The translations under genes and the position numbers were made by a program. Shown piece by piece: positions 1-42,620 of a DNA stretch of 42,620 nucleotides. The DNA is from an uncultured Candidatus Saccharibacteria bacterium (GTDB lineage: Bacteria; Patescibacteriota; Saccharimonadia; Saccharimonadales; Saccharimonadaceae). The stretch's first letter is position 1. Every line of letters begins with the position of its first letter. The notes below the pieces were generated by a model. The model searched no databases, was not told where the DNA came from, and worked only from the letters and a program-made list of their open reading frames with translations. The stretch spans positions 1 through 42,620 of the forward strand of contig CAMJXP010000003.1 in NCBI GenBank assembly GCA_946409745.1, read 5' to 3'.

Positions 1-62
1 TTTTCCCATATTGACTCCTTTTTATCTTTACTTTTTTATTATAACATTAACTTTATAAAAGG

Positions 63-1154
63 TCAAGCGTTATCTGGTTTGAAAAATTCATCATCTTCGA
101 AGCGTGTGCGTTTAATAACACATTCGTCCATCTCTAGAAGTTCATCAGCGATTTTTACTAGTTCGTCTGATAGATAGACACCTTTTCGCCACTCTTCTGG
201 GATTGCCTCATAGCCATAATAGGCGCCGGCGAGTTGACCATAACAGGCGGCATTGGTATCAGTATCGCCACCCAAGCGAATTACAGCCATCATACCATCT
301 TTGAAATTTTTGAAATTCTGAAGTCCCCAGAGCGCAATTGCGAAGGTATCGACAATGTAGCCACCAAGATCATGGAATTGATTTTCGTCACGTTTCAACG
401 GCCTTTCGGTCAGTTCATTGATGTTGGAAATCCAAAAATCGTCAAGTTCTTCGCCTTTCATCCAACGAGACGCATAGTTTAGTATGTTTCGCTTTTCAAG
501 GCCATGTAGGGCTGAGTAAAGCGTTGTAGCGAACAATTCGGTTACGGTTATAGCTGCAATACTGTCATGGGTTTCTCGGCACGATAATTCGGCCATTTTG
601 AGCGTTGGTGCGATATCTTTACCGTCGATAAACTCACTGTTTTCATCTTCTGGGCTGATCACAAGCGAACCACTTTCGTAGCCGTCTTTTAAGGTCGGAT
701 AATTCTTATTTGGGAAAGTATTCGCAATAATGATTGGCGCTAGTCGCATAATTGGTGCGTTGCCGGCAGATTCGGTTTTCTCGGCGTCTTTTGGAATGGT
801 CTTGGATTTTTCCCATTCATCAAGGGCGTGGAGAGTTTGATTACCAACATCAAGTGGTGCTTGTGGGTGCTTGCGATAATCTGAATAGCACCATTCATAG
901 AAGCGCCTCATAATATCATAGGAATCGTAGCCTTTGTTCGCGATTAGACTATCAGCAATGCAGAGTGCCATTGAAGTATCGTCGGTCCAGACGCCTGCCG
1001 GGAGCCTTGAATTCTTGTGAAAATGTTCAATTTTCTCGCCCTGTTGCTTAATATAAAAATCAGATGGGGCTGGCAAAAATTCTACCGGAGCGCCCAAAGC
1101 GTCGCCGACGGCTAGGCCGACCAACATCCCACGCGCTTTATCTTGGTATTTCAT
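63..1154 (-). CDS. ADP-ribosylglycohydrolase family protein
   Basis: N-terminal KARGMLVGLAVGDALGAPVEF, WTDDTSMAL and late RLGGDTDTNAACYGQLAGAYYG motifs typical of the DraG/ADP-ribosylglycohydrolase fold. Confidence 0.93.
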   Translation of the reverse strand: MKYQDKARGMLVGLAVGDALGAPVEFLPAPSDFYIKQQGEKIEHFHKNSRLPAGVWTDDTSMALCIADSLIANKGYDSYDIMRRFYEWCYSDYRKHPQAPLDVGNQTLHALDEWEKSKTIPKDAEKTESAGNAPIMRLAPIIIANTFPNKNYPTLKDGYESGSLVISPEDENSEFIDGKDIAPTLKMAELSCRETHDSIAAITVTELFATTLYSALHGLEKRNILNYASRWMKGEELDDFWISNINELTERPLKRDENQFHDLGGYIVDTFAIALWGLQNFKNFKDGMMAVIRLGGDTDTNAACYGQLAGAYYGYEAIPEEWRKGVYLSDELVKIADELLEMDECVIKRTRFEDDEFFKPDNA

Positions 1155-1966
1155 TACTTTGCCTTTTTAGTAGTTTTCTTCTTGGTGGTCGGTTTCTTGG
1201 CAGTAGTTTTAGTAGTAGTTTTCTTGGTTGAAGTTTTCTTAGCGACGGTTTTCTTCGTAGCCTTTGGCTTAGTTTCGGCTTTAACGGTTTTCTTCTTGGC
1301 GCTCCTAGCGACTGCTTTCTTTGCTGGAGCCTTTTCGATTGGCTCTTCGAGCTCTCTTGCTTCTGGTTTTAATTCATTCAAAGCTTCGGTGAGCTCTTTT
1401 TCTGGAGTTTTCTTCGGTTTCTTTTCGTAGAGTTTAGTATTATCTACCACTAGACGACGCTTGCTGTATTCGCGAATCGCTTTTTTAATCTGTTTCTTGT
1501 ATTCAATGCGGGTGGAAATCAAAATCTTGGTTGGATCTTTCGGAATGAAACAAATCGTGTAGTGATTGAAGATAACCGATTTAGTGTCTTTCCAGAGCAA
1601 GCGATATTTGCCACTGGAGTTCTGGACTTCGATGAAGTATTTAGCAATTTGGAGGCTGCGTTTGCCCTTGATACTGTGATATTTGTTGATGCAATGACGG
1701 ACATAGAAGAAGTAGATTGTACTGATAACTAAGACGATAGAGAAGAAGATGATTGGATAGACATTAATGATGTGGTGATTGATGAGGAGCGAAATAACAA
1801 AGATTAAGATCATGACGACCGAAACAATTGCATAAACTAGAGGCCTAGTGGTCGCGAAGTGCACGCGTGACTTTGGCTCTTCGTGGAGGAAGTCGTAGTT
1901 GAGTAGTATCCAGTAAAATTCGTTGTAGTATTTTTTGTCTGCCGAATCAGTAATATTAATCTTCAT
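1154..1966 (-). CDS. Membrane protein with two TM helices, YcxB-like C-terminal region and a Lys/Thr/Ala-rich tail
   Basis: Two adjacent hydrophobic segments, a YcxB-like region (SIKGKRSLQIAKYFIEVQNSSGKYRLLWKDTKSVIFNHYTICFIPKD), then a low-complexity KKTVAKKTSTKKTTTK tail. ATG at 1966 preceded by GGAG; the ORF track start (1978) is an upstream TTG. Confidence 0.7.
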   Translation of the reverse strand: MKINITDSADKKYYNEFYWILLNYDFLHEEPKSRVHFATTRPLVYAIVSVVMILIFVISLLINHHIINVYPIIFFSIVLVISTIYFFYVRHCINKYHSIKGKRSLQIAKYFIEVQNSSGKYRLLWKDTKSVIFNHYTICFIPKDPTKILISTRIEYKKQIKKAIREYSKRRLVVDNTKLYEKKPKKTPEKELTEALNELKPEARELEEPIEKAPAKKAVARSAKKKTVKAETKPKATKKTVAKKTSTKKTTTKTTAKKPTTKKKTTKKAK

Positions 1967-2096
1967 TGTAAACTCCAATCACTCTGTTCTACTCTTATAC
2001 TATCATAAAATCGTTTTCTCTGTTATCTTGAAATAGTATTAAATATATTATATAATATATGTATCGTACATTAATAATTTGAAAGGGGGGATAAAA

Positions 2097-3269
2097 GTGT
2101 TGTATATTAGAAAGCCGATTATAGAATCTCAGTTCGAGTTTGCTATGAAGCATGGTTTGGTCCGGGCTAGGCATGCTTTAATGTTGGAACAATTCTTTCA
2201 GAAGCATGCCGGCGTCAAATTTGCATATGTACCGGAGCTAGTATACTTAGCTTTAGCACAACTTCTTGATCACGAAGATTCGAAGCGGATTATTTTATAC
2301 ATCCCGTTTGAAATCTTAAAAGATGCACCGCTTTGGTTTCGAGAAGTCTATCTTGATACATGGTACAGTATGCTTGGCACGATGGATGTGAGGGAGAACT
2401 TTCACGAAGGTGACATGATGGAGCCGGATGCCCGACCGAATGGGGAATTACCACGAGTCGTAAAGTGCGCCCATCTTACACCTTGGCTACTTGATTATGG
2501 TTACCTCACGTCTAGCGAAGTTCACGATTTAATCTCGCAGAATATTCACCACGAAGTATTAGTTCGTAGTTTCAAAGAAACTTGGGGAATTATTTCCGAA
2601 CGAAATATCTTAAAGCCAGAGCAGCTAGATGAGCTGGTTGCCCTTACAAAAGATATTCCGGATTTTACGCGTCTTGAGCCACTCTATATTTCGCCAAATC
2701 GAGCCAAATGGCTGGAAGAAAAAGATAAACCGCTAGGTGATTTAGTGACGCCAAACGCCTGTTTAACTGGTCCATTTTATCCGAATTTAGATGCAATTAT
2801 GGATCGATTGACGGCTTATCAAAAAGAAATGGATCCGTTTGATATTGCACTCGTTGGCGGTTCTTTCTTAAGAGGCTATGGCACAACCGATTCGGACCTT
2901 GATATCGTGCGTTATAGTGATTTTAAGAAAGATAGTAAGTTCTATATCGGTGATCCGAACCAAGCACATCTATTCTTTAATTCCGCGTGGCTTCCTGGCG
3001 AAAGGGTCTTCAATATTGAAGATTATGTTATCTCGGCGGCCTGGCGGTATCGAAAGAATGGGAAACGGAGATTGACGCTCGAAAGAATCGAATCGAATCT
3101 GATTCAGTATCGCTTGCTCCACAAAGGTTATAGTAGATTTACCGGTAAAACTAGTTTTAATACTAGTTCACATCCGGAATTCGACGGAGATTCGCCCTTT
3201 TATGATGACGACTTCCGTAAGATTGCAACAGTTTTATTCTATAAATATGTCTGGTTACCACAGGCATGA
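2097..3269 (+). CDS. Protein with C-terminal nucleotidyltransferase (pol beta-like) motif
   Basis: IALVGGSFLRGYGTTDSDLDIV matches the GGSx..G..SDLD NTase motif. Start ambiguous (TTG 2079, GTG 2097, TTG 2100); GGGGGG Shine-Dalgarno (SD) at ~2083 favours GTG 2097. Confidence 0.65.
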   Translation: MLYIRKPIIESQFEFAMKHGLVRARHALMLEQFFQKHAGVKFAYVPELVYLALAQLLDHEDSKRIILYIPFEILKDAPLWFREVYLDTWYSMLGTMDVRENFHEGDMMEPDARPNGELPRVVKCAHLTPWLLDYGYLTSSEVHDLISQNIHHEVLVRSFKETWGIISERNILKPEQLDELVALTKDIPDFTRLEPLYISPNRAKWLEEKDKPLGDLVTPNACLTGPFYPNLDAIMDRLTAYQKEMDPFDIALVGGSFLRGYGTTDSDLDIVRYSDFKKDSKFYIGDPNQAHLFFNSAWLPGERVFNIEDYVISAAWRYRKNGKRRLTLERIESNLIQYRLLHKGYSRFTGKTSFNTSSHPEFDGDSPFYDDDFRKIATVLFYKYVWLPQA

Positions 3270-3272
3270 AAA

Positions 3273-3298
3273 AGGCCCCTAACTCGGGGCCTCTTTTT
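3273..3298 (+). terminator. Rho-independent terminator between convergent genes
   Basis: AGGCCCC-TAACTC-GGGGCCT followed by CTTTTT; A-run on the 5' side, so possibly bidirectional. Confidence 0.85.
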
Positions 3299-3308
3299 AA
3301 TGTGCGAT

Positions 3309-4484
3309 TTACAGAATGTTTTTTCCGGTCAGACCTTTAACGCCGCCGCGTTCAGGTTTTGTTACGCCCAGTTCACTCCAGTTGATTTGCGAACCGAGCT
3401 GCCAGAGTGCGACAAAGTAATCTACTTCCGCATCGGAAGTGATGGTATCGTGCTTCACAAAACCAAGGACATATTTGACCAGGTTCTGTTCGAGCCGGAC
3501 ATAATTGCTAGAGACGCTGGCGCCGATTTTCTTCAGCATCAGCTCGCGATTCTTCACGCCAACCATTGACGGCAAACGGGGATCTTCGAGAGTATTTCTG
3601 ATGTTGTTGGCTTCATAGGCCATAGCAGCAACAATCTGTACGCCGGTGCCACGAAATACACGGTTAATCGAGTTAACCAAGGTATCGGCCGCATCATGAA
3701 GCGGCGAAGTATCTGGTGGCGGAAGCATTCCGACTGCCGAGGAACCGTTCAAGGCACCAACAATTGATGCCGACAGCATGCTCGGGTCGAGCAGATTGCT
3801 TCTTCTGGTTTCATACCAGGCATCGAGCGCCTGATAACTTTCGGCAATGGCCGGCCAGAGAGTGGTGCGAATACGCCCCAGAAATTCACTCCGACGACCT
3901 TCAGTAATGAAGGAGCCGTCGAGACCATCAATGGCTGCAAAGATGTCGCCATAGGCCCGGCGGGTCAGAGATTTACGGAGTGCGTAGAAGGTCGGATCAA
4001 CTTGCTCTTCGGTCTCGTCCGCATATTTTTCCATGGCTTTCGCGAGGGCTTCCGGTACATTGTAAAGTCCGGCACGATCTGCCAAAGCAGCTCTAATTGC
4101 TGCAATGTAAGACGAGTCGTCCACTTTCAGGATACCACCAGTTTTCAAGGCGGTGAGCCAAGATTCATCGGTAGGAACGGAAGGAAGCAACATTTCAAGC
4201 GCCGGCGGAATGGCCGCTGCTTTTGTGGTTGCTTCGGACATAACGGTTGCTTTCTGTTCTTTTTTGAGATCAGAGACGAGCCGGCGAGCTTTGGCCAGTT
4301 TCAGGCCGACACCCGTCAGGTCTTCAACCTCCAGTACGTAGAGATCTTCGAGAGTCTCGACACCGAGTTTTTCCTCGATGTTTTTGATGGTTTCCACATT
4401 GATGCCATACTCTTTCAGTTTGGCGACCACGGGATTTTCCTTCACTTCTTCGACCTTTTCGATCGTTTTCTTAGTTTCACTCAT
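3309..4484 (-). CDS. Uncharacterised protein with N-terminal helix-hairpin-helix-like region
   Basis: ORF; VETLEDLYVLEVEDLTGVGLKLAKARRLVSDL resembles an HhH repeat; the rest has no recognised family. ATG at 4484 has GGAGG upstream. Confidence 0.7.
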   Translation of the reverse strand: MSETKKTIEKVEEVKENPVVAKLKEYGINVETIKNIEEKLGVETLEDLYVLEVEDLTGVGLKLAKARRLVSDLKKEQKATVMSEATTKAAAIPPALEMLLPSVPTDESWLTALKTGGILKVDDSSYIAAIRAALADRAGLYNVPEALAKAMEKYADETEEQVDPTFYALRKSLTRRAYGDIFAAIDGLDGSFITEGRRSEFLGRIRTTLWPAIAESYQALDAWYETRRSNLLDPSMLSASIVGALNGSSAVGMLPPPDTSPLHDAADTLVNSINRVFRGTGVQIVAAMAYEANNIRNTLEDPRLPSMVGVKNRELMLKKIGASVSSNYVRLEQNLVKYVLGFVKHDTITSDAEVDYFVALWQLGSQINWSELGVTKPERGGVKGLTGKNIL

Positions 4485-4498
4485 GATAGTCCTCCATA

Positions 4499-5812
4499 TC
4501 ATTTTTCAAAATAAATTTTTTCTACTTCCGTAGGTCCAATTGACAAGCATTCAAGCTCCAGTCCACATTCCTTTTTTATGATGCCGCTTACCCTTAAAAA
4601 GAGTTCTTGGCTCGAAATGTTTTCCGGAATTTGTTTGCTTTCTATGATAGGTATTGCGTTTTTTAGGAAATCCGTGTAGCTTTCGCTATTTTTTGGGCTA
4701 TTCTGATAGCCCGTCGAATACTTAAAGCCTTGTTTCTTTCTTACTATCTCATCAAACCAAGTTAAATAGATTCCACGAAACTTAGTTTCTTTGCAAGATT
4801 CTAGAGCGTATCTCATTAGAGAAAAATCTAAAGGACCGGCCCTAACTTTACCTTGCCAGCGATTATTTGATTTATGACTGTCAGGCAACATCGTTCGGGT
4901 GAAGTTCTCGTCAAAAGTCGGCATTGGGCCGGCACCATGACGAATTTCATAGGCGCGATGAACTGCTAGATGACTGATTTCGCCGTCAAAACCGGCATTT
5001 CTAATCATTTGCTCGCTAAATATCGGGAGCGTTCTAATGGCACTGACATGGGGTTTTAAACCAGTTTCAGCGTCGGTTAGTACTCCGTGTGAACATTCAA
5101 CGATAGCGGTTCCGTCTGGTTTTAATACTTCTTTTAAAGTTGTGAGACGAAGTTTTCTACCAATATTTAAGAATAAATCTACAATATAAGGTAGAAAATC
5201 TGGGTCATCTAAGAGTGCTAAGTTATCTTCCAAACAATTGACGTCGTCTTTTAAAACATCTTCTGGTTTTAGGTTCCGATATAATTGTCGGTAGTATTCC
5301 AGCTCTCTTTTTAACTTTTTTAAGATTATCTCTTTTGAGGATAGCTCAGATGCTTTGATGACGTATTCTCCACCTAAGTTTTGATACATCCGATAGGCTT
5401 GCCCAACGCCGGTACCAACTGTTCCACGTGGATTGTCTTTTCGCTTGATTTCTTCAAGTTCGGAGGCAATCCGGTGAAATGGTGTGGCACAAAGGCAATT
5501 TGGATCAGCCTGAAGCATAAGAAAGGGATTTGCGATATCATGCTGTTTTAGGGCTTCGGCTTCATTTTCTAGAGAAACCGGCGAAATGATTATCTGTTCT
5601 GATAAAAACGTCGGTATTCCTTCAAAGGTTCCGCAGCCCCATTCAGAAAAGTTAAAACTATCTCCGTTTGAGGTGCGAACGCCATGAGAGCCCTGTGCGC
5701 CACCGCGTTTAATGATAACGCTAGCGTCCTTTTCGTAGGACAATGTGTGCACAATGTTGCCTTTGCCTCCGTCGCCAGGACCGAGGTCGGTAACAATGAT
5801 GACTTCGTGCAT
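4499..5812 (-). CDS. Divergent adenylosuccinate synthetase (PurA)-like protein
   Basis: GPGDGGKGNIVHTL (cf. GDEGKGKIVD), GGAQGSHGV (cf. GGNNAGHT), GTVGTGVGQAY (cf. GTTxRGIGPAY), VECSHGVLTD (cf. EGAQGTLLD), GAGPMPTF (cf. GEGPFPTE); GAGGTG SD before ATG. Confidence 0.8.
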   Translation of the reverse strand: MHEVIIVTDLGPGDGGKGNIVHTLSYEKDASVIIKRGGAQGSHGVRTSNGDSFNFSEWGCGTFEGIPTFLSEQIIISPVSLENEAEALKQHDIANPFLMLQADPNCLCATPFHRIASELEEIKRKDNPRGTVGTGVGQAYRMYQNLGGEYVIKASELSSKEIILKKLKRELEYYRQLYRNLKPEDVLKDDVNCLEDNLALLDDPDFLPYIVDLFLNIGRKLRLTTLKEVLKPDGTAIVECSHGVLTDAETGLKPHVSAIRTLPIFSEQMIRNAGFDGEISHLAVHRAYEIRHGAGPMPTFDENFTRTMLPDSHKSNNRWQGKVRAGPLDFSLMRYALESCKETKFRGIYLTWFDEIVRKKQGFKYSTGYQNSPKNSESYTDFLKNAIPIIESKQIPENISSQELFLRVSGIIKKECGLELECLSIGPTEVEKIYFEK

Positions 5813-5854
5813 TTCGCACCTCTTTTCTGTAAACTAAATTGTTAAAGATTTTGA

Positions 5855-6934
5855 TCACAGGTATTCGATTTCGGTTGAGGGCTTTTCTTCGTCCCCAACT
5901 TTTTCATCGGGTTGAATCGGCCACAAATCTTCTTTTGTTCGGAAGATGTCGCCGATTTTCGGGATGGGGAAGGGAAGTGCCTGACGGAGTTTGGCTTGGG
6001 CGCCAATTTCGACATTGTTCAAATCGTAAATGGTTGACGAGCTGCAGTGGTAAGCTACAGTATTTCCGATATCGGTAATATCGATGGTGCCTTCAGTCAG
6101 ACCGATGATGGCCGATATTACTTCCGGAAGCTGTCCAGTAGTACTAATTCTGACCACGGACTTTTTGCCACAGACTTCGCGCCAGTATTCATAGGCGCTT
6201 GAGCGGTTTTCGACCACCAGAATAAACTGATGAGTCTTCGCCTTCAGATCTTTTACGACTTTCTCAAAGCTCGGGATTTCGCGCATGTTTTTCAGTTCAT
6301 TCTCAAAAACATTATTGCCGAAAATCCGCTGAATATCTTGGCGCCTTATGGAACCGTGACAGGTCGCGTCGGTAACGATAAAGTGATAACCTTTAAGACC
6401 GATACGGTTGGTGTAGGCATTCGTCAGGTAGGCTCTCGCAAACATTGCATATTGCGGATCTTCCGGAGAATCTCCACCGGCGCGCTGCGGGGCCATTTCT
6501 TTGAGGTAGCGTACGATTTTCTCGGCTTCCATCTCGAACTGCGGACGGCAGAGGACAAAATCGTCCACTACGTCGCCGAAAATGCCGAGACAGAGTTGTG
6601 GGTCATACCCAGGCAGGACTTTGGCGATGGCTTCATAGAGTTTCGGGAGAATTTTCATCTCCGTATCTACTTCACCACCCATCGAGCCAGTTGTATCGCA
6701 ACTGACTTCGATGTCCATCGGGCATCCCATGGTGGTAATCCACATCTTACGGTGCGGATTCAGACGAATCTTGGAATAGCGCATCGGGTTAATGCCGGGG
6801 TCAACGATTTCGTTGAGCTTTCCGGTCGCACGGGCTTGCCTTTCGGCGGTTCTCGTGACGTCCTTATCGCTCGTGATGCCGTAAGAACGGCGGGCACTGA
6901 CATAGCTGTCGACGGAAAAAGGTTTGTCTCCCAT
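5855..6934 (-). CDS. von Willebrand factor A (VWA)-domain protein
   Basis: MIDAS-like DTTGSMGGEVDTEM and GGDSPEDPQYAM motifs; AGGAGG SD before ATG. Confidence 0.75.
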   Translation of the reverse strand: MGDKPFSVDSYVSARRSYGITSDKDVTRTAERQARATGKLNEIVDPGINPMRYSKIRLNPHRKMWITTMGCPMDIEVSCDTTGSMGGEVDTEMKILPKLYEAIAKVLPGYDPQLCLGIFGDVVDDFVLCRPQFEMEAEKIVRYLKEMAPQRAGGDSPEDPQYAMFARAYLTNAYTNRIGLKGYHFIVTDATCHGSIRRQDIQRIFGNNVFENELKNMREIPSFEKVVKDLKAKTHQFILVVENRSSAYEYWREVCGKKSVVRISTTGQLPEVISAIIGLTEGTIDITDIGNTVAYHCSSSTIYDLNNVEIGAQAKLRQALPFPIPKIGDIFRTKEDLWPIQPDEKVGDEEKPSTEIEYL

Positions 6935-6937
6935 AGC

Positions 6938-7804
6938 TTAATCCTCCTTCAATTTTTTCCAAATGAGTGTGCCTTTATCTCGATAGGTAAATGTGTGATA
7001 TTTTCTACCCCACAGCTCTTCGATTACGACATACATCATTTTGTGTGCAGCTTCAAAAGTCATACTGCCATCTCTGGCTAGATTTTCGAGAAGTTCTCGG
7101 TAGGCTTTGTCTTCCTCTTCAATTACCGCCCATTCTAAGAACGTCTTTGCAATTTCTTTGACATAGTCATTTGCAACTACGTCAACGTTCTTTTCGGGAA
7201 AGTTATAGAAGATGACACGGTGTTTTTCCGGTTCGATTAGATAATCGCCAGTGGAAAAAACTGGGTATTCGATGGTGGATTGGTCGTTTGCGACTGCAAT
7301 TAGCTCAAAAAAGCCGTACAGTTTAAAGATTCGACCAAGGATCCAGGCGCTAGTTTTAGCATCTACTTCGATTTTTGCCATCAACTTTGATAGCGGGATC
7401 AGTTTGTCGAAGTCAACATCGGGAAGCGAGTAGACATTAATTCTGCGGCCACCTTGCGACTCATCAATGAATGACGCTTCGAGCTTAGCAAATAACCAAT
7501 CATAGTGGCTATCATTTTCTTTGGTCGGATTCTGAAAACGTCGAATTTCTGCTTCAAAGGTTTTCATTGTGTTAAACTTTCCAGCCTCGAATGCTAAGAC
7601 ATCGCCGTCTTCAAAGGTCTTGGCTACTTTCAGTACAACTGACGAGCCGTTGGCTTTTTCGCCTAGGTAAACGCGGTATTTGTCTGACTCTCCAATCCTG
7701 TTTTTGACTTCAAAATCTCTAACCTTCGTTGTTCTCACTCCCTCCTGAATCAAAATGTAAAAAAATCTACGCACTTCTCCAGTGCATCGGTAATATTTTA
7801 GCAT
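6938..7804 (-). CDS. Protein kinase-like fold protein, possibly a pseudokinase
   Basis: N-lobe-like IGESDKYRVYLGEKANGSSVVLKVAKTFEDG followed by an FEAEI helix; no clear HRD/DFG. The ORF-track ATG overlaps the promoter -10 region, so the true start is downstream (in-frame GTG at ~7738 is a candidate). Confidence 0.55.
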   Translation of the reverse strand: MLKYYRCTGEVRRFFYILIQEGVRTTKVRDFEVKNRIGESDKYRVYLGEKANGSSVVLKVAKTFEDGDVLAFEAGKFNTMKTFEAEIRRFQNPTKENDSHYDWLFAKLEASFIDESQGGRRINVYSLPDVDFDKLIPLSKLMAKIEVDAKTSAWILGRIFKLYGFFELIAVANDQSTIEYPVFSTGDYLIEPEKHRVIFYNFPEKNVDVVANDYVKEIAKTFLEWAVIEEEDKAYRELLENLARDGSMTFEAAHKMMYVVIEELWGRKYHTFTYRDKGTLIWKKLKED

Positions 7805-7823
7805 AATTGCTTAACTCTGTCAA
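7795..7823 (-). promoter_or_regulatory. Sigma70-type promoter for the minus-strand operon
   Basis: Reverse strand TTGACA-N17-TAAAAT. Confidence 0.7.
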
Positions 7824-7841
7824 TCTATAACACCGATTAAA

Positions 7842-7870
7842 TTGACTATTTATATTGTTTGTGGTATAAT
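7842..7870 (+). promoter_or_regulatory. Sigma70-type promoter for the SPFH gene
   Basis: TTGACT-N17-TATAAT. Confidence 0.75.
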
Positions 7871-7971
7871 TATAAGTATTAGGGTGAGTACATTAAATTT
7901 TTGTGAGTTTTTATTTTTTTGTCTCTCCCTTTAATATACTTGATCAGACTGCTAATTTAGGAGGTTCAAAA

Positions 7972-9609
7972 ATGTCAATCATTCCCATCATTATCATTGC
8001 GGTGGCTGTCGTTCTGTTCATTGTGTTGATCTTTGCGATGATCAAGACTGCGAACGGTAATGAAGCCTTGGTCGTTTCCGGCGTTGGTGCTACTGATAAA
8101 AACGGTAATCCCACGATTAAACGCGCCGGTGGTAGAGTCGTAATACCTTTTATCCAAAAAGCAAAGTATTTCGACTTGTGTGTTCGTACGGCAAAAGTTG
8201 AGGGAGATGTAACCAAAACTATCTGCGGTGTTCCGATTTCAATTGACTGGGCTGTGGCATACAGCCCGGACATTACCTCTGAGGAGAGCCTGCAGAAGGC
8301 GGTTTGCAATTTCCTCGATAAAGATGATCAGGACCTTGAGCGTGTTATTCTTGATATCGTTTCCGGCGGCGTCCGTGCGGTTATCTCTAGAATGACGCCC
8401 GAGGAAGTCATGAATGGTAAGGACCAGCTTGACGACAACGTCAAAAAGTCCATTGCTACGCAGATGCATGACCTTGGCTTTAATGCGATTTTGTCTATCC
8501 ACGAAGTTGAAGATGCAAATGGTTCGACCTACTTCCACGATTTGGCGGCCAAAGACCGTGAGACAAAACGTCGTGAAGCGGCAAATATCACGGCTGAAAA
8601 TGATCAGCAGATTCGTGAGACAAAGGCCGAGACTGATCGGGCAGCACAGGAAAAAGAGCTGGCTGCGCAGGTCATGATTGCGGAAAAGCAGCGTGATACT
8701 GATGTGAGACGAGCTCAATTTCAAGCGGAGACAGCGCGCGAGCAGGCAAAGTCAGAAATGGCTGGCGAACTCGAGCGGACTGATATTACTCAGGAGCTCG
8801 AAAAGAAGAAGGGCGCCGTTGCTGTAATGCAAGCCGAACAGGCTAATCTGGCGGCTTTGAAGCAACAGGAAGTCGAAGTGACTCGTGCCGAGACGGCTAA
8901 ACGGACGACGATTATTTCGGCGCAGGCGGAAGCTGAGCGCAAGAAAGAAGAGGCGACTGGTGAAGCTGAAGCGGCGGCGGTCAGGAAAATGCGTGATGCT
9001 GATGCTACGGCAGAAGCGCGCAAAACCGAGGCTGAAGGTAAAGCCTCGGCGCGCAAGACTGAAGCGGCGGCAGAAGCTGACGCTGTAAAGATTCAAGCGG
9101 AAGCGGACGCCTCGGCTGTGAAAGCCCGTGGCGAAGCGGAAGCGGCAGCAATTTCTGCCAAAGGTAAAGCTGAGGCAGAAGCAATTGAAGCCAAAGGTAA
9201 GGCTGAAGCTGAGGCGGCTCGTGCACTCTCGGATGCTCAGGCAGCTAACGACAAGGTTAACTTCGAGTTGAAGAAGATTGAAATCGAGCAGAATACTCGT
9301 GTGCAGGTTGCAACTAATATTGCAACGGTTATGGCCGAGGTCGGCAAGAACGCTAAGTTCTACGACTTCGGTGGTGGCGCCAAAGAAGGTCAGTCCGGCG
9401 ATCTTTTGACTAGTGTTCTCACTAGAATTCCGACGCTGTTTGCTCAGGCAAATATGCAGAATCAGGCATTGAATGATGAAGAATTGACCAAGACGATTAG
9501 GTCTTTGGTTGCTTCAGTCGTCGATGCTAAGGATAAGGGAACTACAACGACAAGTGACGACGACTCCGATATTGAAGTAGTTGACCACGATGACGCTGAT
9601 GTGATGTAA
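7972..9609 (+). CDS. SPFH/band 7 (flotillin-like) membrane protein
   Basis: N-terminal TM helix (MSIIPIIIIAVAVVLFIVLIF), SPFH-like region, long Ala/Glu/Lys coiled coil (EAEAAAISAKGKAEAEAIEAKGKAEAEAARA). GGAGG before ATG at 7972. Confidence 0.85.
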   Translation: MSIIPIIIIAVAVVLFIVLIFAMIKTANGNEALVVSGVGATDKNGNPTIKRAGGRVVIPFIQKAKYFDLCVRTAKVEGDVTKTICGVPISIDWAVAYSPDITSEESLQKAVCNFLDKDDQDLERVILDIVSGGVRAVISRMTPEEVMNGKDQLDDNVKKSIATQMHDLGFNAILSIHEVEDANGSTYFHDLAAKDRETKRREAANITAENDQQIRETKAETDRAAQEKELAAQVMIAEKQRDTDVRRAQFQAETAREQAKSEMAGELERTDITQELEKKKGAVAVMQAEQANLAALKQQEVEVTRAETAKRTTIISAQAEAERKKEEATGEAEAAAVRKMRDADATAEARKTEAEGKASARKTEAAAEADAVKIQAEADASAVKARGEAEAAAISAKGKAEAEAIEAKGKAEAEAARALSDAQAANDKVNFELKKIEIEQNTRVQVATNIATVMAEVGKNAKFYDFGGGAKEGQSGDLLTSVLTRIPTLFAQANMQNQALNDEELTKTIRSLVASVVDAKDKGTTTTSDDDSDIEVVDHDDADVM

Positions 9610-9632
9610 ATCACAATCTAAAAACTCACATT

Positions 9633-9656
9633 GCCCCCGATTCTGGGGGCTTTTTA
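9633..9656 (+). terminator. Rho-independent terminator after the SPFH gene
   Basis: GCCCCC-GATTCT-GGGGGC then TTTTT. Confidence 0.85.
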
Positions 9657-9663
9657 TTTTTTT

Positions 9664-9688
9664 AAAAAAATCCGCCGTTTCCGGCGGA
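9664..9688 (-). terminator. Rho-independent terminator after the ATPase-CYTH gene
   Basis: Reverse strand TCCGCCG-GAAA-CGGCGGA then a T-run. Confidence 0.8.
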
Positions 9689-9702
9689 CTTGGTAGCTGG
9701 GG

Positions 9703-10824
9703 TTATTTTTCTGGGTGCGGAAGATGGCCAACGCTTGCAATGTTGACGTTGCGGTATACCGGGTTTTCGGTGACTTCTTTAATGACTGTGAGATAAGCGG
9801 GAATAAAAGCTTGACTTTCTGCGGTCGGAAGCTCGACTTCGAGAATGGCGTATTCGGTTTCGCCGGCATAGGTGTCAATTTCGAGATACTGACCAGATTC
9901 ACGCTGCATAATGCAATAGCGAGTCTTTCGGACCGGATGAAGATCGGGGTCGGCGTGCATCAGGAGCTTAAGATATTCATCTTTACTGATGCGTTTTTCA
10001 ATTTCGACACGCTTGCTCGGTTCGTCGGTGTAGCGTTTTTCGGTCTTGGTGAAGCTGTAGCTTCCATTACTGCCACGCTGACGGACACGAACTTCGACGT
10101 TTGGCTCCGAAACAAGATAGGTTTGCAAAATTTCAACTTTCTCGCAATTTGGCATGGTCATGAGCAGTTCCGTATCAGGATATCGGATTAGGAACTTGCG
10201 TTCAATTTCGTACGGCTCAGGTTCGCCAAGGAAATTTGAGATTTCACTCATCAGATTTTTCAGTTTGTCTTCGAAAGTACCCTTGTTCTTGATAATTCTA
10301 AGATGTGGGTGGCCGACCCAAGCGTTTTGAGTCCTGCGGTCAAGTTCGATAGCTTCTTTGACGCCTTCGCTTCTAGCGATATTATTCTGAAGTGTATAGA
10401 ATTCTTCGGCGCCATCGGCTGCGGTGACGAGATGAAAGACGGCATCATAGCGATCAAGCGCCTTAGTCATGTCGTAATCGAAGTATTTTAAAACTGCTTC
10501 GAATTCTTCTTTACTAAGATAAGCACGATTGTCGCAAATGCCTCGGTCGCACACAACTAAGACTTTGTCTTTATCTTTAAGACAGGGGGCGTACACTTCA
10601 ACGGCGTCTTCTTTGTCGAGCTGAGTGCCCATCAAGAGCTTCTGAAAGGCCAAGGGATTAGTGAAATCGACTGGCGACATGCCGGAAGTGATGAGTTCGG
10701 TGGCAGCTTCATTTACAACGATAACTTTCCAGCCGTTTTTACTAAAATAATTAGAAATCCAGCTGAGTGCAGTGGTTTTACCGGCGCAAGGACCGCCGGT
10801 TAAGACAATCCTTTTCATTTCCAT
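9703..10824 (-). CDS. P-loop ATPase (AAA_28-like) fused to CYTH domain
   Basis: P-loop GGPCAGKTTALS; C-terminal YEIERKFLIRYPD ... VEVRVRQRG ... TKTEKRY typical of CYTH (ExExK) proteins. Confidence 0.85.
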   Translation of the reverse strand: MEMKRIVLTGGPCAGKTTALSWISNYFSKNGWKVIVVNEAATELITSGMSPVDFTNPLAFQKLLMGTQLDKEDAVEVYAPCLKDKDKVLVVCDRGICDNRAYLSKEEFEAVLKYFDYDMTKALDRYDAVFHLVTAADGAEEFYTLQNNIARSEGVKEAIELDRRTQNAWVGHPHLRIIKNKGTFEDKLKNLMSEISNFLGEPEPYEIERKFLIRYPDTELLMTMPNCEKVEILQTYLVSEPNVEVRVRQRGSNGSYSFTKTEKRYTDEPSKRVEIEKRISKDEYLKLLMHADPDLHPVRKTRYCIMQRESGQYLEIDTYAGETEYAILEVELPTAESQAFIPAYLTVIKEVTENPVYRNVNIASVGHLPHPEK

Positions 10825-10901
10825 CTAAAAAACCTCCTTAACTACTATTAATGTCCAACAAAAAATATTGTCTCTATTATTATATCATATAACAGATATG
10901 A

Positions 10902-11318
10902 TTAATACTTCTTCTTTATCTTGACAAAGATGCCATTTTCACCGAGGATTTCAACTATGCGGGAGAGCGTCTCCATGCAGAGCAAAACACGGGGATGCGG
11001 TGTATCTTCGTTGTAGTCAAAGATATTGAAACCGAAGAGTTTATTGGATTTTAGGCCGTCGCAAAAGAGAAATTCATATTCTTCGCCATCGAAATTGTCG
11101 TTTTGTTCGAGATTTTCCATTTTAATGAGCTTGGGGTTTTCCTGGATCATCGTGACAATCTGGAGCAAGGATTCTTTTGGTAGAGTGTGTGTGCTATATT
11201 CGCCATAATCTTTAACAGAGACATTGTTCTCGTTAGTGTAATCAATTTTTAGTTCAAAAAATTCATCATCGCCATAAGGCCACATTGCGGGCTCACGCCG
11301 ATACTGAAAAATAACCAT
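10902..11318 (-). CDS. Hypothetical protein
   Basis: ORF; internal ATG at 11318 is more plausible than 11396, which lies inside the neighbouring gene. Confidence 0.6.
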   Translation of the reverse strand: MVIFQYRREPAMWPYGDDEFFELKIDYTNENNVSVKDYGEYSTHTLPKESLLQIVTMIQENPKLIKMENLEQNDNFDGEEYEFLFCDGLKSNKLFGFNIFDYNEDTPHPRVLLCMETLSRIVEILGENGIFVKIKKKY

Positions 11319-11350
11319 ACCTATATTATAAATGAAAAAACCGCCTATTT

Positions 11351-11827
11351 CTAGACGGTTTCGGCTTTTTTGGCGGCAATTAGTTTGCGAAGCCATTCAT
11401 AGAATAGTCCCAGCAGGATACCGATGATTGTACCGGCAATATTGATTCCGGCGTCCGCAAGTGATGTGCGGCGATCAAAGGCGTAAGCTTGCATGAGTTC
11501 GGTTAGAATGGCAATGAAGATTCCCATGATGAAAGATGTTAAAATGGTTGCTCTCATCGATGAGGCGGTTTCCTGAATTGCTAGATGTCCGGCGAAGGCC
11601 AGCACTAGAAACACGAATCCGTGACCGATTTTTCGCACCAGATAATAAAGGTGCTCGCTATATTCCAGATCTTTTCCGAACATATTCGAGAACTTTTGAA
11701 CGATACCAACCGTAGTGTTGGTAACGGTGGTCGAATCGGATGAATTCTGCCAGCAAAGCACAAAGACTACTAACAGAATTGCAACATATTTAACCCATCT
11801 TTTGAGGGCTAAATTCATAACTATCAC
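11351..11827 (-). CDS. VanZ-like family membrane protein
   Basis: RKIGHGFVFLVLAF ... ELMQAYAFDRRTSLADAGINIAGTIIGILLG, VanZ-like TM pattern. Confidence 0.8.
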   Translation of the reverse strand: MIVMNLALKRWVKYVAILLVVFVLCWQNSSDSTTVTNTTVGIVQKFSNMFGKDLEYSEHLYYLVRKIGHGFVFLVLAFAGHLAIQETASSMRATILTSFIMGIFIAILTELMQAYAFDRRTSLADAGINIAGTIIGILLGLFYEWLRKLIAAKKAETV

Positions 11828-11882
11828 CCCTTATTTTTAATGTGCCAAAGCCATCTTTATATTATATCAAATTTCTTGTGTT

Positions 11883-11912
11883 TTGTCAATATAGGGGTGG
11901 TTGTAGTAAAAT
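11883..11912 (+). promoter_or_regulatory. Promoter of Y-family polymerase gene
   Basis: TTGTCA-N18-TAAAAT ending 6 nt before the ATG. Confidence 0.6.
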
Positions 11913-11918
11913 ATAGAT

Positions 11919-13274
11919 ATGAATAAGGTCTATATCGCCATTGATTTAAAGTCGTTCTATGCAAGTGTAGAATGCGTAGATCGTGGTTTAGACCCTTTAA
12001 TAGCCAGGCTCGTGGTGGCGGATGCTTCAAGGACCGAAAAGACGATTTGTCTCGCCGTTACACCGGCTCTCAAAGCACTTGGTATATCTGGTCGAGCGCG
12101 ATTATTCGAAGTCTATCAAAAGACTTCTGATTTTATTATTGCGCCACCGAGAATGCGAAAATATATGGAGATAAGCACCAAAATTTTTTCGATTTATGCG
12201 ACTTTTGTAGCGCCGGAAGATATCCACGTTTATTCGGTTGACGAAGTGTTTATCGATGCTACCTCGTATCTAAAGAATTACAAAATGACCGCCAGGGAAT
12301 TAGCGCGCACGATGATTGGTAGAGTCCTCGCCGAAACCGGTATTACGGCGACGGCCGGAATTGGGACGAATTTATACCTCGCCAAGATTGCCATGGACAT
12401 TAAGGCGAAACATATGGAAGCCGATGAAGATGGCGTCAGGATTGCCGAACTGGATGAGATGAGCTACCGGAAAGAACTTTGGAGCCACGAACCGATTACG
12501 GATTTCTGGCGAGTAGGGCCTGGTTATGCTAGGCGGCTTAAAAAACTCGGCATTCATACAATGGGCGATGTGGCTCGCTATTCACTGACCGGCTCAGATT
12601 TACTTTATAAAGAATTTGGTGTAATGACCGAACTTTTAATTGACCATGCTTGGGGCTATGAACCGGTCGAGATGAAAGATATTCGAAATTTCCGGTCAGA
12701 AAACCATTCAGTATGTTCCGGACAGGTCTTGTCGCGGCCATATCAATTTGATGAAGCGAGGGTAGTACTGCTTGAAATGGCGGATCAATTAGCGCTCGAT
12801 TTGATTCGTAAGAAACTAATGACTAATCAACTGGTGATTACCATCGAATATGACGTTTTAAGCGCCAATAATCAGTCCGTAGAGCTAAAGAAGGACCGCT
12901 ATGGTAGAAAAGTACCAAAACACGCCCATGGCACCGTTAATCTGGATGGTTATTCCGATTCTGAGAAAGAATTCATGGAGAAGTCCGGTGAGTTGTTTGA
13001 TAAGATTATTAATCCTGAGCTTCTTATTAGGCGGATTTATATTACAGCGAATCATGTGAAATACTATTTTGAAAAGAAACCTTTACACCAGTTGAGTATT
13101 TTTACCGATTATCAGAAAAAGAAATCTGAGGATGAACGAAGCACCAGACGTGAGCAGGCGATTCTGGAAATCAAAAGTCGCTACGGTAAAAACGCAATTC
13201 TAAGAGGTCTAAATTTTGAAAAAGGTGCGACTCAGATTGATCGCAATAACCAAGTCGGAGGGCATAAGGCATGA
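11919..13274 (+). CDS. Y-family DNA polymerase (UmuC/DinB-like)
   Basis: YIAIDLKSFYASVECVDRGLDP, VYSVDEVFIDAT, TATAGIGTNLYLAKIAMD. Confidence 0.93.
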   Translation: MNKVYIAIDLKSFYASVECVDRGLDPLIARLVVADASRTEKTICLAVTPALKALGISGRARLFEVYQKTSDFIIAPPRMRKYMEISTKIFSIYATFVAPEDIHVYSVDEVFIDATSYLKNYKMTARELARTMIGRVLAETGITATAGIGTNLYLAKIAMDIKAKHMEADEDGVRIAELDEMSYRKELWSHEPITDFWRVGPGYARRLKKLGIHTMGDVARYSLTGSDLLYKEFGVMTELLIDHAWGYEPVEMKDIRNFRSENHSVCSGQVLSRPYQFDEARVVLLEMADQLALDLIRKKLMTNQLVITIEYDVLSANNQSVELKKDRYGRKVPKHAHGTVNLDGYSDSEKEFMEKSGELFDKIINPELLIRRIYITANHVKYYFEKKPLHQLSIFTDYQKKKSEDERSTRREQAILEIKSRYGKNAILRGLNFEKGATQIDRNNQVGGHKA

Positions 13275-13498
13275 ATTACGATGACATTATTAATTTACCG
13301 CATTTCCATGCCGAAGGCCGACCATACATGAGTAAACACGACCGTGCGGGACAATTTATGCCGTTTAAATCTTTAAAGGGTTTTGATGAGATGGTCGACG
13401 AAAGAGAGTTCGATATTAATAAAGACAAGGCGCATTTTGAATATGATCCCGAGACTAGCGAACCGGAGTGGTTTGAAGAGGAAATCTACTACTCTTAA
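13271..13498 (+). CDS. Small protein translationally coupled to Y-family polymerase
   Basis: ATGA overlap with the polymerase stop; HDRAGQFMPFKSLKGFDEMV resembles small ORFs found beside umuC-like genes in Gram-positives. Confidence 0.7.
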   Translation: MNYDDIINLPHFHAEGRPYMSKHDRAGQFMPFKSLKGFDEMVDEREFDINKDKAHFEYDPETSEPEWFEEEIYYS

Positions 13499-13568
13499 TT
13501 GATTTTTTTGATATTTATGATATAATCGCACGCAGGTAGAACCTGTACATTTAGAAGGGGGGATATTT

Positions 13569-13751
13569 ATGCTAAGTCTACATGTAGCAGTAGCAATTGC
13601 GTTTTTCCTGTTATTCATCATCATGCTGATGCAAGAACTCCGAATGAGGAATATCCTCTTCGCCGAAAAATGGGAACACGTAATCAATATCTTTGTGATC
13701 ATCTGCTGCGTTACGGTTATCGTTGTACTTTCTCTTGCTAAAAATTCCTAA
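13569..13751 (+). CDS. Small two-TM membrane protein
   Basis: ORF with GGGGGG SD ~7 nt upstream and hydrophobic segments; followed by a terminator. Confidence 0.55.
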   Translation: MLSLHVAVAIAFFLLFIIMLMQELRMRNILFAEKWEHVINIFVIICCVTVIVVLSLAKNS

Positions 13752-13759
13752 TTCTACCT

Positions 13760-13786
13760 ACCGTCTCGAATGAGGCGGTTTTTTCT
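13760..13786 (+). terminator. Rho-independent terminator
   Basis: ACCGTCTC-GAAT-GAGGCGGT followed by TTTTTCTTTT. Confidence 0.8.
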
Positions 13787-13826
13787 TTTCATGGTATAAT
13801 GAGAATAACTAACTAAGGAGTAAAAA

Positions 13827-14588
13827 ATGTTTAACTTAAAAGGAAAAGTTGCGGTCGTTACGGGTGCATCTTCGGGCCTCGGCAAGCAAATGGCATTAGC
13901 TTTTGCAAGGCAAGGTGCTAACCTCGTGATTCTCGCACGTCGCTACGAAAGACTGGAAGAATTTAAACCAGAACTCGAAAAAGCGGGAGCAAGCAGGGTA
14001 CTTCCGATTAAATGCGACGTGACTTCAACTGATGACATCAATAATGCGGCAGAAAAGACCGAAAAAGAATTCGGTAGAGTCGATATTTTATTAAACTGTG
14101 CCGGTTCTTCAAAAGATAAAGGCGTTATTGATATGACGGATGAAGAATGGGATTTCACTATCGCGACCGATGAAACCTCCGTTTTTAAGATGACGCGTGC
14201 ATTTGCTAAGATTATGAAGAAAAATCATTACGGCCGGATTATTAATATTGCCTCCATGTATGGTCTAGTTGGTAATACTGAGATTCATACAGTTGCCTAT
14301 CATGCTTCGAAGGGTGCCGTGGTGAACTTTACGCGGGCTGTGGCAGCTGAACTCGCTACTGAAGGTATTACTTGCAACGCAATTTGTCCAGGTTATTTTG
14401 AGACCGAATTAACTAAGGCCGTACTAGATACTGAAAGATTTCAGGAGTTTGCAAAAACTCACGTACCAATGGAACGTTATGGCAAACCGGGCGAACTCGA
14501 TGCTGCTGCGGTCTTCCTAGCCTCAGAAGAAGCTTCGTATGTAACTGGTCTAATTATGCCGGTTGATGGTGGTTACACTTGTATTTAA
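13827..14588 (+). CDS. SDR family oxidoreductase
   Basis: VAVVTGASSGLGKQMA, NCAGSS, YHASKGAVVNFTRA, PVDGGYT. Confidence 0.93.
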   Translation: MFNLKGKVAVVTGASSGLGKQMALAFARQGANLVILARRYERLEEFKPELEKAGASRVLPIKCDVTSTDDINNAAEKTEKEFGRVDILLNCAGSSKDKGVIDMTDEEWDFTIATDETSVFKMTRAFAKIMKKNHYGRIINIASMYGLVGNTEIHTVAYHASKGAVVNFTRAVAAELATEGITCNAICPGYFETELTKAVLDTERFQEFAKTHVPMERYGKPGELDAAAVFLASEEASYVTGLIMPVDGGYTCI

Positions 14589-14600
14589 TAAAGGAGGAAT

Positions 14601-15137
14601 ATGTATAAAGGAACTAAAACTGAAGAAAATCTAAAGAAAGCCTTTGCCGGCGAGAGCGAAGCTAGGAATAAATATACCTATTTTGCTTCTAAAGCTAAGA
14701 AGGATGGCTACGAACAGATTGCTGCCATTTTCGAAGAAACAGCGGGGAACGAAAAAGAACATGCCAAGATGTGGTTTAAAGAGCTAAATGGTGGCTCTGT
14801 GCCTTCTACGATCGATAATCTCCGTGCTGCTGCAGATGGTGAGAACTACGAATGGACCGACATGTACGCTGAGTTTGCTAAAACTGCCCGTGAGGAAGGC
14901 TTTGAAGAACTGGCTAAGAAATTTGAGGCTGTCGCCGAGATTGAAAAGCACCACGAAGAAAGGTATCGCACTCTTCTAAAGAATATTGAAGATAGTAAGG
15001 TCTTTTCAAAGGACGGTGACTGTATTTGGGTTTGCCGCAACTGTGGTCACATTGTGGTAGGAAAAAAGGCGCCGGAAGTATGTCCGGTCTGCAACCACCC
15101 ACAGAGCTATTTCGAAATTAAAGCCGAAAATTACTAG
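14601..15137 (+). CDS. rbr: Rubrerythrin
   Basis: Ferritin-like [16 protein letters not shown] plus C-terminal rubredoxin [27 protein letters not shown]. Confidence 0.96.
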
Positions 15138-15143
15138 AAAAAA

Positions 15144-15170
15144 TAACCCCCGTTTCCGGGGGTATTTTTT
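15144..15170. terminator. Bidirectional rho-independent terminator
   Basis: TACCCCCG hairpin with CGGGGGTA flanked by A- and T-runs between convergent genes. Confidence 0.8.
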
Positions 15171-15747
15171 ATTTGTCTTTCTTTGATTCAGCTTCTGCTT
15201 CGATAACGGCTTTCTTGTGGTATTTGGATTTACCTAGACCTAGGATGAGCCAGCAGATATCTGGGAAGAAGAAGAGACAGACGGCAAAACCAGTGCTCTT
15301 GCCAAAGGCTTTGGCGCCGTTTCTGGCCACCCAAACCATAGTGACGATGGCGAGTGCAGCAGTGAGGATTTCGCCAATGATGACGGCTGGATTATCAAAA
15401 CCATTAAAGACATATTGGTATTCGGTGCCAACTTTGACAATTTCGACATTGGCGTTTGCGGTCATTGCGCTCGTAACGACAATGCCGCCGAGAAAGACCC
15501 AGAAGTACCATTCTTTGATACCGAGAATCCTAAAGAAGATGTAAATATTGTAGAATGGGATAAGAGATTTCCATCCTTTTTCGCCAGCTTTTTCGAAGAC
15601 CTTCCAAGCGGCAATAATTTGTAAAACGGCGAACAGTATCGCGATTCCAGCGAAGAATGCGATAACCCCACCGACGACAGCACCACTTACGAAGGCTTCA
15701 GTTTTAGTTGCCCCGCTAAGCAGTTGCTCTAGTTCTGCGTTTAGCAT
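15169..15747 (-). CDS. DUF5684-like multi-pass membrane protein
   Basis: AAWKVFEKAGEKGWKSLIPFYNIYIFFRILGIKEWYFWVF is characteristic. Confidence 0.75.
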   Translation of the reverse strand: MLNAELEQLLSGATKTEAFVSGAVVGGVIAFFAGIAILFAVLQIIAAWKVFEKAGEKGWKSLIPFYNIYIFFRILGIKEWYFWVFLGGIVVTSAMTANANVEIVKVGTEYQYVFNGFDNPAVIIGEILTAALAIVTMVWVARNGAKAFGKSTGFAVCLFFFPDICWLILGLGKSKYHKKAVIEAEAESKKDK

Positions 15748-15810
15748 GATAACTCCTTAATTATTTTCTTCATTATAGCATAGAAAATGTGTTATAATAC
15801 TAGTACATTT

Positions 15811-15886
15811 GCCGACTTAGCTCAGCTGGTAGAGCAACGGTTTTGTAAACCGTAGGTCGTCGGTTCAAGCCCGACAGTCGGCTCCA
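15811..15886 (+). tRNA. tRNA-Thr (TGT)
   Basis: Cloverleaf: GCCGACT/AGTCGGC acceptor, anticodon loop TTTGTAA, encoded CCA. Confidence 0.95.
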
Positions 15887-15922
15887 TGGAACGATTTCCG
15901 TGCACATATAGCATTTCCTCTG

Positions 15923-15954
15923 GAGCCGGGCTTACGCCAACGGCTCTCTTTTTT
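15923..15954 (+). terminator. Terminator after tRNA-Thr
   Basis: GAGCCG ... CGGCTC followed by a CTTTTTT run. Confidence 0.75.
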
Positions 15955-15986
15955 GTTTCACTTCCTTTTGTGCTATAATCGTTTTT

Positions 15987-17120
15987 ATGGATATAGTTTT
16001 AGGTGTGATGGGGGTAATAATAATTATTTTGTTAATCGTTTTGATTTTTAAGAAGTCGGCTCCGGCGCAGTCGGCTGATTTTAAATCAATGGAAGAGCGG
16101 CTGATTCGTATGGAAGGTCAGGTTAAGGAAATTAATCCATCGATTGATCGTAACTTCCGGGAGAACCGCAAGGAAATCGCGGAGAATCTCGAAAGACTCC
16201 AAACTGGCAATGAGAAGAAGCTTGAGGAAATGCGCGAGACGGTCGATGAAAAGCTTAAAGCATCGGTTGAAAAGCGTTTTAACGAAAGCTTTAAATCGAT
16301 TTCTACCCAACTCACTCAGGTCTATCAAGGTCTCGGCGAGATGAAGAGTATGGCGACCGAAGTTGGTGACTTAAAGAAGGTTATGGAAGGCGTTAAGACT
16401 CGTGGTATTTATGGTGAAGTTCAGCTTGGCTCGATTATTAGTGATATGTTAAACAAATCCCAATATGAAGAGAATATCGCCACTAAACCAGGCTCAAGTG
16501 ACCGTGTCGAATTTGCGATTAAGATGCCAGGGAAAGAGGACAATGTTTATCTTCCGATTGACTCTAAATTCCCAGTCGAGAATTATTCGCGTTTAATTGC
16601 CGCTTACGATGCCGGTAATAAGGCCGATATTGCAACTTACCAGAAAGCACTCGCAAATGATGTTAAGGAGCAAGCTAAGAAGATTTCGACTAAATATATC
16701 GAACCACCAATGACGACCGAGTTTGGAATTATGTTTGTGCCGACTGAATCGCTCTATGCGGAGATTATCCGAATTCCAGGTCTTTCTGATGAGATTCGTA
16801 AGAAACAAAAGATTACGATTGCTTCACCATCAACGCTTCCCGTGATGCTGAATGGCCTTGTAATGGGCTTTAGGACGCTGGCGATCGAGAAACGTTCAGC
16901 GGATGTTTGGCAAACACTCGGCGCCGTTAAAACTCAGTTTGGTAAGTTTGGTGAATTACTTGAGGGCGTACAAAAGAAACTTCAGGAATCAGCGAATAAG
17001 ATTGAATCGGCGAGAACCACTTCCCGCCAGATTGAGCGTAAATTAAAAGATGTCGAAGAATTACCAGAAACTGAATCAGTTAAATTAATAGGAGAAGTAT
17101 CCAATGAGTCTGAAGAGTAA
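15987..17120 (+). CDS. rmuC: DNA recombination protein RmuC
   Basis: N-terminal TM, coiled coil, RGIYGEVQLGSIISDML and LPIDSKFPVENYSRL RmuC core. Confidence 0.93.
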   Translation: MDIVLGVMGVIIIILLIVLIFKKSAPAQSADFKSMEERLIRMEGQVKEINPSIDRNFRENRKEIAENLERLQTGNEKKLEEMRETVDEKLKASVEKRFNESFKSISTQLTQVYQGLGEMKSMATEVGDLKKVMEGVKTRGIYGEVQLGSIISDMLNKSQYEENIATKPGSSDRVEFAIKMPGKEDNVYLPIDSKFPVENYSRLIAAYDAGNKADIATYQKALANDVKEQAKKISTKYIEPPMTTEFGIMFVPTESLYAEIIRIPGLSDEIRKKQKITIASPSTLPVMLNGLVMGFRTLAIEKRSADVWQTLGAVKTQFGKFGELLEGVQKKLQESANKIESARTTSRQIERKLKDVEELPETESVKLIGEVSNESEE

Positions 17121-18621
17121 GCTCACCCGCAAAAACCGTGATTATATCGTATTATTCATCCTAAATGCCGCTGGTATGATTTTGGAGCTCGTGGCTTCGA
17201 GATTAATGTCACCATATTTTGGTAATAGCAATTTCGTCTGGACAGCGATTATCGGGATTATTCTCCTTGCTGGCAGCCTTGGCAATATCCTTGGTGGTAA
17301 GATCTCAAACAGACGGAATGCTCGTTACCTTACCATTATGTTACTATTATTTGCTGCAATTTATCTGGCGGTTACACCAATGGTTGATGCGCCGATTCTA
17401 TCAGCCATCAAGTCTGGTAATAATGGCGTCCAGTTTTCATCGGTGATTTCAAGTATCGTATTCTTCCTGGTGCCGGCTACGATTCTTGGTATTATCACGC
17501 CGATTATCATGAAGGAACATATTGCAAGCAGTAAAGATCAGGGTAAGGAATCTGGTAGAATTACGGCAATAATTGCGATTGGTAGCCTGCTTGGTACTTT
17601 TGCTGGTGGTTTCTGGATTATTCCAGCCATTGGCACGAGAATGATTTTCAATGTGCTCGCAATTACAATTATCTTAATGGTGCCGTTCTTTATGCCAATT
17701 ACCGACACCAAGAGTATTAAACTTAAATGGCGCTATTTCTTCGCAATGCTCCTTGCAACGGTCGTGACGATTGCTTCCATTATCACTGTAAACAGCATGA
17801 CTAAGAACGTCGAAGGCTCAATCAGTATAGACACTGAGTATGGTCGTGTAATTGTAGAAGATGGCACCTATGGAGATGACGAAGTGCGCTATTACAAGCA
17901 AAGTGGCGCTTATTCTTCGGCAACTTTCTTATCTGAAAATAAAAAATACGATCTCGTCTTTAATTATCTGAAGAAATATGACGAAATGTTTAAATTCCTA
18001 AACGTGAAGAGTACTGCGATGATTGGTGGTGCTGCTTATCAATATCCGAAGTATTTCATTTCGCATTTCAAAGATAAATCCATGGATGTGATTGAGATTG
18101 ATCCGATGTCAACGGAAATTGCGAAGAATTATTTCTTCCTAGATGATTTAGTAAAAGATTACGATACCGAATCGACTGGGCGACTAGGTCTATATAATGA
18201 TGATGGGCGCATTTTCCTTGCTGATTCGACTAAGAAGTATGATGCAATTCTAAACGATGCCTTTTCAGGTGAAGTGCCAGTAGGGACTCTTGCGACCGTC
18301 GAAGCGGCTAAGATTATTAAGAGTCGCTTAAATAAAGATGGTGTTTATATGTCGAATGTACTCGGCGCGGTTAGTGGGCATCGTGGTAAGTTCCTGCGCG
18401 CTGAGGTGAAGACCTTAAAGAAAGTCTTTAGGCATGTTTATGTGATGCCAGTTTATGAGAACGCTACCAGTAATCAATATGTAAACTGGATGGTGATTGC
18501 TACCGATAATGATAATTACGTGCCTAAAACTGTCGATATTGAATTAACCGAGAAGGACATAACCTTGACTGATGACTACTGTCCAATTGATAGTTTGATT
18601 ACAACTGAATACTTTGATTAG
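17104..18621 (+). CDS. Fused MFS/spermidine synthase-like membrane protein
   Basis: Multi-TM N-terminal half, then a spermidine-synthase-like Rossmann half (VIEIDPMSTEIAKNYFFL, DDGRIFLADSTKKYDAILNDAFSGEVPVGTLATVE). Confidence 0.88.
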   Translation: MSLKSKLTRKNRDYIVLFILNAAGMILELVASRLMSPYFGNSNFVWTAIIGIILLAGSLGNILGGKISNRRNARYLTIMLLLFAAIYLAVTPMVDAPILSAIKSGNNGVQFSSVISSIVFFLVPATILGIITPIIMKEHIASSKDQGKESGRITAIIAIGSLLGTFAGGFWIIPAIGTRMIFNVLAITIILMVPFFMPITDTKSIKLKWRYFFAMLLATVVTIASIITVNSMTKNVEGSISIDTEYGRVIVEDGTYGDDEVRYYKQSGAYSSATFLSENKKYDLVFNYLKKYDEMFKFLNVKSTAMIGGAAYQYPKYFISHFKDKSMDVIEIDPMSTEIAKNYFFLDDLVKDYDTESTGRLGLYNDDGRIFLADSTKKYDAILNDAFSGEVPVGTLATVEAAKIIKSRLNKDGVYMSNVLGAVSGHRGKFLRAEVKTLKKVFRHVYVMPVYENATSNQYVNWMVIATDNDNYVPKTVDIELTEKDITLTDDYCPIDSLITTEYFD

Positions 18622-19286
18622 AAACCACGAATCTTCTCGAATGGGAAGAGTCTCATAATCACTGGGCCAACGATACGGCAATAAGGAATGGTGCCGAGAC
18701 CATTTCGTGAGTCCCAAGAGTTAGAGCCTTCGCGGTTATCACCGGAAACGAATAGTTCACCATCTGGAACTGTGACATCAACTTCGCCACTAGTATATTC
18801 TTTTGGGCCATCATCGGTTGCGTGACGCCATTCTTTATCATAGTTAAAGCCATCTGGATATTCATCATTATAGATGGTCATAATACCGGCTTTTACAACT
18901 ACGCGTTCGCCCGGGAAAGCAATAACGCGCTTAATAATGTATTGATCAGCGACATTTTCCGGAACAGTGCAAGTCATTGGTTTAACGACGCCTTGTTCTT
19001 TGTATTTTTCGACGGACTTTTCATTTTCATTCATAAAGACGATGATTTGACCACGTTCCGGAATATATTCTTGCCCTATAAAGTGGGCCCAAGAGACGGC
19101 AGCGCGGTTCACAATGACGCGATCGTCGTTCTGCAAAGTATTCTCCATACTGACGCCCACGACATTATATGAGCGATAAATGTAAGTATTCAAGAACAAT
19201 GTGCCGAGCACAATGGCAACGACAAAGCCAGCAAGACTCAAAATATCTTTTAATAATGGATGTTTTTGAAAAAATGTTGGTTTCAT
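18618..19286 (-). CDS. lepB: Signal peptidase I
   Basis: VGVSMENTLQNDDRVIVNR, YIIKRVIAFPGERV, VSGDNREGSNSWDSRNGLGTI. Confidence 0.95.
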   Translation of the reverse strand: MKPTFFQKHPLLKDILSLAGFVVAIVLGTLFLNTYIYRSYNVVGVSMENTLQNDDRVIVNRAAVSWAHFIGQEYIPERGQIIVFMNENEKSVEKYKEQGVVKPMTCTVPENVADQYIIKRVIAFPGERVVVKAGIMTIYNDEYPDGFNYDKEWRHATDDGPKEYTSGEVDVTVPDGELFVSGDNREGSNSWDSRNGLGTIPYCRIVGPVIMRLFPFEKIRGF

Positions 19287-19343
19287 GAAAAATATTATAG
19301 CACTTTTAAGCTTATATTAAATAATTTGATATAATATAAGGGT

Positions 19344-20126
19344 ATGGCAGATTTCATATTAGCAAGAAAATCTAGGAATATCGCAAGCAATATAGTGCAT
19401 ATCTTTTTAAATATCTTGCTTGGAATCTTAGCTGTTTTGATTACAGTCTTTAGTGCGAGCCCATGGCTTGGTATTTTACTAGTTTTAGTCTCGAAATGGC
19501 GTATTTTTGCAGTTCGCCGTCGCTATTTGTGGTTAAACCTTAAGTCTAATCTAGTTGATATTATTGTTGGCTTTAGCGTTGTCATTTTGGCCTATTTTGC
19601 TGGCCACTCACTTCTTCCAGTTGATTTCTTACTCATGGCGATTTATGTATTATGGTTGCTCGTGCTTAAACCTATGTCGTCAGAAGTCGCTACGCTTGCA
19701 CAATCCCTCGTAGCTGTGTTCTTGGGTATTTCGGCTTCGACGATTATGGCCGCAAGCCTTGATTCAATCATTACTGTCATACTAGCATTTCTGATTGGTT
19801 ATGCTGCGAGCCGTCACGTTTTAGCGCAAACTGGTGGACAGGATTTTACTCTTACGACCCTAGTTTGTGGTTTAGTGTTCGCCGAGATTGCTTGGCTTTG
19901 CAATTCTTGGTCGATTGTTTATACTTTCGGAAATACCGGTATTAGGATTCCGCAAGTTGCTATTATTTTGACAATTTTCGCCTTTATCTATAACTATGCC
20001 AGACAGGCAATGTATAAATATCAGGAAGATTTCAGATTCCGAGATATTTTAGGGCCCGTTCTGTTTGGTGTGGCGTTAGTGGGCATAATTGTAATTTGCT
20101 TTAGTAATCCAATATTTAATATCTAA
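19344..20126 (+). CDS. Hypothetical multi-pass membrane protein
   Basis: ORF with many hydrophobic segments; TATAAT 8 nt upstream. Confidence 0.7.
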   Translation: MADFILARKSRNIASNIVHIFLNILLGILAVLITVFSASPWLGILLVLVSKWRIFAVRRRYLWLNLKSNLVDIIVGFSVVILAYFAGHSLLPVDFLLMAIYVLWLLVLKPMSSEVATLAQSLVAVFLGISASTIMAASLDSIITVILAFLIGYAASRHVLAQTGGQDFTLTTLVCGLVFAEIAWLCNSWSIVYTFGNTGIRIPQVAIILTIFAFIYNYARQAMYKYQEDFRFRDILGPVLFGVALVGIIVICFSNPIFNI

Positions 20127-20135
20127 GGAGGTTAA

Positions 20136-21347
20136 ATGGATAATATTGAAGAGGGCAAGATTTCTGAAGTACCAAAACAAGATACTGCCGTAGTGGTTGA
20201 GCAACCTAAAGAGACTAGGGAACCAAGAGCTCGTAATACGTTTGCTACATTTCTCGCTACAATTGCAGTTTTGCTCGGTGCTGGTGGTTTGACATTTGGT
20301 GTGCTAGCTTATAATGAGGCACACAAGCCGCTTACCGTTTTATCAAGTGGTACGGATGGAAACTCAGCAAACTTCACGGAAGGCTCAATTGCCGACGTTG
20401 TGAGCAAAGTGTCTGACAGCGTTGTTTCAATTGTAACTTCTACCACTGGCAGAGATTATTATGGACGAACTTACGAATCAGGCGCTGCCGGTACTGGCGT
20501 AATTGTTTCATCGGATGGTTATATTTTGACCAATAAGCACGTTGCTGGCGATGCAAAGACTATTACGGTTGTGCTTCACGATGGCACGACGTATAATAAT
20601 GCACGACTCGTGGTCGTAGATCCACTTAATGATATCGCTTTTATCAAGATTGATGATGTTTCAGATCTCAAGGCGGCGTCTCTTGGCGATTCAAAGACAA
20701 TTACGGCCGGTCAGCAAGTGGTCGCAATTGGTAATGCGCTTGGGCAATATCAGAACTCAGTGACTTCTGGTATTATCTCTGGTACTGGCCGTTCATTAAC
20801 TGCAACCGATGGCTCTGGCACAATGTCTGAGAAGCTTTCGGATATGATTCAGACCGATGCTGCGATTAACTCAGGTAACTCTGGTGGTCCACTCATCAAT
20901 GCTGCAGGCGAAGTGATTGGTATTAATACTGCTACTTCTGCCAGTGGCGAGAATGTCGGCTTTGCGATTCCAATTGCCAGTGTCAAGGGTATGCTTTCAC
21001 AGCTTATTGAGAGTGGAAAAGCGGAGCGTGCTTATGTCGGTGTATATAGTGTCGACATCACTCCTGATTATGCAAAAGAAAATAATCTCCCTGTAACAAC
21101 TGGTACTTATATCTATAGCTCACAAGCTTATTCAGCGATTCTCAGCGGTAGTCCAGCTGCTAAGGCCGGTCTTCACGACAAAGATATCATCACGGCCGTA
21201 AATGGCGTAAAGATTGGCGCCGCTGGTTCGCTTTCAACTTTGATTGGTGAGTACAAGCCAGGCGACATTGTTTCACTTACCGTAATTCGCGATGGCAAAG
21301 AGATGGGTATCAAAGTTGAGCTTGCTGGCTATCAAGAAACAAAATAG
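20136..21347 (+). CDS. HtrA/DegP-type trypsin-like serine protease with PDZ domain
   Basis: TM anchor, TNKHVA, NDIAFIKID, TDAAINSGNSGGPL, C-terminal PDZ. Confidence 0.95.
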   Translation: MDNIEEGKISEVPKQDTAVVVEQPKETREPRARNTFATFLATIAVLLGAGGLTFGVLAYNEAHKPLTVLSSGTDGNSANFTEGSIADVVSKVSDSVVSIVTSTTGRDYYGRTYESGAAGTGVIVSSDGYILTNKHVAGDAKTITVVLHDGTTYNNARLVVVDPLNDIAFIKIDDVSDLKAASLGDSKTITAGQQVVAIGNALGQYQNSVTSGIISGTGRSLTATDGSGTMSEKLSDMIQTDAAINSGNSGGPLINAAGEVIGINTATSASGENVGFAIPIASVKGMLSQLIESGKAERAYVGVYSVDITPDYAKENNLPVTTGTYIYSSQAYSAILSGSPAAKAGLHDKDIITAVNGVKIGAAGSLSTLIGEYKPGDIVSLTVIRDGKEMGIKVELAGYQETK

Positions 21348-22126
21348 AGGATGAAGTTCCGGGTCTCGACTAGTTCGAGACCTTTTTTGTTACAGTATTC
21401 AATGATTTTTTGATGCTGGCTCGGGTCGGATTCAAGGATTAGGTGTTTAATATCTGGCCGTGCCGAGACTTGATTAATAAGCTCGTAGATTTGAGCTAGA
21501 CCGTCATTTGAGGCGTAGAGCGCTGTGAGCGGCTCGTATTCTAGACTGTCAAAATCTAGCCAATCCCAGGATTTGTCGACATACGGCAAGTTTGCCGCAA
21601 CGATATCAATGTTACGATCTAGCGCGTCGTTTAAGAGATCTGATTTTTGCAGAATGATATCGGAGTGGAGCTTAGTGCTATTCTTTTTTGCAACTTCAAG
21701 TGCCTTGTCGGAATTATCAATTGCAACTACCTTAGCCTTAGGGATTTCTAGTTTCAAAGTCGTAGCAATACAACCGGAACCAGTGCCCACATCGTAGATG
21801 ATTGGATAGTCGATATTCTCGGCGATTTTCTTAACTATATCGATAATGTCTTCGGTTTCTGGACGGGGAATTAAGACATTTTCGTCTACATAAAATTCGC
21901 GGCCATAGAACTCTTTGCTATTAATAATATAGGCAAGTGGCCTATTATTGGCGCGCTCGTTTAAGTAGTAATTTGCCTTTTCTTCTTCGACTTCGGTTAA
22001 ATCTCTGGTATCATGCGAGATTAGATAAGTGCGATCTTTCTCGCGAAGAATATTCAATAGAATTAATTCAGCATCAATATTCGGAACTTTGGTTTTGGCT
22101 TTTTCTAACCAGTTTGCGATATTCAT
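21332..22126 (-). CDS. prmC: Release factor N5-glutamine methyltransferase
   Basis: VLIPRPETEDIID, VGTGSGCIA, AANLPYVD (NPPY-like); adjacent to prfA. Confidence 0.94.
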   Translation of the reverse strand: MNIANWLEKAKTKVPNIDAELILLNILREKDRTYLISHDTRDLTEVEEEKANYYLNERANNRPLAYIINSKEFYGREFYVDENVLIPRPETEDIIDIVKKIAENIDYPIIYDVGTGSGCIATTLKLEIPKAKVVAIDNSDKALEVAKKNSTKLHSDIILQKSDLLNDALDRNIDIVAANLPYVDKSWDWLDFDSLEYEPLTALYASNDGLAQIYELINQVSARPDIKHLILESDPSQHQKIIEYCNKKGLELVETRNFILYFVS

Positions 22127-22127
22127 A

Positions 22128-23171
22128 TTAGGCTTCGGCCTTCAATTCACGTTCGTGCAAGGTTAATTCATGGATTAAATCATCAATGTCGCCATCCATG
22201 ACAGCTGGAATGTTGCTTCTGGAATAATGAATGCGGTGGTCGGTCACACGATCCTGTGGGAAGTTATAGGTGCGAATCTTTTCTGAGCGGTCACCGGTAC
22301 CAATAAGAGATTTGCGGGCTTCCGATGCATTCTTGATTTCTTCTTCTTTTTTACGCTCTAAAAGTCTCGAGCGAAGCACGTTCATGGCCTTGATACGGTT
22401 CTGCTGCTGAGAGCGTTCGTCTTGCATTGCCACTACTAGCCCCGTCGGTAGGTGCGTAATACGGACGGCGGAGTCAGTCGTGTTGACGCCCTGACCGCCA
22501 TGGCCACCGGAGCGGTAGATGTCAATGCGTAGGTCTTCTGGTTTGATTTCTAAATCTTGTTCGGAGGCTTCCGGAAGTACGGCCACAGTAACAGTAGAAG
22601 TATGAATGCGACCTTGCGATTCGGTCACTGGAACACGTTGTACGCGATGAACACCACCTTCAAATTTCAGCTTGCCGTAAGCTTCATCGCCACTGATTTT
22701 GAAGATAACTTCTTTCATACCGCCGGCTTCGTTTTCATTTTGAGACATTAGCTCTGCTTTTAAACCATGACTCTCGGCATATTTCACATACATGCGGTAA
22801 AGCTCGCCGGCAAAAAGGGAAGCCTCGTCACCTCCGGCGCCGGCACGAATCTCAATAATAGCCGGTTTGTCATCTTCTGGGTCGCGTGGGATCATTAATT
22901 CTTCAAGCTCAGCTTTGGATTTCTCGATTTCTTCTTTCAGATTCTTTACGTCTTCTCTTGCAATTTCACCAAGTTCCGGATCATTTACGAGTGCTTCGGC
23001 TTCTTCTAGATTGGCGTTCATTTGCGTGATTTTAGCATCTAAATCAATGATTTCCCGGAGCATACTTCCGCGCTTACTTTTAACAGCAAAATCAGGGGAA
23101 TTGTAAGCGTCTGGCTTCGCGAGGAAGTCTTCTATCTCTTTTAATTCGTCTTTATATTTCTGAATATCCAT
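22128..23171 (-). CDS. prfA: Peptide chain release factor 1
   Basis: [46 protein letters not shown]. Confidence 0.98.
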
Positions 23172-23193
23172 GCTATAATTATAACATAAATTT

Positions 23194-23270
23194 GGATCTT
23201 TAGCTCAGTTGGCTAGAGCGTACGATTCACATTCGTAAGGTCACTGGTTCGAGCCCAGTAAGATCCACCA
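23194..23270 (+). tRNA. tRNA-Val (CAC)
   Basis: Cloverleaf GGATCTT ... AAGATCC-A-CCA; anticodon stem TACGA/TCGTA with loop TTCACAT. Confidence 0.95.
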
Positions 23271-23648
23271 CGACGAAATTATGGACATTTTGTAGAAAAA
23301 ATGCCCATTTTTTATTTGTTTTCTCTGTTATTTTGAACTTTAGCGTTTGTTATGATTTTTGTTATGTAAACTGACACGTTTTACATTAAGTGTCACATTG
23401 TTTCTGACCACACAATAATGGCTTGTTAAAGCCCCTCATTCTCGTAATTTATCCAAGGAAAATACACCAATTATAGAGAATAATTGTCTCAGTGGAAACT
23501 TTTTATCGTATAAAATGGGCTTATCGTATAGAATAGGAAAAAATGTATCGTTTATGGCTCAGGTTCACATCTGACATTCTTTACGAAGCAATATAGCAAG
23601 TGCAGCCTGAAGACTGATTGTCCCTGTTCGTTTCCGTGTATACCCGCT

Positions 23649-23675
23649 ACCGCTGGAGCTTTTTACTCCAGCGGT
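23649..23675. other. Perfect 10-bp hairpin downstream of the FISUMP gene
   Basis: ACCGCTGGAG-CTTTTTA-CTCCAGCGGT, about 96 bp beyond the stop of the 23772..26315 gene; could be a terminator or a DGR-associated hairpin. Confidence 0.75.
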
Positions 23676-23771
23676 TTTCCGCACCCTTTGTGCTTTGGCT
23701 CAAGGGCGCTCTATTCCGGGGAGTCGAGTACGGGGAAGAAAAAAAGGAACGAAGGAAAAGGGCGTCACAAC

Positions 23772-26315
23772 CTACTTCAGTACGCACCGTATAGCGCTCC
23801 CGTAGTAGCGGCCGAAGCTATTGACCGGACTGACATTCGACGTATTGAGGTACAGGTAGAACATATCCGAGATATTGATCCTAGTAGAAGACCAGTAGTA
23901 GCCGTAGGACCCCTGATCCGCCGGAGCGGAACCGCTGAAGTAGCCAGCGAGAGCGAAAGCAGCACCGGAATTCTCAATTGATGCCCTCATAAGAGCGTTG
24001 GAGTTATACTCGGCGTAAAGAGCCTGGAATTCTCCGGAGCTTCCGCCGGTTGGGAGACGCCATCCGGCAGGGCAGATATCGTAGCTGGCATTGTTGCTGT
24101 TACTGCTACCTGAAATGGTCCCGGCAGATGCGGCGTAGTAGTTATAGAGAGTACCGTAGGCAGTGCCGGAAGTAGCATCCGTACCGGAGACGCTGATGTA
24201 TTCGCCAGCATCGTAAGTTCGGGAGCCGGATGTTTTCTTCCAGCTATTGAAGGTGGATGCGGTAACAGTGGTGGATAGGTTTGTATTAGTACTAGTGAGA
24301 TCAGTAGTGAGTGTGGTACGGCCAAGATCGAGGTTCTCTGCCATCCAAATATTGCCGTCTTTAAGTTTGGTCACGGCATAGGTTTTGTTGTCGCGGTTAT
24401 CGATAAGATTATAGGTAGTGCTATCTGCCATAGATGCGAGAACGGTGGCTCTATCCGTAGAGGAAAGGTCTTTAAAATCCTGCATATAAGTGAGGTCTGA
24501 GATTGTTTTCGTTTTCAGTACGCACCGTATAGCGCTCCCGTAGCTCCTGCCGTTGCTATTGGCCGGATAGACAGGCGACGTATTGAGGCGCAGGTTGTAC
24601 ATACCCGTGTCATTCCTCCTAGTAGAAGACCAGTAGTAGCCGCTCGACCCCTGATTCACCGGGGCAGCACTGAGGAAGTAGCCAGCGAGAGCGAAAGCAG
24701 CTCCATTCTCGGTAATAGGTGCTCTCATAAGAGCATTGGAATTGTATTGTGTGTAAAGGGCTTGGAATTCTCCGGAGCTTCCGCCGGTTGGGAGACGCCA
24801 TCCGGCAGGGCAGATATCATACTGGGCGTTACTGCTATTGCTGCTACCAGAAATGGTTCCGGCAGAAGCAACATAATAGTTGTAAAGAGTGCCGTAGGCT
24901 GTACCGGAAGTGGCATCCGTACCGGAGACGCTGATGTATTCGCCAGCATCATAGGCAGCGGAGCCGGATGTTTTCTTCCAGCTATTAAAAGTAGACGCAG
25001 TTACTGTGGTGGAGAGGTTCGTATTAGAGCTGGTGAGATCTGTAGTGAGCGTAGTACGGCCAAGATCCAAGTTTTCCATCATCCAGCAGTTGCCGTCATT
25101 GAGGCGCTGGATGGTATAAACGTGTCCGTCGCGAGTGTCGTAGACATTTGAGGCTGTAGACGTACAATCCGAAGCGTCAAGGTTTTGTATTGGTTTAGCG
25201 GTATTAGCGACAATCCTTGAACTTGATACACTTAGCGGAGTGAACGTGTAATCAGTAAGGGTATATCCACTACTTAGAGTTGCCTTAATTTTAAGCGGTG
25301 TTCCATAAGATAGATTCACGGTACCGTTATTCGCAACAGTGTTCCCGTTTACGGTCATTTCGGTGATTCCGGTACCGTATTGGATTTGAAGTGTATTTGT
25401 ATCAAGCTCTGCAATTGGTGTAATAAGGCTGCTGCCGTCCCCAACGGTATATGTAGTACTGGCGGAAGTGGCACTCGCGACCGAGCCGTTCTGCCCTGGA
25501 TTCCAACGCACAAACGATGATCCGTCCATGGGCGTTGCAACTAGTGCATAAGACTGTCCGGATGTGAGATTTGCAACCGTGCATCCGGCGGTCGTGGTAC
25601 ACTCTACGCCGTTAAGCGTTACTTTAGAAATCCCGGCAGTCGGAGCAATGGTGACGCTATATAGCATCGTAGCGGTAAGAGTATATTTTACCTTCCCGGC
25701 ATAGCTTCCGGCAGCCTGTGAATTTGAAACATTTGCTTTATATGTTGCCAGTATTGCCGAGCCCGTAGTGCTGTCTGTTTCACCGTTATATGAAACAATT
25801 CTGGCAGTAGTTGCAGGGACCGCGTGATAAGCATCATATCCCGTGTCAATGGTAAGATTGGCCGGAAGATAAGATGAAGTGTCCTTTGCAATCTTCATGG
25901 ACCAGTTTGATACGTTGCCGGTCGCCGTGCCGGTCGGAATTGTACTGTTGACACTGGAGTTTATGAGATCTGTATTACCGGTTGTGTCATTGGTATACCC
26001 CACCGCATAAATCTGGTGATCTGTTGAATTTGGACATTTGGTCGTGATTTTGGTTGAACCGATGTCTTCAGCAGAAGTGCCGGGATTTAATGCTATGGAA
26101 TGAACTGTCGTGACAGTCGAGGAAAAAGAGCAGCTTTCTGATTCCGCAGATAGCAGTTCTGCGTCCAGAACAGCGAAGCTGTCGGACGGGAAATATAACC
26201 CGGCCGTGATAAAAGCCATGATTAACAAAATAGCACCCAGAATCATTCTTTCCGGATAGTATTGCAAAAAAGCAATCACCCTGCCATATTTTGTTCTTTT
26301 TACATGTAAGGCCAT
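23772..26315 (-). CDS. Membrane-anchored surface protein with two tandem FISUMP-type C-terminal domains; putative DGR target
   Basis: N-terminal TM, CSF...C-type extracellular module, Bact-repeat-like region, then duplicated DGNxWMxENLDLGRTTLTTDL ... YDICPAGWRLPTGGSSGEFQALY ... GYYWSSTR ... YGSAIRCVLK. Confidence 0.9.
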   Translation of the reverse strand: MALHVKRTKYGRVIAFLQYYPERMILGAILLIMAFITAGLYFPSDSFAVLDAELLSAESESCSFSSTVTTVHSIALNPGTSAEDIGSTKITTKCPNSTDHQIYAVGYTNDTTGNTDLINSSVNSTIPTGTATGNVSNWSMKIAKDTSSYLPANLTIDTGYDAYHAVPATTARIVSYNGETDSTTGSAILATYKANVSNSQAAGSYAGKVKYTLTATMLYSVTIAPTAGISKVTLNGVECTTTAGCTVANLTSGQSYALVATPMDGSSFVRWNPGQNGSVASATSASTTYTVGDGSSLITPIAELDTNTLQIQYGTGITEMTVNGNTVANNGTVNLSYGTPLKIKATLSSGYTLTDYTFTPLSVSSSRIVANTAKPIQNLDASDCTSTASNVYDTRDGHVYTIQRLNDGNCWMMENLDLGRTTLTTDLTSSNTNLSTTVTASTFNSWKKTSGSAAYDAGEYISVSGTDATSGTAYGTLYNYYVASAGTISGSSNSSNAQYDICPAGWRLPTGGSSGEFQALYTQYNSNALMRAPITENGAAFALAGYFLSAAPVNQGSSGYYWSSTRRNDTGMYNLRLNTSPVYPANSNGRSYGSAIRCVLKTKTISDLTYMQDFKDLSSTDRATVLASMADSTTYNLIDNRDNKTYAVTKLKDGNIWMAENLDLGRTTLTTDLTSTNTNLSTTVTASTFNSWKKTSGSRTYDAGEYISVSGTDATSGTAYGTLYNYYAASAGTISGSSNSNNASYDICPAGWRLPTGGSSGEFQALYAEYNSNALMRASIENSGAAFALAGYFSGSAPADQGSYGYYWSSTRINISDMFYLYLNTSNVSPVNSFGRYYGSAIRCVLK
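23775..23925 (-). other. Putative DGR variable repeat, copy 2
   Basis: Encodes GYYWSSTRINISDMFYLYLNTSNVSPVNSFGRYYGSAIRCVLK; A-to-N-like differences from copy 1. Confidence 0.75.
23775..24360 (-). repeat. FISUMP domain copy 2 (C-terminal), tandem repeat of 24513..25098
   Basis: Aligns without net length difference to 24513..25098 (offset 738 bp). Confidence 0.9.
24513..24663 (-). other. Putative DGR variable repeat, copy 1
   Basis: Encodes GYYWSSTRRNDTGMYNLRLNTSPVYPANSNGRSYGSAIRCVLK. Confidence 0.75.
24513..25098 (-). repeat. FISUMP domain copy 1, tandem repeat of 23775..24360
   Basis: See above. Confidence 0.9.
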
Positions 26316-26471
26316 TCTGCTTATATTTTACTACACAAAAAAGACCATGCAATTATTGACATCCTCATCATTCGTTGTATAACCATTTTTGCATATCTTT
26401 ATTGTGGATTTACGACAGATATGGTAAAATCTACTCACTTCGAAATAGATATGAACTGCCAGGAGAAGAGA

Positions 26472-27176
26472 ATGCTTTACTATGTCTTTTCAGATTCCCA
26501 CGGCTTTAGCGGCAATATGCTGGCCGTTCTCCAGCAGAAGTTGCCGGACGAGCTGATATTCCTTGGAGACGGGGAATTAGATCTTCTCGATATTAAGAAG
26601 AAATACCCGGATCTCGTCATACATAATGTGCGCGGGAATTGCGACGTTGCATCAACGGCAAGGCTTCAAATGGTCATAAGGTGTGGCAGGAAAAAGATCT
26701 TCTTATGCCATGGACATACGATGGTTGTAAAGGATTCGCTCGATACATTGATCGACAATGCTTTCGCAGCAGAAGCGAACGTGGTTCTGTTCGGCCATAC
26801 GCATATACCATATACCGGCTTTTCTATGGCGATGGATATAATGAATCCGGGCACTATTGGAGAATGCCAGGACCCGACATATGGGATTCTAACTATTGAT
26901 GGATTCAGAGTAGAAACGAAGATAATCCATCTAAATTCATTACAAAAAGAATGGACATTGATACGGCTTTTTGATGGAATTGAGGCGTCCGGGAGTCCGG
27001 CGTGTCAAAAAAACGGTCCAAAAAAAGTGATGTGTCAAAAAACCTTATCGTATAAAACGAAGGTTTTTACATCAAATGGGCGTCAGTTTTACAAGCATAA
27101 GCACAATAAAAGTCCCGTAGGGCTCTTTTTGTTATTATGTGTTTTATCTAATAAACGTTGCGCCCTTCTTTTCTAG
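26472..27176 (+). CDS. YfcE/MJ0936-like metallophosphoesterase with anomalous C-terminal extension
   Basis: FSDSHG, FLGDGELD, VRGNCD, LCHGHT, FGHTHIPY, MNPGT motifs. AGGAGAAG SD before ATG 26472. Tail after ~26945 looks non-coding. Confidence 0.8.
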   Translation: MLYYVFSDSHGFSGNMLAVLQQKLPDELIFLGDGELDLLDIKKKYPDLVIHNVRGNCDVASTARLQMVIRCGRKKIFLCHGHTMVVKDSLDTLIDNAFAAEANVVLFGHTHIPYTGFSMAMDIMNPGTIGECQDPTYGILTIDGFRVETKIIHLNSLQKEWTLIRLFDGIEASGSPACQKNGPKKVMCQKTLSYKTKVFTSNGRQFYKHKHNKSPVGLFLLLCVLSNKRCALLF

Positions 27177-27641
27177 CATTTGGAAGTATTTATCTTTCTT
27201 TTTCTCGAACATAGTTCCGATAGCTTTCGTATTTACGATAACTTTGAAACCATTTTCAATTGCACCAAGCGCAGTCAAAGCGACACAACCGCCGCCATCA
27301 ACGCCTACTACTTCTACGGCATCAATATTATTCTTCTGTAAGTATTCAGGCAGTTGCGGATTAGAAAAAGCATCACCCTTGTATTTATCAAAAACCGCTT
27401 CTCCTTTTCTAATCAAGTCTTCGGCCAATTCAGCGCTCTTGTCGCAATCAAAAATATGCACCGGTGCAAGTTTATTAATGAAGTTTTTCTTCATGAGATT
27501 GCGAATATAGACGACATTCTCACTGGCTTTTATTTCTTCATTAACTTTATTGATGATATCACTATCGTATTTAAAGAATTCTGCGTGGTTCTTACCAACA
27601 CACGCTTCTTGCATATCAATTACAAGTAATGCTTTGCTCAT
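27144..27641 (-). CDS. Isochorismatase-like cysteine hydrolase
   Basis: ALLVIDMQ, D...K motif, VVGVDGGGCVALTALGAI. Confidence 0.85.
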   Translation of the reverse strand: MSKALLVIDMQEACVGKNHAEFFKYDSDIINKVNEEIKASENVVYIRNLMKKNFINKLAPVHIFDCDKSAELAEDLIRKGEAVFDKYKGDAFSNPQLPEYLQKNNIDAVEVVGVDGGGCVALTALGAIENGFKVIVNTKAIGTMFEKKKDKYFQMLEKKGATFIR

Positions 27642-27642
27642 T

Positions 27643-28275
27643 TTATGCCTTTCTAATTGGATGCCTTATTACAGTTTTAAGTTTACCTGCGTCACATTTT
27701 CTAGGATCGCTTAGATAAATCTCGTGGTGATATCTAGTATCTGCTATATCTAGCTTGTAGCCGTTATCTTCGGCGAATTTATGCATTAACTCAACTGTTG
27801 CCGGTTCGTCGTCGTAACTACCAATATGCATACATTGAACGCATAAACCCTCGTCATAGGTTAGAAACTCTATTCTAGAGAAATCTTGTTTCTTTTTCTT
27901 GGTAGCTTCTTCTATTGCCCAGTCAAAATCAGCTTTCGTCACAAAGTCTGGTAAACGGATAATGGAAATAAAGTTTAGCCGCTCTTTATGGTTATAGTCT
28001 ATGCCATCTTTATCGTCTTGCCACCAAAAACCTTCTAGCGGCGGTACGACATATTCGAAAAATCCATCAATTTTATGGTCACCTTTATAGCTCATTTTTA
28101 TCGTGTAGGCGACTCCGTAAAGTAGTCCAAGCGTATTCTGATAATCGCCGTTTTCATCGTTAGGGTTACCTTTGCCTCTAACGGCGATATAATTCATCTT
28201 CGGAACATTGATAATACTTGGCTTATTTTTTGGTAAGTAGTATTCTTTGTATTCTTTTTTAAAATCAAAAGCCAT
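27643..28275 (-). CDS. GyrI-like small-molecule-binding domain protein
   Basis: MNYIAVRGKGNPNDENGDYQNTLGLLYGVAYTIKMSYK ... VVPPLEGFWW. Confidence 0.8.
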   Translation of the reverse strand: MAFDFKKEYKEYYLPKNKPSIINVPKMNYIAVRGKGNPNDENGDYQNTLGLLYGVAYTIKMSYKGDHKIDGFFEYVVPPLEGFWWQDDKDGIDYNHKERLNFISIIRLPDFVTKADFDWAIEEATKKKKQDFSRIEFLTYDEGLCVQCMHIGSYDDEPATVELMHKFAEDNGYKLDIADTRYHHEIYLSDPRKCDAGKLKTVIRHPIRKA

Positions 28276-28498
28276 GAATTATCCTTTAGATAATTATATC
28301 ATTTAGCGTCAACTATTCTTCGAGAGCAAATTCTTTTAATCGTCGACAGATGTCCCTTTGTACACAAATAAAACCTGGTAAATTAAGCCCCACCATTATT
28401 AAGTGGATGAAAACCTAGCCGATGCAGGGAAGTGCGAAGCTTGATAAAAACCAATGAGGTGCTAAAATATAGTGTAATAGGAAGAAAAAGGAGAAAAA

Positions 28499-29386
28499 AT
28501 GGCCAAAAAAGGTATGGTCGGTCAATTGACTGCCAAAGCTAAAGCATGGATTGTTGGGGTTAGCGCAGCGGTCCTCGCAGCTACCGGGGCAATCGTAGCG
28601 GTAATAGTTAATAATAACAACGGGTCGACGGGAGAACAACCAAATAGTTCAGAATCATCAGAGATTAAAAATCCGCTCGGTGTAACAACGAGAATAGAAA
28701 AAGAAGACGACAAAGATGAATTCATAATTTATTATTCAGTGCCCATTAACAATGAAGTAAAAGAAATTATTGTAAAATATTCAACTGACCATGACAAAGA
28801 TGGTCACACTTATATTTTGGGCGAATACTATTATCCTGGAAAAAACGCTTTGGCCAAATATGCGGCACGTACAGTACTAAAGAAAAACTATACTAATCAT
28901 GCGGAATTCACGCCAGAAAATGTCAGCAAATATTTTGGCGTTCAAAATTTTACCAAAATTGCCAATCAGGACGGAAGCGGTGACGATATTGCATTTTATA
29001 CCTACGAGGAAGACATTACGGGGAATCTTAGAAGCAGTATTTGGATTATCTGGTTTATCGAAGATGGAAAAGTTACATTAAAAGGTGGCTATGAATACCT
29101 AAACGAACGGAAGATTTACGACCTTGGAAGCGAACCGGCACCATGGTTTGAAGACGTAATGGGCTTTTGTAAAGGCAGAGATAAAGAGTGCCAAGTGCGA
29201 GCCAAAATTGATGGTGATACAATCTATTATTTCTTTTCCGATTATTCAATTAGCCATGCACATTGCCATCAATATTTAACTGAACATAAAGAAATCTATA
29301 ATCACTATTGGCCGATTGGCACCATGAATAAAGATCGAATCTTTGAAGTCGAAACTTATGGGGTTGTTGGAGAAACTGACTGTTAA
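28499..29386 (+). CDS. Membrane-anchored extracellular hypothetical protein
   Basis: GGAG SD, N-terminal TM (WIVGVSAAVLAATGAIVAVIV), Ser/Asn-rich linker, soluble domain. Confidence 0.7.
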   Translation: MAKKGMVGQLTAKAKAWIVGVSAAVLAATGAIVAVIVNNNNGSTGEQPNSSESSEIKNPLGVTTRIEKEDDKDEFIIYYSVPINNEVKEIIVKYSTDHDKDGHTYILGEYYYPGKNALAKYAARTVLKKNYTNHAEFTPENVSKYFGVQNFTKIANQDGSGDDIAFYTYEEDITGNLRSSIWIIWFIEDGKVTLKGGYEYLNERKIYDLGSEPAPWFEDVMGFCKGRDKECQVRAKIDGDTIYYFFSDYSISHAHCHQYLTEHKEIYNHYWPIGTMNKDRIFEVETYGVVGETDC

Positions 29387-29405
29387 TAGCAATAATTAAT
29401 TAAAG

Positions 29406-29427
29406 GACGCCCTGACGGGCGTCTTTT
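29406..29427 (+). terminator. Rho-independent terminator
   Basis: GACGCCC-TGAC-GGGCGTC then TTTT. Confidence 0.85.
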
Positions 29428-29511
29428 ATGTTGTAACGTAAATCTTGACATTAAGTTAATGGTTTACTATAATCGAAATATCGTTTGATAATAAACAAGT
29501 GGAGTAATAAA

Positions 29512-30027
29512 TTGCGAAGAATTTTATTGTGCGGTTTGGTAACACCTCTCGTTTTCATCTCTGGAGGTGTTTTAGCAGCTACCGATCCAGCCGCTGTCGT
29601 CGACAATCTTAGCGTTAACGTCGAGGAAATATGTTCTTTTTCTCGCTCTTCCGGTTCAGGTTCTATCGCAAAAACAATGACTGCGAATAAAGGTGCCACT
29701 GGTATGGGTGGAAGCACTTTTACAGCTATCTGCAATAGTAACGGTGGTTATTCGGTCAAGGCTGTATTTACATCGCTTACTTCCGCTTCATCGAGTGCTT
29801 CATTTGATTATGCAACCCCAACCAAAGGTTACAATCGTTATTCTGCATATCTTGGTAGTTCTTCGAGCACAACCCGTGTAGCATCAAATGGAAATATTAT
29901 TGATACATCTGTCGCTGATGACGAAAATGGCACGGTTCAAGAAATATATTATAAGTGTTCTACTGCCAACGATGTTCCGGCGGGAACTTACACTGGCACC
30001 GCAACCTATACTTTGACTCAAAAATAA
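29512..30027 (+). CDS. Small secreted protein with CSF-type extracellular module
   Basis: Signal peptide LRRILLCGLVTPLVFISGGVLAA. GGAG 7 nt before in-frame TTG 29512 suggests a TTG start rather than ATG 29485. Confidence 0.7.
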   Translation: MRRILLCGLVTPLVFISGGVLAATDPAAVVDNLSVNVEEICSFSRSSGSGSIAKTMTANKGATGMGGSTFTAICNSNGGYSVKAVFTSLTSASSSASFDYATPTKGYNRYSAYLGSSSSTTRVASNGNIIDTSVADDENGTVQEIYYKCSTANDVPAGTYTGTATYTLTQK

Positions 30028-30073
30028 TCTACTTTGTTGTATTTTTTACAAAATTTAGCATAAAAGTCTTGAA

Positions 30074-30122
30074 TTACTATATATAGTGGTGTATTATTAG
30101 AATAAGACACTAAATGTAGGGT
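30074..30122 (+). promoter_or_regulatory. Tandem NrdR boxes upstream of nrdDG
   Basis: TTACTATATATAGTGG (30074-30089) and ACACTAAATGTAGGGT (30107-30122); cores 33 bp apart; cf. consensus ACACWATATATWGTGT. Confidence 0.75.
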
Positions 30123-30212
30123 TACTGCAAATCAGCATTACCACGTAGTCGCCCGGCAGGTCATATATAAATTAACGAACCAAAATGGAATACATTTAAG
30201 GAGGTATATTTC

Positions 30213-32408
30213 ATGTTCAAAAGAATAATTAAGCGGGATGGGAAGATAGTCAAATTCGATCCTGAAAAGATTGTCGACGCCATCGCGAAGGCTGGGCTTG
30301 CGACCGAGGAATTTAAGGCAGATCGTGCTAGAGCACTCGCGGAAAAAGTTGTACAAAGAGCAAATGAAAAGATTACCGCTCGTACGCCAAATGTTGAGCA
30401 GATTCAAGATATCGTAGAAGAAGTCTTGATGGAGTCCTCATTCAAGAAGACCGCTCGGGCTTATATTCGCTATCGTCAAGAACGCTCCAGAGTTCGTACT
30501 GCCAAATCTGACCTTATGATGATTTATCGTACGATTTCCCATGCCGATGCTTCCGAAGACTCCGATGTTAAGCGTTCAAATGCTAACGTTGATGGTAACT
30601 CCGCTATGGGTAAGATGCTCCAATTTGGCGCTGAGGGTTCAAAAGTTTTTGCTAAGTCATTGCTTCTTCGCCCAGATATCGCAGCAGCTCATGATGCCGG
30701 TGAAATTCACATTCACGACCTCGATTTTTATGCTACTGGTACGCTCACTTGCTGCCAATCTGATCCATTTGTAATGTTTGAAAATGGCGGCTTTAACACT
30801 GGTCACGGTCATCTTCGCACGCCAAATTCGATTAGCTCTTATGGCGCGCTTGCTGCGATTTTGCTTCAAGCTAACCAGAATGAACAACATGGCGGTCAAT
30901 CCATTCCGAACTTTGATTATGCAATGGCTCCAGGTGTTAATAAGTCATTTAGAAAAGCTTTGAAGCGTAATCTCGAGAAATACAACAAGTTCACTGGTAA
31001 AAAACTTGAGCTCACCGTTAAAGATAATTACGATTACGGCGATGATAAAGCACTAACAAAAGACAAATGGCCACAAGAAGTGATTGATGCTTCGAATGAA
31101 GACGTTGAAAGAGAAACTCTCCAAGCCATGGAGGGATTCGTACATAACCTTAACACGATGCATTCTCGTGCTGGCGCACAGGTGCCATTTACTTCGATTA
31201 ACTTTGGTACTGACACGACTCCAGCTGGCCGCCTAGTTTCACTTGATCTTCTCCAAGCTACTGAGAATGGCCTTGGTAAAGGTGAAACGCCAATCTTCCC
31301 AATCTCAATTCTTAAAGTCAAAGAGGGAATAAATTACAATCCGGAAGACCCAAATTACGATATCTTCAAGCGTTCTATGGAAGTATCCGCTAAGAGATTA
31401 TTCCCAAACTTCTGTTTTATCGATGCCCCGTACAATTTAAAGTATTACAAGAAAGGCGATTATCGCACCGAAATCGCAACCATGGGTTGCCGTACGCGCG
31501 TATTTGCTTCCGTCTTCCCAGAATCTGATGGTATCGTCACTGGTCGTGGCAACTTATCCTTTACGACGATTAATATTGTTAGAATCGGTATTAAGCACGG
31601 TATTTGCCTTGGTGAGCGCAAAGAAGCTGACTGGGATGGTTTCTACCATGAACTCGACGAAAAACTCGATCTCGTGAAGGACGAGCTCCTCGAACGCTTT
31701 GAATTCCAAGCTAACCAACATGTCCGTAACTTCCCATTCTTAATGGGACAAGGTAACTGGTTTGGCTCTGAAAAGCTTGGTCCAAACGATACGCTTCGTG
31801 ACGTCATCAAACACGGTACGCTTTCGATTGGTTTCATCGGCTTAGCTGAAACATTAGTTGCGATGACCGGTAAACATCATGGTGAAGATGAGGATGCACG
31901 TGACCTTGGTCTTGATATCGTCACTCATATGCGTGAGAAATGTGATAGCTACTGTAAAAAGTATAAACTCAACTTCTCGCTCCTTGCTACCCCAGCCGAA
32001 GGTATTGCCGGTAGATTTACCAAGATTGACCGCAAAGAGTTCGGCAAGATTAAAGGCGTAACTGACCGGGAATTCTACACCAACTCCTTCCACGTGCCTG
32101 TTTATTATCCAATTTCTGCCTTTGATAAGATTGAAATTGAGGCTCCGTATCACAACCTCTGCAACGCTGGTCACATTACCTATATCGAGCTTGATGGTGA
32201 CCCATCACAAAATATCGCTGCCTTCGAAGCCGTGATTCGTAAAATGCATGACTGCGGTATTGGCTATGGTTCTGTCAACCACCCAGTAGATCGCGATCCA
32301 GTCTGTGGCTTCTCGGGCATCATCAAGGGCGAGCGTTGCCCACACTGTGGCCGTCTCGAAGGTGATGTACCATTCGAAAAAGTCTGTAACTGTGCAAAGG
32401 GCAAATAA
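30213..32408 (+). CDS. nrdD: Anaerobic ribonucleoside-triphosphate reductase
   Basis: N-terminal ATP-cone (IIKRDGKIVKFDPEKIVDAI), NrdD body, C-terminal RDPVCGFSGIIKGERCPHCGR. Confidence 0.96.
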   Translation: MFKRIIKRDGKIVKFDPEKIVDAIAKAGLATEEFKADRARALAEKVVQRANEKITARTPNVEQIQDIVEEVLMESSFKKTARAYIRYRQERSRVRTAKSDLMMIYRTISHADASEDSDVKRSNANVDGNSAMGKMLQFGAEGSKVFAKSLLLRPDIAAAHDAGEIHIHDLDFYATGTLTCCQSDPFVMFENGGFNTGHGHLRTPNSISSYGALAAILLQANQNEQHGGQSIPNFDYAMAPGVNKSFRKALKRNLEKYNKFTGKKLELTVKDNYDYGDDKALTKDKWPQEVIDASNEDVERETLQAMEGFVHNLNTMHSRAGAQVPFTSINFGTDTTPAGRLVSLDLLQATENGLGKGETPIFPISILKVKEGINYNPEDPNYDIFKRSMEVSAKRLFPNFCFIDAPYNLKYYKKGDYRTEIATMGCRTRVFASVFPESDGIVTGRGNLSFTTINIVRIGIKHGICLGERKEADWDGFYHELDEKLDLVKDELLERFEFQANQHVRNFPFLMGQGNWFGSEKLGPNDTLRDVIKHGTLSIGFIGLAETLVAMTGKHHGEDEDARDLGLDIVTHMREKCDSYCKKYKLNFSLLATPAEGIAGRFTKIDRKEFGKIKGVTDREFYTNSFHVPVYYPISAFDKIEIEAPYHNLCNAGHITYIELDGDPSQNIAAFEAVIRKMHDCGIGYGSVNHPVDRDPVCGFSGIIKGERCPHCGRLEGDVPFEKVCNCAKGK

Positions 32409-32971
32409 TGACTGCCCAAAAAATCGATTGGGACAAAATGGCTGTTGAGCGGATTCTCTCCGCTCCGCAGCCACCTCAGGGCAAAATTCGCCTGTCTGGT
32501 CCATGCGAACATGACAATATTGTGAATGGCGATGGCTTAAGAGCAGTAGTTTGGACGCAAGGTTGTCCAAACCATTGTAAAGAATGCCAGAATCCAGAAA
32601 CTTGGGACTTCTGTGGCGGAATGCTAATCGATATTGATGAAGTTAAAGCTGAACTAAAGAAATACCGTGGTCAAGCTGGACTAACTTTTTGCGGTGGCGA
32701 GCCGTTCGTTCAACCGGTTGCCTGTAAGGAATTAGCCGATTGGGTACGCAAGGAGCTCGGTTGGAATGTTTGGAGTTTTTCTGGCTTTACCTATGAGCAA
32801 ATCAAAATGGCTGGCGGTGACGCTTGGGAGTTTCTCAAATCTCTCGATGCTATCATAGATGGCCCATTTATTATCGGATTAAAAGATTTGAGCCTTCGCT
32901 ATCGTGGCTCAAAAAACCAGAGGCTACTCCACCTAGAATACGGGACTGGTAAGATACTCTCCATCGAGTAA
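32408..32971 (+). CDS. nrdG: Anaerobic ribonucleotide reductase activating protein (radical SAM)
   Basis: QGCPNHCKECQNPETWDF CxxxCxxC motif; overlaps the nrdD stop. Confidence 0.95.
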   Translation: MTAQKIDWDKMAVERILSAPQPPQGKIRLSGPCEHDNIVNGDGLRAVVWTQGCPNHCKECQNPETWDFCGGMLIDIDEVKAELKKYRGQAGLTFCGGEPFVQPVACKELADWVRKELGWNVWSFSGFTYEQIKMAGGDAWEFLKSLDAIIDGPFIIGLKDLSLRYRGSKNQRLLHLEYGTGKILSIE

Positions 32972-33013
32972 TCGTGATATAATATATATAATATATCTAA
33001 TCATGGAGGTTTG

Positions 33014-33874
33014 GTGAATTCTGATAGCTCATTTGTCATCTCTCCGATGACGAAGCGAATTGAACTGAATGCCGGTGAGGTTTATCATGGCACACTTTCG
33101 ATTTCTAATCCTCAAAATGCAACCAACGATTTCAAGTTTAAGGTTTCGGTGTCGTCTTACTCTGTATCTGGCGATGACTATAGCGCTGATTTTTTGACCG
33201 AGAACGATCGAACCCTAATTACTAATTGGATTACACTTGATAAAGATTCCGGCACCTTGAAGCCAAACGAAACCACAAAAATCAATTACACGATTACTGT
33301 CCCAGAGAACGCTCCTGGTGGTGGGCAATATGCGGCCCTGCTCGTCACTTCTGACACTGATGTAGGTAATACCGATGGCATTGCAGTTGAAAATGTCTTC
33401 GAAATGGCAAGCCTGATTTTTGCTAAAATTGAGGGTGAGACTGAGCATGGTGGTGAGATTAAAGAAAACAATATCCCTGGCTTTGTGACTGAACTTCCAA
33501 TTAGAGTCGATGCTTTTGTGTCTAATTCAGGTAATGTTCATGATATCGCACGTGTGGCAGTAGAAGTGAGGAGTGTTTTTTCGGCTGAACCGATCTATCC
33601 GAAGAGTTATGAGAATAACACAATTGAAGAGACGATTATGCCAGAAACTTCTCGGCGTATTATCCGTGATCTCGATGGTTTTTCGCCGCTCGGTATCTAC
33701 ACGGTCAAACAGACCGTCACCTATCTTGATGAAGTTTCTGTGATTGAGAAGACCGTGATTGCGTGTCCGATTTGGTTCATGGTTCTGCTCAGTGTGACTG
33801 TGATTGCAATTGTTTATTCAATTTTTAAATCATTAAAACGACATCGCCGTCGCAAGCAGATGTTTAAGGACTAA
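33014..33874 (+). CDS. DUF916/WxL-associated-like protein with C-terminal TM
   Basis: FVISPMTKRIELNAGEVYHGTLSISNPQNATNDFKFKV ... APGGGQYAALLV, C-terminal TM plus basic tail. GTG 33014 or TTG 33011 start. Confidence 0.65.
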   Translation: MNSDSSFVISPMTKRIELNAGEVYHGTLSISNPQNATNDFKFKVSVSSYSVSGDDYSADFLTENDRTLITNWITLDKDSGTLKPNETTKINYTITVPENAPGGGQYAALLVTSDTDVGNTDGIAVENVFEMASLIFAKIEGETEHGGEIKENNIPGFVTELPIRVDAFVSNSGNVHDIARVAVEVRSVFSAEPIYPKSYENNTIEETIMPETSRRIIRDLDGFSPLGIYTVKQTVTYLDEVSVIEKTVIACPIWFMVLLSVTVIAIVYSIFKSLKRHRRRKQMFKD

Positions 33875-33882
33875 GGAGTAAT

Positions 33883-34662
33883 ATGAAAATAGGCGTAATT
33901 GGGGCTGGAGCTTATGGAACTGCACTGGGTGGCGTACTCGAAGAAAAAGGCCACGAGGTGGTTTATTATGATCCGGCAATCACCGATAAATTTGTGCATG
34001 ATTTAGTTTGGGATGCTGAGATGGTGCTTCTAGCTGCTCCTTCTACGGCGGTACCAGAGTTGCTACTTCAACTTGATGTGCATACACCACTAATCATAGC
34101 GACTAAAGGGATTTTGAAAGATGACATTTTTGCCGACTTTCATGATGTGATGGCGCTATCTGGGCCAAGTTTTGCAGATGATATGAAGGCCAAGAAAGAA
34201 ACCTTCTTAACTGTAACAGATGATAGATTAGTAAAGCTATTTGACACGGATTATATTTCGTTTGACCATACGAAAGATCTTCGTGGTGTTTTGATGTGCG
34301 GCGCTTTAAAGAACGTCTATGCAATTCGGGCTGGCTATCTTGGATTAAAGCCTGGTACGGCCGAGCACCAGCAATTTATCACGGATGTTGCTAAAGAGAT
34401 GGAAGTTATCTTGCTTGCCAATGGCGCAATGCGCGATACGGTTTATCATTACTGTGGCGTCGATGATTTGAAGCTTACTTGTAACCTACCTTCTAGGAAT
34501 TATGAATTTGGTATGAAAAAACGCGAAAATCCGGATTATCAGCCGGAGAAGACTGTCGAGGGCGTTGCGACGCTGGCACGAATTGTGGCTGGAGAGATTG
34601 AAGTGCCGCTTGAAGCATCGATTCTAAAAGAGATTATTAATATGAATGTGATTGGAGGATAA
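33883..34662 (+). CDS. gpsA: NAD(P)H-dependent glycerol-3-phosphate dehydrogenase (compact)
   Basis: GVIGAGAYGTALGGVL, SGPSFADD, CGALKNVYAIRAG. Confidence 0.88.
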   Translation: MKIGVIGAGAYGTALGGVLEEKGHEVVYYDPAITDKFVHDLVWDAEMVLLAAPSTAVPELLLQLDVHTPLIIATKGILKDDIFADFHDVMALSGPSFADDMKAKKETFLTVTDDRLVKLFDTDYISFDHTKDLRGVLMCGALKNVYAIRAGYLGLKPGTAEHQQFITDVAKEMEVILLANGAMRDTVYHYCGVDDLKLTCNLPSRNYEFGMKKRENPDYQPEKTVEGVATLARIVAGEIEVPLEASILKEIINMNVIGG

Positions 34663-37600
34663 ATGCCTTTAAACGAGAATCAAAGAAAAGCAGTTGAATA
34701 TCTAGACGGTCCGCTTCTAGTTCTAGCTGGTCCTGGTACTGGTAAAACTCAACTCCTTTCCGAAAAGGTTGCCTATATCTTAAAGCATACGGATACTAAC
34801 CCAGAAAACATCCTCTGTCTAACCTTTACCGATGCTGGTGCGATGAATATGCGCGAGCGCTTAAAAACCGTAATTGGGCAGGACGCTTTAAAGGTGAATA
34901 TCGGTACTTACCATGCGTTTGGCTCTGAAATTCTTGCCCAATATAAGAATTATTCTGAGGATTATAATCGCCAACTTGATTCGCCAATCGACGAAATTAC
35001 CCAGTTTAAGATTATTAAGGATATTCAAGATAATCTCCCGGGCAACGATATTCTGCGTGGCGATAAAGTCAAAGATATTATGGGGGTGATTTCAGAGGCG
35101 AAAAAGGCTGGACTCACCGAAGATGATCTAGTAAAAATCGCCAAGAAAAACATGGAGGATTCCGAGATTTTAAGTAATGCGATTTCGCCGCTACTTCTAA
35201 ATGTAGTTCCATACAAGTTCAAAGAATCACTCGATGGTGCCTATCAGCCGATTCATGAGCTTCTGAAGGATTATTCGGACTTGAAGCCGATTACCAAGAA
35301 TATTGAGCGTTCGATTGCAGCAATGGCTAGAGAGCTGAATGAAGCGATGGCGACAGCCTTAGACAAGGGCAGCGTTGGAGCACTTTCAAAATGGAAAGAC
35401 GATTATTTCGAGAAGGATGAAAAAGGGAATTATCGCTTAAAAGATCGTATCCGTAACAAGAAACTGCTGTCAGTCGCGAATGTCATGAAACAGTATGAGG
35501 ATTATCTAAATGAGAACGGCCTTTTTGATTTTAACGACATGATCGAAGAGGCGGTCCGGATTCTTAACACCGATACCGGCTTCAAGCTAACCCTTGAAGA
35601 GAGATATCAATTCATCTTACTCGATGAGTTCCAGGATACAAACCCGTCACAGTTTGCAATTGTGAAGGCAATTACTGACTACGAAAAGCCAAACATCATG
35701 GCAGTAGGTGATGACGACCAGGCAATTTTCGAATTCCAGGGTGCACTCTCTTCGAATTTATCCGACTATCAGAAGTATTATAGTGCGGAGGTAATTCCAC
35801 TAATCGAGAACTATCGTAGCACACAGGAAGTGCTCGATTTTGCCCGTAAGATTATTAATCAGGCGCCGGATCGGTTTGCGGATAAGGAATTAATTGCGCA
35901 TAAGGAGCCGCTCACTAAGTCCGGCTTACATCGGATTGAATTCCTTTCTTCTGATCAGGAATACGGCTTTGTTGCTGATAAGATTTCGGAGCTCGTGAAA
36001 TCTGGCGTCAAACAAAATGAGATTGCGGTGATTTCTTATAAGACTAAATATTTCGAGCCACTACTGCCTTATCTCAAAGAGCACGAAGAAATCAAGATTG
36101 CTTACGAAAAACGTGATGATTTATTCCTGGATGACAAGATTCACCAGATTATCTCGATTATAAGATACATCGATGAGATGGCGAGACAAAAAGTGCCATC
36201 TGTACAAATTATGGAGATTTTGTCATATCCATTCTTTAAGGTACCGATGGTCGAGGTAATTCGTTTAATTGGGCAAGCAAGAGTCGCCCACGAGTCAGCC
36301 TTTGATTATCTCGCGAAATCCGAAGACGAAGCTGTAGCCGGCGCGATGGCATTTCTGGCTGATTTGGTCGCTAAAACGTTTACCGAACCACTTGATATCA
36401 TCATTGATGCAATTGTAAAGAAGATGGATATCGATAGTCTAGACGCTTACGAACGATTTATATTCTACGACAACCTGGCTTCGCTCAAGGGTAAAATCGC
36501 TAAGCACTTCGGTGAAAAACAACTAAAGGCCAGTGATTTGGTTGAACTTGTGGATGACTACACAAGTGCAAATATGCCGCTAACGGTCACGAGTCCATAC
36601 CGAGACGCCGATGAGGCCGTCCAGATTCTGACTGCGCATAAAGCCAAAGGGCTCGAGTTCGAATACGTCTTCATCTTGACCGCCGATCATTCGGCCTGGG
36701 GCTCCGGTAAAGGCAATAACAATCTTTTGCTCTTGCCAAATAACCTGACGCAAATTCGTCATACCGGTATGACCGATGGCGAGAGAATCCGTATTCTCTA
36801 TGTAGCATTGACTAGAGCAAAACATACGATTTATATTACCAATGCGCTCCATGATTACAATAACAAGGAACAAGATCGTCTTGAATACTTTGCCGAGAAC
36901 ATCGTGAAAGTCGATGGCGAAGAGAAACTAGCATCACCATATCTGCCGTCTGGATTTGGCGAGACGAGATACGCGATTCCATCCGTCGAAGTGCGTGAAA
37001 AGAGTGTTAAGAACTGGGTTTCATCGTATGTCGATAAGACACCAGACGTCAGACTACTCTATAAAGAACGTATTAAGAACTGGAAGATGTCAGCATCGGC
37101 ACTTACTTCATTTATTGATATCGTCTATGCTGGGCCACAGAGCTTCTTTAAGAGCTATGTACTAAATACACCACGTGAGCCAGAAACTGAGTCGCTCGTG
37201 ACGGGCACTTTGATGCACTCGGTATTTGAGGCAGTGACGAACAAAGGCATCTCAAATGATGAAGCAATTCAATTGTTCCTAGAGGAGCTCGATAAATATG
37301 ATGTCGAGAGCCAGATTAAGCAAAAGATCCGCGAAAAAGGCCCAGAATACTTACTTGTAACATTTAACGAATTCGGTGATATTCTAAAAAATGGTGAAGC
37401 CGAAGTTAATCTCGGCCCAGATAAACTCGTGGTTGATGGAATCCCAGTCACAGGCAAGGTTGACCACATCACGATTGACGATGCAAACAAGACAATTGAG
37501 ATTTATGACTTTAAGACTAGCCAATATCATAGTAATAAGTGGCGCTCGCATAATACTCTCTATAAATACATGTTGCAACTCGAATTCTATAAGTTACTTC

Positions 37601-37875
37601 TGAAGAATTCGCCAAGATATTCCAAATACAAGATTGAGAAGGCCCACATCTTATTCGTAATTCCAGATAATGATGGTTTAGTATATGATAAGGAATATAT
37701 CTTTAACGATGATGACGAGGCTGAGTTGCATGCCCTCATGCAAGCCGTCTACAAACAGGTAATGTCGCTCGACTTTATTGATGACCCAGAGCTATTTGTC
37801 GAGCCAAATACCGAGCTTGGTATTAAAGACATCATGAGTTTCATTGAGCTTTTGCTTGCAAAAAGTGCTAAGTAG
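34663..37875 (+). CDS. UvrD/PcrA-family helicase with C-terminal PD-(D/E)XK nuclease domain
   Basis: LAGPGTGKTQLL, DEFQDTNPSQ, GDDDQAIFEFQGA, TAHKAKGLEFEYV, VALTRAK; C-terminal GKVDHI...IEIYDFKTS. Confidence 0.95.
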   Translation: MPLNENQRKAVEYLDGPLLVLAGPGTGKTQLLSEKVAYILKHTDTNPENILCLTFTDAGAMNMRERLKTVIGQDALKVNIGTYHAFGSEILAQYKNYSEDYNRQLDSPIDEITQFKIIKDIQDNLPGNDILRGDKVKDIMGVISEAKKAGLTEDDLVKIAKKNMEDSEILSNAISPLLLNVVPYKFKESLDGAYQPIHELLKDYSDLKPITKNIERSIAAMARELNEAMATALDKGSVGALSKWKDDYFEKDEKGNYRLKDRIRNKKLLSVANVMKQYEDYLNENGLFDFNDMIEEAVRILNTDTGFKLTLEERYQFILLDEFQDTNPSQFAIVKAITDYEKPNIMAVGDDDQAIFEFQGALSSNLSDYQKYYSAEVIPLIENYRSTQEVLDFARKIINQAPDRFADKELIAHKEPLTKSGLHRIEFLSSDQEYGFVADKISELVKSGVKQNEIAVISYKTKYFEPLLPYLKEHEEIKIAYEKRDDLFLDDKIHQIISIIRYIDEMARQKVPSVQIMEILSYPFFKVPMVEVIRLIGQARVAHESAFDYLAKSEDEAVAGAMAFLADLVAKTFTEPLDIIIDAIVKKMDIDSLDAYERFIFYDNLASLKGKIAKHFGEKQLKASDLVELVDDYTSANMPLTVTSPYRDADEAVQILTAHKAKGLEFEYVFILTADHSAWGSGKGNNNLLLLPNNLTQIRHTGMTDGERIRILYVALTRAKHTIYITNALHDYNNKEQDRLEYFAENIVKVDGEEKLASPYLPSGFGETRYAIPSVEVREKSVKNWVSSYVDKTPDVRLLYKERIKNWKMSASALTSFIDIVYAGPQSFFKSYVLNTPREPETESLVTGTLMHSVFEAVTNKGISNDEAIQLFLEELDKYDVESQIKQKIREKGPEYLLVTFNEFGDILKNGEAEVNLGPDKLVVDGIPVTGKVDHITIDDANKTIEIYDFKTSQYHSNKWRSHNTLYKYMLQLEFYKLLLKNSPRYSKYKIEKAHILFVIPDNDGLVYDKEYIFNDDDEAELHALMQAVYKQVMSLDFIDDPELFVEPNTELGIKDIMSFIELLLAKSAK

Positions 37876-37918
37876 TATTAAAATACGGAAAGCACTTTAA
37901 GAAAGGTGGGTGAAATGA

Positions 37919-38101
37919 TTGACCTGGCAATGCGAAAGGTGTGGAAAGCCTTTTCTGACCGAAAGAGAGCGTGATCGTCACCAGATGCAGTGTGGATATA
38001 CTTTTCCTCTTTCAAAATGTCGCCATTGTGACGGCACTGGGGTAACCTATTACGGAGCGAAATGCCCGCATTGCAACGGAAGCGGCCTGAAAAGACCGTA
38101 A
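37919..38101 (+). CDS. Small zinc-finger protein (TTG start)
   Basis: CERCGKPFLTERERDRHQMQC and CRHCDGTG...CPHCNGSG (DnaJ-type CxxCxGxG); AGGTGGG upstream. Confidence 0.65.
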   Translation: MTWQCERCGKPFLTERERDRHQMQCGYTFPLSKCRHCDGTGVTYYGAKCPHCNGSGLKRP

Positions 38102-38110
38102 CACCAACCA

Positions 38111-38137
38111 TGGCAAGACTTAGTTCTTGCCATTTTT
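38111..38137 (+). terminator. Rho-independent terminator
   Basis: TGGCAAGA-CTTAGT-TCTTGCCA followed by TTTTTT. Confidence 0.85.
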
Positions 38138-38165
38138 TATAGAGTATGGTAAAATGTAAAGAATC

Positions 38166-38375
38166 ATGGCAAAAAAGAATAACACTAAGCGTAAACTCGT
38201 AGGCCTCGTTTCTGAGGAGTCTGGTGTTCGTGCTTACTATACCAAGAAGAATACGATGAATACTCCTGATAAGCTAAGCCTTAAAAAGTATGATCCAGTT
38301 CTTCGCAAGCACGTTGTCTTTACTGAAACCAAGAAAAACCTCGGTCGTAACGAAGTCAAGGAAAAGAAGCGCTAA
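38166..38375 (+). CDS. rpmG: 50S ribosomal protein bL33, cysteine-less form
   Basis: [49 protein letters not shown] aligns to L33. Confidence 0.9.
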
Positions 38376-38390
38376 TTAAGTTTAAAATTC

Positions 38391-38413
38391 CCCTCATCCG
38401 AGGGGATTTTTGA
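38391..38413 (+). terminator. Rho-independent terminator after rpmG
   Basis: TCCCCTC-ATCC-GAGGGGA then TTTTT. Confidence 0.85.
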
Positions 38414-38432
38414 TGCATATATATTATATATA

Positions 38433-39638
38433 TTAATACCCGAGGATATTATTGACGCGGTATTCAATATCACGAAGTACATTCATGTAATACATGAAAC
38501 TTTCGTATGGTGAGGCGTAAGCCGAGAAATAAGCGTGGACGTCGCCGTCGTTCCAATATTTCGTACACATAGAATACGGGTGATCAGAAGTTGTCATATA
38601 GCGCCAGTCGGAAATCAGCTGGCCATCCTGAGTCGACAAGATCTGCTCGCGCATACCAAAGATTTGACTCATGGCGGATGATTGCATCGAGTTAGATAGC
38701 CAAGCAGACAAATCGCGTTCAGTATCAGCCCAAGTCACGGTTTCTGGCATTGAGATTTCACCGGCTGGTTCTTCTAGGTCGGCAGCTTCGGATACTGTCA
38801 CAAATTTATTCTCGTATTCTTTAAGCCAGGAATCAATAAAGGTATCCATGAAATCAAAGATGCCGGTATCTTTCCATTGGTGCTCGCCGAAGGTCTCAAA
38901 ATCCATGAAAAGGTTGATAAGATTACCGCGGAGGCAGTCGTCGTCAATCCAGCGTTGGTATTTTGGCACCGTGAGTGGCCATTCAGCCCAAGCGCGGTTC
39001 GAGAAACGGAAAGCGATGTCGTCAGACAAGCGATAGTTCTTGAGTAACAAACGGAGATCTTTGCAGCCAGCTGGACGGTAGACATGATTTGGACTGCGCC
39101 AGCCGAGGATTTTACCCCAACCTTCGGCTAGGATAGCCTTGTAGCCCTGTGATTCGGCCCAGTGAGCGAGCGAATCGTTGTAGGCGAACTCGGTATTACG
39201 GAAGACCTTTGGCGTGACTCCAAATAATCTCTCGATTATACCAGCGTGCATTTTGACTTGATCATTAAATTCGTCGAGATTATAGAAATAAGCTAGCGAG
39301 TGATAATAAGTTTCACCAACGATTTCGGCTTGGCCACGATTTACCATATCACGAATGATATTAATAAGATCTGGTGCCCATTTCTCGGCCTGCTCAAGCC
39401 AAGTACCAGTAATTGAGAAGGAAACCTTGAATTCTGGGTGCTCAACCATGTTTTTGTAGAGCAAATTCAGCATTGGATAGTAGCTTTTGTCGGCTACTTT
39501 ACGGAAAATCCGTTCGTTTGATTGACGACCACTGTAATTATCATAGAAATAATTAGAATTATTGCCAACATCAAAAATCGAGTACTCGCGGTAGCGAATT
39601 GGCTGATGAATGTGTAGGTATAAACAAACTGCTCGCAC
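38433..39638 (-). CDS. Glycoside hydrolase family 57 protein
   Basis: CLYLHIHQPIRYREY, FSITGTWLEQAE, EIVGETYYHSL, FRNTEFAYND (catalytic Glu), FMDFETFGEHQ. Confidence 0.9.
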   Translation of the reverse strand: MRAVCLYLHIHQPIRYREYSIFDVGNNSNYFYDNYSGRQSNERIFRKVADKSYYPMLNLLYKNMVEHPEFKVSFSITGTWLEQAEKWAPDLINIIRDMVNRGQAEIVGETYYHSLAYFYNLDEFNDQVKMHAGIIERLFGVTPKVFRNTEFAYNDSLAHWAESQGYKAILAEGWGKILGWRSPNHVYRPAGCKDLRLLLKNYRLSDDIAFRFSNRAWAEWPLTVPKYQRWIDDDCLRGNLINLFMDFETFGEHQWKDTGIFDFMDTFIDSWLKEYENKFVTVSEAADLEEPAGEISMPETVTWADTERDLSAWLSNSMQSSAMSQIFGMREQILSTQDGQLISDWRYMTTSDHPYSMCTKYWNDGDVHAYFSAYASPYESFMYYMNVLRDIEYRVNNILGY

Positions 39639-39639
39639 C

Positions 39640-40869
39640 CTATTTCCTCTTATGTTTTATTGTATTATTGTAAACCTTGATACATTTTTTTGCAACATCA
39701 TTCCACGAAATTTTGTTGTACTCGTGCTTGACGTTGGTTTGTAATGCCTCGCGAAGCTCTGGGTTTTTTGAGATCGAAACAATCTCGTCGGCGAGCTTTC
39801 GCTCATCCCAGAAATCGTAGGTCATGGCGGACCAAATTACTTCGGCAACGCCAGATTGTTTAGTCAGGATTAGTGCATCGCCGTGGTGAGCGGCTTCCAG
39901 TGCAGTTAATCCAAACGGCTCAGAGATTGAGCTCATCACGAAAATGTCAGAAACAGCATAAATGTCGCGAAGTCTGCGACCGCGAATAAATCCGGTAAAG
40001 ATGACGTTCTTCGAAATACCGAGATCGGCCGCCATTTCGATCAATTCATTTCTTTCTTCGCCATCGCCAGCAAAGACAAAGATTAGCTTTGGATTCTTAG
40101 ATACGGCAAGAGCGGCTGCCTCCATGAGATTGTGCAAACCTTTTTGAACGGTAAAACGTCCAACCGTCGAAACGATTGTGCAGCCATTTTCTTTTTGCTT
40201 AAGTAAGAATTTATAGGTTTGTTCCTGGAATTGATAATCCGAATTCTCGTAATTTTCGTCGAGGGAATTATAGACGACATCAATTTTGCTTAGTGGGATA
40301 TTGTACTTTTGGTGAACGATGCGTTTCGTGGCTTCGGACACTGCGATGATTTTGTCGGCCATCATGAGACCTTCATATTCAATCTCATGGATAATTGGAT
40401 TCCCAGAATGCATGCCGGCACGATCGAATTCGGTTGCGTGGACGTGGGCGATTAGTGGAATATCGTAATTCTTCTTGGCAATCATGCCAGCTTCATAAGT
40501 TAGCCAGTCGTGTGCATGAACGATTTCTGGTTTTTCGTGGTTTGACAGATACTTATCAACATATTCACAGTATGATTTTTGGACGTCGCGGATAGAGATT
40601 AAATCTTGCTTATCGTGAGTTGGAATGATTTTTTCAGTGAGTCTCAGCGATTCATAAGCGCCACCACCATAACGATAAATCGGATCAAGATGAGTAGCAG
40701 AAAGAATATGCATAAACTTAATGTCAGGATGTTCGGCCTCGTAGGGAACGACAAAATCAATATCGACGCCCTGGCGCGACAAAGCCCTTGCCATGTTCAA
40801 GCACGCGACACCAAGTCCTCCACTATTGTGAGGTGGTAGTTCCCAACCTAACATAAGTATTTTCATCAT
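39640..40869 (-). CDS. Glycosyltransferase family 4 (glycogen/starch-synthase-like)
   Basis: MLGWELPPHNSGGLGVA, HAHDW, VGRFTVQKGLHNLMEA, SSISEPFGLTALEAA. Confidence 0.92.
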   Translation of the reverse strand: MMKILMLGWELPPHNSGGLGVACLNMARALSRQGVDIDFVVPYEAEHPDIKFMHILSATHLDPIYRYGGGAYESLRLTEKIIPTHDKQDLISIRDVQKSYCEYVDKYLSNHEKPEIVHAHDWLTYEAGMIAKKNYDIPLIAHVHATEFDRAGMHSGNPIIHEIEYEGLMMADKIIAVSEATKRIVHQKYNIPLSKIDVVYNSLDENYENSDYQFQEQTYKFLLKQKENGCTIVSTVGRFTVQKGLHNLMEAAALAVSKNPKLIFVFAGDGEERNELIEMAADLGISKNVIFTGFIRGRRLRDIYAVSDIFVMSSISEPFGLTALEAAHHGDALILTKQSGVAEVIWSAMTYDFWDERKLADEIVSISKNPELREALQTNVKHEYNKISWNDVAKKCIKVYNNTIKHKRK

Positions 40870-40956
40870 TTATAATTTTAGCACGTTTTATAGTATTTGT
40901 GCTAATTTTTAGTGATTTTTTGCACAAAATATGGTAAAATTAAGTATGTACTTTGT

Positions 40957-41032
40957 AGGGGTGTAGCTCAGTTGGTAGAGCACTGGTCTCCAAAACCAGG
41001 TGTCGCGAGTTCAAGTCTTGCCGCCCCTGCCA
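40957..41032 (+). tRNA. tRNA-Trp (CCA)
   Basis: AGGGGTG/CGCCCCT acceptor, anticodon stem CTGGT/ACCAG with loop CTCCAAA, encoded CCA. Confidence 0.95.
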
Positions 41033-41036
41033 TTTT

Positions 41037-42620
<1,584 letters not shown>

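What the first reader, a model, noticed from the sequence alone, without database searches (positions are those of the whole stretch)
23772..25098. Two tandem DGR-type variable repeats in one surface protein
In coding orientation the two FISUMP copies are equal-length tandem repeats. Their last ~120 bp show 14 variable codons: AGC/TAC, AGG/ATC, GAC/ATC, ACG/TCG, GGT/GAT, TAC/TTC, AAC/TAC, CGC/TAC, CCT/AAT, TAT/AGT, GCC/GTC, AAC/TTC, AGG/CGC, AGC/TAC. All 14 are nonsynonymous. By hand count, 21 of 23 nucleotide differences fall at codon positions 1 or 2, and 18 of 23 have A in one copy. The other five fit independent changes from A. Interspersed stretches are identical (GGCTACTACTGGTCTTCTACTAGG; CTCAATACGTCG; TACGGGAGCGCTATACGGTGCGTACTG). 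Upstream in the same domains, many differences are silent. This is the pattern expected if both segments were rewritten by adenine-specific mutagenic retrohoming from an AAY-rich template. DGRs are established in CPR bacteria and commonly diversify C-terminal C-type-lectin/FGE-like folds; two diversified domains in one polypeptide is the notable arrangement.
Basis: partly seen in the sequence, partly recalled or inferred. Interest (0 to 1): 0.92.

Follow-up and report, generated by a model that had tools for sequence, protein, structure and literature searches.

The report
Surface protein with two hypermutated domains
A gut Saccharibacteria surface protein has two neighbouring domains whose ends both look rewritten by one targeted-mutation system (a diversity-generating retroelement); the arrangement is real and recurs in sister species, but similar multi-site targets are already known.

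Summary
Gene 23772-26315(-) encodes 847 aa with two C-terminal FISUMP (PF09603) domains, and the end of each is a DGR variable repeat. Against it, repeat 1 is changed at 21/55 template A and 6/131 other sites, repeat 2 at 24/55 and 3/131 (p about 5e-8 and 9e-12). The repeats are longer than reported, one of the 14 codon pairs (AGG/CGC) is synonymous, and 5 of the 23 differences are not changes from A.

The G135 ortholog shows the same double pattern. In a third species (G052) one polypeptide carries two repeats that match that genome's own template (3/113 and 0/113 non-A differences), beside an RT. Two repeats per polypeptide written from one template is therefore well supported. FISUMP targets and several repeats in one ORF have published precedents, so this is a new member of a known kind.

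No RT, template or accessory gene was found in the window's own 78%-complete assembly, so current activity and the source of the machinery are inferred. A 98%-complete relative with a near-perfect repeat but no RT is the main open point.

The parts
23772..26315 (-). Target gene, 847 aa: hydrophobic N-terminal segment, repeat-type middle part, two C-terminal FISUMP domains
   Evidence: ORF; PF09603 E 1e-19, two stretches; TIGR02145 E 2.7e-25
24513..25148 (-). FISUMP domain 1 (internal)
23775..24410 (-). FISUMP domain 2 (C-terminal)
24516..24701 (-). Variable repeat 1 (internal): 21/55 template A changed, 6/131 other sites
23778..23963 (-). Variable repeat 2 (C-terminal): 24/55 template A changed, 3/131 other sites
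24514..24533 (-). Candidate homing initiator of repeat 1, GCTATACGGTGCGTACTGAA, coding AIRCVLK; the end of its match to the template
   Evidence: the role is inferred
23776..23795 (-). Same segment of repeat 2; here the match to the template continues about 50 bp beyond
   Evidence: the role is inferred
23725..23771 (-). 3' flank of repeat 2, also found 3' of the G135 template and of C-terminal repeats in G135 and G020
23194..23270 (+). tRNA-Val at the break in synteny next to the target gene
26421..27176 (+). Phosphoesterase-like gene; its homolog lies next to the template in G135
   Evidence: name from sequence inspection, no family search

Best explanation
The gene is a DGR target with two variable repeats in one polypeptide, one in each of two tandem C-terminal FISUMP domains. 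One AAY-rich template, with the same non-A sequence as the one in G135, was reverse-transcribed with errors at A, and the cDNA replaced the homologous end of both domains, independently. This diversifies residues at AAY codons, probably in a C-type-lectin-like binding site of a surface protein. Shown: the sequence signature, the template and RT in relatives, and the double arrangement in other species. Inferred: where the machinery of this lineage is (unassembled part, mobile element, or recently lost), the role of the coding AIRCVLK segment as homing initiator for the internal repeat, and the binding role.
For: Template in G135: 25 of 28 and 21 of 27 differences to repeats 2 and 1 lie at template A; Fisher 8.9e-12 and 4.6e-8. 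It lies beside an RT with the DGR SQ motif, an accessory ORF and a canonical target with 0/131 non-A differences. None of the non-A differences is common to both repeats. Ortholog in G135: third-position differences fall to 5/29 and 3/30 codons in exactly the two segments while first- and second-position differences rise. Marker codons are of one template type in both repeats here and of another type in both repeats of the ortholog. G052: two repeats in one ORF, 23/58 and 28/58 A sites and 3/113 and 0/113 non-A sites changed, with template and RT in the same genome. 96 of 174 congeneric genomes have a DGR RT relative; template/repeat pairs beside most RTs examined. The two repeats share no more A-site changes than repeats of unrelated genes do.
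Against: No RT, template or accessory gene in the own assembly. Nine non-A differences in the two repeats, six of them in repeat 1. No BPP-1-type hairpin near either repeat. No read-level evidence of current variation. Fold not confirmed.
Confidence: 0.93

Rival explanations
1. Fossil: the lineage has lost RT and template, and both repeats are frozen products of past retrohoming.
For: No machinery in G000; G051, 98% complete, also has a repeat but no DGR RT match and no template match. The first FISUMP repeat of the 1353-aa G135 protein looks decayed at non-A sites (16/116), so freezing does happen.
Against: Few non-A differences here (6 and 3 of 131) against saturated silent change elsewhere in the ortholog comparison, so any loss must be recent. 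The assembly is only 78% complete. It would still be a DGR product.
Confidence: 0.3
2. Only one repeat is a DGR target; the other got its sequence by duplication or gene conversion from it.
For: The domains are clearly duplicates. In G135's 1353-aa protein only one of three similar repeats fits template 1.
Against: Both repeats here differ from the template at different A sites; 9 of 13 co-mutated sites share a base, within the range for unrelated repeats, 3-13. Both segments show the signature between orthologs. G052 has two repeats that each fit its template.
Confidence: 0.05
3. Ordinary positive selection on loop residues of two duplicated adhesin domains, no retroelement.
For: Duplicated adhesin domains can diversify at exposed residues; most FISUMP pairs examined lack the signature.
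Against: The changes follow the adenines of a real template beside a DGR RT, and silent sites in the segments are conserved while silent sites outside are saturated.
Confidence: 0.01

Closest known systems
DGR targets with several variable repeats in one ORF: Thiohalocapsa PB-PSB1 DGR4/5 and Marichromatium purpuratum 984 (PMC10907252, PMC3521204)
   Same: Tandem domains in one polypeptide, each with a variable repeat; one template; supply in trans reported for PB-PSB1
   Different: Those are three CLec/FGE-type domains in conflict-system proteins of purple bacteria; here two FISUMP domains in a Saccharibacteria surface-type protein
DGR targets with Fib_succ_major domains in human microbiomes (PMC4159848)
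   Same: Same Pfam domain as the diversified part
   Different: In the protein described there the domain is a single one at the end of the protein
Multi-repeat DGRs surveyed in PMC6642488
   Same: 31 of 271 multi-repeat DGRs have several repeats in one target ORF
   Different: I did not find this clade named there
CPR (Patescibacteria) DGRs, clade 2 and others (PMC8144416)
   Same: DGRs are enriched in CPR, to which Saccharibacteria belong
   Different: I did not place these RTs on that tree; CPR clade 2 targets there typically lack recognizable domains outside the repeat

Membership tests
Diversity-generating retroelement (as target) | Template/variable repeat pair differing mainly at template A | tested here: met
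   With the template of a relative: 21/55 and 24/55 A against 6/131 and 3/131 other sites; within one genome for G052
Diversity-generating retroelement (as target) | Variable repeat inside a coding region, usually the C-terminal domain | tested here: met
   Repeat 2 is C-terminal; repeat 1 is internal, also in one ORF
Diversity-generating retroelement (cassette) | RT with (I/V/L)GxxxSQ motif | tested here: met
   In relatives: G135 RT IGNLTSQ; 48 of 50 motif hits in RT loci are SQ (motif definition PMC3521204)
Diversity-generating retroelement (cassette) | RT and template in the same genome as the target | tested here: inconclusive
   Not found in the 78%-complete G000; present together in G135 and G052
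Diversity-generating retroelement (cassette) | Accessory protein (Avd-like) | tested here: inconclusive
   325-aa ORF beside the G135 RT, no Pfam, NCBIfam or PDB match of note; not in G000
Diversity-generating retroelement (target) | IMH at the 3' end of the repeat, shared with the template | tested here: inconclusive
   20-bp shared segment GCTATACGGTGCGTACTGAA ends both repeats and the template; function not tested; no (GC)14 tract seen
Diversity-generating retroelement (BPP-1 subset) | GC-rich hairpin 4-34 bp downstream of the repeat | tested here: not met
   None after repeat 1; after repeat 2 only a 10-bp stem about 95 bp away, terminator-like. Described as required in a subset of DGRs (PMC3521204)
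C-type-lectin-like fold | Structural match of the variable domain | tested here: inconclusive
   AlphaFold2 model pLDDT 67, low in the repeat; no PDB match at E below 0.001
FISUMP (PF09603 / TIGR02145) | Score over the curated cut-off | tested here: met
   72 bits against 33.9; 90.1 against 41.65

The most novel reading that the evidence does not exclude
In this clade one nearly invariant template, on a mobile or only intermittently present cassette, rewrites many scattered repeats, several per polypeptide, in lineages whose chromosomes carry no RT; and the coding sequence of the conserved AIRCVLK motif itself serves as homing initiator, which frees variable repeats from the C-terminus.
Probability: 0.15. 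Interest if true: 0.68.

Novelty: new member of a known kind. Interest (0 to 1): 0.48.

Why it matters
Two independently diversified sites on one chain multiply the binding repertoire of a surface protein and could allow bivalent recognition; in Saccharibacteria, which live on other bacteria, host attachment is the obvious use (inference). Internal repeats also test how far cis elements beyond the stop codon are needed for homing, since C-terminal placement has been explained by that need (PMC8144416). This clade offers one template with C-terminal, internal and decayed repeats across many species.

Tried and rejected
Template, RT and accessory gene in the own genome: nothing found. Exact pattern of the repeat core in viral contigs: no match. 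A template of the second type in G135: not among 8 matches. Solved structure of the domain: none by sequence or fold. Gene conversion between the two repeats: sharing is no higher than among unrelated repeats. Duplicated tRNA end as an att site: none in the window. Other multi-FISUMP proteins of this genome on contigs C9 and C11 as further double targets: not among the pairs with the signature.

Full report
What is in the window. The window is the whole of contig C3 of a 637-kb, 44-contig, 78%-complete assembly. Its relatives are titled Candidatus Saccharibacteria, several from ruminant guts. Gene 23772-26315 on the minus strand encodes 847 aa with two tandem FISUMP domains at the C-terminus. 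The two copies align over 636 bp without gaps and lie 738 bp apart.

The observation. One codon pair, AGG/CGC, is synonymous. Measured against the template found later, five of the 23 are not changes from A: AGG/ATC position 3, GAC/ATC position 1, GCC/GTC position 2 and AGG/CGC positions 1 and 3. Upstream of the segment the copies differ mostly at silent third positions.

The template. Searching 174 congeneric genomes with the DNA of the second repeat gave close matches in G135, G051, G020 and G187. One of the G135 matches, on the minus strand of L116, is a template: 25 of its 28 differences from repeat 2, and 21 of 27 from repeat 1, lie at its own adenines. It reads AAFALAGNFNNAAPANQGSNGNYWSSTRNNDTNMYNLNLNTSNVNPANNNNRNNGNAIRCVLK. 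Beside it lie an RT of about 390 aa with IGNLTSQ and YVDD, a 325-aa accessory ORF and a FISUMP target whose repeat has 0/131 non-A differences. The best solved relative of the RT is a 328-aa reverse transcriptase, 8ub7, which I believe from memory to be the Bordetella phage DGR enzyme. Over 186 bp, repeat 1 has 21/55 A sites and 6/131 other sites changed, repeat 2 has 24/55 and 3/131. None of the non-A differences is shared by the two repeats, so nothing indicates that the template that wrote them differed from G135's at non-A sites.

Two repeats in one polypeptide. Three lines support it. First, the ortholog in G135 (L165, 77% identity): third-position differences run at 9-21 per block of about 30 codons over most of the gene but fall to 5/29 and 3/30 inside the two variable segments, where first- and second-position differences rise to 19. 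Second, concerted markers: the fixed codons of both repeats are of template type 1 here, while both repeats of the ortholog follow another type; no template of that other type was found in G135. Third, G052 has an RT 72% identical to that of G135, its own template next to it, and a 587-aa ORF whose two repeats differ from that template at 3/113 and 0/113 non-A sites and at 23/58 and 28/58 A sites. A scan of 143 domain pairs in multi-FISUMP ORFs gave the signature in six distinct proteins: the window gene, its ortholog, a G187 ORF, the G052 ORF, a G169 ORF and a 1353-aa G135 ORF. The G187 and G169 cases lack a template from their own genome and are weaker. The two repeats here share a base at 9 of 13 co-mutated A sites; pairs of repeats from other genes share 3-13, so copying between them is not needed.

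How it probably works. cDNA of the template replaces each domain end, and A-restricted errors change residues at AAY codons. Shown: the sequence pattern, and template and RT in relatives. Inferred: homing into an internal site. Internal repeats share with the template only up to GCTATACGGTGCGTACTGAA or slightly less, which codes for the conserved AIRCVLK end of the domain, whereas the C-terminal repeats share about 50 bp more beyond the stop. No BPP-1-like hairpin follows either repeat (conditions in PMC3240598). The structure model is of low confidence in the repeat and matches nothing in the PDB significantly.

The missing machinery. No RT, accessory gene or template was found in this genome. 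In G135 the cassette lies next to a phosphoesterase-like gene homologous to 26421-27176; here that gene adjoins the target and no cassette is present. In G187, 96.5% identical over 15997-23270, synteny breaks right after the tRNA-Val and resumes near 28422, so the target lies in a segment that varies between close relatives. G051 is 98% complete, has no match to the DGR RT and no template match, yet has a repeat with 30/55 A and 1/116 non-A changes. If the machinery is truly lost, the loss is recent; otherwise the cassette sits in an unbinned or mobile element. I cannot decide between these.

Comparison with the literature. DGR targets with Fib_succ_major domains are known (PMC4159848). Several repeats in one ORF are known: 31 of 271 multi-repeat DGRs (PMC6642488), three tandem FGE paralogs in Marichromatium (PMC3521204), three tandem CLec domains in Thiohalocapsa, with activity in trans explored there (PMC10907252). 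DGRs are enriched in CPR bacteria (PMC8144416). A search for Saccharibacteria together with DGR gave five papers; I did not read them, and none of their titles or abstract openings describes this arrangement. The library lacks most subscription journals, so an earlier description cannot be excluded.

Verdict. The finding is a well-supported new member of a known kind. Open points are the source of the machinery for these orphan repeats and the internal homing site.

Noticed in passing
Genus of the window, 174 genomes: DGR RT relatives in 96 of 174 congeneric genomes, up to 4 matches each in one genome; most cassettes examined target FISUMP-like C-termini.
   Followed up: partly
L117:8319-8533 (G051): 98%-complete genome with an internal repeat at 30/55 A and 1/116 non-A changes but no DGR RT or template match; its RVT_1 hit has a QGCPTS motif and is not DGR-type.
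   Followed up: partly
window 23271-28421: Segment absent from G187 at this site although the left flank is 96.5% identical; it starts at the 3' end of a tRNA-Val. In G135 recombinase-like ORFs follow the same tRNA.
   Followed up: partly
L116:11381-12601: Transposase-like ORF beside the G135 cassette, at a break in synteny with window 26950.
   Followed up: no
L013 (G000 contig C9), ORF of 1608 aa: Protein with several diverged FISUMP domains and no variable-repeat signature, a stable counterpart of the diversified gene.
   Followed up: partly
L167 (G135), ORF of 1353 aa: Several FISUMP domains: one repeat fits template 1 (3/116 non-A), two others differ at 14-16/116, as if decayed or written from another template.
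   Followed up: partly
L116:7844-8818: 325-aa accessory ORF between target and RT without a family match; its C-terminal half may be an Avd-like helical bundle (impression only).
   Followed up: partly
L049, L051 (G012, G052): DGR cassettes whose targets end in a different domain (FWLLSP...GVRPAISL), not FISUMP; G052 so carries more than one kind of cassette.
   Followed up: no
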